The notes under the pieces: generated by a model
Seen by the model: only the letters and a program-made list of their open reading frames with translations
Told to the model about the DNA's origin: nothing
Database searches by the model: none
From: Cheiracanthium punctorium
Lineage: Eukaryota; Arthropoda; Arachnida; Araneae; Cheiracanthiidae
NCBI GenBank assembly: GCA_038373885.1
Contig: JAWZYV010011611.1
Location: 186,001 to 250,000, forward strand
Length of the DNA stretch: 64,000 nt
Direction of reading: 5' to 3'
Position numbers and translations under genes: made by a program
Part shown: piece by piece, positions 1-64,000 of the stretch
Layout: each line of letters begins with the position of its first letter
Numbering within the stretch: position 1 is the first letter of the stretch

Positions 1-330
1 GAGAACCAGTTTGTGGTAGCGTTGCCAACTCTGTCGGAGAAAAGCAGTTGAAATTAAATTTAAAAGTGGCTAGAAATGGCTAAAAATGTTTTCAAGCTGA
101 GAAAAAAAAAACAAAATTAATCATTGGTGTTTACTTCTAAGTGCTTGTGCGGCTGAAATATGCTTGTCTGAAAGTCATTTTATCTCACATTTGCGATTTG
201 CGAAATGTTTTTTTTTTTTTTTTTTTTTACAAGTTGGCAAGATCTAGCCACAAAGTGGCTAAATTAGCAGAGCTATCCAGAAAAATGGCCAGATCTAGCC
301 ACAAATTGGCTAAATTGGCTACACTGGATT
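1..330. repeat. unclassified repeat with tandem TGGCTAAATT units
   Basis: Contains two close copies of a roughly 50-bp motif (about 235-275 and 285-325: agatctagccacaaa, then tggctaaatt) and an upstream patch with the complementary pattern (aaatggctaaaaatg). A T-run lies at 211-228. An open frame across it is low-complexity and not protein-like. Lies in the intron between ELOVL exon 6 and the unseen last exon. Confidence 0.4.
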
Positions 331-431
331 GTTCCTGGGATCGATACACTACTTGTTTATAGGCACTCTAATGTTACTCTATTTCTGTAATAATAAGGCG
401 AAAGTACTTTTTAGTTGTTAAAAGGATTTTA

Positions 432-832
432 TTAGGTTGTAACGAAAGTTTCCCGCCACAGCAAATTTTGTCTGTGCAAACAGTTCGCGTTGGTGTGTTG
501 GCTCGTATTTTATCAAGCGAATATTGTCATCTGAAAGAAAGAGACTTGCTTTAGAATAGTGTAGTGAAATGTTAAAAAAAAGGTACTTAGCGCCCCCTGA
601 AAACGTAATAAAGGTGCCCTTTTATGCTCTAGATAAAGTTTTTCTCAGTTTTTGAATTCGAAATGGCGCTCTTTCGAAGATGGCGACCCGATGCTGTGCT
701 TCGCTTACCATGTCGAGCCGCCCATGCCCATTAGTCGTGCTCTGCATCACATAAACATGACGTACAAGTTCAGTCGCTGGCTGAATGAGTTGACGCTAGC
801 AGATGTGGCGGAAAACTTTCGTTACAATCTGA
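432..832. mobile_element. mariner-type miniature transposon, copy 1
   Basis: Terminal inverted repeats begin TTAGGTTGTAACGAAAGTTT on the left and match, in reverse complement, the right end (ggcggaaaactttcgttaca...). Both ends are flanked by TA, the mariner target duplication. The TTAGGTTG start is typical of mariner-family ends (established knowledge). About 400 bp, no transposase frame. A second full copy is at 7232-7627 and an end-truncated, reversed copy at 57513-57835. Confidence 0.75.
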
Positions 833-913
833 TAATTTTTTTATATAAATAAAATTATGTATTGGGTTTCATTTGGCGTGCGGAATTCCAATAAGATGTG
901 AAAAGATACTTAC

Positions 914-1050
914 AATTTGCAGTCTAGTGAGGTACTTTTTCCACCACAAGTATTTTCTGACGGTCTGACCCATGGCAGATAAACCATAGTATGAGTACAG
1001 TATCACATGAATTGGTAAATTTAAACAACCAAAAAATAACATATAGTACC
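914..1050 (-). CDS. ELOVL: ELOVL elongase, sixth coding exon
   Basis: A 137-nt exon with acceptor TTTTCTCCTAG before 1050 and donor ATT|GTAAGT after 914; enters in phase 1, leaves in phase 0. It encodes [12 protein letters not shown] and [13 protein letters not shown], the strongly conserved Y-S-Y-Y-x-L-S-A-x-G and [13 protein letters not shown] segments of ELOVL proteins, with a hydrophobic stretch before them. The expected next residues (Q-F-x-x-x-x-x-H) and the lysine-rich ER-retention tail are not in the window, so the final exon must lie left of position 1. A longer open frame in another register covers the same bases (924-1136) and is a shadow. Confidence 0.94.
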
Positions 1051-1344
1051 CTAGGAGAAAAAATTATAATCACACACTCTTTAACAAACGTGAGTATTGA
1101 AAAGCATTTATATGTACCCTTAACGTTTTCTGCCACTATAAATAATGTTAACTTTTTGAAAGGCCATGTACATTTATTTTTTAAGATTTAACTATAAAAC
1201 TCGATGCAAGAAATAGTTTATATCTTGTTATATCGATAGTAGTAGAATCTAACAATTAAGTTTTAGGGTTTATTTCTGATCCAAAGGATCCTACATTAAC
1301 ATTCCAGAGAGCTCTTGAGGGAAAATTCTTGAAAGTGCGCTAGC

Positions 1345-1840
1345 GTTTAAACGGTACATTCAATTGACCTCAAATTGGGTATATATGTTATAAACCACCA
1401 TCGTAAGACCAGTATTGATTTTGATGTGCATAGGACTTTTAATTTTTCTACAGGGCTACAACAAAGATTTCTTTTGCAATATGGCATATGGCGAGAAATT
1501 CTTGAAAATGCTCAAGCGTTTGCACGCTTAAACCCAAAGAGAAAAAAAAAGATACATTGCGGAGCGATCCGTTTCCATGGAAACCTACCGATATTTCCGC
1601 GAAATTGCTCTTTTTCCTGAGAATTCCCGTCCTCGCTTCCTCTTTTATCGGAGAATTCTCCTCCTCGCTTACGGTTATATCTCGCTCCGCTCTTGTGATC
1701 GAAAAACGCTCCTAAAGGAGAAGCTCCCTTTTGAAAACTGGGCCAAAAATCGCTCCGACTGATCGAATTTCGCTCGTTTGGTTTAAGCGTGTAAATGGTG
1801 CATTCGATTGAGCTTCAATTTGTTATGTATGTTTTAATTA
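1345..1840. repeat. unit bounded by 48-bp direct repeats
   Basis: A degenerate segment (ggtacattcaattgacctca...) at about 1348-1395 reappears in the same orientation at about 1793-1840. Between them is a C/T-rich stretch with repeated cgctc and gagaattctcc motifs. No protein similarity recognised. Could be a small repeat element with terminal direct repeats. Confidence 0.4.
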
Positions 1841-2580
1841 GTTAACGATTAAAATTTATATGAATGCTTGCTAATGATCTTCATCGTAAGTGTTCGGAAA
1901 GTCGAGTGGAGCCACACCAGATTTTTTGTTCTTGTCAAGCCGCTCTTTTGTCAGTGTGAAAAAAATATTCACCAAAACTTTGAATTGCCTTCAAATGTAC
2001 AAATTATTTTTCAAGCTCAGAAACCCATATTTTGTATTGTTTGTTCAATTTAAAAATTGATAACTTTTCCATGCTGCATCAAAGTAACTCAACAAGAAAA
2101 AAAGTTCCTCTTGTTAACGGTACTATTGCTATTTTGAGACAAAAACGCTGAAAGCGAAAGAAAATACCCCTGGTGGCCAGCAAAGTCAAAATAGTTCCTC
2201 TGAATGTCTTGGTATCCAACTTTCTTTAGTTCGCATCTTTACACCAGCAATTCTGCAATTCTGGCCAAACTCTTCCGTATAGATTTATCCACCAAATTCC
2301 GGGTTCCTATATAATTTGAAGCTTATTGACGCCGCCAGGGCTGTGTCTGGTGATTTTATCGCTATTTGATACACATACTTCGGACAAGACAACAACAAGA
2401 ATATTCTTCCATGGACCTTATCGCCAATTATAAAAGAATAAGAATTTAAAAAGTTACCCATTTTTAGAATTTATTGAAAAAGAAATTATTGAAAATTTAA
2501 TGTATTATGATTTACATATCAGAATTTCCTTTTTTATATTAGTTGCTTAATTTTTCAAGACTTTATACCTTATTGATTCG
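1841..2580. other. no gene or element recognised
   Basis: AT-rich intronic or intergenic DNA left of the SINE at 2588. No splice-bounded frame or repeat relation inside the window was seen. Confidence 0.5.
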
Positions 2581-2587
2581 TATTTAA

Positions 2588-2871
2588 ACTAAAGTAAGTG
2601 GCGCAACAGTCCGTGTGGGGCCTTGGCCCTGCCCATCCACGTCGACGTAACTGGTGTAACTGGGGGGGGGAAGGGTGCGGAATCATATGCGCCGGCCACA
2701 TATTAAACCTGACGCAAGGTCCTCATCGATTAGTTCCCGAGCAAATTTGGTCCTCACTTTATCCACCAACTTAAAGATTGAAAGGCTTAATCAACCTTGT
2801 CCAGAGAGGGAATCGAACCTCGGATCTGTGGTATAGCAGTGAAATGCGTTATCACTACGCCACCGGGCTTC
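2588..2871 (-). mobile_element. tRNA-derived SINE
   Basis: On the minus strand the head (2871 to about 2805) reads like a tRNA gene: an A-box-like tggcgtagtgataacgc and a B-box gaggttcgattccc, followed by a tRNA-unrelated body extending to about 2588. Polymerase III internal-promoter SINE by structure; no intact cloverleaf is claimed. Confidence 0.65.
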
Positions 2872-2946
2872 ATTAAATAAAAAAAGATTAATTTTTAAAT
2901 TTTAAAAATGAATTTTTCTTTAAAAAAATTCGTTATCGATAACAAA

Positions 2947-3905
2947 TCTTATAAATAAAAATGAAATTATGTTTGTTTGTTTGTTTGTTTCTTTGTGGAT
3001 TTGATTCGTATACAAATCCACAAAAATGGACCTATCGGCCTGAAATTTAGCACTGATATGTAAAATAATATAGAATAAATCGTTGTCCAGTTTAAAACTT
3101 TGAAAGTCTACCCGTTCCCGGAATTTAAGAGATTTTTTATGCTCTCCACGCAAAAAGCTTTCCGTAATTGTAACCCCTGTAGTGAAAAAAGTGTGAAATA
3201 AGGATCGTGGTTGCCATGTGTGGCGATTTTGCCGAATAAAATGTTTTAAATTCTCAAAGTAAGAATAAAAGAATAATAATGTTTTTTCTGTTAGTTTATA
3301 TTCGTAAGGTTATTTTTTTTAAATTATAATGTCGTGTGCATGGGAAATCAGAGCAGGAATGAAATGTTTTATACGCAAAACAATAAGAATTGAAGATTTC
3401 CGAGGCTAATGTGTAAAATTTTTTAGTTTGGCGAAAAAATAAAGTGGCTGAAATGCCGAGAAAGTGAGTTCTAGCGGTTTGCACAGTTTCCGGCTTGGCG
3501 CAATTTATTGAGAGCTTAAGGAAATAGATTTTTGAAAACAAGTGCAAAGGTTTTATTAGAATACAGCGTTAAATTTTAATGATCCGTGAAGAAATAATGC
3601 AGTTATTAAGGGATTTCAAGCGATCTAACTTCAGAATTCTCGCCAATTGAGTACATTGATTTAAGTTGGGGGAATTCCGCCAAATTTCAGAAAATTGAAA
3701 TCTTCTCATTTAGTACATCGGAGTAACGATGAATAAAACACATTACAGCTGATAATTTTAAAAAATTCGGCTGTATTAAGGGATTCCACTTTTCAAATAA
3801 ATGCGTGCTCTACTTTTTAGCGGTCGAACCATTTCCCATATTGATTGCTGCTAAGTCAATGCTTCGAATGATTTCCTGAAAAAACGCTTGCAAAATGGCG
3901 TATGT
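2947..3905 (+). mobile_element. Helitron-like repeat, homologous in reverse to 9815-10800
   Basis: Begins A|TCTTATAAATAAAAATG, resembling the TC starts after A of the other Helitron-like repeats here. From about 3160 to 3905 it is a diverged reverse complement of 10610-9815: both contain ggcaacc/ggttgcc, a gcgccaag/cttggcgc pair and an identical order of blocks. No replication-helicase frame. Classification is inferred from the ends only. Confidence 0.42.
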
Positions 3906-4021
3906 TGGCACTTTGGCGAGGCTTAGATTTGAAACTGGATTTTATTTGAGACTGGTATATATAATAACACTGGTTATAGATAAAAATGAATGTTGGTATG
4001 TGTTTATGAGGTTGAAAAACT

Positions 4022-4380
4022 CCAGCACCGTTGAGCACCGTTGCACCATGAAATTTGGTTCACCTAAGTCTTTTATGATGGAGAAGGTTTTTATGCTATC
4101 CGTTTTTCTTAACTTACCACTTGGTGTCGCTGCACAACGTCGAATTCTATTCCGTTTAGCCGTTTGCTATGCGAATATCGTCCAACCGATTTCGATGAAA
4201 TTTGGTACACGCGAATATTAGAACACGGAGAATATTTTTCACTATTCATTTTGCTGTAACTTGCCGATAAATGGCGCTGCAACGCATCAACTTCTATACC
4301 GTTCGACCAATCCGCATTAAATTTTTGATACTTACACATTTGAGCACGAAGAATATATTCAGCCGTCCATCAAGTTCAGT
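4022..4380. repeat. degenerate tandem repeat, about 140-bp unit
   Basis: Two to three successive units share the order: cgaccgatt/gttgcaccatg, gaaatttggt, a cac/acg box, a gaagaatat/gagaatat box, ttttt, aacttgcc, gcgctgcaacg. Open frames on both strands across it are artefacts of the repeat. Confidence 0.5.
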
Positions 4381-5904
4381 GTCTAACCCACTGAGCCATG
4401 ATGGGCCCTGGCTACATGTACAATATGCAATCATGCTTTCTTGCATACATGCGTACCATAAGTAGATGATCTGTAGTTCAATTATTGCTGCTATGAATGC
4501 TATGTAATTTGAGAATATTAGAAATCGCGCCAAATTTAGTGAGGTGGATGACAGAATGACAAAAAGACTACGTGAAGACAGTCAGTGACTTCAGGTTACA
4601 GCCACAGTTACCATACGGTCATAATTACATTCCAACCAAATGTATTTCTTATCATATTATAAATTAATAATGGAGAAATTTTTAGTATGTAGCATGTTTA
4701 ATTTCATTTAAATTTTTAAAATTTCACTTTTTTCTAGCATGTTATATTTAGAATTCTTCGCCGCTTAATCAAATTTTATAATTTTATTAGCCGCCTCCGG
4801 TGACCAGTTTGTTCGACATCTTAATAAATCTTGTGTTTCTCACCGGCTTCCTTGGCACTGAAATATCTCAGATTCTAAATGGAATTTAATATTACGATGG
4901 TTACAAACAGCGGCTACCCGAGGGTAAGTGGCACCCCCTGCTAACCTAAAAATGACGCCCCATTTTATGATCTACTTAGTTTTTGAGTTCGACATGACGC
5001 CACTTCGAAGCCGGCTCCCAGATGCGATGATTACCTTGCTTATCGTGTCAGGACGCCCCTGGTTAGGAAAATAAGAAGGTTCAATGATAAAAACCTACAA
5101 AAAGGTACAAATCATTTTCGTCCTATATAAGTTCTGAAGAGCTTCTAGATATACTAGCCATTACTAGCCCAAAAACGGAAAGGAAAAAAAAAGTAAGAAA
5201 ATCTGAAACATGTTCAGATTTTAAATACGCACTAAAGTGCTATATATTAAAAGCGCATCATAATCCATGCGTCTTCCCCATTTTCTTTCCTTATTCCATT
5301 AAGTTGGAAAGTGTATCATTATTCATGAGTGTGATTAAAAAAAATTAAAATTGATATTTCTAACATCCTTTTTCTGGATGTAGTACAACAGAAATAAAAT
5401 TGGGAAAAAGATGCGCACAAAAATGCACAATTCGAACTGAATGAAAGTTTCAAAAACTTATTTCTTGTTTGTTCGTTTGTGTAACATGTACTTCGGATTT
5501 GTATGATTGGCACGCTTATAAATCGACGTCAGAAAGCCTCGATACAAGGATTTTATTTATTAAAAACCGCGTATTCTATAAGTTTGTGCCGTCTGTCGAC
5601 TGTTCTCTAAAATAAAAACTCAATTGTATTCTTTTCTTTCGATAAAAGATAGTGTTTTTTGTATATTACAGGAGCTGGGTTTTTTTTCGCTCGATAAAAA
5701 GTAGCCTGTTTGTTTATCTAGGACATTAACTCTCTTTATTCCTAATTTCATCCAAGTCCGTCAAACCGTTTCATCCTATCATTTTCGTCCTATATTAATT
5801 CTGAAGAGCTTCTAGATATAAAAAATCACTCAAAATACTGGTGTTAAACGATAAAGTAATTAAAAAACTTTGTTAAAAACACACATAAGAAGTAATAGGT
5901 AAGA

Positions 5905-5950
5905 GGATACGCACATTTCGTTCAAAAATTGTTTTGAACTTCATCAGTCC
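5905..5950 (-). ncRNA. hammerhead-ribozyme-like motif, left palindrome arm
   Basis: Read on the minus strand: GGA, then CTGATGA, one extra A, stem II (GTTCAAAA ... TTTTGAAC), GAAA, a very short stem III (AU/GU around GUGC), a GTA cleavage triplet ending at 5908, then TCC that pairs with the opening GGA as stem I. All catalytic-core positions of the minimal hammerhead (CUGAUGA and GAAA, NUH site) are present. Minimal forms with a tiny stem III occur in Penelope-like elements. Activity is not shown. Confidence 0.6.
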
Positions 5951-6017
5951 AAGCCCTTCGTCGTAAAGAACACGGGGAACTGCTCCAGTTCCCTGTGTTC
6001 TTTACGACGAAGGGCTT

Positions 6018-6062
6018 GGACTGATGAAGTTCAAAACAATTTTTGAACGAATGTGCGTATCC
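6018..6062 (+). ncRNA. hammerhead-ribozyme-like motif, right palindrome arm (one base short)
   Basis: Mirror copy of the motif at 5905-5950: GGA, CTGATGA, stem II, then GAAT instead of GAAAT, GTGC, GTA and TCC. One A of the GAAA box is missing, so the pairing A15.1-U16.1 would be lost. Otherwise identical, including stem I (GGA with TCC). Confidence 0.5.
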
Positions 6063-7033
6063 TCTTACCTATTACTTCTTATGTGTGTTTTTAACAAAGT
6101 TTTTTAATTACTTTAGCTTCTAGATATACTAGCCATTATCAAAAAAAAGGAAAGGAAAAAAAAGTAAGAAAATCAGAAACACTTTCAGATTTTAAATACG
6201 CACTAAAGTGCTTTTTTATTAAAAGCGTATGATAATCCATGCGTCTTCCCCATTTTCTTTCCTTATTCCATTAAGTTGGAAAGTGTATCATTATTCATGA
6301 GTGTGATTAAACGAAATTAAAATTGATATTTCTAACATCCGTTTTCTCTATGTAATACATTAGAAATAGAAAGGGGGAAATGACGCGCAGAAAAATGCAT
6401 AATTCGAACGGAATGAAAGTTTCAAAAACTTTGTTTTTGTTTGTTTGTTTGCTTGTGTATCATGTATTTCGGATTTGAGTGCTTTTCCAGAAACCCGTTT
6501 ATAAATCCACGTCAGAAGGAAAAACTTATTCAGATGACTTTATTTATTAAAAACTGCGTATTCTATAAGCTTGCACCATCTGTCGACGTTTTTGTAAAAT
6601 AAAAACTCAATTGTATTCTTTTTTTTTTTTAATAAATCACGTTTTTTGCATATTATAGGAACAGTGTTTTTTCGCGCGATAAAAACCTAGCCTGCTTGTT
6701 AATCCAGGACTTTAACTGTATTCAAAATTTCATCGAAATCCGTCAAACCGTTTCAGCGTGAAAGAGTAACAAACATACATGCAAACAGTGACATATATAA
6801 TATTAGTAGGATGATTAATTTTCTTAATAATGGAATACATTTTCTAAGATTTTATTGCACAGCCCGTAAAGCACATGTTTGCAATATTACTTTTTAAAGG
6901 TGAAAAGTGCTTGTTTAGATGAGTTCAATCTTCCACTAAGCACTTTCCTTGAATTTTTTACTCGAGCTGTATAGTTTTATGTGTAGAATTTCTTAAATAT
7001 ACTGTTTTATGCGCGTTTATGTAAAACTTATAC

Positions 7034-7142
7034 CTCCTAATTTGTATTTCAAGCACAGCCAATACAAGAAAAACACCATAACATGATGAAAGACGTGCAA
7101 AACAGACGCTTGCTGGAATTTTTTTCTTAGTATAAATATTGC
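7034..7142 (-). CDS. ELOVL: ELOVL elongase, fifth coding exon (HxxHH catalytic motif)
   Basis: A 109-nt exon. The acceptor CTTTTTTTCAG precedes 7142; the donor GGAG|GTATAAGT follows 7034. It starts in phase 0 and ends in phase 1. It encodes AIFILRKK followed by VLHVFHHVMVFF: the conserved F-x-L-R-K-K stretch and the histidine box H-V-F-H-H (H-x-x-H-H) that forms the catalytic centre of elongases in the ER membrane. The exon ends at K-L-G with the first base of a glycine, matching the usual G-G that precedes the next segment. The exon sits just 89 bp from the edge of a mariner-type miniature (7232-7627) in intron 4. Confidence 0.94.
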
Positions 7143-8255
7143 CTGAAAAAAAGAGACAGAAAACAGATTATCAATGTTGAAATAACTAATGCTATTTGAG
7201 ATAAACATCTATATTACACCTAGAGTAAATATTAGGTTGTAACGAAAGTTTCCCGCCACCGCAAACATCGTCAGAACACAGTTCGCATTGGCGTATTTGC
7301 TCATATTTTGTGGAACTATTTTGACATTTGAAAGAAAGAGGGTTACTTTATAACACTGTGTTGTGAAATCTCTGAAAAATATAGTTATCATTAAGTACAA
7401 GGTGTCTCCAAATGGAACTACAGCTCTAGAGGATTAGAACCATCATTAACTTCCAGTTGTGTTGCAAAAAGTCAGCTCTAGAATATCAACAAATTATAAG
7501 TACAGCTTTAAGTACTATTGTTGTATAATGTGACACTGTGGAGGTTTGGTACCGAAAGTTCAAATACAGTTATCTAAGAAGTTACTTTTTCAGGCAGATA
7601 TGGCGGAAAACTTTCGTTACAACCTGATACCAAGTGAATTCCTGCCTCAAAATTCAAAAATTCTCCAAGGTACGAAATTTTTAATGTAATATTTACTATC
7701 GCAATCTTCTTACAGTTTTCTTAAATTATTAAAAAAAATCTTGTTTCGTCCACTCCTTTCAACTATTTTTTTTTTTTTTTTTTTTTGTAAATTCTTAGGG
7801 ATTGTTCTAATTAATGGGTGGCTACGGGCTGGCTCTGGACAGCACGACAATTGTTCGTTGCAACCCTCGGAACATTTTAAATTACCATAGGAAACCAATA
7901 TCAACCTCTCCAAATCCCATTTATAAGGCTCGAGACTTAACTAGCATCCGAATGGTTTGTCCACAACTGTCCTTTTATGTTCCTTTTGGCTAAATAAGCA
8001 AAATGCCGAAAAACTGAAAGTTTTAGACATGTTACTGCTTCAATGAACAAAAGTTTTATCCATTATTTTTTTTATATTATTAAATTTTTCAAGTATGAGA
8101 GATGCTAAGAGAAGTTTTTGCATAATCCTCAGCTTGGTATATTTATACTCAAGAACAATACAAAAAATTCAGAAATCTCTCGTGAATGTCTGTATACAAA
8201 CCTGCAGAGTACTTCGGAACCCAAACACTTTTGTAGACTGTAAATTTATTAAGAA

Positions 8256-8410
8256 CTAGCTGCGTACCTTTTCTCCGCATGGTAGGAAAAAAACATTTTC
8301 CTTCCATATATAATTCGAATTAAACCCATTGATGCGGAATCTATAAAAGTAAAAAATTATTTAAATCGTGATGAAACATTGACGTCATGAGTGCAAATCT
8401 GAGATGACTG
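8256..8410 (-). mobile_element. Helitron-like 3' end fragment
   Basis: Reverse complement ends ...acgcagCTAG|T after an imperfect hairpin (taccatgcgga...), the same end as repeats at 12749 and 56538. Homology to 12620-12749 extends through the aattaattcgaatta block. Confidence 0.5.
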
Positions 8411-8599
8411 CAACACGATGGCACAAAAACTACGTGAATGTCACTGGTGATCAAAAAAGAAGCAGCTTCTCTTAGATGACCTTGCCCCGGCTTTTTCTCG
8501 ATGGATCCGGTATCGTAGAACTGCTTCTACAAGCTGCACACGACGCTGGGCGTTAAATTGAACTCTCTACAAATCTGGAGACTATCCTGCTTGTAGTCT

Positions 8600-8866
8600 C
8601 CACACAAGGGATCTAGGTCAAGGTGTGGGGGTGTCCTCCGTGGGGGTCTTTCTAAGGGGTCCTAACCGGTATTTACGCTACGTTTTAGAGGAAATCCAGC
8701 CATATATGATTCCTAACATATGCATGTTGCGAGTACAGTTTTATTTTCCGAACGGAATACAGGAAAACTCCGGACGGTTAGGTCGGCGGACGCGACCTGT
8801 TTTCAACCAGAAACCTTCCGTCTCCCAGCTCAGAGCGCTAAGCGCTCGGCCACTGGTCGGACTAAG
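8600..8866 (-). mobile_element. tRNA-derived SINE, family with GTGGCCGAGCGC head
   Basis: On the minus strand the head reads gtggccgagcgcttagcgc (A-box region) and a diverged B-box (ggtttctggttgaaaac), then a body with gtccgccgacctaaccgt and gaccccttagaaagacccc. The same body is found at 28632-28830 and, split, at 44768-46093 on the plus strand. The plus-strand open frame 8625-8876 is only a reading of this SINE. Confidence 0.75.
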
Positions 8867-8999
8867 TGATTGCTAGGGGAATATTATAAGCAATTGGGAC
8901 CTTTGTTGTACACATGATTGCAATTTCATTGTCGTATTATAATTATTACTTATATCTCGTATTGTTTGATTTATTTTTGACTTTCATTTCATATTCCTG

Positions 9000-9800
9000 A
9001 CTTTTCATACTCTCTTGATTTTCGGGTCTTTGTGCATGCGCATATTCAATTATCATTCCCCATTAACGTTACTGAATTAAGTAGTTTTCCCTATCGCCAC
9101 TTCTGCACCAAAGACGTCAATCTGCATTTTCCTCGTTTCAAGAAAAACGCTTACAAAGTTTCATTGCTTCAGTTTATACCGATTAATCAATTTTCTTGCA
9201 AACTAATCGGAACTAAGATATGAGGCTTTGACATAGTATGCAGGATTTCTTAAAGACCTTGAAAATGAATTTAGTTAAAAATAACCAAAGTTACAGGTTC
9301 CCGTTATTGACGTGGTGATTGTGGTAATGTTCTAATTGTGTCATATATAATGCGTTTTCATTTTTCGAGTCAAGAGCTGTAGAAATGAGTGTTTTCACTT
9401 AATTGTTAAATTTAACAGCTTGAGTGGCAACAACGGATTCCGTAACTACGGAAACTGTAGCAATATTAAAAATAGAACATGAAATGAAATTTATTTATGC
9501 TTTCTAGAACTGCCATATTCGCGTAATTAACGCCGATAGTCGATGGCAAATAGCCAAAATGAATCGTAAATTTAACTTCACAATAAATGCAATAATTTAT
9601 AGGCAATACCAGCTATATTTACCAGGCTTAAAAACATTCTCGTTCATCTCCAAAAACTTTCGTATTTATAGAGAATTCCTATTTTACTATACCCTGTTTG
9701 GCGGAATTAAAAAAAAGTATCTATCCATCCGCTCGTAACACACGCTATTAAACATGGAGTTACACTACATTTGAATATTTATCACCAGCTCTTCTAAGAA
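9000..9800. other. no gene or element recognised
   Basis: AT-rich DNA within ELOVL intron 4; the short open frame near 9032-9223 has no recognisable motif. Confidence 0.5.
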
Positions 9801-9814
9801 AGGTACTAAAGAAG

Positions 9815-10800
9815 GAATCTGCATACGCCATTTTGCGAGATTTTTTTTGTTTTTGTTTTTTTCAGAGAATCATTCTAAGCACTGATTTAACAGCAAACAA
9901 AATGGGAAATAGTTATTTGTGCATGGTTCGATCGCCAAAAACTAATGCAGGCATCTAATTGAAAAGTAGCATTGCAGTATTTTAAATTATCAACCATAAC
10001 GTGTTTTATTTATTCCAATTTACCAAATGTGAGAATTTCATTTTTTTTAAATTTGGCGGCATTCCCCTAAGTTAAATGAATTTACTTAATGTGGGGAAAA
10101 TTCAGAAGATCGATCGCTTAAAATTTCCTTAATAATTGCACTTTTTCTGCATGGAAAATTAAAGTTTAACGCCGTATTCTAATAAAACCTACACACACAA
10201 ACCTAAACGTATGTCAGTTCGCTCGCAGTAAATTGCGCCAAGCCTTAAACTGTGCAAATCGGTAAAACCTACTACTTTCTCAAATTCGCTATATCAGCCA
10301 TTTTATTTTTCGCCAAAATAAAAAAGTTATACGTATGTCTCAGAAATCTCCAAATCCTTATTCTTTTACGCATAAAAAATATTGCATTCCTGTCCTAATT
10401 TCCCACACATATGATATTTTAATTAAAAAATAACCTAGCAAATATTCAAAACAGAAAAAAAAATGATTATTCTTTTATTTTTAAATCAAGAATCTAAATC
10501 ATTTAATAAATTCGCCAAACATGGCAACCTCGATGTTATTTCTCACTTTTTTACTACAGTTGTTACAATCGCGGAATTGCGGAGAGCAAAAATTAGCGTT
10601 TTTGACCGGTTTTTTATCAATATCTCCTAAACTTATTCGAATTTAGAAAAAATCACTTCGAGGTGTGTCGGGACCCGTCTTGGAGAATTTCCGTGCAAAA
10701 TTTGGTAGGTCTACGATCACCCGTTTCGGAGCTATGCGAGGTGCAGATAAACTAACTAACTAACGGACATTTTACAGTTTGTTTTTTACATATATATAGA
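9815..10800 (-). mobile_element. Helitron-like repeat
   Basis: On the minus strand starts A|TCTATATATATG at 10800 and carries gttagttagttagttta, then blocks homologous to 3160-3905. No coding capacity. Its far end near 9815 is set where homology to the other copy stops. Confidence 0.42.
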
Positions 10801-10976
10801 TAGTAACCACTGTAACATCGTTTGCCATCGTGTTCTATTTTAATACGAAAATTCCTCTTTAAAGAAGTGGTTAACTATATTCGGATAAGTTGGGAGCTAA
10901 ATTAGAATTTCAGTTACCTCTTGCCCTGCTGTACCTTTACTGATAATGGTTTGAATTTTTAAACAATAAATCGTTC

Positions 10977-11106
10977 TGAAAAAACACTCAAAATACTGGT
11001 GTTAAACGATAAAGTAATTGAAAAACTTTGTAAAAAACACACATAAGAAGTAAAAGGAAATCCTTTTACTTCTTATGTGTGTTTTTTACAAAGTTTTTTA
11101 ATTACT
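10977..11106. mobile_element. Penelope-like palindromic element, internal deletion copy
   Basis: Same left end as 5821-6114 (cactcaaaatactggtgttaaa...) and same arm (acacataagaagtaa), but the palindrome centre lies right after the arm, so the hammerhead part is missing. Flanked by a 12-bp direct repeat, aataaatcgttc, at 10965-10976 and 11107-11118. Confidence 0.7.
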
Positions 11107-11269
11107 AATAAATCGTTCCTCGAATTCAATTTCAGCACCCCCCCCCCTTGATTGCAACGTAAAAGTTGCTCATATAAGATAATTCTTCCTTTATAGCCGC
11201 ACATCATTGCTAAATCTACACCTGCTTTTGTTGTTCTTTCCATAGATTGTGTGTGACTTGTAAATCAGA

Positions 11270-11480
11270 CTGTGATTCATTTTAAAACCGATGCTGATCA
11301 ACACTTTCTAGATATAGAAGGCCTCACAACTGAAGCTTTGACAGCATCACTAGATCTTCTTAATGACGTCGTTGCAGTTTTATCTTCAAAAAGTAAAACT
11401 ATTTAAAATTTCTGATGAGTCTTCTCACTCATAAAACTTTTTAATTATTTAAGATAGAAAAATTAATTTTACGACAAGTG
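11270..11480. mobile_element. fragment of the CTCCTAGATA miniature family
   Basis: Contains ttctagatatagaaggcct, gaagctttgacagcat, aagtaaaactatttaaaattt in the order seen in the full copies at 14106-14510, 58426-58860 and 58937-59372. Confidence 0.5.
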
Positions 11481-11504
11481 ACAATTTTTTACCATCACTA
11501 AGTC

Positions 11505-11521
11505 TCTACTTATTATAAAAA

Positions 11522-11584
<63 letters not shown>

Positions 11585-12749
11585 CGTGTCTCTGTCTTGC
11601 TGTCGGCGGCGTTACGGACAAACGGTTACAAGTAGAAACACCACATTTGGTACACAGGAAGTTCTAAATATGAAATTGTGCACCTTGAAGGAATTTTTAC
11701 AAAATTCGGCCTAGATTTTTTTATTTTATGCTTTATGCGATTTTTCGCATTTTTCTCACCTAATGCTTAGTCGCAGCGGTAATTTCGCTCGCAGAAAAAC
11801 GATATTTACATCATCGAATAGAGGATAAAATTTTCTATTAAAAACAATTTTTTTTAATATTTAGCATTATTTGCAGATTTTTAAGAATTTTTTATTTAAA
11901 GATGACTTTTGACGAAAATTTTCGTAAAATAAATTTTAAACTGTCACATTTTTAATTCTATTCGTCATAACTTTTTGATATTTTGGCAAATGATAAAATA
12001 TACATTTCGCCCTCTTTTAAAATAAAAACAAAAAACTTATATAAATTAGGTGTTTTTTACGAATTTTAAAGTAACATAATTTTAGAATTTAATAGCACCA
12101 ACGCGGAGAGCTTACGCCATTACATTAATAAATCATGGCAGGAGAATTTATGTTATGTTGTCACAGGAAGGATTAGAAAAAGGTTTTCTTTCAACCTATC
12201 GATAAAGATTTTAAATGGGGCACCGGATTTTCAATTCGCAAGCAATTCGATAAGTAATTCTAATTTGCGTTAATATATCCCGCAGTAATTCCGACAGAGG
12301 AGATTACTTGAACATTTTAAAAAATGAAATTCTGTTTTGTCACATGCAGATATGATTTTCGTTAAATATTCACTTCTTCCCGTATGAAGAGCGGTTGCGC
12401 AGCTATTTCAAAATTAACGGTTGTCCATTTTATGTAGTGTCTGAGGCATTTAATGCTATAACTTGAACCTAAAAACAGTATGATGTAGAAATAAGACATT
12501 TTGAAAGTCAGGAGTTCTCTGCAAACCGTTAAGCTTTTCACTTTTTTGATCGCGAATGACATCATTGCAATATAATGAAGTTTTTTTTTAGTCATTCTAT
12601 TGCAATGATACCAGGTTAGTACTCATGACGGAAACTTGACGTCAAATAATTTTGCTTTTTTTAAGATTCCATATCACTGGAATTAATTCGAATTACACAC
12701 ATAAGGAAAATTTTCGTTTCCTACGTGCGAAGAACGGGCACGCAGCTTG
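11505..12749 (+). mobile_element. Helitron-like repeat with two successive 3' ends
   Basis: Homologous over its length to 54720-56538: shared blocks include cgatatttacatcatcg, gtcataactttttgatattt and gtatgatgtagaaataagaca. Ends ...cgggcacgcagCTTG|T at 12749 after a hairpin (cgtgcgaagaacg). An internal, earlier version of the same end (gcggttgcgcagCTAT) is near 12406. Start resembles TC(T)ACTTATTATAAAA. No helicase frame. Confidence 0.45.
11523..11580. repeat. (TG)n microsatellite
   Basis: About 29 uninterrupted TG dinucleotides, followed by cgtgcgtg. An open frame over it is an artefact. Confidence 0.98.
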
Positions 12750-12779
12750 TGTATAATATGATTCAGAAATAGATCACAA

Positions 12780-12970
12780 TGAATTATTTTTTATCAGAAA
12801 GTATTTTAATTTTTGTCTTTAATTTAAAATATTTTCTAATATTTGTAGTATCCACCATAAATTTCAAATTCTTTTACTTTTGAATATAAAATTGTGATGA
12901 TATCAATCAAGAACTAATGACGACGTCAAAGTTAAAAGGCCTACAACTAGATACATTATCTTTTGCAAAT
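12780..12970. mobile_element. fragment of the CTCCTAGATA miniature family
   Basis: Shares agatcacaatgaattattt, tttatcagaaagtattttaat and the gacgtcaaag-containing end with the full copies (14106-14510, 58426-58860). Confidence 0.5.
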
Positions 12971-13459
12971 CAGGCTGCGGACAGGAGTGGCTAAAATAGC
13001 TGCAGAAGCTAAAAGAAAGATACCAACCATGAAGTAAAAAATGCCTTTATAAGAGTGAAGTTTTAATCAAGGAAATAAAATACCCGAAATTCAAATGGAA
13101 GAAAGATTTGGTCATGAGAAAGACAAAAGTAAAGTATCCTGAGGGAAGTGCTGAAAATCCTTGCTCAACGACATTTTCGGGGGAAATTCTTTGGTTAGCT
13201 TTGAAAGCAAATTAAATTGAGAGTCGCACAAAAATTTCTCATAGCATCTCTCATACTTTAAAAACTTAATAATAGAAAAAAGTTAGTTTATATCTCACAG
13301 AGTATCCAAATAGTAAAAATGCACTGAACTTGACATACTATATTATTATTACAAGCAAACGCAGTAAAATAAAGTTATTCCACTCTTGACAGTTTTTTTA
13401 CAACCAGAATTTTTAAGCACTTTCCATGCAATTTACGAAATCAAAGTTTCCCTGCAGAG

Positions 13460-13833
13460 TAGAGATGAGACGGGCTCAGCCCGAGCCCGAAAGCCCGAGC
13501 CCGACTCGGGCTCTGTAATTCACGATTGCGTTCGGGCTCGGGCTCGTGAAAAATTTCTCCTTTGTTGAACATACTCCTTGAGACAGATTTTAAAAAGTGA
13601 TTCATGGGATAAATAGATGTACTTATTTCAAAAAATAGCGGCACGGGCGACTAGAAGGTGTGTGAAGCTCCAAAATTTATTGTATCCTCTTAATGAAGTA
13701 GTTCATTTTATTTGTATTTAGCTGAAATTTCGGGCTCGGGCTCCAACTTTAATAATATTGCTCGGGCTCGGGCGGGCTCGCATTAAAAGTCTTCGGGCTC
13801 GGGCTTCAAAAAATGAGCCCGAACTCATCTCTA
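13460..13833. mobile_element. hAT-type miniature, GC-rich ends, copy 1
   Basis: Terminal inverted repeats TAGAGATGAG / CTCATCTCTA with an exact 8-bp target duplication, ctgcagag, at 13452-13459 and 13834-13841 (hAT hallmark). Subterminal regions are dense in gggctcggg / cccgagccc repeats around an AT-rich middle. 374 bp, non-coding. Full second copy at 46851-47220; diverged reversed copy at 46095-46324. Confidence 0.92.
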
Positions 13834-14105
13834 CTGCAGAGTGCACTCCCCACTGCATGCCGAATGGTAGTCGAGTTTGGACTGTTATAGGCAAAGAAAA
13901 CGAAATGATTGTCGTTTCATATGCTGTAGCTGTATAGAGATTCTGCAAAATTTCCGTAATTATGGATGGATGTCAGAGGTGAAGTGACAGTCGGTTTTAA
14001 AACTCAAGCAATTTTAAATACTTTTCACTCACCAAAATTTACTAAAAATCGACTGCTTCTGTTAATAGTTCTGTAGAAACACACTAAAGAATTCCGTTAC
14101 ATAAC

Positions 14106-14510
14106 ACCAACGCCTCCTACGTCACCAACCTTAGACGTCATCATTTGGCTTACCTATAAAAGTTTTATTTTCACAAAATAAAACTGTTAAAAATTTCTGG
14201 TAAATACTACAAATATTAGAAAATATCTTATATTAAACATTAAATTTAAAATATCTTTCTGATACAAAATTATTCAGTATGATCTATTTCCTTATCACGT
14301 TATCTAATTAGTTATGGTTAAAAACTGCCATTTATCGTAAAATTATATTTTTTTATCTCAAATTATTAAAATATTCTCAATCATGGGTAAATTCACCAGA
14401 AGTTTTTAATAGCTTTATTTTGTCACAATCAAATTTTTAAATGTAGGCCAAATAATGACGTCAAAGCTTAATGACGTAGTAGTTGTAAGGCTTTCTATAT
14501 CTAGGAGGTG
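14106..14510. mobile_element. CTCCTAGATA-family miniature transposon
   Basis: Ends caacgcctccta / taggaggtgttg; flanked by ataacac and ataatac (7 bp, one mismatch). The interior is shared with 58426-58860 and 58937-59372: ttaaaaatttctggt, tacaaatattagaaaatatctta, tagttatggttaaaaactgcc. About 405 bp, non-coding. Confidence 0.75.
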
Positions 14511-14756
14511 TTGATAATACCCTATGGGGGATTTAAAGGTTGCTTTAGCGATGTAAATTGCTTTAAAACAAAATAAAATTAATACATGCTATTGAAGTTC
14601 GTGAAATTAGGATCCTCAACAAAACAAGGTATCTGGTATATATAGTCTTCTTTCACAGGAGCTCCTAAATGAACTCCGGTATGTTACGGTCATTGCAGAG
14701 ATAATACTCTATTTCAAGCATAATAAAAAAGTATATTGATCAGAGGCTGATCAAAA

Positions 14757-15460
14757 CAACTGTCGGCCCAGTGTAGAAGAAAAAAATTGGGCCCCACGCG
14801 ATAACCTCTCCCTTCCAGAAAAAAAAAAAAGATTATGATTGGTTTATTCTGAAAAGTTTTAAATATCTCCCCCCTTAGAAACACAAATTTTGTTTTAAGT
14901 AATTTGAAATAAATTAATATAGTTACATAATGTCAATGAAACAGATAGTGAAACGTTACATCGAAATGTTTTATCAGTTTCCAATATGTAAGAAATACAA
15001 CTTCTTGTAAATAGTAATTTTTTTAAATTTTTTAAAATAAGAACCAATTCACGCAAATATTACCTCATGATATGGAACCACACGATTGAACATCACTCAT
15101 CACTGGAGATTAAACGGCTATCGCAAGGGTGCTCCACTGTGACCGCTTTTCAGTCAGTCAATTCACGCAAACAATTCAACACTTTGCGGTTTTTTTAACA
15201 CTAAAAATACTGTTCACAAAATGTACTTGGTAGTTTTCTTACGTGCTGGTATGCTATATAAACTAAAGAGCATTTCGAATAATTAAAAAGAAATTTAAAT
15301 TGATTTATAGAATGTTAATTTGAATTATTTTCATTGGTAATGTATTATAATTAAAAAATCTTTTGAAATTTTTTTCTCCTTTTTTAATTTCATTGTAAAA
15401 TTATAAAAATGTAAAATGTTAGATTTTTTGGCCCCCAAAATCTGCGGGCACTGGGCAGTT
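14757..15460. mobile_element. possible DNA transposon remnant
   Basis: Left end caactgtcggcccagtg and right end (reverse complement) caactgcccagtgcccg are similar, followed on both sides by a gggcccc-type patch. About 700 bp, no transposase recognised, no clear target duplication. Confidence 0.35.
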
Positions 15461-15853
15461 GCAACGTTTCCCCTGCTGGTAATATGGCACTGATATTGAC
15501 ATTTATGACAGCTTATCCACCGAACAAATTGGCGTGATACTTTAAACGCTAATATTTTTAAGTACCGGAGAGTTTCAAAGTTAGTAGTGCAGCTTTCTTA
15601 TGTTAACGTGGAAAAAGTGTTCATATTAATTAAGTGCTACTTTGGAAGAAAACCGTCTCAAATCAAACGAATGAATTTTCGGGAAAATGGGTTTAATAGT
15701 ATTAAGAACTTTAAAAAAGAAACTTATGGTTTGAGGGGGGGGGGATAACGACAAATAGGCCTCCTCTTTCAGATTTTAAAATGAAAATAGTAATAATAAT
15801 TATAATAATAGCAATAATCCCATGTAATACTTAAAGAAGATTCAAATACATAC

Positions 15854-15913
15854 CGTGTCAAACAGCTCACCGAATTTCAAAAGAAAACCAAACCAGAGAG
15901 TGGAATAATGTTT
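15854..15913 (-). CDS. ELOVL: ELOVL elongase, fourth coding exon (KxxELxDT motif)
   Basis: A 60-nt exon, phase 0 at both ends, between an acceptor with a run of T ending TTTTTTAG and a donor ACG|GTATGT. It encodes 20 residues ending WFGFLLKFGELFDT. The last eight residues are the K-x-x-E-x-x-D-T box found in nearly all ELOVL enzymes just before the conserved F-x-L-R-K-K segment, which begins the next exon at 7142. The preceding intron (15914-22116) contains the interrupted LINE, a palindromic element and two miniatures; the following intron (7143-15853) is 8.7 kb. Confidence 0.88.
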
Positions 15914-16520
15914 CTAAAAAAATAAATTAGGTAATCGTATTTGGGGAGGAAAAGTCGCATATGATTATGAAAACATAAATTATATTTTAAATGATAGAGA
16001 ACTAGATAATTCTAGAATCTGACAAGTTTTTGAATTGTAGAGAGAAAGTGCATTTTTAAGCGCACTTGTACACTATCAAAGCAGTTCTTAAAAATTTCTG
16101 ATTATATGTGATCTCTATGTCGTTATTAAAACTGTTTGAACCTTGTTAAATGAATATTGCCATGATGAAAACTGCTTATAGTTTGGCAGTTTCGGGCTTG
16201 AAAATTAAAAATTTAATTATAAATTTATAACTATGTTTTTGCAAGAATTGTACTCTCATTTTGCCCACTTAAAAAAATCTGTTAAGCCCTTGGGTAGATT
16301 TGACGACTACGTTGCACAATACACTTGCTTTGCCTAAGAAACGGATGACGACTACGTTGCGTCGTGCACTTGCTCTGCCTATGTGATAGATGGCGAGTAT
16401 GTTTCGTAATTCAAACTAGGACAAAATTAAACATGCACATTCTTGTTCTTGGCAACAGATTTTTAAAAGTTGTAGGAGGGAGGTTCTTTCAGTCAGGGTT
16501 GCGAATTTAGTCCTTTTGAG
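15914..16520. other. intronic DNA, nothing recognised
   Basis: AT-rich intron of the elongase gene. A near-duplicate phrase (gacgactacgttgc) occurs twice at about 16310 and 16350; no gene seen. Confidence 0.5.
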
Positions 16521-17032
16521 GCTAGATCTGGTGATTACGTAGCTGCCAACTTGTGTCGTTTTTCAGGAAGATTACCCACCACTATTTCTTAAATGTTTTT
16601 AAACATTATAATAATTTCAAATTCCAAGGGAGAAACGGAATAAACAAAATAAAATTAATTATAGCTAGTTTTATAATTGTCGTTTGTCAGCGTTATCAAT
16701 CACTAGTGAACTTTAGTATAATAATGTATGAATAACTTTTATCTTTGGCAGATTACTGGATTATTAAGATGCAAAAATTATTTAAGTTTAATATAACCCC
16801 ATGCAAAAACCCTTAACTGGTTAAAAATTTGTGACGCAGCATTTTAATTTATAGCTCTATGAATTCTAAATATTGGTCTTAAAAATAATATCAAATTTTG
16901 AGTGACGCCCTGCTGGGAATTTTAAAGATTTGTTTTTAAATTCCATTACAGTTACTTTCTTTTTAATTTCTAAAGAAGATTAACGCATTTAAGCACTGCT
17001 TTTAATTATGAAATACACTGTCAAATATATCA

Positions 17033-17278
17033 CACTTTCACCGAGTCTATATAATGTATTCAAATGAATTTATTTCAATAATTTAATTTATCTTTTGCGT
17101 CACGCTATCCAAAAGGGCAAGTAAAATTTACGTAAACATTTAGTTAGTGTCATAGTAACCAAACTAAGTGAAATGTATATGAAAATTTTGCTTGCCCTTT
17201 TGGATAGCGTGACGCAAAAGATAAATCAAATTATTGAAATTAATTCATTTGAATACATTATATAGACTCAGTGAAAGT
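17033..17278. mobile_element. palindromic miniature element with 90-bp arms
   Basis: Arms 17033-17122 and 17189-17278 are almost perfect reverse complements (outer part actttcaccgagtctatata, inner part cgctatccaaaagggcaag) around a 66-bp centre. Non-coding fold-back; superfamily not identified. The right end abuts a fragment of the CTCCTAGATA family. Confidence 0.8.
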
Positions 17279-17500
17279 ATGACGTCAACACAGTTTTATT
17301 TTGATAAAGTAAAACTACTTAAATTTTCTGGTGAATACTACAATATCTTGAGTTAAAGATAAAAATTAAAATACCTTTGTGACACAAAATAATTCATTAG
17401 GATCTTTTTCCTAATCACAGCGCATAATTAATTACAGTTAAAAACTTGCCTAGTGGTGACATCAAAGCTTCAGTTGTTAGGCTTTCTTTATGTAGCAGGT
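17279..17500. mobile_element. fragment of the CTCCTAGATA miniature family
   Basis: Shares gtaaaactacttaaattttctggtgaatactac, then ends ggctttctttatgtagcaggtg. The left half is missing, replaced by the palindrome at 17033-17278. Confidence 0.55.
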
Positions 17501-17664
17501 GCTGCGCCTCGGGTCTCTCATGAGCTAAATCCGCCACTATTCCGATGCCACATTTCCTAATGGCCACCCGAGGTGTATAGTAGCTAAAGAACATTCTATC
17601 ACACCCTGGCTCCGGGTTCCTATCCTGACTTGCGCCAGTGTGTTAATTGTCCGTCCTTTCATAG

Positions 17665-17873
17665 CGTGACTGACTAGATAAAGAGGCTAATGTGCTGACA
17701 TTTTCATCACACCTTTTTGCACTAAAAAAGTCATGTGACCAAGGGGTTGTGATCATCGTATATTGAGATAGCAGTACTAAAATATCCACACCCACTTCAT
17801 CACATGACTGTTCGAGTACAAAGGGGTGCGAATGAATTGTCAGCACCGTAGCCTATATGCCTCGTCAGTCACG
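17665..17873. mobile_element. hAT-type miniature with long inverted repeats, copy 1
   Basis: Ends cgtgactgactag / ctcgtcagtcacg, continuing as about 50-bp inverted repeats (ggctaatgtgctgaca / tgtcagcaccgtagcc). Flanked by tttcatag and tttcatac (8 bp, one mismatch). The minus-strand open frame 17643-17846 is a shadow. A diverged second copy is at 24418-24614. Confidence 0.72.
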
Positions 17874-18939
17874 TTTCATACAGGCTAACGTTGGTAGCCC
17901 GCTGGATGCCTCCATAATAAAATGGCCAGTACTTCTGGACGTAGGTGTGGCGAATGGCTCATCGGCATACCCTTAAAAAATTCCTAATGGAATCTATGTA
18001 TGCTATTCGAAAAGTTCTTTTACAGGTGTAGACAAAAGAATTACAATATGCAGGTATTAAACATTGCTGGCCCCATCTCCCATGAATATTTTAAAATTAC
18101 GTTTATTTATGCCTGATAAATTTACACTCTTTAAACTAGACAGTATGAAATTTTCTTCAAACATTTGCACACACTTTCATGTTCAAAAAAATTGTCTCAC
18201 CGCTGAACAACTAATATTTAATTATTTCCCAGATATCCCGAACTGCAGAGAGAAAAAATTGCATATGTTTTCACCAACGAATTACAAATTTTGTCAATGG
18301 AATGTAAATCACAACCAAAAAAATATCATTGTTAAAAAAATATATAATAATGTGTATCTAAATATGTTATACGCTAACTAGGGACCTTCGGGTTTGGTTT
18401 TTACGGATGATGAAAAAGCTGTTCCTCATCTCATTGCTATGAAAAACAGTTCCTGCGCAATACTGACCAATTCGACGCGGCCCATGACACCATTGTTGAA
18501 AGTGCTGTTCATTGCTTTTTGACTATCCTTCCACCTACTATACTTCCTACTGTCAATCCCTCAAAAGTTGTTACAGTAATCTCAAATCTTAAAATAAAAA
18601 ATCTCCTGGCCTCGATAACATTTCTAATATAATGCTAAAAATATCCCTGCCAACATTATTATTTACATAACAGGAGTCATAAATGCTATTTTAAAATATT
18701 ACTACTTTCCAAAATGTTGGAAATCAGCTGTTCTCTGCACAATACCAAAATCGGGTAATCTTGCACTTTCTGAAAATTATAGGCCTATTAGTCTTACTGA
18801 AAGGTTTATTCTAAATCAACTAAATGATCAATAAACTCATTTGCAGGTGCACGACATTATTATCCCCGAACAGTTTGGTTTCCGCCCCAAACATGCAACG
18901 ACTCACCAACTGCTGAGTGGTTGAATTTCTAGCAGACGG

Positions 18940-19200
18940 TCTAAATACCAAAAAAAAAAAGGGGGTAGAATTCCCCGCCGGTGGTTTCCGAAATCGTCGG
19001 TGGTTAGCTGCCGACTGGGCAGAACCAGTTGTTTGGTTATCGACTGCGCTAACGATTCCGGAGGCCATCGGAAGGTCTTTTAGCCAATCACAACAACCCC
19101 TTGACGCTCCTCCTTAAAACTCTACCTCAAGTGACCTCAAGGCGGAGCAGAGTTAACGACTGCGATAAATTAGCGACGAACGGAGAATCCAGCTCAAAGA
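18940..19200. mobile_element. suspected insert inside the LINE
   Basis: Reverse-transcriptase similarity stops at about 18935 and resumes at about 19210. The intervening GC-richer DNA has weakly complementary ends (gaattccccgccggtgg and, reversed, ggattctccgttcgtcg). No target duplication could be assigned. Confidence 0.35.
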
Positions 19201-19680
19201 TTCTACCGAAGCACTTTTCTTGGATGTCGCTAAGTCATTTGACAAAGTCTAGAGCACTGGTATTCTTTACAACTAATTCAGCTTCAAGTGCCTGAAACAC
19301 TCATCCACTTGCTCCATTCCTATCTCAGTGAACGATCGCTTACCGTCCGTACAAACAACTCTCTCTCACGTTACACTTCAATTAAAGCAGGTGTCCAACA
19401 AGGATCACTCCTCGGCCCTACTTTGTTTAACATATACATCAACGACATTCCCCGAAGTCGATACCACCATACTTTCAAGATCCTTCCACCCTGATATTAT
19501 GATTAAACAATTACAGCTCCACATACATCACATAGAAACCCGGTTTCAAAAATGGAAAATTAAAATTAACCCCTCTAAATCTAATGCGATTCACTTCACC
19601 AATAGCAGAAAATAGTTTAGAAACCTCTATATGCATAACAATAGAATTAATTGGAACAGAACCTGCAAATACTTGGGTAC

Positions 19681-19879
19681 AGAGTCTCCAACCTCTACGG
19701 AATATAATTAACCACTTTTTCAAAACAGCAAATTTTTCGAATATTTTTTTCAAAATTGCCCATAAATCCAACGTCAGACTGTGTTGTGTTCGGAATGTAA
19801 AAATTTCGCTATATTCTAATACAAATTTTACTGTTCAGGGAAAGTGGTTAATTATATTCCGTAGAGGTTGGAGACTGCC
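19681..19879. mobile_element. miniature element with 36-38 bp near-perfect inverted repeats inside the LINE
   Basis: The left end agtctccaacctctacgg... and right end are exact reverse complements for about 36 bp. LINE copy 2 at about 25437-25460 is uninterrupted at this point, so the insertion is real. The interior is AT-rich with no transposase. About 11 bases of LINE appear replaced at the junction. Confidence 0.82.
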
Positions 19880-20309
19880 GTCTGACATAAAAAGCGCAGG
19901 TGCTTTATGCCCGAAACAAAATGGTTGGAGCAACAAAAAAACTAGAGAAGTTGCTTTTCCAAAATAAGCTCAGCCGTCAAAATAAAGTTAAATTATATAA
20001 TGCATAGTGCTTCCTGCGGCAATTTACGCCAGCCAAATCTGGGGATATACCGCCAAAACCAATCTAGATATATTATCACGAAACCACGACGCAATTCTCC
20101 GCTGAATACGGCATGGACACAGGTACCTGACAAATACTGTTATTCGGCGCGATCTCGGCATACCTTCCTTTAGAAAAATTGTGCATCAGACTGGCGAAAA
20201 TTTCTTCACCAATCTCGGTAAAGTTCTGAACGAACTATTTGCTCAGCTGCCTGATTACGATTTCCGAGAAGCAGTAAACTATTAAAGACTCGAGGCGAAC
20301 TTACTCTTA

Positions 20310-20828
20310 TAGGGCTATCACACTGAGAAAAATCCGACCAACTTTCCTTGCAAATCAAGTTTCCGGCCGATTTTCCCCGCCGTTACCTTTACGACCGCGA
20401 ACTCCAACTTTTTCCTTTCCGAATTAAAAAATTCGAGTCGGACGAAATTTCGGCCAATCAGAGTACTTCTTCCTGCTACGTCATAAGCAATAGCGACTAC
20501 TACTATGTGCGAAGCTTGGCTCGATGTCAAATAAAATTACGCGTGTAAATAAAATTACGCGTAAATGGCCGCGTTCAAGTGGACTTGGAATTAGAGATTG
20601 CTGCCCATCCGATGCTGCCGAAATTGCTGCCTATCCGATGTAAATATACCAACGCACGATAAGTAAAATAAGAACCTGCACGCCAAATCAGCGATGCGAT
20701 GACTACTTGTCGTCGGAGAGAGTTTGTTTACTTTTGCAACCCTTAAAGATAACCACGCCTTCAAGTCCGTCGGAAAAGTTGGTCCAGCGCGAAGTTGCTC
20801 GGATTTTCCCTTTAGCGTGATAAGGCCA
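20310..20828. mobile_element. 519-bp DNA transposon inserted in LINE 3' region
   Basis: Flanked by TTA at 20307-20309 and 20829-20831. Copy 2 of the LINE reads actcttagatacc without the insert, fixing the boundaries. Ends tagggctatcac / gtgataaggcca continue as imperfect inverted repeats (aatccgaccaactttcc / ggaaaagttggtccag... aatccg). Open frames inside are short and unrecognised. Confidence 0.8.
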
Positions 20829-20839
20829 TTAGATACCAA

Positions 20840-22110
20840 CTAGGAACTTTGCAAACACTATTCTAATTACTGTTTTTGTGTTTTTTGTTACTAAAATGTG
20901 TTCATTACTTATCATTTATATAGTTATCTCATTTTTTATCTATGTACATATTGGTGTTTTATTATTTACATTGTAAAAAAAAAAATTTAAAATGTTTTTC
21001 TTGACGTGACCACGCCTCACATGGAGGCCCCATTTATTTAATGTTTCAACAAAAAAGATTGTAACTAAAACACTGGAAATGTAGCCTTCAATGGCCTAGG
21101 TGTTCCATAAAATATTTTGTCATGTCATATTATACGCTAGCGTACGTGGTACCAAAATCGATGATATTTTCACACTGCGAACGGCCAGAGCTAGGTATAT
21201 AAATGTTAGTGCAATAACAATAACTCATGTGCAAAAATCCAAATTATCAGTTCAGTGACGTCAAATGGAGAAAGCGTATGTCACGCAGAAGCAAGATTAC
21301 AAAATACATTTTAGCCATTTGCTATTTCAACATCGCTTTTATGAGGACGCCTAAAATGTGTAGCAGCCCTAACCTAAAAAAATTTAATGACAAGTACTGT
21401 TAAAACAAAGAAAGATGATTTTTATGATTCCAGAAATTTAGTCAACATCGCACTGAGTATAAAGAACTGTGCGGTACGGCGCGACGAAGCTGGCCGCCTT
21501 CGAGCTAATATAAATTATTGCATTTGCAAAATGAACAGAAACTATCAAGTGTTAAATGTGCAGATAAAGTTAATTCTACAAGGAATTCATAAATGTGCTT
21601 CACTAATTCGGCTTAAGACAGAATCATCAGTCTGCTAAGAAAATCCAATATCAAAGCTCAGCAAAGCGTACCTCCAAGAAAGACAGGTTCAAAGGACAAT
21701 CACTTGCAAGCTGCTTTTATAGTCGATTTTCATTTTTACTGGAATCCCTCTTGTTTTTTTAAACAACAGTTCCCTGAAACTTACTGTTAAAACACTTTAA
21801 AACAAAATATTTTCAGACAAACAAAATCTAGGCCCAAATAAAAAAAAGTCGGCTAATATTGGAATTTTTTTCGACGTATCACCAAACTCTGGTACTTAGA
21901 GTAAGCCTCTGATATTAGATTCCTGCTTGGTTATAAGAAAGATATTTTTGAATTTGACTGTTGAGCCAGGGTTGTTTAAGGTCCGATGAAAGACAATAAA
22001 ACGTTTAACTATTTCGACAGCAGAACGTTCATTTTATCCTAATTTGAAGCTTAGAGGATCATAGCGTAAATTCTGAGCAATTCGTATTTATTAAGAAAAT
22101 GAATGTAATA
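20840..22110. other. LINE 3' tail and unassigned intron
   Basis: About 20832-20990 is probably the LINE 3' untranslated tail ending in an A-run. The rest is ELOVL intron without a recognisable element; the plus-strand frame 21387-21638 has no family motif. Confidence 0.45.
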
Positions 22111-22116
22111 TTTTAC

Positions 22117-22188
22117 CATTAATTTTTCTTTCCAAATCAGTTCTGGATCACATCGATTGGGCCATGTATCAAACGCTACCTTGAAAAC
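22117..22188 (-). CDS. ELOVL: ELOVL elongase, third coding exon
   Basis: A 72-nt exon, phase 0 at both ends. The acceptor AG lies at 22190-22189 and the donor ATG|GTAAAA at 22116. It encodes 24 residues including TWPNRCDP, which corresponds to the lumenal W-x-x-R-C-x-P stretch that in most elongases is followed by an aspartate-tyrosine pair. Here that pair is replaced by E-L and the following serine-proline region is unusually charged (IWKEK). The splice acceptor has a weaker pyrimidine tract than the other exons. The identification depends on position between two certain exons, matching phases and the R-C-x-P motif. Confidence 0.78.
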
Positions 22189-24143
22189 CTGTTTTAATTT
22201 CAAAGAAAAATAATGAATGAGCTGAATGTATACACCCCTAAAATATAAAAAAAGGCATTAAAAACAAATTTCAGAGAACAAACTTTTAAATAAAGCAATA
22301 ATAAAAATTAAAATTAAAGTAATTATTAAAAGGTAGACGAGAAAATAATCGAATATAATTCAAAAAATCTGTCCTTTTCTCTCTTTTTAAATAACTCCAT
22401 AAATTTGGGACATGCAGCATCATTGTATATACTTGGAACTAAGCAGAAAGCTTTTTCTATTCAAAATTTGAAGTTACTTGTAAACAATGATTAAAGGGTA
22501 GTTCTCACAGCCTTTGCATACATTTTCCTTATGCATAGCTACCAAGATGTAAGGAATATGAATGACCACTTTCTGTAAACAGTAATTTCTGATACTATTT
22601 TTAAACATTTCATTTACATGTTCCAAAAATTTTATGGACTTCGTGCGCAATTAAAAAAAAAGACCTCTACACAAAGACAAGTGTTGAATTTCCACAGCTA
22701 GTATTTAATGCATTTTAGAATTGTTACTATTGTAATAATACATTTTATTTTGTTTTTTCATTTTAATTATAATAAATATTTTGTTAAGTTTTAATGTGTG
22801 TACCAAAAAATTTATTCGTGTTTTGTGTATAAATATACATACTATCAAGCATATCCTGTAGATACTGCAGCTTTACAGGATAAAGTTTTTGAATTTTCTG
22901 TGTAGCTCGATTCCAGAGCATAGTGCGTTATATTTTTGCCGTTTATTATGTTAGAAAAAAAATAAAGCATATAAATTTAGAGAAATATCTCAATCTTACT
23001 AATTTCCCTTGTATCCTTGATCTTGATAGTGTTTTTTCTATATTGTGTAATCGGTATTTTAACTTTTGTTTTATTATTGTTGCTAAAGTATTCAATTAGT
23101 TTTTAGTCTTATCGCGCAGTGCCTCCCCCCTTTTTTTATTCTCTTGTTATTTTAAGTTGCTGCTCAGGGTTACGGATGTATTACCCCTCTTAATATAGCT
23201 TTTAAGAGCGGTGTTGAGGGCGCAAGCGCCCTGTCACACTGGAAATAGTAATCGCAGCCGCAGTCATATGCTATAGAATGTACTGCTTGAAAATATGTAA
23301 TCACAGTTTAGTAAATACGCATACCTTCACAAGTATATTGCAAAGGCCAAGCTCTTTCACCGAAATTTGAGTGTTTCTTAACCTCTGAAGATCGTAGTAT
23401 TTTTAAGAAAACAATCATAAAAGTGCCTGTTTTTTTAATTGAAGAAAATTGTATAATAATAAGAAGTGCATGTACAACATATGTATTCAATTTAAGGTTT
23501 TGAACAATTTTTCAGCACGAATGAAAGAAAAAGTTAAATTTCTAAGAAAATTCAACATTTAGGGTTTCTTGAATGTGTGTTTTCTAGTGAGTAGGAAGCT
23601 ATAAAACCGTCATTTGTTTTAAACACTAAAGAAGGATTTTATGAAACTTATTTCTTAAAATAAATAAATATTTGCAACGTTTTCTTTGAACATAAATAAA
23701 AAGTAAGCTAAGATTGCAATAGGCATATCACAAATACACGCTTTTGAGTAGTGAGACCTTCTTTTTAAAAGTAAACCAACTCCAATTAAGTTAAAAATAG
23801 TCTGGTACCGTCATCTGTTGTGTAAAATGCGATATAAAAAATTTGTGCGTAAGAATTGAAATGCTTTAATCTTTCTGGCGCATAACTTTTGAATACTAAC
23901 AATTGTTCAGAAATATCACGGCACGAAAAATAAAGAGAGAAAGCTTAGTCCGTGATTTAGACGGGAGAGAGAAGGAAGGGGTTAACGAAATGGTTGCAGT
24001 TCTTGATTCTTTGGAGCAATTCTACTTTTCGAAAACAGTCCATTTTTTAAACACGTGCTTGTTTCTTAACTTTGTTCCATTTAAAGTAATTTCAGATTAA
24101 CGACAGTTTGTTTGAGAAAGTTTTAAATATGCATTCAACTTAC
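22189..24143. other. ELOVL intron 2, nothing recognised
   Basis: Between exons 22117-22188 and 24144-24328. AT-rich, with a C-rich patch near 23125. No exon with suitable phase or repeat was found. Confidence 0.5.
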
Positions 24144-24328
24144 CCTTAAAGCTACGTAGGCATTGACTATGGAGATAGTTATGTTATAAGCTATCATTAC
24201 CAACTGTAGCTCAAAAGCTTTTCTGTTCTTCATCAGTCTAGGTCCAAGAACTTTCACAAACGAGAGATAGACGAGAGCAATTACCCATCCTATATAGTCG
24301 CTCTGAATTACAAAGTTCTCATCTATAT
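24144..24328 (-). CDS. ELOVL: ELOVL elongase, second coding exon (first membrane segments)
   Basis: A 185-nt exon bounded by a pyrimidine-rich acceptor ending in TTCTCAG (24329-24330 are the AG on the minus strand) and a donor AGG|GTAAGT. It enters in phase 1 and leaves in phase 0. It encodes two hydrophobic segments around the family's characteristic loop, here KVLGPRLMKNRKAFEL, which matches the G-P-x-x-M-x-x-R-x-P/A-F-x-L signature near residue 50-70 of ELOVL proteins. The segment before it (about residues 14-45) is the variable region ahead of and within the first transmembrane helix. Intron 1 upstream (24329-27400) contains a LINE fragment, a piggyBac-type miniature and a hAT-type miniature ending about 90 bp before this acceptor. 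An open frame runs into the intron past the acceptor, so a naive ORF call overestimates the N-terminus. Confidence 0.92.
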
Positions 24329-24417
24329 CTGAGAATGAAAAGAAAATGCATGTAGTAGGCTGAAATACTAAGAGTATTTTTCTACTCGAGAGAGCCACTT
24401 CCGAGACTGACGAAATA

Positions 24418-24614
24418 TCCAGGCTGCGGTGCTGACATTTTGGTTAGACCCGTTTGCACTCGGAAGAGATATGTGACTTAGGGGGTATGACCATTTTAGA
24501 ATGCCTATTTCGCACTTAGATGATCACACCTGCTTGGTCTCATGACTTTTCGATTGAAAAGGGGTGTGATTGAAATGTCAGCGCCGTAGCCTGTATAGCG
24601 CTCGTCAGCCACGG
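24418..24614. mobile_element. hAT-type miniature, copy 2, close to an exon acceptor
   Basis: Shares ggtgctgacatttt, tgatcacacc, aaggggtgtgattgaaatgtcagc and cgtagcc..cgtcagccac with 17665-17873. It ends about 90 bp upstream of the acceptor of ELOVL exon 2. Confidence 0.65.
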
Positions 24615-25211
24615 CCCTTTCCTGGTGACGTTGAACAAGCTCGGACTACTTATTGCTTCGCCAAAAACTGGGATGGAATATCTTAAATATTGTTTCATCC
24701 AATTTCATTGGCTATCAGTATGTTGTTAGTAGTGAATTAGCCGAAAAAAGCGGACGATAAAATCTACAAAAGTAAAATATTGTGTATTTTAGCGCATACA
24801 TTATAACAAGTACAAGGCGTATGTAATGCAAAAGGTTCTATTAGCCCCGCTATTAACGCCTTTGTGAAGATTTGAAAATTTCACAGTTCAGTAAGGGATC
24901 ACTTTGTCCATTATCTTATATATCCTGTGACATGTTATTCGCCATGACAAAAATAAACCAGGATCTCTTGTCATGGTGGGAACTTTTTAAGGTATGAGAC
25001 TATCCAAAAAATCCTTCTTTTGTGAAAAAAAAAAAAAAAAAAATTCTTTTACTTCGTTTCCTTATTTTATAGGCACACGATGAGGATTCTAAAACCGTTT
25101 TACATTTCCTTCTACGATGACTAGAAGCTAAGTTATACAAGAAATAATGAACCAGAAGGGAGAGAGAGAGAGGGAGGGGATAGTACTTTGTACAGTAATG
25201 AAATCTTTAAA

Positions 25212-25890
25212 ATGCCGATGATACCGCCATACTTTCAAGATCCTTCCACCCGGATATTATGATTAAACTATTGCAGCTCCACATAGATATCTTAGAAACC
25301 TGGTTTTAAAAAGAGAAAATTAAAATTAACCCCTCTAAATGTAATGTGATTTACGTTACCAATAGCAGAAAACAGTTTAGAAACCTCTACATACATAACA
25401 GTAGAATTAATTAGACCAGAACCGAAAAATACCTGGGTGCCATGATTGACTCCCGTCTGACATCAAAAGCACAGGTGCTTTATGCCCGAGGTTGGAGCAA
25501 CAAAAAACTAGAAAAGTTGCTTTTCAGAAATAAGCTCAGCCGTCAAAATAAAGTTAAATCATATAAATGCATAGTGCTTCCTGCGGCGACTTACAGACGA
25601 CAGCCAAATCTGGCGATATACCGCCCAAACCAATCTAGATGTATTATCACGAAAACACCACGCAATTGACCGACGAATACAGCAAGGACACAGGTACCTG
25701 ACTAATACAGTTATTAGGCGCAATCTTGGAATACCTTCGTTTAGAAAAATTGTCCATCAGATTGGTGAAAATTTCTTCACCAATCTCGGTAATGTTCCGA
25801 ACGAACTATTGGCTGAGCTGCCAGATTACGATTTCCGAGAAGAAGTAAACTGTTAAAGACCCAAGGCGGACTAACTCTTAGATACCGACT
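25212..25890 (+). pseudogene. jockey-like LINE fragment, C-terminal part (copy 2)
   Basis: Truncated at the 5' end just at the catalytic ADDTA box (about 25214), then FHPDIMIK, KIKINPSK, YLGAMIDSRLTSKAQVLYA (about 25425-25485), NKKLEKLLFRNKLSRQNKVK and an end matching copy 1 (attacgatttccgagaa). Several stops. It supplies the empty-site sequence for two insertions in copy 1. Lies in ELOVL intron 1. Confidence 0.85.
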
Positions 25891-26650
25891 AGGGCATTTT
25901 TAATATATTATGCCTATAGTAAGTCATTACTTGGGCCATTCCCCAAATCTCTACAACTGTCATCGATCTTGTCGAGTTTTGATAAAATATCGCCAAATTC
26001 GGCGCAAAAAATAGTTACGTATTTCGCACAACTCTGAGACTTTTAACCGTATAATGTTGAGATATTGCTCTTAGTACTATTGTAACATCTAATCGTGCAT
26101 CTCTTTTATGATTGGAATCGACTGTGTAAATTATTTACAAGGTCACCGAAAAGACTTGGGGATGGTCATTAAGGTCTGTGGGTACCTTCGATTCTTTAAA
26201 AGTCTGTGGTCAATCGTTACTTCGGCTATTCCCTAAATCTCCCAAACTGTCTGAAGCTTGACGGCTTTTAATGAAATGTCACAAAATTGAGTGCCAAAAC
26301 TAAATCTATACATTTGAAACCAGCTTGGCGATACAACCTCAAATATTTGGCAGAAATCGCTAAACCTTAGTATTAACTACAGTATTGTATTTCAATGAAA
26401 GAAGTCTAGATACAGTGCACCGAAAATATTTATGATTCAATAGACGTAGAAGGAAGTCATGTGTGTTCACATCAGATTTTATGTAATGACGTCTGTACGC
26501 ATATCTCAATTAACCATAGAATGTTAAATTTTATACTTAGGAATATTATAACATCTAGTTGTACACCTCCTTTTTTGGTTCCAATCCATTGGATAGTTTT
26601 TTTACAGGGTCGCCGAAAAGAATTTTCATGCTTTAATGTCAATGAACATC
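25891..26650. other. intronic DNA with weak internal repetition
   Basis: Phrases around cttgacgg/cttgtcgagttttgat..aatatcgccaaattc recur (about 25970, 26255, 27105 and 27255), suggesting a diverged tandem or dispersed repeat that the piggyBac-type miniature interrupts. No gene seen. Confidence 0.4.
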
Positions 26651-26654
26651 TTAA

Positions 26655-27030
26655 ACCTTTTCCCGGCGGGGAAATTTTGGCCGTGCTGTTTCAGAAGGAC
26701 GCGAGCATCTGAAAAACGCTTTCCCCCATTTCAGTGACTCTTAGCTGAAGCTGCTATTTGTGCAACAATCATTGATGGATTACTCTTTCCCGCCACCGAA
26801 GTAAAACGAACTTCTTGAACAAGGGGATTACCTTTACGCCTATATTCTCTTTTTCAGGAACTGGGGTGCAACTGAATTGATGGATGGATGTTGACATCTC
26901 TCCGCGCCGGTCCAGTACAGGTGAGTAATTATAGAGGAGGAAAGCATTAGTTGGTCGAAATATGAACCAAGCCGGTCCTTTAAGGTGTTCTACTGCTTGG
27001 TTGAAAAATCGACCGCCCGTCTTCAAAGGG
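26655..27030. mobile_element. piggyBac-type miniature, copy 1
   Basis: Flanked by TTAA at 26651-26654 and 27031-27034. Ends accttttcccggcggggaa and (reversed) ccctttgaagacgggcgg. 376 bp, non-coding; over 90 percent like 31186-31560 by eye. The minus-strand open frame 26769-27089 is a shadow. Confidence 0.88.
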
Positions 27031-27400
27031 TTAAATATATAATATCTAAATTCAGTCATCGCGTTGTGGCATGCCCCAAAGTCTCCCAACTGCCATCGAT
27101 CTTCTCAGTTTATTCCGAAATATTCTCAAAATTGATGCCGAACATAAGTGCGGATCTCGCATAATCTGGATATTTTTAAGTGTAAAATATTAAAATTTTG
27201 TATTTACGGATTGTTACAACATCAGATTGTGAGGTGTATCTCCTTTCGCCAAGCTTGGCATCTTTTAGCGAAATTTCGTCAAAACAAGAGCCAAAAATGA
27301 ATCTTTAAAACTCAATCCTGCTTGGTGATAGTTGTTATAACTTTCTTTGCAAGGTTAAAAAATATCTCAAAATAGATCAAAAGTAGAAAAATTTACTTAC

Positions 27401-27440
27401 TTGAAGTAATTAAAGACTGAAATAAACTACCAGACGCCAT
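27401..27440 (-). CDS. ELOVL: ELOVL fatty acid elongase, first coding exon
   Basis: Proposed start exon of a minus-strand very-long-chain fatty acid elongase, an ER membrane condensing enzyme that extends fatty acyl-CoA with malonyl-CoA. Seen: an ATG at 27440-27438 with A at -3 and G at +4, then 13 codons (MASGSLFQSLITS) and one base, followed by a strong donor GTAAGT at 27400-27395. It ends in phase 1. The exon at 24328 begins with the two bases needed to complete the codon, giving Asn, so the phases fit. Family members usually start with such a short variable N-terminus ahead of the first membrane segment. The exon is too short to be proven by similarity; the call rests on phase, the splice site and its position upstream of the certain exons. 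No promoter could be identified upstream. Confidence 0.62.
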
Positions 27441-27788
27441 CTTTCCTGTTTTAAAGTCAGGCACACTAAACATCAAGTGACATAAGGATTTCACTGGAAA
27501 AAGTCTCCCTCACAGGAAAGTGTCTTTTACACACGTACCTTTAACTGTTCAATTAAAAAAGAAATTCCATTTTAAATTTTAACGTGAAAAAATAATACAT
27601 TAATAACAATTATCGAATCTGCTTAGATTTCGAATTAGCAAGTATCGAATCACCAGACGAACATAATTTTTGAAGGAATTTAGTAGAAGTAAATATTTAA
27701 ATACTACGATACTGTACTTCGACCATGAAAAAGTAAAAAAAAAAAAAAAACAATAACTAAATAAGTAAATAAAAATTTGAACCAAAGC

Positions 27789-27988
27789 AGGCCTCGCACT
27801 CGGTCCTATTTTTTTTAAATTCCTACCTTCATCAAAGTTCTATTTTTATAGCCTAGTATTTTAATGTCTTGAATGGCGAAACCTTAATATCTAAAAGAAC
27901 ATTTAGCAACTGTTGAAGTAGAAAAACATTTTACTCTATTATTTACAGAAGTAGGAATTTTAAAAAATAGGACAGACTGCGAGGCCTT
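27789..27988. mobile_element. miniature element with about 40-bp inverted repeats
   Basis: Left ggcctcgcactcggtcctat and right (reversed) ggcctcgcagtctgtcctat, both continuing into a T-rich arm and attcctac. About 200 bp, AT-rich interior. Lies upstream of the proposed ELOVL start exon. Confidence 0.72.
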
Positions 27989-28558
27989 ACCAAGAGATAT
28001 TTCAACTGTGATAGATAGGTAGAAAAATGTTTTATCTCAATAAATTCTTGTATATATTACTGAGTTAAAATATTTAAATATATTTTATCAAGTATATATT
28101 TTCATAGTATATTAACTCAGGGGGTAATTTACTTGCTAAAAATTTTCCCAAGTTTTGAAAGTTTATTGCCAAATATTTTCTTTTACTCGATATATGCAAT
28201 CAGTATGTCAAAATGAATAAAGTCATTCTTATCTCATCTGAGAATAAGTGATTCTTCTATGATGCTGCAAAGAAATATTAAACTTTATTTTTATGTTTTT
28301 TATTAATGATTTAAATTATCAATTTTATTCTATTGCATTTCTTTCGTTAGGTGGAAACTGCTATTTAAGTGACTGGAAGCATTTCTTGTGAAAACTGCTA
28401 CTTGACTGAATGAAGTATTTCGGGGAATTTGTTACTCTGAGATTATATCTGCTACTGGTATACTCGTTTAGTTGCTTTCGCATTCCTATGAGCGGAGGTA
28501 GAGGGTTGTTTTCTGCGTTTGTATGCGAGGAAGGGGGAAGGGAGTTGGATATATATAG

Positions 28559-29330
28559 GCTTGCCAGATTTCTGAAATATTCAACCGGGACACCGGAATG
28601 CCCTCAGTGTCACGGGTTTTCAAGGGTACATTTGCCCGACCTGTGGCTGAACGCGCTTGCGCTCTCAACTGGGAGACGGAAGATGCCTGGTTCAAAACCA
28701 GGTCGAGTCCGTCGACCTAACCGTTCGGAGTTTCCCGTGGTTTTCTACGAAACTTCGCGTCAATACGGGTTAGGATCCCTTAGAAAGTACACCACGGAGG
28801 AAAATCTGCTCCCCTCGGTCCAGATTCCTGGCCGTAACACTACATTTACCTTAGTCTACCTTGGTTTTTTCTCCTTAAGGGTACACACTTTTGGCGGGTT
28901 TTTGGAGTGTTTTAGAGGATAGTTTATTCTCAATGCTATAAATAAATGGTTATTTATTAAGAACCTGAACCAGGGGTATTAATAAATGACACAAGCATAT
29001 AAATTTAAACATTTTATTTCTTACATGTTAATATTTATATGTTGCTTAAGTAAAAAGAAACACTTTGAATGAGGAATAAAGATTTGAACAATACTTTTAT
29101 TAGCACATAACCACTCTTCGATAGTTCTCACTTTTTATACAGTACAGTGAAACAAATGACAAAGTAATTATCCTTAAAAATCCTTCACATGTAATTATTT
29201 TTAGACTTTTTTGGTCATCTATAATCAAATTTAATTTTTACCGGGACGTGAAGTAAACCGGCCGGGACATCGGGATTTTGTCTGCAAACCGGGACTGTCC
29301 CGGTCAAACCGGGACGTCTGGCAAGCGTAG
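28559..29330. mobile_element. DNA transposon with GCTTGCCAGA ends containing a SINE
   Basis: Left end gcttgccaga with aaccgggacacc inside, right end (reversed) gcttgccagacgtcccggtt. Flanked by atatatag at 28551-28558 and 29331-29338, although the site is low-complexity. Between the ends is the SINE 28632-28830. The 170-codon open frame 28410-28922 reads through both and is not a gene. Confidence 0.55.
28632..28830 (+). mobile_element. tRNA-derived SINE, GTGGCCGAGCGC family
   Basis: Head gtggctgaacgcgcttgcgc, B-box-like ctggttcaaaacc, body gtccgtcgacctaaccgttc and ttagaaagtacaccacgg, as in 8600-8866. Confidence 0.75.
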
Positions 29331-29639
29331 ATATATAGTACTTATATTAGCGGGTTTACGCGAAGCGAACTCTTTTGTATGCTGTAGATGTATGAGGAGG
29401 GGAGGGGGGAGGGGGATTGCGTTGAGGGTGTGTGATCAATTGTATCAGCGTGTGAAGTAGAGTAGGCTAGAATTATATTTCGCACTGTGAATAATGGAAA
29501 GAGGAAAAAAGTACTTCGTTGCGTATCATTTGAGATGTCAGTGGTGTAGAAATATAGGGGCGGTTCACTGATTTTCCATTAATATTATTTTTAATTAAAA
29601 AATATTATTATACTTTTTTTTAAAAAGCAAATAAATGGC

Positions 29640-29820
29640 CGATTTTTTATAAGACACTCAACATTGGTAGATGGCTGAAGAGTGAAGGTCAAGGCTTCTG
29701 GCCTATCGCGCGGCTGTCGATCTAAAGATTTGGTGATTTTGCGGTTTTCTCCAGATGTAACGTGAATAAGCATTAAACTTTAAAAGGTCCACCGCCCAAG
29801 GCATCCCCCTCAAGCAGATA
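29640..29820 (+). mobile_element. SINE fragment, CTCCAGATGTAACGTG family
   Basis: Body block cggttttctccagatgtaac, gtgaataagcattaaa, ccaaggcatcccc and agataaccctagtgtag as in the fuller copies 42262-42475, 60668-60910 and 63556-63790. Confidence 0.65.
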
Positions 29821-29879
29821 ACCCTAGTGTAGGTTTACTTTAACGAAATAACATTCTTTTTAAGAATTTTGTCAATGCC

Positions 29880-30390
29880 GGCTCAAGGTACTGGCAACTC
29901 GGGAAGCTGCCCGGGGCTCCATGTGTTCAGAGAGTGCCATCAAAGCACGATTATAGGGTGAAAGAACATTTTTTTTTTCTTTTTCTTTCTAAGGTTTATT
30001 CGAAGTCTGACTGTCCACCTGCAAATGGATGAGCCTACTTTGTTTCTTCTTCAAATTCTTCGTTATCATCGCCTTTCTTTTATTTCGACTTCGGAATGTT
30101 AAAAGAATTTTTTTTTTAAGAAAGAATTGCTTGAGCTGTCGGGAGGTGGAAGTCAATAAAAATTGTATAAATCTCGAAAATATTCCTCGATAAAACAGGG
30201 TTTTATTCGTTAAAAGGAATTTACGCTTCCATTGACTTAACATTGTGCCAGACAAGTATTTCTGATTTTCTCGTAAAATCCGAGTTCTTCTTAAATAAGG
30301 GCTCTTTATAAACGAGTTAGAATGATTTAAAAAAGTCGCAAAAATTAGCTTGCCCGGGGCGCCTGCTACCTTATAGACGGTCAAGGCTGC
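29880..30390. mobile_element. probable hAT-like element with CCGGCTCAAGG ends
   Basis: Left end caatgccggctcaaggta..cccggggc and right end (reversed) cattgcagccttgacc..gcgccccgggc are similar. The 142-codon minus-strand frame inside (29989-30417) is basic, low-similarity and starts in the terminal repeat; no transposase motif seen. attttgt occurs outside both ends. Confidence 0.45.
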
Positions 30391-30648
30391 AATGCAGTTA
30401 TTTTGTGCTTTAGGCACTTCCTAAAACTTTGCTTACCGTTCGTATGTAGTAATTAAAATTACTACGTACTAGTTAACATGCCATAGAAAAAGAAAGATAA
30501 ATAGGACCGATGCAAGGATTATGATGCAATTTCGAAGACAATTAAACGAAATTTAAGACCCACTGAAAACCTGTAATAGTGGACTCTGATCTCCAACTGA
30601 TCATTCTCTTTTATATGAGTAATAGATTAATATATATATATATATATA

Positions 30649-31085
30649 TGTAGAATCCGAAGTTTCGATCAGAGCGCAGATGCCTCACCCCTTCCTTTGA
30701 GACCCCCCCTGACGTGGAAGGTCACGTGGTGTTTTTGTTTTTCGTGGCTGGCGAATTCGGAAGAAGCGAGCCGTTAGTTAGAGTGAAGTCACAGAGACGT
30801 TCGGAGATATTGAACGGAGATGGAATGGAACCTTTTTTCGTGCATGCCTGGGTGGCTTGTTTTATTCTTTCTTTCTTTTAAAGAAGCGAATCCTGTGTGG
30901 ATGATATTTTGTTAACGTACCTAAGTGGTGTAAAAGATTTCTTGTATAACTTTGTAAATAGAAGATTCATTAAATGTGTGTGTGTCCTAACAATTTTCGA
31001 CTAATCATTCCATATATGTCCTGCTTTTAATTTGAAGCACATAACAGTAATTCGTCAACTCATAGGGTCAGTATACGACCCTATA
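30649..31085 (+). repeat. 5' LTR
   Basis: 437 bp from TGTAG to CTATA, weak terminal inverted repeat. Differs from 34436-34872 at only about eight positions by eye (for example ccttccttt/cctttcttt, gtgtgtgtg/gtgagtgtg, aactcatag/aacacatag). Confidence 0.92.
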
Positions 31086-31090
31086 TAATT

Positions 31091-31110
31091 TGGGGACTTT
31101 CACCGGGATT
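31091..31110 (+). promoter_or_regulatory. putative primer-binding site
   Basis: TGGGGACTTTCACCGGGATT starts five bases after the LTR. The TGG start fits pairing with a tRNA 3' CCA end. The same sequence follows the second LTR (34878 onward). The matching tRNA was not determined. Confidence 0.55.
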
Positions 31111-31185
31111 GAATTAAGAGTCAGATGACTTTCACCGGGATGGAATTAGAATTAGATTCTATAGAATTAGATAGAATCTGATTAA

Positions 31186-31560
31186 CCTTTTCCCGGCGGG
31201 GAAATTTTGGCCATGCTGTTTCAGAAGGACGGGAGCATCTGAAAAATGCTTTCCCCCATTTCAGTGACTCTTAGCTGAAGCTGCTGTTTGTACAACAATC
31301 ATTGATGGATTACTCTTTCCCGCCCCCGAAGTAAAACGAACTTCTTGAACAAGGGGATTACCTTTACGCGTAAATTATCCTTTTCAGGAACTGGGGTGCA
31401 ACTGAATTGGTGGATGGATGTTGACATCTCTCCCCGCCGGTCCAGTACAGGTGAACAATTACAGAGGGGGAAAGCATTAGTTGGTCGAAATATGAACCAA
31501 GCCCGTCCTTTAAGGTGTTCTACTGCTTGGTTGAAAAATCGACCGCCCGTCTTCAAAGCG
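31186..31560. mobile_element. piggyBac-type miniature, copy 2, in the retrotransposon leader
   Basis: TTAA at 31182-31185 and 31561-31564. The second leader copy reads ctgattaaattgaaaag without the insert (about 34951-34970), an exact empty site with a single TTAA. 375 bp, non-coding. Confidence 0.95.
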
Positions 31561-31699
31561 TTAAATTGAAAAGAATAGAATTGGATAAGTGTGAAGAATA
31601 ACATGGAATATTGAACTGATATTTGTTTAAAGTATTTGTGCTTCAAGAAAGTTTTGTGTGCTCATCTGTTGTGGATTACCAGGGCGAGTTTGATCGCCG

Positions 31700-31741
31700 A
31701 AGACTACAAACTGTAAGTACTCAATTTTTGTATCAGTAAAC
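31700..31741 (+). promoter_or_regulatory. splice-donor-like site in retrotransposon leader
   Basis: aaact|GTAAGTACT about 30 bp before the gag start codon, conserved in the second copy (about 35110-35120). Could allow a spliced subgenomic RNA joined to the acceptor-like site at 34166-34203. Confidence 0.4.
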
Positions 31742-32532
31742 ATGTCTTACGTCGGAAAACATAGAAAAGAGGATATTATTAAATTAATGCGTGAACTGGA
31801 TTTAAAGATCCCCGATAACCCAACTATTGCTAAAATGAAACATATTGTTATTAATGATACGAAGTACGATGAAGAATTCACAAAATCAGTAACATTGCGG
31901 CGGACCGCGAAAGCGAAGAAAAGATTGCGCGGGAAAAATTAGAACAGGAGAAATTAGAACGTGAATTCCAATTGGAACAATTAAAATCAAAAAATTATGA
32001 GAAGGGTAACAGTACAGAACCTTTTGTAATCCAAAACAAAATAGATCTTACAAAAATAATCAAAAGTTTCGATCGAAGGATCCAAAAGCAGACATTAGCA
32101 CGTATCTCGCTCTCTTTGAGAGGCAAGCCACAAGAGTCGAAATTAAAAAAAGATGATTGGGTCACACACTTATTAGGATTTCTACCTCTAGACATCGCGC
32201 AAATCATACCACGAGAACCTGAAAATGTTTCAAATGATTATGATCACATAAAAGCAGTATTGCTGAAAAGATTTAAATTAACTGCAGAACAGTTTAGACA
32301 AAAGTTATTTTTTCATAAAAAAGAAAGTTCTTGTTCTTGGCGGGAATTCGCTTTCGAACTTAACCATTATTTTGAAGAATGGGTTCATGGTGTAAATGTT
32401 AAAGATTTCACTGGTCTTTGTGAACTGATAGTTTCTGACCAGCTAAAAAGAAGAGTGCCACAAGAGGTTAAAGAACATTTTATAGATAACTGGCATAAGT
32501 GGAACACTAGGGAGGAAATAGTGGAAAGTTAG
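31742..32532 (+). pseudogene. Gag remnant (frameshifted)
   Basis: Starts MSYVGKHRKEDIIKLMRELD. The first frame ends at 31942, but the sequence continues coherently in another frame from about 31886 (charged ESEEKIAREKLEQEKLERE helix) into the frame 31972-32532, which has the helical, tryptophan-containing pattern of LTR-retrotransposon Gag (for example DDWVTHLLGFLP, EEWVHGVNVKD). At least one frameshift near 31890 and one near 32525 break it. The second unit at 35141-35208 preserves only the first 23 codons. Confidence 0.75.
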
Positions 32533-32539
32533 AAGAATA

Positions 32540-32708
32540 TGAATCAGTTCGTGTTTTATCTAATAAAACATTTCCTAAAAATGTGAATGAAGAAAATGAC
32601 ACGTTTTCTAGCCCCGTGCCAGGGAAAGAATATAAAAATTTTGGAGCTACCAGGAAAAAATGTTATGCTTGTAATAGTTATTCACACAAAATTGCAGAAT
32701 GTAAATAA
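32540..32708 (+). pseudogene. Gag C-terminal part with CCHC zinc knuckle
   Basis: In a frame different from its neighbours: CYACNSYSHKIAEC at about 32658-32700 gives C-x2-C-x4-H-x4-C, the nucleocapsid knuckle. A stop (taa) follows at about 32704-32706. The open frame 32587-32778 is a shadow. Confidence 0.75.
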
Positions 32709-32768
32709 AGGTTTAGGAACGATGATTTTGATCATACAGATGAAGGTAAACAGAAAATTGTTAATCAA

Positions 32769-33881
32769 ATGGTTGTAGAAGAGCCAGGCAAAACCGAAAG
32801 CAAAAATAGATTCCGACGTGAAAGATATGATCGAGCAAAGTATAGTTATAGAAATAAAGCTGAATCGGTGGTAGAGAACAAAACTGTGAAATCCTGTAGT
32901 AATAAAATTGAGAAATATGCTAATATTTTTAATGTTGATGTGAGAGCAGTAATTGATACCGGTTCCGAAGTAACTTTGATTGACCAGGATATTTATGAAA
33001 AGATGGTATCTCCTATGTTATCCAGTACAGATATTGATTTGTGTGGTATCGATTCGGAAATAGTTTCACCCATTGGTTTCTTTAATTCTAAAATAGTGAT
33101 TGACAGTTGTACAGTGTATACTAATGTTTATGTTATGAAGCATATGCGCTTTAGTGCAGTCATTGGCATGGATGTAATATCGAAACTAGAATTTAATTTT
33201 GTGCAAGGGAATGTTAACGTAAAAAATGCAGCCATGATTGATGTAGTCTATCCTACCAAACGAGTTACTAATTTAGGTAAATACCTTTATTCCACACCTA
33301 ATTTCGAACCAGATGTACTTCCGGTTACATGTAAACAACAGTCTCTCGGGTTGCGAGAAGACAAACACTGCAAATTGTTAAAGAAAAAAATGCACAATAT
33401 GAAAGAGAAATCGGAGGTTATTAAAGAAACGGCTGATGAAGCTCAGTCACCTTCTCAAGAGGAAGTTTGCCGCAGCGAAAAGGTTGAAAGTAAGGTAGCT
33501 GCATTGAATAGAAAAATTCAGTTGCTGGAAGACGATCTAGAAAGATCAGAAGAAAAATTAAAAATTGCTATTCAAAAGTTAGAGGAAACTTCACAAGCAA
33601 CGGATGAAAACGAACGCATTCATAAATCTCTTGAAATTCGGTTAGGACAGGTTAGATCAATTGCTGAGGAATCTGACAGAAAATATGAAGAACTAGCATG
33701 TCGAATCGCCATGATAGAAGAGGACTCGAAACGCGCTGAAAAACGAGCAGCCATAGGTGAAAGTAGAACAGTAGAATTAGAAGAATTAAGAGGGGTTGGT
33801 AATAAAACGAAATCCCTTGAAGTCAGTGAAGAAAAGGCTCCGCAGAAAGAAGAAACATGTGATATAACTATGTGTCAATAA
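32769..33881 (+). CDS. retropepsin fused to tropomyosin coiled coil (370 codons)
   Basis: The longest open frame in the window. Residues 1-50 are a basic linker. Residues about 55-150 are an aspartic protease of the retroviral type: AVIDTGSEVTLID with the catalytic D-T-G at 63-65, and VIGMD at 131-135 as the C-terminal retropepsin motif. Residues about 202-370 are a tropomyosin: LLKKKMHNMKEK resembles the muscle-type N-terminus, then SKVAALNRKIQLLEDDLERS, ESDRKYEELACRIAMIE, AEKRAAIGESRTVELEEL and TKSLEVSEEKA. No introns interrupt it, so the tropomyosin part came from a spliced RNA. A stop at 33879-33881 ends the frame, but homology continues in the same frame to about 34001. The start codon is only the first Met in the open frame; in the intact ancestor the protease was probably made as part of a Gag-protease polyprotein. 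Function of the fusion is unknown. Confidence 0.85.
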   Translation: MVVEEPGKTESKNRFRRERYDRAKYSYRNKAESVVENKTVKSCSNKIEKYANIFNVDVRAVIDTGSEVTLIDQDIYEKMVSPMLSSTDIDLCGIDSEIVSPIGFFNSKIVIDSCTVYTNVYVMKHMRFSAVIGMDVISKLEFNFVQGNVNVKNAAMIDVVYPTKRVTNLGKYLYSTPNFEPDVLPVTCKQQSLGLREDKHCKLLKKKMHNMKEKSEVIKETADEAQSPSQEEVCRSEKVESKVAALNRKIQLLEDDLERSEEKLKIAIQKLEETSQATDENERIHKSLEIRLGQVRSIAEESDRKYEELACRIAMIEEDSKRAEKRAAIGESRTVELEELRGVGNKTKSLEVSEEKAPQKEETCDITMCQ

Positions 33882-34004
33882 TCACAGAAGCTTCGAGAAG
33901 CAGATCCTCGGGCTGAATTTGCTGAAAAATCTGTAGAAAAGCTTCAACCAGAAATGTATAAATTGGAAGTTGAAACCCTTGCAAAGAAAGAAAAAAAATC
34001 ATAA
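33882..34004 (+). pseudogene. tropomyosin C-terminal continuation after a nonsense codon
   Basis: Same frame as 32769-33881 beyond the TAA: QKLREADPRAEFAEKSVEKLQ, followed by a basic stretch ending at a stop at 34002-34004. Matches the tropomyosin block just before the C-terminal end (x-K-L-x-E-A-x-x-R-A-E-F-A-E-x-S-V-x-K-L). The spacing across the stop equals the family spacing, so the break looks like a point change. The last 20-25 family residues are not recognisable. Confidence 0.8.
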
Positions 34005-34165
34005 TATAGTGCAAGAAGAAAATAAAAAGAGTTATAAGAAAAGAAAGAAAAAAAGTGAAGGATTCTCGAATCCTATCCCGAAAGATGTACCTTTGAGTAC
34101 ATATCAAATAGACTTCAGCAGACTGTAGAACTTTTCATATTTTTAAATGACCTGTAAATAATGTA

Positions 34166-34203
34166 TTTTTCTTTTCTTTTTTTTTTTAAGTGTTTTATTT
34201 CAG
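34166..34203 (+). promoter_or_regulatory. splice-acceptor-like tract before the second LTR
   Basis: A long T/C tract (ttttcttttc, then a T-run) leading to gttttatttcag|atg. Textbook acceptor shape downstream of the tropomyosin remnant. Confidence 0.4.
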
Positions 34204-34261
34204 ATGTCCTTATGGTCCTGGGCGGTGAGGACACCGCAGGTCAGATGGCCGAGCCTGTAGA

Positions 34262-34433
34262 CAGTGGCGTAGCCAGAAATTTTTCATTGGGGGGGGTTAC
34301 GACTACTACAACTCATATATATGTATACGTGTGTGTGATAATGTAGTGAAGAATATACATTTTGCATGGCAAAAAATTTCCCATGGGAGGGTTATGACCC
34401 CCCTAACCCCCCCCCCCCGTGGCTACGCCCCTG
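34262..34433. mobile_element. hAT-type miniature (GGCGTAGCCAG family), copy 1
   Basis: Ends cagtggcgtagccagaaa / ggctacgcccctg; exact 8-bp duplication cctgtaga at 34254-34261 and 34434-34441. It landed across the start of the second LTR, whose TGTAGA is part of the duplicated site. Other copies: 38247-38405, 45674-45847. Confidence 0.92.
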
Positions 34434-34435
34434 CC

Positions 34436-34872
34436 TGTAGAATCCGAAGTTTCGATCAGAGCGCAGATGCCTCACCCCTTTCTTTGAGACCCCCCTTGAC
34501 GTGGGAGGTCACGTGGTGTTTTTGTTTTTCGTGGCTGGCGAATTCGGAAGAAGCGAGCCGTTAGTTAGAGTGAAGTCACAGAGACGTTCGGAGATATTGA
34601 ACGGAAATGGAATGGAACCTTTTTTCGTGCATGCCTGGGTGGCTTGTTTTATTCTTTCTTTCTTTTAAAGAAGCGAATCCTGTGTGGATGATATTTTGTT
34701 AACGTACCTAAGTGGTGTAAAAGATTTCTTGTATAACTTTGTAAATAGAAGATTCATTAAATGTGAGTGTGTCCTAACAATTTTCGACTAATCATTCCGT
34801 ATATGTCCTGCTTTTAATTTGAAGCACATAACAGTAATTCGTCAACACATAGGGTCAGTATACGACCCTATA
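34436..34872 (+). repeat. second LTR (3' LTR of the tropomyosin element)
   Basis: 437 bp, same ends as 30649-31085 and about 98 percent identical by eye. It is followed by the primer-binding site and leader again, so it also acts as the 5' LTR of the truncated second unit. Confidence 0.92.
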
Positions 34873-35208
34873 TAATTTGGGGACTTTCACCGGGATTGAA
34901 TTAAGAGTCAGATGACTTTCACCGGGATGAAATTAGAATTAGATTCGATAGAATCTGATTAAATTGAAAAGAATAGAATTGGATAAGTGTGAAGAATAAC
35001 ATGGAATATTGAACTGATATTTGTTTAAAGTATTTGTGCTTCAAAGAAAGTTTTGTGTGCTCATCTGTTGTGGATTACCAGGGCGAGTTTGATCGCCGAA
35101 GACTACAAACTGTAAGTACTCAATTTTTGTATCAGTAAACATGTCTTACATCGGAAAACATAGAAAAGAGGATATTATTAAATTAATGCGTGAACTGGAT
35201 TTAAAGAT
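34873..35208 (+). pseudogene. second leader and truncated gag start
   Basis: Repeats 31086-31181 and 31565-31808 without the piggyBac-type insert. The gag ATG at 35141 is followed by 23 codons, then the sequence jumps into the LTR 3' part at 35209. Confidence 0.9.
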
Positions 35209-35268
35209 TTTAATTTGAAGCACATAACAGTAATTCGTCAACTCATAGGGTCAGTATACGACCCTATA
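35209..35268 (+). repeat. LTR 3'-end fragment
   Basis: tttaatttgaagcacataac ... to ctata matches the last 60 bp of the LTRs. It then runs into (TA)n and unrelated DNA, marking the outer right border of the tandem structure. Confidence 0.88.
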
Positions 35269-35541
35269 TATATATATGATAACACATTGAATGCGTCTTA
35301 TAACGTGCACTTCTCAATAATTGCCGTTAGAAGACTACCGTGTACACAGGCCTGTCGAGAGGGGGGGGGGGCAAGAGGGGGATTCCCCCGGGCCCATGTT
35401 TTCTGGGGGCTCGGGTTAAACTTTCAAAAAAAAAATTCTGTATAGACAGAAATAGAATTCGCGAAAACCAACACCGACAGAAATAAGTAAAGACGAGACG
35501 AGGTCCTAAACGAAACTAGATTGCTCTTTTATTTATTTATT

Positions 35542-35735
35542 CAGAGCCTGATTAGGACCAACAGGGGCCCCGGGCATTGATGAATTTGGGGGCCCCCATC
35601 TATGAAATTTGTTTTATTTTTCATACAATTTTGATATAAAAAAGCATATTTCAGAACAAGATTTGATATTGGGGGCCCTTTCGAGCCGGGGCTCTGGGCA
35701 AAGTCCCGATTTGCCCATGCGATAATAAGGCTCTG
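35542..35735. mobile_element. hAT-type miniature nested in the hAT relic
   Basis: Ends cagagcctgatta / taataaggctctg, 8-bp duplication tatttatt at 35534-35541 and 35736-35743. 194 bp, with a gggggcccc-rich interior. Confidence 0.85.
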
Positions 35736-36759
35736 TATTTATTCTTTTGGGGGGGAGGGGGCAAACGCACCATCCTTTGTACTCTCATACGCGGGGAATC
35801 ACCATGACAACTCCAGGCCTGCAGGTGCAAACTTTCCAAATATAATTTCCAAGCGCGGGAAAATACATTCATCCCCAAAATGTTCTTGGAATGAAATTGT
35901 TCAGAATCGCTCTCGGAATGTGGATTTTTCATTTTTTTCGGTGAGTTTACTTACTCTTTTACACTTCTTATTATCACAGTGATTATTTATTTATTTTTTA
36001 AAATAATTATTAGTTATAAAGTATGTTTATTTCGTCAGTGTTTCATGAATAGGCTCAATTTCTCACAGCAAACTTTTGAGGTTAAAATTATCTTATTGCT
36101 AATGAAACATTTCATTGAAGCTTTCTATGGTAGTGATTCTGTAAAGCTTTTCACATATTTATTTTTATATATTAAGAATTCATTAGATCATTTTCTAAAC
36201 TTATATCTTTTACGTTTAGCACACTATTATTTTTGTCTAAGATCCAAATGAAATTGTTCGGAACATTTATTTTGCTTATTTGTAATAGTTCATTAAATTT
36301 AATTAGAACAGCGGTTCCCAAACTTTTAACGTCGTGCCTTCCCTCCCTCTCCATATTTTTCAGTATATATTCAGTTTTTTGTTTTTAAACAGTGAACATT
36401 TAGTCGCCTGTTTTTAAAAAATGGCGTCATCAGTAAAGTTTGGACAAACATTTTAAGTGAAAAATGGGTATATTTTTGAGTAAAACTGAGAATGAATAAG
36501 ATGATTTTTCAAAACATGTATTATCGCTTGCTCTTTGTCTCTTTTTCTGTCGCCCTCTCTGCAAACGCTCTATGCCCCCCTAGGGGGCGCGAGCGTTTGC
36601 GAAGAGCTTTTCACGAAGCCGAAGAGCTTCTTTTACGAAGAGCCTTTCACCATTTGGACTACTGAACTCTATTTCTTCTCAGAATCTCAATGCAATTTTC
36701 CCAAACATTTGCGTAGCTTTGCGTATTTTTTGTACCTTACCCGTTTCGGTTGCTAGAAC

Positions 36760-36935
36760 TGAGCGTTCATTCAGTGTGCCGAAGAGAATAAAAAACTTTC
36801 CACCGCACTTGTTCGACTCAAACACGTACTTCCAGTTTAGGAACTCTTTGTATTGAGTCGGCACTTGTGAAAGAACTAGACTTTGAAATTATTATTCATA
36901 CTTTCGCCTCAAAAAAAAAGGGACAAAAGCTAATT
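36760..36935 (+). pseudogene. hAT transposase C-terminal relic
   Basis: TERSFSVPKRIKN (about 36762-36800) matches the hAT dimerisation-domain motif E-R-x-F-S-x-x-x-x-I-K. After a frame change, CIESALVKELDFEIIIHTFA at about 36852-36911, then a lysine run, matches the end of the ZMYM-like hAT group. The catalytic parts upstream are not recognisable. Confidence 0.75.
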
Positions 36936-37309
36936 CTTAATAGTTTTGATTTTGTAAAGAAAAAATCCAATTATTCGTATTATAAAGACCAACATTAAAT
37001 TATTTAATGAAAGCGTCTTTTTTAAACTAAAATTTGAAAATGCCAGATAGTGAAAAAAAAGCAGTTTATTTGTATTTTACAATGTGAATAACTCTTTTTT
37101 TAGGGGGGGCGGAAGATATCCACCCCCCGGGCCCAAGTTTGTCTCTCGACGGGCCTGCGTGTACATGCCGTGTGCGTGCACGTTAAATGCACGGTCCGGC
37201 ACGTTAAATCCGAAAGTCCTTTCGGCGGTTGTTAACTATTATTGAAGCGTACCAATATTAAGAAGTTTCCCCTTCTCATGAGGATCTAATTTGTCGTTCG
37301 AAGCTTAGA

Positions 37310-37975
37310 AGGGCTATATGTAGCTCTAAACGACATACTTGATGACATAAGCTGTCCTCTCCTGTCAAAAAATCTGCCTTTTCTTTGTTATACTAATGGG
37401 ATTAAGGAAAACTTACAGTAAGAAGATGCTGAAAAACTCTAATAACGGATATTTGTTTCAACTGGTCGTTTTCCTTATATAAATAGTAAGCTTTAAAAAT
37501 CTGTACTAACGGTCACGTCTTACAACTGGCCATTTTCTGTTATGCAAGGGGGATATTTCCAATTACGGAAAACATTGAAAATTCTCCGTTTTATTTAACA
37601 TAAGCAGTGGACTTTAAAAGACTTTAAATCGAAAATACATTGAAAATCTGTAATATCGGAAACCTCTCTCAACCCAGAGTATTCTTTTACGTAGTTGTGG
37701 GTTTTAAAAAGCCTCTAAATTGAGGACAATCCTTCATAGAAAAGTGTCTAGTAACGGACACTCTTGTGTATGGTCGTATTTTGTTATGCTAGTAAGATTT
37801 TTAAAAAACGTTTAATTAGAGGACACATTGAAAATTTTTATAACGGACATTGATTTGTTCGTTTTCTGTTATAGTAGTGGGTTTTTAAAGAACTTCAGTT
37901 TGAGAACACAATGAAAGTCTGTTATAATGGACACATGTGCATGTCGGCTTTTCTTCCCATATAAGCTGTGTGTGG
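37310..37975. repeat. degenerate minisatellite, about 90-bp period
   Basis: Five to six units share ttctgttat, agtgggttttaaa, gaggacacattgaaaatctgtaataacggacac. Spacing between the acggaca cores is about 84-92 bp in the later units and irregular in the first ones. Confidence 0.65.
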
Positions 37976-38246
37976 GCGGTGAATTCGCGTTGGAACCCTT
38001 TAAAAGTTCTTCATCTAAGGCATTGTCCCTTTTGCCATACAGATTTCATGGAGTTTTACCTTAACTACACAATCAAATAAGTTGTGGTCTTTAAAGAACT
38101 AAGCGAGCTTATGATTCCATTCCCAAAAACTATAGACAATTTTGGTTTCTGTTACTTTTACAGGGCTGACACATAGATTATAGTACACCCTCTAACATAA
38201 TGTGACAACAACAACAAAGAAAAAAGTTGTTTCGATGTATGGATAG

Positions 38247-38405
38247 CAATGGCGTATCCAAGGGGTGGGGATAGGGGGTCACAACCCCCCATGAGGAATT
38301 TTTTGCCATACAAAATGTATATTCTTTATCACAAACCTGTATACATATATGTGAGTTGCAGTAGTCGTACCCCCCTCCAATGAAAAATTTCTGGCTACGC
38401 CACTC
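38247..38405. mobile_element. hAT-type miniature (GGCGTAGCCAG family), copy 2, reversed
   Basis: Reverse complement of the family; flanked by atggatag and atgaaaag (6 of 8 match). A minus-strand open frame 38178-38450 is a shadow. Confidence 0.82.
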
Positions 38406-38639
38406 ATGAAAAGTGATGCTCTTTTCATCAAAGTGAAACACGAAATGCAAACAGCGCTGACTTGGGGACGATGGATTACGAATAATACACTTAAGAAAAT
38501 AAAAGAAGAAACAAGAAAGACACAGAATGTCGAGGATTATGGTACACTTTCCAACATAATGAAGGGGAGAGGATCAGGGGCAAGGGCCTCCTCCTCAAGA
38601 CCATTATGTTTATACTATATGGAAGATTGATTTATTTTG

Positions 38640-39370
38640 TAAATTCAATGAATTTAGCAGAAATGTGAGACCAAAAAAAATCGTGCCTCCTTCAGAATTT
38701 TTTTCTGGATCCGCCGTTAGAAGTAAGAGAGACAAATATAATTCTTCATTGAGACCAACGATGGATAATGATACATTTATAGTTTATAGCACTTTAGTAC
38801 ATATTTAAAATAAAAATAATTCAAAATTTTATTTTTTATTTAGTTTTTCGCTGCAACTCAAAAATCTTCTGTAATCACAACTACATACGAAGGCTCTGTT
38901 TCTATGTTCTGTTCTGTCGAAGGCTCTGAATTTAAAACTATTTCAGTAAATCTGAATTTACACCAGTTATTTTAATTTAAATAGAGTTGTTTTTAATATT
39001 TCAAAAATCCTAAACGAGTTAACTGTATTAGATTTTTTTTTTAAAAAGCATTGTTTCAAAACTTAAGTTTGAATTATGTGTGCAATATATTTAATACAGT
39101 TGAAAATTTTGAAAAAAAATAAACATAATATGAATAAATATTGAGAATTTAAGTTTATAATGCATGCTTATGTTCAATGTATTTTCGGCTTTTGTATGTT
39201 CACATGTATCGTACTACAAATTATGTTTTAAAAAATGGAGCTATAATCTACACGTTTCTTTTAAACTAATAATTGGCATATTCAAGAAAACATAAATCTT
39301 AAAATTACGAGGGTATCGGGAACCAAGCCGCAATTTCCATTTAATGGTTTAATTAGGAATTAGTACTTTT
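38640..39370. other. no gene or element recognised
   Basis: AT-rich DNA; a fragment near 38760-38815 resembles the tttatagcactttagtacatatttaaaat piece of the 667-bp duplicated repeat in reverse. Confidence 0.45.
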
Positions 39371-39375
39371 GCATA

Positions 39376-40241
39376 AAGGGTGTCTCAAAAAGGTGGTAAC
39401 GGGCTTTATGTATTAGAGATATCATGTTTACTCGCGTAACAGTCGCTTTTTTTCCCGATACTTCAAGGTGAAAGTCTAGGTGCAACTGTAATGCAGAGAA
39501 AATCTGCTACATAATATTGTAACTCTAAATCTATTTTTTTCAGCTTCAAAACGGGGATGCGACTATTACGCGAGTAACCACGGTAAGTGGGCAGCGTAAT
39601 TTGAAAAAATGTTCAAAATACAATCGGAAATAAGATTCCGGTAAGAAAAAATTCCTCGTTCATTTTTAAAACTTACACTTTTCTAATTTATATACGTACA
39701 AAACAATTCGCAATTAGTAAAATGTGCCCCATGCACTCATGAGATGACATACAAAATTTGAGAATTATACCTTTAAAATGACACAGAAATGAAGATAAAT
39801 ATAACGCTGACTTATACCACTTTTTCATGGCTCCCGAAAAAGTCGCGTCGAATGATCTCATTTCAGGGGTTGTACAGAAGTTGCGAAAGGAAATATTTTT
39901 TTTCCGCCCTAGCAATAAACGTTTTCATTCAAAATCATGTATTGTCCCCGATCATTTTTCTTTAGATGTCTGTAACGTTTTATGATGCGAGGCTCAAATT
40001 TGGTACATCACCTCGTGAGTATATGGAACACATTTTACTAATTCGGAGTGTTTCTGTACGGGGATCGTTTATAAATTTAAAATTTGTCACTTTTTGTAAA
40101 TGAAAGAGAGGATTTTTTTTTTTTTTTTTTTTTTTTTTAAAGTCCTATTTCCGACTTGAACATTTTTTTCAATTGACACAGCCCAATTATCTACAATAGA
40201 TAAAGAATTAAAGCCCGTTACCACCTTTTTGGGAGACCCTG
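39376..40241. mobile_element. 866-bp TA-flanked DNA element
   Basis: Inverted ends agggtgtctcaaaaaggtgg / (reversed) agggtctcccaaaaaggtgg continuing to gtaacgggcttta. TA at 39374-39375 and 40242-40243 fits a Tc1/mariner-type target. Internal palindrome: actcgcgtaacagtcgc near 39430 and gcgactattacgcgagt near 39557. Poly-T runs. No transposase. Confidence 0.75.
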
Positions 40242-40747
40242 TATAAATACAGTTACAGATTAAGGCCTACATGAAGGATCAAAGCATGCATTGGTGATGT
40301 CTGGGCAAAGGTCTTTTGTAGATGAAATTGTCAAAATTGTGTTTCCTCCTGAAAACGGATACTTTAAGGCTGAGATTTTTTTTTTTTTTTTACACGAAAT
40401 CATGCAAGTTTTGCAGCTATTTAATTAATCGAAATTGTGTAAGAAAACTGAAAAATTTAGAATGTCTTTTAAGTAGCTGTGGCCAGATATTTTTGTGACT
40501 TTCTTCGATTTCTGCTAGAACCAGTAATAATAGAAAAATGTATGTCAACTTCTTGAACAAGGGGTGATTTCTTTTAAAATCATTATTTATAAAAATTGAA
40601 ATGTCAACATCCTACTGGGTCATGTTAAAATATTTTGGGGAGTTGAGGTTCAATACTCGTGAATAAAGGCTTGGAAAAATATATAATGTTTTCCACTGAT
40701 AGCGAAAATGCCGTCCAAAAAAGGGACACTATGCATAAATGGGTTAA

Positions 40748-40858
40748 GGATCCACTGAAGAGATGAAAGACTGAGTCTACCTTGCTCAGCCCAAGAATCG
40801 AACCCCAGATCTGTGGCACCGCATTACAATGAACTAACCATTATACCGCTGGTCCTCA
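40748..40858 (-). mobile_element. tRNA-derived SINE head
   Basis: Minus strand: ccagcggtataatggttagt (A-box region) and ctggggttcgattcttggg (B-box), followed by ctgagcaaggtagac. Short tail. Confidence 0.65.
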
Positions 40859-41887
40859 ATTACAATAATTACTTTTAGTACTTATTTCAGTTTTTATTTT
40901 CAATATTTATGTAAATTACTTTTTATTCATGTTGTATCGAAAATGTACAAAAAAGTTTCAGTGTCAGGTAATAAAAGGAGGAGGCAGAAACTTTTTTACA
41001 ATGGGAGGAAAGGGGACGGTAAACTCATTTACCATAGCCTGACTAAAAATTCACGTTTTATGACGAAAGAATGTTTCTTCTATACATTTTTCATCGCTTT
41101 CAAAAAATGTATGTAGTATACAAATCAGAGGTATCAGAGGTGGCTTACTGCACTACAGAAGGTAATGCAGATAAATCCCCCACCCCCTTACAAGAACTTA
41201 AAAACTTAAATTGAACTAGGATGTACCGAATGATGCATAGAACAGGTAGGGCACCTTTGAAAGTTGTGGCCAAACTTTAGAATTTAGCGAAGTCGCGGCC
41301 AAACTTCGGATTTAGCAAGTGGCGGCCGATAATTGGGATTTATATGGATATTGAATGTTTATACGAGTTTCAATGTTCCGGGCCGGATGAAAGCCGTGGC
41401 GGGCCGTTGGTTGCCATAGTGGCATAGAATATCAGTTTAAATCAACAGAGTTTTACTGAATATTAAACAGATGATGATTATATTCAAATAGAATCATTAA
41501 AATATAGATAAAAAGAATGATTAAGCAATTCTAACTAACTAAGGTTCAGAACTTCTGTTCCATACTTCCTCAAGAATTCTTACAAGGGGCTCAAATAAAT
41601 TTTAAATTTTAAGAAGTTGTCAGTCGGATACTCCAAGTAATTGCACAGTGTTGTAATCGATGGGGGACACGATGGATACGGCATCCCCCTATTTTTTTAT
41701 TTGACTTTATGCGTTCCCCCACTTCTTATTTTTAAGGGGGGGCCTCAAAAATCTTTTCAACGTATTAAAATTTCAATTTGTAATTCTGCGTTTGAAAGTC
41801 ACCGGAAAAGAACTTCTTGACTGCCTAAGTACAACATAAAATACTAAAAACTTGTGTAAAATAACACCATATTGGTTACTTGGACGA

Positions 41888-41933
41888 CCATAGAGATATT
41901 TCGAGCTAAAACATTTCTGCTCTTCATCAGTGG
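41888..41933 (-). ncRNA. hammerhead-like motif
   Basis: Minus strand: CCA, CTGATGA, extra A, GAGC ... GCTC, GAAA, a short loop, CTA, then TGG that pairs with the opening CCA (stem I). Stem III is reduced to one pair. Confidence 0.5.
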
Positions 41934-41964
41934 AAAACTGTTGAAGTGAAAAACTTCATTGTTT

Positions 41965-42006
41965 CCACTGATGACGAGCAAAAAAGGTTTTGCTCGAAAC
42001 TGCTAT
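41965..42006 (+). ncRNA. hammerhead-like motif, disrupted
   Basis: CCA, CTGATGA, extra C, GAGCAAAA ... TTTTGCTC, GAAAC, TGCTA. The stem I partner after the cleavage site is cut off by the insert starting at 42007. Confidence 0.45.
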
Positions 42007-42104
42007 CCCAGTAGCACAATTAGTCCAAAAACGTTTAAACACGTTTTTTAACGTCAAAAACGTGTTTCCACGTATTTAACATTTCTGAACTAGTTGCTAC
42101 TAGG
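42007..42104. mobile_element. 98-bp miniature element, left arm only
   Basis: Ends cccagtagcac / gttgctactagg (imperfect inverted repeats) around an internal hairpin (aaacacgttttt ... aaaaacgtgttt). Absent from the corresponding place in the right arm (near 63935), which shows it came after the arm duplication. Confidence 0.75.
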
Positions 42105-42261
42105 ATATAACCGCTCAAGTAACCTTATGTGTATTTTACAAAGTTTTTAGTATTTTACCTAAGTAGATCTTAGGTAAGTTACTAAAAAACTAGTTAGTTT
42201 AGAGAATTACTAACAACCTTGTTGTATTGTTTATTTGTTTCTTTAGTGTTATAGCAAGTCT

Positions 42262-42475
42262 ACATGAGGGATATCTGCCTAAAATGGAGGTGCCTTCGTC
42301 CGAGGACTTTCTAAGGGATTTTAATGCGTATTCACGTTACATCTGGAGAAAAACGCCCAAAACTCTAGACCGTTAGGTTGATAGCTACGCGGTAGGTTCG
42401 AATGCGTAACACTCTTCACATTTCAGCAATCTTTTCCATGTTCAGTGTCTTATCCATTCGGTCAAGGGGGGACCC
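42262..42475 (-). mobile_element. SINE, CTCCAGATGTAACGTG family, in left arm
   Basis: Minus strand: ttgaccgaatggataagaca head, then tagagttttgggcg, ctccagatgtaacgtgaata and agacttgcta tail. Mirror copy at 63556-63790. Confidence 0.75.
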
Positions 42476-45009
42476 CAATCTACTTGTAAATGCTAAATAA
42501 TATAAACATATTCTTAGAAATTGCATACATATGTCATGCTGTCAGAATATTTTTAAAGGCACTGTTGGCCAAAATTACAAAGCTTTGCAGTCAAAACTTT
42601 CTATTACAGTGGTGTACTCGAAAGTTAGTTACTCCAAACTAATAATAACCAATTCATAAATAATTAAAATTAATAATTTAGTTAATTTTACTTTAAGAAT
42701 AATTACAATTAACTAATTGCAAGCATTAAATTGAATTTTCTAAAAACTGAGCGTCCCTCCCAAGGACGTATTTAAGAAAGGGGTCCAGGGGGACCGACCC
42801 CCCCGAAATTTTGATTTTTTTGTTACTAAAATGATATACTGTTTTTGTGAAAAATTCTTTCTTTTTTACCATTTGGACCCCCCTCTAAAATGATTTTCTG
42901 GATACGTGCCCGGTCCGTCCATTTTTTATCTTAGGAGTACACCACTGTAATAGCAAGATAATTCTCTCCATCCCGCACCCAACGAAAAGAAATACCTCTA
43001 AAATTGAGTTGCTTCAAAGTTGCATGATTCGGTTTTAATAATCTAACATATACAAGAGAAGATTTTTGAGCACTTCTTTAACTAAAAAGTATTCTACATC
43101 AAACGTCCCGCTTTCGAAAACTCTTCACAATTTATTACATTTAATCTTAAAACTTCAGACTCAGAACACACAAACAAAAATAATCTGAAGCACAGATTTC
43201 AAATACTCACTAAAGTAGTAATATATAGTAAAAGCGTATCATAGCTTATGCGTCGGCCCTATTGTTTATTAAAAGCTTTTAAGAGCGCGCTACTCATTAA
43301 AAAATGGGCCAGTTAAGATAGATGTTTATTATTGGAGGTTTTTCTTAACAGTACTTTATTCGGGACCGTAAATTCCGATAAGTGAGCTTTTGGGTGCATT
43401 ATAACCAGAAGTATTAAACCCAGCTCACACAGTTATAACCATTAGGTTTATTTAACATTATAACTTATTTGAATTTAAGCATTTTTTTAAATTCCAGCAA
43501 ACATATTATTAAAAAAAAGAAAGAAAAGCTTTAAAAATTAAATTAAAAACAAACTACTTTTAATGCTCAGTGAAAATTATATAGCTCAAAAGACCATTTA
43601 CTAAGGTAATCTTTAAATAATAAAAATACTTTTAAATAGCGTTGCCTCTAGCCACTATGTTCCAACAAACTCACGCTAAGCCAGCGAGCAAAAATTCACG
43701 CCTGAAAGTGAAATACCATCTTTCTCGAGCAAACGGTCAAACGAGCAACCGCGATAAACGAGGGGGGGGGGGGGGAAACAGTCAAGAACCCCACCCAACC
43801 TCTATACGTCTGCTAGCGAGCGACACCAAAAATAACTAAATATTCCATATCCCATCTCGGCCCGACACAGTTAACCTCCTTATACCTTATGACGCCACGG
43901 AAAAAACTGTCATTTAAACGGTGAAAGCAGTAGTGTATACAGATTTACCTTTCGGAGGGGAGGGGGTGGCGATCCGGTATTTTAAATCTTACTGTTACTA
44001 GAATTATTTTAAATGCTTCACATTAACTGTTTTTTTAATTGCTTCACACTTTCGGAGGGGTCCTCCCCGCCTCCTCGCCCGTAAGTACACCCTTGGCTCA
44101 AAGCACCTATAAATCTTCAAATAATATAAACTGCGCAGTGGCGGATTAATGCAAGTTTGTCAGTGGGGGGGGGGGGGCGGCGGTTAGTTAGAAGATTGAC
44201 ATATACATCCATTTTATGGAAGTAAAATGTTATCTTTTACATTAATTTTTCTTTTCTCGGTGTGGGGGGGACGGTCGCCCCCTCTCCCCCTTTTAATCCG
44301 CCCTTGGCATATAGTTACTGTGACACATATTCTAGCAAAGGAGAAATTTGCTCCGACAATCAAGAAAAAAAACAAAAAATCAAAGGCCAAATACACGCAT
44401 CTGGTGTCTGTGAGCGAACGAAACAACCTCCCCCCCCCCATACCGCTTCGAAACGAAACCAGTAACAGAAAACCTCCCCTCGCCGAGCACATCTAAAAGT
44501 AAACGGCGAAAGAGCCTTTTATCCGTGACAATCACCTAAAGAGTAAACGAGTACTCATTTTCTTATAGGTGACTATCACCATTTAAATCTAAACGTTGAC
44601 TATCACCCTTTAAAACTAAACGGTGACAGTCACCTAAAGAGTAAACGAGTACTCAATCACCATTAAGGATCATTGCTACTCCAAAGTCGCAATCACTCTT
44701 TTCACCGATACGCAAAAATCACTTTTAAGCCCTTCCCTAGCCCATCCCAAGCTCATACTCTGGAGCCCCAACAGTGGCCAAGCGCATAGCGCTCTGAACT
44801 GCCCAGACAGCACAGCAAATTTGCATCAAACTTGCAGTAAGCTTGATTTATCAAGTCAATAAACTTGAATTAAGCTTGAAAATTTCAAGCGTGTAAGCTT
44901 AATGCAAGCTTGAATCAAGTGTTCAAGTTTACACTTGTCCAACTTGCATTAAGCTTGACATAGCAAGCCTAATTCAAACTTAAAAAATTTCCCCCCCAAA
45001 AAAAAATCT

Positions 45010-45185
45010 TAATACATCGGGCGCCGGTCGGCGAATTCGCCCCATATATTTTATCTTTCCACGCATTTTCCCCTCTGCGCTGAAACCTCAAGTTATTTTA
45101 ATCTGTTTCCGTCTAGCGTCCGCGGCTGGGATCGATCTTGGGAGTAGCCAGCGTCTTAACCGCCATGCCAATCTCACTCGCGGTG
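45010..45185 (-). mobile_element. tRNA-derived SINE
   Basis: Minus strand: gagtgagattggcatggcgg, ttaagacgctggc and ccaagatcgatcccagccg, a tRNA-like head with A and B boxes, and a body to about 45010. Confidence 0.6.
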
Positions 45186-45673
45186 ATAAGACTAAACTTT
45201 GAAGTGAATGTTATGGTTGTCACGCTGTTTTTTGGCGAGAGTGGTGTTGACTGATGCCGATCTGCTTTTATTTTTCCATGTGATAAATCAAAATTAAAAG
45301 AATGTTATGTGTGATTTATAGACTCTAGTAATAGGGAAATAAGCATAATGTAAACTTAAAAGCAGCACACGTTTTAAAACTTTCAATATCGCAACACTCA
45401 TGTTGGGCAATATTGGCCAAAATCGAGACAAACGATTGATTTTGAAATCAATTTTGTAGTATATTTGTATTTTATTTTGAGAAATTTCAATATTTGGAAA
45501 TATATAATCTTTTTTTTTAAGTTCTATGGTCAAGGACATTTATGACTAATGATAAATTATTTGTTATGTGGCTTTCCAAATCAAGCAGTCATTAAGTTGT
45601 ATTCAAGCTTGTTTAAATGACTTAAATTCGGCGAGAAAATATTTGCTGACTCACTTTTTGTAATCTCCAAGCT

Positions 45674-45847
45674 CAGGGGCGTAGCCAGAAATTTTTCATG
45701 GAGGGGGGGGGGTTACGACTACGGAAACTCACATATATGCATACATATGTGTGATGAGGGAGTGAAGAATATACATTTTGTACGGCAAAAAATTCCTCAA
45801 GGGGGGTTATGACCCCCCTAAACCCCCGTCCCTTGGCTACGCCCCTG
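45674..45847. mobile_element. hAT-type miniature (GGCGTAGCCAG family), copy 3
   Basis: Ends caggggcgtagccagaaa / ggctacgcccctg, interior as in 34262-34433. No exact 8-bp duplication; ccaagct occurs on both sides with an offset. Confidence 0.85.
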
Positions 45848-46094
45848 TAACCAAGCTTGCTGCAAGCTTAAAATGAATTGAACTGTCAAGCTTGTATTAA
45901 TACGTCAAATTCAAAGAAATGTGAACCTTGATTTAAGCTTATGTGCTGTTTGGGTGAGAGACGGAAAGGGCCTAGTTCAAAACCAGGTCGCTTCCGCCGA
46001 CCTAACCGTTCGTAGTTTTCCGTGGGTTCCTTCGAAACTTAGCGAAGATACGGGTTAGGGCCCCTTAGAAAGACCCCTACGGAGGGCACTCCTC

Positions 46095-46324
46095 TAGAGA
46101 TGAGTTGGAGCTCATTTTTCAAATCCCGAGCCCCAGTACTTAATTCGGATCCGCCTAAGTGATATTATTTAAGTCGGAGCCCGAGCTCGATCCCGAAATT
46201 TCAGCTAATAGATAAATAAAAGACAATTACTTCATTGATAGAATATCATAAATTTTGCCGTTTGTACAAATTAAAGACAAATATAATCGAGCCCACCCGA
46301 GCCAGAACACAACAGTGATCTCTA
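46095..46324. mobile_element. hAT-type GC-rich miniature, diverged reversed copy
   Basis: Starts tagagatgag and follows the reverse complement of 13460-13833 (gcccgag blocks, aaatttcagct, tacttcattga), with an internal deletion; ends gatctcta. Flanks cactcctc and caccccac match at 6 of 8. Confidence 0.7.
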
Positions 46325-46399
46325 CACCCCACCCCTTGGCCGAGAGCCCATGTGCAGCTAATGGGCCGTAATCGCACAACATCGTACTCAAAACTTTTT

Positions 46400-46632
46400 T
46401 TTTTTTTCCAATGGCCGGCCGCTGCCTTCGAAGTCTTTGGCCACAACGGGCCGGAATTGTTGGCCACTTTATTATGGGGGCACCTAGTAGGTGGACCAAC
46501 GTCACCTGCTTTGAAGGGACGGACAAACGGCAACCACGGCCAGTCAGGGAACGAACCCCGACCGCCGGGAGATGAACCCGAAACCGTAGTACGGCGATTT
46601 ACCCACCATACAATCCCATCGGCTCATACTCA
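46400..46632 (-). mobile_element. tRNA-derived SINE, GGGTTCATCTCCCGG family
   Basis: Minus strand: gccgatgggattgtatggtg head, then cgggttcatctcccgg (B-box) and a body with gggaccaac..ccactttattatgg. Open frames here on both strands are shadows. Confidence 0.6.
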
Positions 46633-46850
46633 AGACTAGTTTTCATAATAACTCTAGTCTTCCTTCTATTCTTAAAAGATCTCATTTTAGCTCCAAATTA
46701 TACATATATGTTTGTGTCGGTACGCATACACCCATTTTCATTATGCTCGTTTTCAAAAATATTCTCACGCCACGGCGCGCGGCCGCCGCCGGGTTTCTGA
46801 GGTCGTTACGCCCGCCGCCGCGAATTTCCGCGCGGCGCAGACCTCTACAC

Positions 46851-47220
46851 TAGAGATGAGAAGGGCTCAGCCCGAGCCCGAAAGCCCGATCCCGAGCCCG
46901 GGCCCGACTCGGGCTCGGGCTCGTGAAAAATTTCTTCTTTGTTGAACATACTCCTTGAAACAGATTTTAAAAAGTGATTCATGGGATAAATAGACGTACT
47001 TATTACAAAAAATAGCGGCACGGGGGACTAGAAGGTGTGTGAAGCTCCAAAATTTAATGTATCCTCTTAATGAAGTAGTTAATTTTATTTGTCTTTAGCT
47101 GAAATTTCGGGCTCGGGCTCCAACTTAAATAATATTGCTCGGGCTCGGGCGGGCTCGGATTAAAAGTCTTCGGGCTCGGGCGGGTTCGGGCTTCAAAAAA
47201 TGAGCCCGAACTCATCTCTA
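46851..47220. mobile_element. hAT-type GC-rich miniature, copy 2
   Basis: Ends TAGAGATGAG / CTCATCTCTA, exact 8-bp duplication ctctacac at 46843-46850 and 47221-47228. Close to 13460-13833 throughout, same orientation. Confidence 0.94.
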
Positions 47221-47391
47221 CTCTACACGCGATTAATGGACTATCGTTTACCGGTAAGAAGCAACGATAGGCATAGAAATAAATAATTTCTAGTTTTTCC
47301 AGAGGTGGAAATGGAATTTTTTTTTTTCTCAAGTGTTGAGCACTTGCTGTTTATTGGAATCGACTAATACTAATGCCAGAATTGCTCTTGC

Positions 47392-47505
47392 TTTAATATG
47401 GAGGCACCAAATTGGTGGACCCGCGTTCCCTCCTATGAAGGAACGGAAGAAATGACACTCAAGCAGATCCCCGGAATCGATCCCGGACGCGTGGTGTGGC
47501 AGGGA
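47392..47505 (-). mobile_element. SINE fragment related to 46400-46632
   Basis: ggaggcaccaaattggtgga, ccctcctatgaaggaacgga and ccggaatcgatcccgg parallel the other copy. Confidence 0.5.
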
Positions 47506-47799
47506 AGTGGAAATATAAGCAAATAAATCTATAAAATACTTCCTTAAACGCTTCCCTTAAAGCATAATCGATGATTAACGTTTCAAAAATTCATTCTATC
47601 GCTGTTTATCGATCCTAATATAGTATAAATTTTGTGCGCTTCTACAAAAAAATCATCCATACTATATGTATAATTTACCGCAAGAACTACGGTCAAGGAT
47701 ATCAAATACATGAATGTTGCTGTTATCGATACATACTAGTGCAGTTAATTAGCGGATGGTGGTCGGACAGAAGAATTACAGAAAATTAAAATTTAAAAT

Positions 47800-48270
47800 A
47801 TTTTCCAGCTTTGTTGAAAATCGTGAAAGAACATTTTCTAAATATCTTATATGTGTCATGACTAGGAGTATAAATTTTATATGTGTCATGAACTGTTATT
47901 GAAACACAATAACTGAACAAATACAGCTAAATTATAGACATAAAATTAACTTGTTTATACAAAGTAACTAAAATTTTTCAACTTCGTTGATAATTTTTAA
48001 AAAACATTTTATAAATACCTTGTGAAGCATAGATTTTCTGTGTATCATAAACTGTTATTGCAACACCCCACAAAAATTGGACAAATACAGCTAAATTATA
48101 GACACAAAACTAACTTATATGTACAAAGTAACTAATATATTTTCCTAATTCATTGAAAATTTTTTAAAAAGTTTTGTAATCACTTATAAATTTTCTGTGT
48201 ATGATGAAGTGATGTTGAAACACAACACAATATTTGAACAGAGCTTAAATCATAGACAGAATAATTACTC
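47800..48270. repeat. three-unit tandem repeat, about 155-bp period
   Basis: Each unit has gttgaaaa, aacattttctaaat, tgtgtatcat, actgttattg, caaatacagctaaattatag and gtacaaagtaacta. Unit 1 has an extra 30-bp duplication of the atatgtgtcatg box. Confidence 0.75.
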
Positions 48271-49642
48271 GTACTTACTTCCTTTCCTGGAACCAACTTA
48301 CCTGGAAAACATATCGGAATGTGTTCGTTCTTATTCAATTTTGCTCTATAAACTAAGTAGTGTTGCTAATTAGAATCATGCTTTCGTTTGATTGGTTTGC
48401 AGAGATAAGAAGAAAACATCCTTAGTTATCAATATTTAATTTCTTATGAGGAAACATTCATTAAGGTACTAATCATTGCGTTAAAGGAGGTAGAGGTAGT
48501 TACCGGAAAGAAGTTGAAAGTACATGCAAAATTTCTGGGTGAGTTGAGGAGACAGATATCACCTCGGTGAAAGAGGTGGTATCTCTGGCAAGATACTTTT
48601 CTTAAACAAAGGATTTGTAAGTATTCAAGTTAACAAACATTAACACTTTATAATTTTCATTAACGCAACACTTACACACAACCACATTTTGCGTGTTACA
48701 TTTTTAGTACTCTAATACAAGTGTATCCGCTTATTATTTTTACGTATACCCAATGCGTTAACGTAAGTGTACGCATGGCGTTATTTTGGGGATGGACGGG
48801 AGAAATCTCGCATTGCGAGACAAGACAGAGAGAGTCTCGTGAGAATTTCTCGTCTCACATTAATTTACGATTGAATTACTTTTCAGTCAGAATTGCAGTG
48901 CTGTATTTGAGGAGGTATGCTATCCTGAGAAGAGAGGGCGCACTTTGCATGAAGTTTCTACCGTTTAACTTGCGTCTCCTTTGTTATCGTTCCTGCACTC
49001 TACAATACACATCCTTATCAGCACTGTACAATACACACAAATACGTAACATTTAAAATTAAGACAGCACCAGGGATATACAAAACACAAAGAAGGAGAGG
49101 ATAAAGAAAGGAACTAAAAAAAAGAAAGAAAATAGAAAAGGATAGAAGACAGAAAAATAATAAGTAAATAGAGAAAGGGTGGTACGGTAAGTACAAAGCC
49201 TGACCATATTTAGATGGGGCCCAGGGGCACTTACTTTGGGGTCCCTTTTGCTATCACAGGCATTTTAACCCTTTTTTACCGCTGTTGAGTTTCGCAATGC
49301 AAAGCATTTTTAAGATTTCTAAATTGAATTTTAAATTTACCTATACAAATTTGTGCAAGCTATATTTAATAATATTTTTATTTTAATATTTGTAACCCAT
49401 TTGTATAATTAGCTCATATGTACGCTAAGTCAGGGCAGTGGTCAGAGATGACTGTTATATGATACACGTGTCCAGGGATGGCTATTATATGGCACTACTG
49501 TTCATACTTCTGAAAATTAATTTTAAGAAACGATACAACTATAATATACTTCAATTATCCTTTATAAAAGAAATATGTTTTCATTTTTTATCATGTATGC
49601 TTAGTGCTTTTCCTTTTAAGAGTTTTAGACTTTAAAGGTTTG

Positions 49643-49708
49643 AAAAGTTCTTATAACACACCGGGTGTGTGTGTGTGTGTGTATTGTCGGTTGTATAAGT
49701 GGGTTCCA

Positions 49709-49767
<59 letters not shown>

Positions 49768-49876
49768 CATATATATTGTTTTATGCCTATTTAGATAATA
49801 ATTCTGTGGGAAAAGTTCTTATAACACACCGGGTGTGTGTGTGTGTGTGTATTGTCGGTTGTATAAGTGGGTTCCA

Positions 49877-49933
<57 letters not shown>

Positions 49934-49970
49934 TATTGTTTTATGCCTATTTAGATAATAATTCTGTGGG
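49643..49970. repeat. two-unit tandem duplication with (GT)n and (TA)n
   Basis: Units 49643-49810 and 49811-49970 both read aaaagttcttataacacacc, (gt)n, ttgtcggttgtataagtggg, (ta)n, gttttatgcctatttagata, attctgtggg. They differ mainly in TA-tract length (period 168 and 160). Confidence 0.93.
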
Positions 49971-49974
49971 AGAA

Positions 49975-51035
49975 AAAACCCATGTATAAATTTATATACA
50001 ATGATTACATTATGATTTTTTAAAGAAACCACTCATTTATTAATTTGCGGAGAGTAATCTTTACTTGTAAAAAAACCCAATGGAATTCAATCATCTCGTT
50101 AGAGAACTTTTCACTGACCTCAACATAGATATTCAGTTTCATAGTTCTGATAATTCTTGTTTTTTGTATGTATTTAGATAGCTTAAAAATGAGATTTGAA
50201 TTACAAGTATTTTAATATCTAATTCATATTTACGCATAATCCAGAATTATAAAAGAATTATTCAAGTATGCTATCATTATTTTTTCAGAGAAAAAATTTC
50301 AAACTTATTTAGAATGCCTGGCTATAACTAACTGAATGTTTTAAAATAGTTTATGCAAATATGCTTGCTTTTTGATATAATGGTGTGTATAAAGGTGATG
50401 TTTTTTTGATATAATGGTGTACTTAATAATTGTGATCTTTTGTTTACTTATAAGATTGGCTACATTTCATCAAAATGGAAGAATACGTATGTTTTTTCCC
50501 ATTTTTCTCTTAAATAAATTAATATTTATCAATAAAATGTTTCATCAGTTATTAAAAATGCTTCTTTCACCATAAGCCAAGCTATGCGAACGTAAATAAA
50601 TGATCTACTGGAACGATTTCGCTAATACGACGCGGGGTCTCAAAGCATTCAAAGATCCGTGTTGAGATACAACCCTGGTCACAAGTCTTCTCTGTTGTCT
50701 CTTCTTTTTGATGTGAATTCATTTTGATTGGTTCATTCATTCTTGTGTGAATGAAGAGGTTAAACCCGGGTCCCGATTTAAATATGAAACACATATCTCA
50801 TACACCGAAACGAGAGGGGAAATAGGCAAGCTTCACTATAATTACCCCGCCCCCAATTGAAACTTTTATGAATTCACTATTCCGCACATTGGGGCCGCTA
50901 AATTAGATTAAAATTTTATTTGCGCAGCATGTCCTGAGTTCTGCATCATTTCTAACAAAACTCAAAGCTTTATATAATTTCAAAAGCAAATGAAACTCTC
51001 GTCAACCATACATATTATATTTACGCAGTTCTGAA
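49975..51035. other. no gene or element recognised
   Basis: AT-rich DNA with a GC-richer patch at 50580-50830; none of the open frames has a family motif. Confidence 0.5.
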
Positions 51036-51037
51036 AA

Positions 51038-51903
51038 TCTATAATAATAAAAATGAATGTTTGTAAATCTGTCTGTCTGTATGTGTGCGGTTTCCAGACA
51101 AACCTACGGCACGCAGAACTCTGAAAATGCACGCAGAACTCTGAAAAATATATAATCCCATGAGTCCGATAATGTGCACCTGAGAATCAGAATTTTATAA
51201 TTTTAATCACTTTTTTAATTATTAATTAAAAACTGTTCTAAAACGGAGATTTTCTTACCCTGTGTTACGAATTTTGGGAGCAACCCGCTGTTCTGGGGTT
51301 TAAAACAGTTTAAAATTCGTATTCTACGCGTTAAATAGTTAAATTTTGCTTTTTGTTGCATCAATATGGAATGTTCTGGAAATCTCGGGTTCCATGGGTC
51401 GTAGGTCTTCGAAAACCTAATTTTTGGGGACTTATTTTTGGCGCCAATTTTGGCGATATTTCGCACAAACTCGCCAAGTTTGACGATTTTTCTGTCATTT
51501 GGCGCGATTTTCCTAATGGGACCTTTTCATGAAATTTTTTATGGTACTTTTTATGGTATTTAATACGTTTAATGACCTAACATTTCCTAATTTTAAGAAA
51601 TTTAAATCGAAAATTGTGGATTTTACAAGATAATTTGCTTAATTGGATGAAATATTTAATAACTCCAGCAATTTTAATGCAAATTACACGATATTTCTGG
51701 GGGAAATATGAGACGGCCACGGCAGTGAGTTGTCTTTAGTGGTGCGTTTGCAAGTACGTACCTGAAACTCTGGAACCATTATCTGCACATTCTGTTATAC
51801 AATTGCGGCCTAGAGTACTAATCTGGAGTTGCAGTTTACATGTCAGATTTTGTAAATCGCATAATTTAAGGGGTTCGCGGGCAACGCCGTGCGGGGCTGC
51901 TAG
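51038..51903 (+). mobile_element. Helitron-like repeat
   Basis: A|TCTATAATAATAAAAATGAATG at the left, a hairpin-rich end gcaacgccgtgcggggctgCTAG|T at the right, as expected for insertion between A and T without duplication. A second copy of the end (gccgtgcgggactgCTAG) lies at 52003-52021. Confidence 0.45.
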
Positions 51904-52749
51904 TATTGATAATAAGAAGCTGATTTTTATTCGTACTATTAGAGCTAAACGACCCAAACATAATTTAATGTTATTATGACTTTTAATAAAATATTAATAC
52001 AACGCCGTGCGGGACTGCTAGAAAATAAATAAAAACAAATATTTTTTCGGTGTCATGTCACATTATGTATATGGATTAAATCTGAATTTTTATCGCTTCA
52101 AATGCAAATATGAGTTCATATGGTAACTAATATACTCGTATATTTTAATATGGTAATATGTAACTAATTGTTATTATTAATATTAAATTTCAATAAAATA
52201 ATATTAATGTTACTAAAAATATGTTAACAAAATCGCAATCGTCAATTTTGCAGGACTCGCGAGAAGCCTTGTGCCACGCGAGACGAGACAGGCAATTTCT
52301 CTGCTAGACGCGAGAGGAGACATAGGTTTACCATTGCGGGACGAGACGAGACAGCCCTGTTTCTCGTCCTGTATCCATCCCTAGACGCACTTACGGCACT
52401 TTGAATTGCGTTTTATTCTGATTGCAATATACGTTAAGAAATAATCTTAGTGCCTTGTATGCTGTATATAATGTGCAATATACATGTTTGTAGTTAACTA
52501 GGGAATGCAATCCCACTTTTACGGGAATACTTTATGATGGCTATAATTTTCATATTTATGTAAGGTATTGTTTTAATTATGAATTAAGATAAATTATTGA
52601 ACTTGATAGTGCTACAATCTTACTTTTTCCCACTTTGCTCTCTTAAAATTAATTTTCATTAGCAATTAAATTAAATGAACATTTTAATTCCTTTCACAAA
52701 CAAAAGCAAAAGTTTTCCACTTTGGCATGTAAGAAATAATTAAAACAAC

Positions 52750-52935
52750 CTATAAAAGTAGGTATCAGTAATATCGGGAATGTGCCCCAAAATGATCTTA
52801 GCGGGCAAAGCGATCCTCATGTTTTCTTAGATACAGGTAGCGCTACCTACCGGGTAATGCTTAAACTAGTTGTGCCAGGCAAAGAAAAAGCACTAACGAT
52901 ATTTAACCGACCGGTGTATTACCTGTCTGAATAAA
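52750..52935 (+). pseudogene. weak retroelement-like coding relic
   Basis: One frame reads HVFLDTGSATYRVMLKLVVP and ends VYYLSE, stop near 52933. D-T-G-S-A is retropepsin-like, but no second motif is visible. Low certainty. Confidence 0.25.
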
Positions 52936-53149
52936 ATTCTTCAAAAAACTGGGTTTTATCAGATTTCCTCTAAGGGAATTAATAAATCAATTTCAATTTC
53001 TGAGGTATATTTTTTAAAGTATATACATTTTGCAATTAGTGGTGAATTTTATTCTCTGAGGTTTAGCAGCTATGCATAACGTAGACGTACATAACACAAC
53101 TTTTACAAACCTCTAGTAACCATTGTTAATATTGCAACATTTTTCATTT

Positions 53150-54240
53150 TCTAGAGATAAAAAAGTAAGAATATCTAAAGCACTTTCAGATTTTAAATAC
53201 GCACTAAAGTGCTATACATTAAAAGTGTATCATGATTTATGTATCGTCCGTATTTTGCTTCCTTATTCGTTTAAGTTGGAAAGTGTATCATTATTAATGA
53301 GTGTGCTATATTTTTCTTCCTTGTTCCATAAAACCCATCTTTGGAATCGAAATCTATCTCAAAATCGCCTACTAAAACTATTTTACAATCTTCGCCAAGT
53401 ATATTCCAACAATACTTCATCGTTTTAAATATCATCATAAAACATGAGTGTGCCGTGATTGTCTTTCTTGGGTTAATTCTTACTTTGACGCCCGAATCTC
53501 GCCAAGGTGGCGATAATTAAACATGTGCAGACGATATTTTTTAATTATGTGGCAACTGTAATTTAGATTTAAAATGGCGATTTGGAATATCATGTGAGTA
53601 CAGCATTCCATTACTTATTTATTTATTTTGGATTGCCAATTTATGTAGTTTTAATAATTAAGTGTTTTCAAATTCCTTAACTGGTGCGTTTACCGCTAAT
53701 TTGTTCACTGTAGTATTCGTCTAGTTCTTTTGGGGGCGTTGAAACTTGTGCATAACTCCTATTGAGCCATGACTGCAAAGCTCGCCAAAGTGCGGCGATT
53801 TTTCTGGTTGGCGAGATAGGTGGCGTTAAAATAAGAATCAACTATTTCTTATTCCTTAAAACACATCTTTGGAATCGAAATCTATATTAAAATCGCCTAC
53901 TAAAACTGTTTTACAATCTTCGCCAAGCATATTAACTATACTTCACCATTTTAAATACTGTTTGGTATAGGCATCGTAATCCAAGAGTTTGCCATGTTCG
54001 CCTTTCTTGTTAAATAAAATGCATTTTTGGAACCGAAATCTACATTAAAATAGCCTACAAAAACTATTTAACAATTTTCGCCAGGCGTAGTGAAACTATA
54101 CTTCACCTTTATAAATACCATTTGGAAAGTGTATCATAATCTATGAGTGTACCATATTTCTCTTCTCTGTTCTATAAAACTTTTCTTCGGAATTGAAATC
54201 TATATTAAAATCGCCTACTAAAACTATTTTACAATATTCG
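53150..54240. repeat. tandem repeat, about 165-bp unit, with an inserted element
   Basis: Units with tggaatcgaaatctat, ttaaaatcgcctactaaaac, ttttacaatcttcgccaag and tatacttcaccattttaaat start near 53329, 53859, 54015 and 54175. Units 1 and 2 are separated by the element 53472-53842. The leading part (53150-53310) is shared with the 667-bp unit at 5112. Confidence 0.75.
53472..53842. mobile_element. miniature element inside the satellite
   Basis: Ends gttaattcttactttgacgc / (reversed) gttgattcttattttaacgc followed by ctcgccaa on each side. About 370 bp, non-coding; ttctt flanks both ends. Confidence 0.65.
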
Positions 54241-54719
54241 CTAGGCATTTTCTTATTATACGCCCCTTTTGTTATAAATAGTCGCGTTTTGGCACCAAAC
54301 TTAGCTATCGATTATGAAATCTGCAAACCTTGTGCGACTTTCAATATTTTATTAAGGCGGATAAACAAGGTGGAGTCAAAGTCTACCAGGAAAATTAAAG
54401 GGAAAATACTTTAAAACTCATTTGGCTCCGGCGAGATGAACAAACTGCCTTTGTTTTGAGGAAAAGATTAATAATAGTGACTAACACAAATATTTATTTG
54501 GAAAACTTAAAAAGCCTAAGTGGGGTTTTTATATTACTGTATATATCAGGTTCCACAAGTTCTCGCAGGCTGACCTCATCAAAATCAATAGACCAGTCAG
54601 AGCTCTCTATTTCTTGAATGTCATAGTCCTTGTTGAAGTAAAACTTCTTTAGGCGCAACTAGGAGGTAACTCAGATTGTTTTTCTGACGGAAGTAACGCT
54701 CAGTAAAGGAAGTGACGAA

Positions 54720-56538
54720 TCTTATATAATAAAATCCGAGAGTAAACATTGTATGTAGCTATGTAGGTAGGTAGGTTTGTGACCACCGATGTTCTTGCGC
54801 GAGTCTCTCGATCGCATTGCGCCGAGACGGTTGGTCGCAGAATTTTGCATACGGCTTCACTGGGACAGATCCTAAGACGCCTCGGAGCGATTTTTCCGAA
54901 ATTTGAATTAGAAAATGTTTTATTTTATGTTTTGTCCGATTTTTAGCGATTTTTCTTGCATAATACGTAATAACGCCGGTCATTGAACTCGCAATAAAAC
55001 GATATTTGCATCATCGGATACAGGAGAAAATTTTCTTTCGAAAACAGTTTGTTTTGACTATGTAACATATTTTGCGGATTTTTGGGAATTTTTAAAAAAA
55101 TTTCTCTTTTGATGACGTTTGCGTAAAAATAATTTTAAAACTGTTGCATCTTTCATTCTTTCTGTCATAACTTTTTTATATTTCGGCAAAAGACGGAGCA
55201 TATATTGCGCCCACTTTTAAAAGAAGAACGGAGGGAAAATATAAATTAGGAGATTTTTTACGAATTTTTATGTAAAGAAGGATTTTGAATTGAATAAAAG
55301 CTGTTACAAGATTTCGGTATGATGTCTTCCGCTATGGTTGTCTGGGAAACAGTAACAATGAATAAAATTGCCATTTGAAAAACATAAATAAAATGACTTT
55401 AAAATAACTGAGTTTCCACATGTGAAATCTACGTAATTTTGATCTAACGAGATTAAAACCCCTTTCGAAACTCAATCAAAATAACGGGCTCACAAACAAA
55501 ACATACGCCACGCACGAAATTATTCCCTATTTTATATTACGTTGCCAGAAAAAGAATTGAATGCTGTTTTTTCAACGATGAATTATCCAGCATTATTTTC
55601 GATATAATTTTTAAACGGGACACGTTTTCGAATCGCAGGAAATATTTACGTGCTAAATACGCCAATCTGACAAGAATTATGCATAAAAATGTATGGAGAG
55701 CTGTTTTAATGGCAGCCAGAAAGTGAAATGATTATCGTTTATACTAATGCGTAAATTGCAAAGAATCACCAAAGAATAAAAAACTACATTAGTGCAAATA
55801 TCTAAACAGTTTCTTTAAATTAAATATTAAAGATGGAAAAACGAAAATATATTGGTATCAGTAAAGGATACTATAAGTAATAGTTATTAGATATGCTAGG
55901 GCAATATTGATCAAAGCACAATATACCGCGTTAATAAATACTTCGTGAAACTATTCGTTTCTTTTCGTTTTTCAACAGCCATCTTACATCACAGCTAACT
56001 AAACATTAAATAATTCTACGTCGCGTTAATATATCCCGCGGTAATTTCAACAGAAAATTCTGTACCTGAACTTTTTTTTTTCTTGGGAGATTCTGTTTTG
56101 TCACAAGTAGTTATGATCACATTTTAGGAAAATGTTCTCTTCTTGCCTTGCGAAGAGCGGGTACACACAACTATTTAATTATAAAATAAAACGGTTCTTC
56201 ACATCATGTAGTATCTAAGGTATTAATGGTATAACTTAAATCTAAAAAAGAGTATGATGTAGAAATGAGACATTTTGAAAGTTAGAAATTTTTAGGAACC
56301 GTCACGCTTTTCTTTTTCTGATCGCCAATGACACCGACATAGTTTTTTGTTTCATAATATTAACAATGTTCTCAGATCAGTATTTATACTAACTTTACGA
56401 ATAACTAATGAGTGACTTTACGCCAAGAGTCAAATCATTTTGTTTATTTTTAGATTCCACATTACTGGAATCAATTCGAATTATACATGTAAGAAAAAGT
56501 TTTGTTCCCTACCGTACGGAGAACGGGTACGCAGCTAG
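54720..56538 (+). mobile_element. Helitron-like repeat with two successive 3' ends
   Basis: A|TCTTATATAATAAAATCC at the left; right end gtacggagaacgggtacgcagCTAG|T. An earlier version of the end (gcgaagagcgggtacacacaaCTAT) is near 56174. Interior matches 11700-12749 in order. No helicase frame seen. Confidence 0.48.
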
Positions 56539-56544
56539 TATGTC

Positions 56545-57240
56545 ATATACTCCAAGCTGACCCTGAAAAAGAAGAACCACAGTAAAACCTACCTTTTCGA
56601 CCGCTCTGCTGCTTTCGACGACTTCATCCTGTAAAAGTACGCTGAACCTGTTGGGAAAGAAACGGCGATAAAAACAGTCAAGTGCCGTATCTTTCAGACA
56701 GCAATCTTTATTTTATATATCAATAAGCTTTGCGAAGGTACATCCAACACATGTAATCCCAACCTCACAGGAGGTTCTCGATAATCCTTATTTTTAGATG
56801 AATAATATACATGGTTTTGGAAAAGTACAAAGAAACGGACCCTGGCTACAATCAATCCCAAACAATAGACAGAACCTGCAGTTTAAAAACATGGATACAG
56901 AATAATAATTCGAAACCTACCTGCAGACGAAATCAACGCTTAAGAACACTGTGATAGAAAAACACAAAAAAAATGTACACTACCTGCATTCGAACCCAAC
57001 AAACAGAGGAAAACATCAGTTAAAGAACACAGTAATTATCACGAATTACCAATGATTCTTACTGGAGAGTTTAATGTTAATTTTCGCTCTCAAGAATCTC
57101 AGCCATTAGTTGATTTTTTAAAAGGAAAATTGGATCTAACTATTTTTTGTGTTCTCGACTTCAATCAACAACAAGTTTCTGTACAACGATAGATTTCTGT
57201 ATTTTCATGAAAATTAGCAAATTTAGAGAGTAAAATTTAT
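56545..57240 (+). pseudogene. decayed retroelement coding remains with endonuclease-like motif
   Basis: One frame near 57040-57130 reads ELPMILTGEFNVNF then PLVDFLKGKLDLTIF. The G-D/E-F-N-V-N-F box resembles the endonuclease/exonuclease/phosphatase fold of non-LTR or Helitron-associated proteins. Upstream fragments are broken by stops. Confidence 0.5.
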
Positions 57241-57512
57241 GTTTCACATTATAGTTACCACAAACCTATAATTTCATACATATAAAATTCAAGTGACATT
57301 CAAGTACCTATTTCCAATGAATAATATGAATATATTATTTATATAATCTCTGTAAAGTACATGAATAATAAATATAATTAAATTTTAATATGATATTTAT
57401 TTTAAGTTAAAGTTTAATCATTTCAGTGGTGATATGTGTCGTAAACGTCAGAGAAGTTTTACTTCAATCGCGCGTAAAGATTACACGCACACACTTTTTT
57501 TTTTTTTAACTT

Positions 57513-57831
57513 TCGGTACCAAACCTGTCCATTGTCACATGATACAACAATAGTACTTAAAGCTACTCATAATTCATTGATAACCTGTAGCTGACTTTTT
57601 ACAACAGAACTGGAAGTAAATGATGGTTCTAATTCGCTAGAGTTATCGTTCCATTTGATACACTTTGTATTTAATGATAACTATATTTTTTTACAGATTT
57701 CACAAAACGGCGTTATAAAGTAAGTCTCTTTCTTTCAAATGCCAAAAACCGTTTGACAAAATATGAGCAGATACGCCAACGCGAACTGTGTGCTGACGAT
57801 GTTTTCTGTGTCGGGAAACTTTCGTTGCAAC

Positions 57832-57835
<4 letters not shown>
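57513..57835. mobile_element. mariner-type miniature, truncated reversed copy
   Basis: Right end ...ggaaactttcgttgcaacctaa followed by TA; interior matches 7232-7560 in reverse (aacaatagtacttaaagct, gttccatttgatacac). The left end stops at ctttcggtaccaaacctg next to a T-run. Confidence 0.75.
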
Positions 57836-57872
<37 letters not shown>

Positions 57873-58253
57873 GTAAAATGGCTGAACGTACGAATCAAGG
57901 AATCATTCACAGCAGTTTCGTAGTCCAAATATTCAATGAACACAAAATCGTATCCAAAACAGGCATGAGTAGATATATCCAGTAAATAATTATTAATCAA
58001 ACTACAAAATTTATGGAATAGATAAGATTTTAATCAGAATACAATTCAGCATGGAATGAATACAATTCGCAATAGCTATTACTCAAAGTACATACGATAT
58101 GAAGATGCAATAAAGAGATATCAAATCACTAAGTCAAAACGCGCAAATTGCAGCTGTATTTTGGCTTGGAACAATTTTATTAAAGAGGATTATTGCCTAA
58201 TTATGGCAAGTTTGCAAATGCATCAAAATTAATATTATATAAAAATATGAAAT

Positions 58254-58257
<4 letters not shown>

Positions 58258-58297
<40 letters not shown>
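58258..58297. repeat. (TA)n microsatellite
   Basis: Twenty TA units; similar tracts at 57836-57869 and 30629-30648. Open frames across them are artefacts. Confidence 0.95.
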
Positions 58298-58300
<3 letters not shown>

Positions 58301-58425
58301 GAGTGTGCGAAATATCATCAAAGGTACGGGAAGGTTGTTGTGGCTTGCCCAGGGTGGAACGAGACTTCGCGGACCGTGATGCTGGGCAGGAGCGACCCTT
58401 ATAATATCACCTGGGGTTGAGCCAA

Positions 58426-58860
58426 CACCTCCTAGATATATAATACCTGAGAACAGAGGCTTTTACGTCATACCTAGGTCCACTAAAGTGACGTCATCAC
58501 ACATTTGATTTCGCAAAGTAAAACTATATTCAAAGTTTGTGGTGGATTTACTCCAGCATAAAACATTTTAATGATTTAAGATAGAAAATTTCATTTTATG
58601 ACAAATTGGAAAATTTAACTATTACTAATTATATAATATGATATAGAAATAGATCATAATAAATTATTTTTTATCAGAAAGGTATTTTAATTTTTATCTT
58701 CAACTTGAGATCTTGTAAAACTTGTAAAACTTGTATCATTCACCAGAAATTTTAAATAGTTTTACTTTGTGAAAGTAAAACAGTGATGACGTCATCTTAA
58801 AAGACCTGAAGATGACGTAAAAGCTCCTGTTCTCATGCCTTCTACATCTAGGAGGTGTTG
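58426..58860. mobile_element. CTCCTAGATA-family miniature transposon
   Basis: Ends caacacctcctagata / atctaggaggtgttg; gttgagc on both sides (7 bp). Interior shared with 14106-14510. Confidence 0.82.
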
Positions 58861-58936
58861 GTTGAGCGCAATATACCAGCATCGGGGTCTCACGGTCGTA
58901 GGACCGCCGCTGGAGTCCGCAGGGCGCAGTCGAACT

Positions 58937-59372
58937 GCCTCCTAGATACAGAAATCCTGAGCGCTGAAGCTTTGACGCCATCATTAGGCCTTCAAGTAAT
59001 GACGTCACCACACTTTCATTCTCAAAATATAACACTATTTCAGATTTATGGTGAATGCTACAAATATTAAAAAGTATCTTAAGTGAAATATAAAAATTAA
59101 AATACGTTCGTGACATAAAACAATTTATTGTGATTTACACCCTTATTACATTATATAATTAGTTATAGTTAAAAACTGCTCTTTTTTGTAAAATTAATTT
59201 TTCTATCTCAATTCATTAAAATGTTGTTATGAGAGAGTAAATTCACCAGAAATTTCGAATAGTTTTACTTTATCAAATTTAATCTGTGATGACGTCACCT
59301 TCAGAAAGCCGACTGATGACGTAGAGACTTGGCGACGTAGCAGTGGTTAGGCTTTCTATATGTAGGAGGCAG
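58937..59372. mobile_element. CTCCTAGATA-family miniature transposon, second adjacent copy
   Basis: Ends ctgcctcctagata / tatgtaggaggcag; interior gaagctttgacg, aaaaactgctctttttt, atgacgtca as in the other copies. About 75 bp of unrelated DNA separates it from the copy at 58426-58860. No clear duplication. Confidence 0.75.
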
Positions 59373-59379
59373 TGGCTGA

Positions 59380-60160
59380 TGCAGCCCAGCAGCGATTTTT
59401 TTCCGCGTGACCACAACTGCCAAAGAAACTTGTATCCAGTCGCCAAATAAAATGATATAATCGCAGTTGGACTCTGACTCATTCTTCCACCGGCAGCCGT
59501 AAAGCGTGCCCAAGGATTGCAGCCGGCATTTGCCAGCCTGGGAAATACCGGCCAGTAAGCCAGAAAATGTAAATATGGTTTAGTCTTCTAGGTACAGCTA
59601 CAGATGTTCAATATCTTACTCAGTAATTCCTGAGAATGGTGATGGTGCTGAATCTGGGAAAGAACCTCAGAAGTAGCAATTTCAAGACCTTTCATAAAGA
59701 TTACTGTCTAGGCGTCTAATAACACAAATGATTGTATCTGTTCAAACTGGAAAAATATCCTTGAATCAACGCGAGTACATAGGTATCGTCGCCACTCAAT
59801 GTTAGATTTGATCACGAGAAACGAGCGCCACTAACATCATAGCGGTTGATCGGAAAACTATTTGAACACAGTAGAGAAATTATAATGCGCATTGTTTACG
59901 GAAGAAGCCATATCGGCTTTCGCCATGTATAGCAATGAAAACGGGAGCGGAGTTTAACTGTGTTCAACTTCTTTGCTCAGGAAGAAGCTTACGTTTGCTT
60001 AAACGAATGTTAATCAACGAAAACTATAAGTGTAACAACAGTAAAGATTTTATTTATGCATAGTTAAAAAGCCCAATAATAAAAAATATTGTTGCTAATT
60101 AATAAACTAAGTATCTATATAAATTTCAAATATGCACGAATGTAAATCGGAACAGTAAAT
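59380..60160. other. no gene or element recognised
   Basis: Mixed-composition DNA without a family motif; short minus-strand frames at 59279-59513 overlap the miniature end and are not supported. Confidence 0.5.
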
Positions 60161-60169
60161 ATGTAAGTG

Positions 60170-60327
60170 CATAGCTGCTAACTTTCCCGTTTTTTCGGGA
60201 GATTTTCCACCACAATATTTAAACAGTCTGATTTTACATTAAAAAAATTCGGACTTGTTCTAAGCATACATTCGTAATGAAAATTAGTGGTGGAAAATCT
60301 CCCGAAAAAATCGTGAGAGTTGGCAGA
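60170..60327. mobile_element. 158-bp miniature, CTGCCAAC family, copy 1
   Basis: Left catagctgctaac..ttcgggagattttccaccac, right (reversed) tctgccaac..ttcgggagattttccaccac; tatgtaagtg occurs directly outside both ends (60160-60169, 60328-60337). Related to 62056-62215 in the right arm. Confidence 0.8.
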
Positions 60328-60667
60328 TATGTAAGTGTGTAATAGTGGCAAAGGTATTAAAAGACTCAAGGTCATTATGGCAGAGTGTGAAAAAATAGTG
60401 AGAATGCAATAAGAGAGTGAAATTACACTTCTTCATAGGATATTTTTACTAGTTTCTCCATTCGACTTCTAGAGCAACGAATTCCAAAACTTGCAACTGC
60501 TTTCCCATTGCAATGGTGACGTTTCCCATGCACTTTAAATGCCTGAGTGTTCTATAAAAAAAAGTTTGCTATGTCATGTATAGGAACTTTTGCGAAAAAA
60601 TTCACTTTGAACCACTCCTCAATGGGCTAAAGTTTCGTTCACACGTAGGTAAGTCCCAACCATAACA

Positions 60668-60910
60668 ATACAACAGTTTGTTTGTTTTGCACTATGGCAA
60701 GCCTGCACGAGGGGCATCTGCCTAGGGGGTACCTTTACCGGAGGACTTTTTAAGGGGCTCTCAGGCGTATTTGCGTTACATTCGGGGAAAACCCCCCGAA
60801 ACTCCAGACCATTAGATCGACAATCACACGATAGGCCAAAACATGTGATCTCCACCATTCAGTCATCTGCCATGTTCAGTGGTTTATCCACTCGGTTATG
60901 GCGGGACGGT
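60668..60910 (-). mobile_element. SINE, CTCCAGATGTAACGTG family, diverged
   Basis: Minus strand: cgccataaccgagtggataa head, ctgaacatggcag, ggagtttcggggggtt, cagatgcccctcgtgcaggc tail. Confidence 0.7.
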
Positions 60911-60919
60911 TTTATAAAA

Positions 60920-61165
60920 AAGAAAATCCTCTGAGAAAAGGAAATAGATCATAATGAATAAATTTGCATGAGACGGGTATTTTAATTTATGATAGTTTCT
61001 AATATTTGTAGCATTCACTAGAAATTTTAAATAGTTTTAGTTTTTGAAATTGAAACTGTGATAATGCCAAATTTAGTGGTGAAGGAGTTGTAAAGCTTTC
61101 GATATCTAGCAGGCGTTGTCAGAGAAAAAAATTTCTAGATATAGAAAGCCTGACTGTCGTTTCAA
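60920..61165. mobile_element. CTCCTAGATA-family fragment
   Basis: gatcataatgaataaat, gtttctaatatttgtagcattcac and ctttcgatatctagcaggcgttg match the right half of the family. A second, reversed end (ctagatatagaaagcct) follows at 61135-61152. Confidence 0.6.
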
Positions 61166-62055
61166 TGTCGTCAGCTCTAGGGATGGGCTTAATGGTGATT
61201 TTCGCGTATCGGTGAAAAGAGTGATTGCTACTCTGGAGTAGCAGTGATCCTTAATGGTGATTGAGTACTCATTTACTCTTTAGGTGACCGTCACCGTTTA
61301 GTTTTAAATGGTGATAGTCACCTATAAGAAAATGAGTACTCGCTTACTCTTTAGGTGATTGTCACGGATAAAAGGCTCTTTCGCCGTTTACTTTTAGATG
61401 TGCTCGGCGAGAGGAAGTTTTCTGTTACTGGTTTCGCTTCGAAGCGGTATGGGGGGGGGGGGTTGTATCATTTGCTCTTTGGCCTTTGATTTTTTTTTCT
61501 TGATTGTCGGAGCAAATTTCTCCTTTGCTAGAATATGTGTCACAGTAACTATATGCCAAGGGCGGATTAAAGGTAGGGGGGCGGAGGGGGTGACCGCCCT
61601 CCCCGAGAAAAAAGAAATTAATGTAAACGATCCTAGTTTACTTCCATAAAATGGATGTATATGCCAATCTTCTAACTAACCGCCTCCCCCCTGACAAACT
61701 TGCATTAATCTGCCACTGCGCAGTTTATAGTATTTGAAGATTTATAGGTGCTTTGAGCCAAGGATGTACTTAATGGCGAGGAGGGAGGAGGCCCCCTCAT
61801 GAAGCAATTAGAAAAACAGTTAATATGAAGCATTTAAATTAATTGTAACAGTAAGATTTAAAATACCGCATCGCTCACCCCCCCCCCTCGTCCGAAAGAT
61901 AAACCTGTACTACTGCTTTCACCGTTTAAATGACAGTTTTTTCCGTAGCGTCATAAGGTATACGGAGATTTACTGTGTCGGAACGAGGTGGGATATGGGA
62001 TATTTAGTTATTTTTGGTGTCGCTTGGTGGTGGAGACGTATAGAGGTTGGGTTGG

Positions 62056-62215
62056 CAGAGGTGCCAAGTCTCCGGCTTTTTACGAGAGTTTTCCTACCAC
62101 TAACTTCTACTTGCAAGTTTTTACTAATTAATTCCAAATATTTTATGTATAATAAAACTGTTCAAAAATTGTGGTGAGAAATCTCCCGGAAAAAGCCGGA
62201 GACTTGGCAGCTCTG
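62056..62215. mobile_element. 160-bp miniature, right arm only
   Basis: Ends cagaggtgccaagtctccgg / (reversed) cagagctgccaagtctccgg, 25 bp nearly perfect. The left arm at about 43790 reads straight through (accccacccaacctcta), so it inserted after the arms formed. Related to 60170-60327. The open frame 61995-62177 is an artefact. Confidence 0.88.
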
Positions 62216-63555
62216 AGTTAGGTATGGGTTCTTGACTGTTTCCCTCCCCCCGCCTTCCTTCTCTGTCGTTGATTGCGGTTGCTCGTTTGACTGTTTGTTC
62301 GAGAAAGATGGTATTTTACTTTCAGGGGTGAATTTTTGCTCGCTCGCTTAGCGTCAGTTTGTTGGAACATAGTGGCTAGAGGCAACGCTATTTAAAAGTA
62401 TTTTTATTATTTAAAGATTACCTTAGTAAATGGTGTTTTGAGCTATATAATTTTCACTGAGTATTAAAAATAGTTTTTTTAATTTAATTTTTAAAGCTTT
62501 TCTTTCTTTTTTTTAATAATATGTTTGCTGGAATTTAAAAAATTGCTTAAATTCAAATAAGTTATGCTAAATAAACCTAATGGTTATAACTGCGTGAGCT
62601 GGGTTTAATACTTCTGGTTATAATGCAACCAAAAGCTCACTTGTCGGAATTTACGGTCCCGAATAAAGTACTATTAAGAAAAACCTGCAATAATAAACAT
62701 CTATCTTAACTGGCCCTTTTTTTAATGAGTAGCGCGCTCTTAAAAGCTTTTAATAAACAATAGGGCCGACGCATGAGCTATGATACGCTTTTACTATATA
62801 TTAGTACTTTAGTGAGTATTTAAAATCTGTGCTTCAGATTATTTTTGTTTGTGTGTTCTGAGTCTGAAGTTTTAAGATTAAATGTAATAAATTGTGAAGA
62901 ATTTTCGAAAGTGGGACGTTTGATGTAGAATACTTTTTAGTTAAAGAAGTGCTCAAAAATCTTCTCTTGTATGTGTTAGATTATTAAAACCGAATCATGC
63001 TACTTTGAAGCAACTCAATTTTAGAGGTCTTTCTTTTCGTTGGGTGCGGGATGGAGAGAATTATCTTGCTATTACAGTGGTGTACTCCTAAGATAAAAAA
63101 TGAAGGGACCAGGCACGTATCCAGAAAAACATTTTGGAGGGCGTCCAAATGGTAAAAAAGAAAGAATTTTTCACAGAAACAGTATATCATTTTAGTAACA
63201 AAAAAATCAAAATTTCGGGGGGGGGGGGTCGGTCCCCCTGGACCCCTTTCTTAAAAACGTCCTTGAGACGGAAGCTCATTTTTTTAGAAAATTCAACTTA
63301 AATGTATGCAATTACTTAATTGTAATCATTCTTCAAAAGAAAATTAAACTAAATTATTCATTTCAATTATTTATGAATTGGTTATTATTACTTTGGAGTA
63401 ACTGACTTTAGAGTACACTACTGTAATAGAAAGTTTTGACTGCAAAGCATTGTAATTTTGACCAACAGTGCCTTTAAAAAAATTCTGACAACATGACATA
63501 TGTTTGCAATTTCTAAAAATATGTTTATATTATTTAGCATTTACAACTAGATTGG

Positions 63556-63790
63556 GGCCCCACCTTGACTGAATGGATAAGACACTGAACATGGAACTGA
63601 GTGCTGAAGTGTGAAGATTCCACGTTCAAACCTACCGCCGTAGCTAGCAACCTAACGGGCCAGAGTTTCGGGCGGTTTTCTCCAGATGTAACGTGAATAC
63701 GCATTAAAACCCTTTAAAGAGTCCTCAGACCAAGGCACCTCCATCTTAGGCAGATACCCCTCGTGTAGACTTGCTATAACACTAAACAAA
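63556..63790 (+). mobile_element. SINE, CTCCAGATGTAACGTG family, in right arm
   Basis: ccttgactgaatggataagaca head, agagtttcgggcggttttct, ccagatgtaacgtgaata, aggcacctccatc, tgctataacactaaac tail. Mirror of 42262-42475. Confidence 0.75.
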
Positions 63791-63930
63791 CAAACAATAC
63801 CACAAGGTTGTTAGTAAGTCTCTAAACTACCCAGTCTCTAAACTAACTAGTTTTTTAGTAACTTACCTAAGATCTACTTAGGTAAAATACTAAAAAACTT
63901 CGTAAAATAACACCATAAGGGTTACTTGAG

Positions 63931-63979
63931 CGGTTATACAGCTGTTTCGAGCAAAAACTTTTTTGCTCGTCATCAGTGG
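63931..63979 (-). ncRNA. hammerhead-like motif at the window edge
   Basis: Minus strand: CCA, CTGATGA, extra C, GAGCAAAA ... TTTTGCTC, GAAAC, AGCT, GTA. Core and cleavage triplet are intact and stem III can form (AC/GU), but the following TAACC does not pair with CCA beyond one base. Confidence 0.5.
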
Positions 63980-64000
63980 AAACAATGAAATTTTTCACTT

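Follow-up and report, generated by a model that had tools for sequence, protein, structure and literature searches.

A tropomyosin fused in frame to the protease of an LTR element family in the spider Cheiracanthium punctorium

In the genome of Cheiracanthium punctorium, a tropomyosin without introns is fused to the protease of an LTR element, and this fusion is dispersed through the genome. Very probably, a Ty3-type LTR element captured, a single time, a spliced short-isoform mRNA of the host gene TmB, and the resulting non-autonomous Gag–protease–tropomyosin element was amplified in trans to ~100 sites. We describe the copy in a 64,000-nucleotide stretch (the window; contig JAWZYV010011611.1, positions 186,001 to 250,000), for which a sequence-only reading had proposed the capture, together with the family size, the donor and the probable partner, which go beyond that reading.

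Results

An LTR unit with a protease–tropomyosin frame

The unit in the window has the following parts, all on the forward strand.

30649–31087, +: 5′ LTR, TGTAGA...GACCCTATA, with 7 mismatches in 439 positions to 34436–34874
31088–31741, +: leader, holding an inserted short repeat at 31184–31560
31742–32708, +: gag-like region, with two frame changes and one stop in the window copy
32892–33350, +: retropepsin domain, DTG at 32955–32963, then VIGMD; PF12384 in sister copies
33378–34003, +: tropomyosin cargo, TmB exons 1b and 3–7, then exon-8/9-like sequence
33879–33881, +: TAA stop, private to the window copy
34004–34261, +: 3′ tail of the element, present in 30/30 loci including the window copy, partial in L025
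34262–34433, +: MITE-like insert; its 8-bp duplication, CCTGTAGA, is at the edge of the LTR
34436–34874, +: 3′ LTR, pairing with 30649–31087
34875–35270, +: remnant of a second unit, with leader, gag start and a 63-base LTR end fragment (35208–35270)

The near-identity of the flanking LTRs, claimed in the sequence-only reading, is borne out by the mismatch count. The gag-like region of the window copy is disrupted by frame changes near 31910 and 32530 and by the TAA at 32706–32708, as judged from the open reading frames and the sequence, and a CCHC motif, CYACNSYSHKIAEC, was read by eye at 32661–32702. Reverse transcriptase, RNase H and integrase are absent among the listed open reading frames of the window unit, which include no long extra frame as an env candidate. 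No clear polypurine tract was seen by eye, and the tRNA and Rfam scans returned 0 matches. The short repeat in the leader (~375 bases) is 95% identical to 26654–27028 and is perhaps, at a guess, SINE-like; the second leader, 34875–35207, is without it. The truncated second unit uses the middle LTR in common with the main unit, the piece at 35208–35270 being a third LTR. The MITE-like insert has relatives at 45674–45847 and 38251–38404, is found in none of the 29 other loci compared, and is presumably hAT-like, judging from the 8-bp length of its duplication. A large inverted repeat lies in pieces at 42231–44740 and 61177–63797 of the window, 88–99% complementary, with arms 16–21 kb apart.

The open reading frame at 32769–33881 comprises 370 codons, in which a DTG retropepsin is followed in frame by tropomyosin, as had been read from the letters. 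Residues 204–365 match Pfam Tropomyosin at E 2.3e-33. All 47 protein-database matches carry this domain and none has a protease domain, the best being a tropomyosin from the scorpion Centruroides vittatus (59%, with 34% of the frame covered). Matches among solved structures (25 distinct sequences, E up to 0.01) consist of tropomyosin, GCN4–tropomyosin chimeras and the Drosophila protein SD21996p, which appears in three rows without tropomyosin in its listed name. For the protease, three aspartic-protease families match the window copy at E 0.001–0.005, all under the cut-off. PF12384, the Ty3 peptidase, lies above the cut-off in three of six sister copies and below it in the other three and the window copy, and it is through these three that the protease is recognised as Ty3-type. 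Of 135 candidates from a protein search with the protease part, not one reached E 0.001. The TAA at 33879–33881 ends the fusion early in the window copy, and the corresponding codon is not a stop in any of the 29 other copies compared; in L028 there is a stop shortly before it, and L010, L020, L023 and L030 have other stops further on. The motif RAEFAE, which the earlier reading had counted within the fusion frame, falls past this TAA in the window copy.

TmB, the second tropomyosin gene of the host, as the donor

Two tropomyosin genes are present in the host: TmA (C10909), with a first exon of muscle type, and TmB (C14220). By blastn to TmB, the cargo contains the following exons.

33378–33484, +: exon 1b
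33481–33616, +: exon 3
33629–33695, +: exon 4, in part
33696–33763, +: exon 5
33762–33837, +: exon 6
33835–33900, +: exon 7

In the host, exon 1b begins with an ATG at C14220:433696, 12 codons ahead of the start of the element homology; exon 3 lies at 462392 and exons 4–7 reach 474008, with GT/AG signals, so that these exons are spread over 40.3 kb (C14220:433696–474008). In the element they are consecutive and intronless, at 80–88% DNA identity. The alignment to the host gene therefore agrees with the earlier claim that the tropomyosin was taken from spliced RNA. No exon 8 or 9 of TmB was found up to C14220:483000. Over exons 3–7, element and TmB are identical at 103 of 138 residues (dS 0.27, dN 0.121), and over exons 3–6, dS between element and TmA is saturated, which rules out TmA as the donor. 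Skipping of exon 2 in a muscle tropomyosin was likewise ruled out, the N-terminal piece fitting TmB exon 1b in both length and DNA. By sequence comparison, the donor is thus identified as TmB and the captured message as its short (exon-1b) isoform mRNA. Exon-1b isoforms of tropomyosin are cytoskeletal. Since the 5′ exon of the cargo is the short-isoform first exon of TmB, the cargo is probably of cytoskeletal rather than muscle type, and the 'muscle protein' of the sequence-only reading is not supported. A tropomyosin exon-3 place on C12172 (L041, 9897–9995), the third such place, is TmB-like with a 4-residue gap and is either a duplicate or a pseudogene.

The absence of introns, together with an A-rich stretch downstream of the cargo, would also be expected had a LINE-made processed tropomyosin copy landed in an ordinary LTR element that then lost pol and was amplified as a chimera. 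We hold this course of events to be very unlikely: it requires the extra events of pol loss and in-frame fusion, and neither the ATG of the host nor the 12 codons that lead up to the homologous part can be recognised in the element. Unsystematic inspection noticed no duplication around the cargo.

A single capture followed by amplification

We searched the 2.53-Gb genome with the tropomyosin part as the query. Among the best 150 of 240 candidates, at least 139 matches merged within 3.5 kb into at least 108 places, three of which are host tropomyosin exons and at least 105 are element places, though a few of these may represent two parts of the same copy (C4587) or sequence duplicated in the assembly (C5282/C6051 and C598/C14596, with equal scores). 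The window copy and 69 others of the at least 105 (29 from the best and 40 from the next) were analysed. The protease–tropomyosin junction lies in an unbroken alignment in 68 of the 69 copies, the exception being L099, and all 69 align across a 14-codon deletion in exon 4, the 42 host bases being matched in none. Because junction and deletion are common to these copies, the tropomyosin was captured once and then amplified to about 100 sites. The dispersed places share both marks, and it is the chimera itself, with the host sequence intronless inside an LTR unit, that was copied. Seen by eye, the deletion is close to two repeats of the host sequence, TCTTGAAAACC and TCTTGAAACC, and a slip of the reverse transcriptase might yield such a deletion.

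The median pairwise divergence among copies is 5.6% (2208 pairs). Downstream of the cargo, the common tail is present in each of the 30 first loci, among them the window copy, and LTR sequence in 29 of them, all but L025. Six of the 30 (L002, L008, L016, L026, L027 and L029) have a frame that stays open over 500 codons upstream of the cargo, as far as the stretch extends; their open frames measure 779–793 codons, with a single TAA within the match in L029. In intact copies, Gag, protease and tropomyosin therefore make up a single frame. The frame of L002 continues for 228 codons, counted from the first of the cargo, and terminates in a lysine-rich tail.

Among 20 copies examined with their upstream sequence, 18 have an LTR at either end, partial in three of them, and the divergence within pairs is 0.2–4.8%. 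Both element ends could be placed by pattern in 12 of the 20, and ends were not found in eight. With the LTR end set at GACCCTATA, the same 4 bases stand on both sides in nine of the 12 copies, four of these duplications being plain TATA and five other sequences; L015, L018 and L019 have no matching duplication. This end was chosen post hoc, an end at GACCCTA giving 4/12 matches, one base later 0 and two bases later 9. When pairings were shuffled and the best of the three possible ends was taken, nine matches were reached in 4 of 20,000 trials. Paired LTRs (18/20) with a short target-site duplication (9/12) are what is expected of Ty3/gypsy elements. An assembly join or a chance likeness of coiled coils, the former named by the earlier reading as a possible undoing of its claim, found no support and has a negligible probability in our judgement, given the junction common to 68 of 69 copies, the target duplications and the tropomyosin domain of every protein match.

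Different constraint on protease and tropomyosin

Variants were tallied in 70 copies, with tropomyosin taken as exons 1b and 3–7 only. Variants in single copies are near-neutral, at 1.00 (protease) and 1.11 (tropomyosin) of the neutral N/S. Protease variants present in at least three copies comprise 39 N and 37 S, or 0.40 of neutral (p 7e-5). Because this ratio is well below neutral, the protease stayed functional in the copied lineage. For tropomyosin, the variants in at least three copies comprise 64 N and 34 S, which is 0.77 of neutral (p 0.125). When a wider range of codons was included, the Fisher p was 0.046 (188 N and 63 S in singletons vs 74 N and 41 S in at least three copies), with codons carrying two or more changes, 24 and 48 in this tally, left out. 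As the wider range gave 0.046 and exons 1b and 3–7 only 0.125, we do not claim purifying selection on tropomyosin residues.

It is an even bet, and compatible with capture and amplification in trans, that the tropomyosin is passive filler in an element spreading via Gag, protease and LTR signals alone. The ratio of its variants in at least three copies, not significantly below neutral, fits this, as do a frame-breaking deletion common to at least three copies, coiled-coil core positions that are not better kept than others (13/40 vs 22/99 changed, p 0.28), and a dN/dS of 0.45 against host TmB, which covers both branches jointly and is consistent with near-neutral change on the element side. 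The distribution of stops speaks against it: none of 98 tropomyosin variants in at least three copies is a stop (p 0.011 vs the neutral share), compared with 15 of the 220 variants found in single copies and 5 of the 58 found in two, the latter partly reflecting the near-identical copy pairs L068/L073, L030/L078 and L024/L064, and codons 205–400 are free of stops in 47 of the 70 copies. In the tropomyosin, the open frame thus seems to have been retained and the residues hardly so. More doubtfully, the tropomyosin may be of use to the element by extending Gag–protease with a coiled coil that would assemble with, or move along, host actin filaments, the frame therefore being kept open over repeated copying as its residues drift from the host protein.

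A candidate autonomous partner

With the protease as the query, the best 150 of 1578 candidates yielded at least 151 matches in two classes, tropomyosin copies vs places with longer frames. By hand count, at least 27 places have an open frame of exactly 1480 codons and 89–92% protease identity; among the matches listed, none of them coincides with a tropomyosin-carrying place. Many of these places have equal scores, and the group is perhaps a young, active autonomous family. By subtraction, the protease is followed by ~930 codons, a length that would suit a putative reverse transcriptase–RNase H–integrase region, and the 1480-codon relatives, sharing the same protease, are likely candidates for the autonomous parents. 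The sequence-only reading had seen the cargo as sitting in place of polymerase genes; the length of the related frames makes this likely.

Discussion

We propose that the RNA of a parent element and the spliced short-isoform mRNA of TmB would have been packaged together in a virus-like particle. By template switching, the reverse transcriptase would have jumped into exon 1b behind the protease and returned ahead of the 3′ tail, so that pol was skipped. This chimera, with its own LTRs, leader and tail, would then have been copied by enzymes supplied in trans by intact relatives with the 1480-codon frame.

Acute transforming retroviruses, in which host sequence replaces replication genes and is fused to Gag, are infectious and need a helper. 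The spider element resembles them in carrying host sequence where replication genes would be expected and in its Gag fusion; unlike them, it has a probably cytoskeletal cargo, and the window unit has no long extra frame as a possible env. The retrocopies of Tan et al. are reportedly mostly single, whereas an amplified family is found here, and we know of no reverse transcriptase in the maize element Bs1.

The sequence-only reading knew of no described example. As a kind, such captures have precedents in Bs1, other maize elements and Pxyfem of Plutella. Bs1 is an LTR element with transduced pieces of three host genes, a chimeric product and no full-length open reading frame (PMC13317346), and it is named as low-copy (PMC2774510). 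The spider element shares with it the transduced host sequence but, unlike this plant element, has one near-complete open reading frame and ~100 copies. In maize, at least 189 captures account for the gene fragments in 425 intact LTR elements (PMC2774510); these are plant elements with fragments, and a fusion to the protease frame is not mentioned in the passages of that paper. Pxyfem of Plutella xylostella places LTR-element gag beside spliced host cDNA, with template switching proposed, in W-chromosome tandem arrays that are a source of silencing RNA and in which LTRs were not found (PMC9674220). It likewise joins gag sequence and spliced host cDNA in an animal, whereas the spider copies are dispersed and have LTRs and an open frame. 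For metazoan LTR-mediated retroposition, Tan et al. (2016) describe template switching at microsimilarities between element RNA and host mRNA (PMC5408686, PMC9674220). Passages on snail retrocopies (PMC9719178) contain nothing on such a case, and among the papers listed in searches of the open-access literature, none dealt with a tropomyosin carried by such an element. That LTR elements capture host genes is already known; in an animal, a near-complete cargo in frame at ~100 copies is a new form of this.

Donor gene, isoform, single capture and many datable copies are all present within one genome. The fate of a captured host gene can therefore be asked directly, be it passive cargo, a source of donor-silencing RNA or a newly added component of the particle, and ~100 animal copies show what the cited papers report mainly in plants or as tandem remnants.
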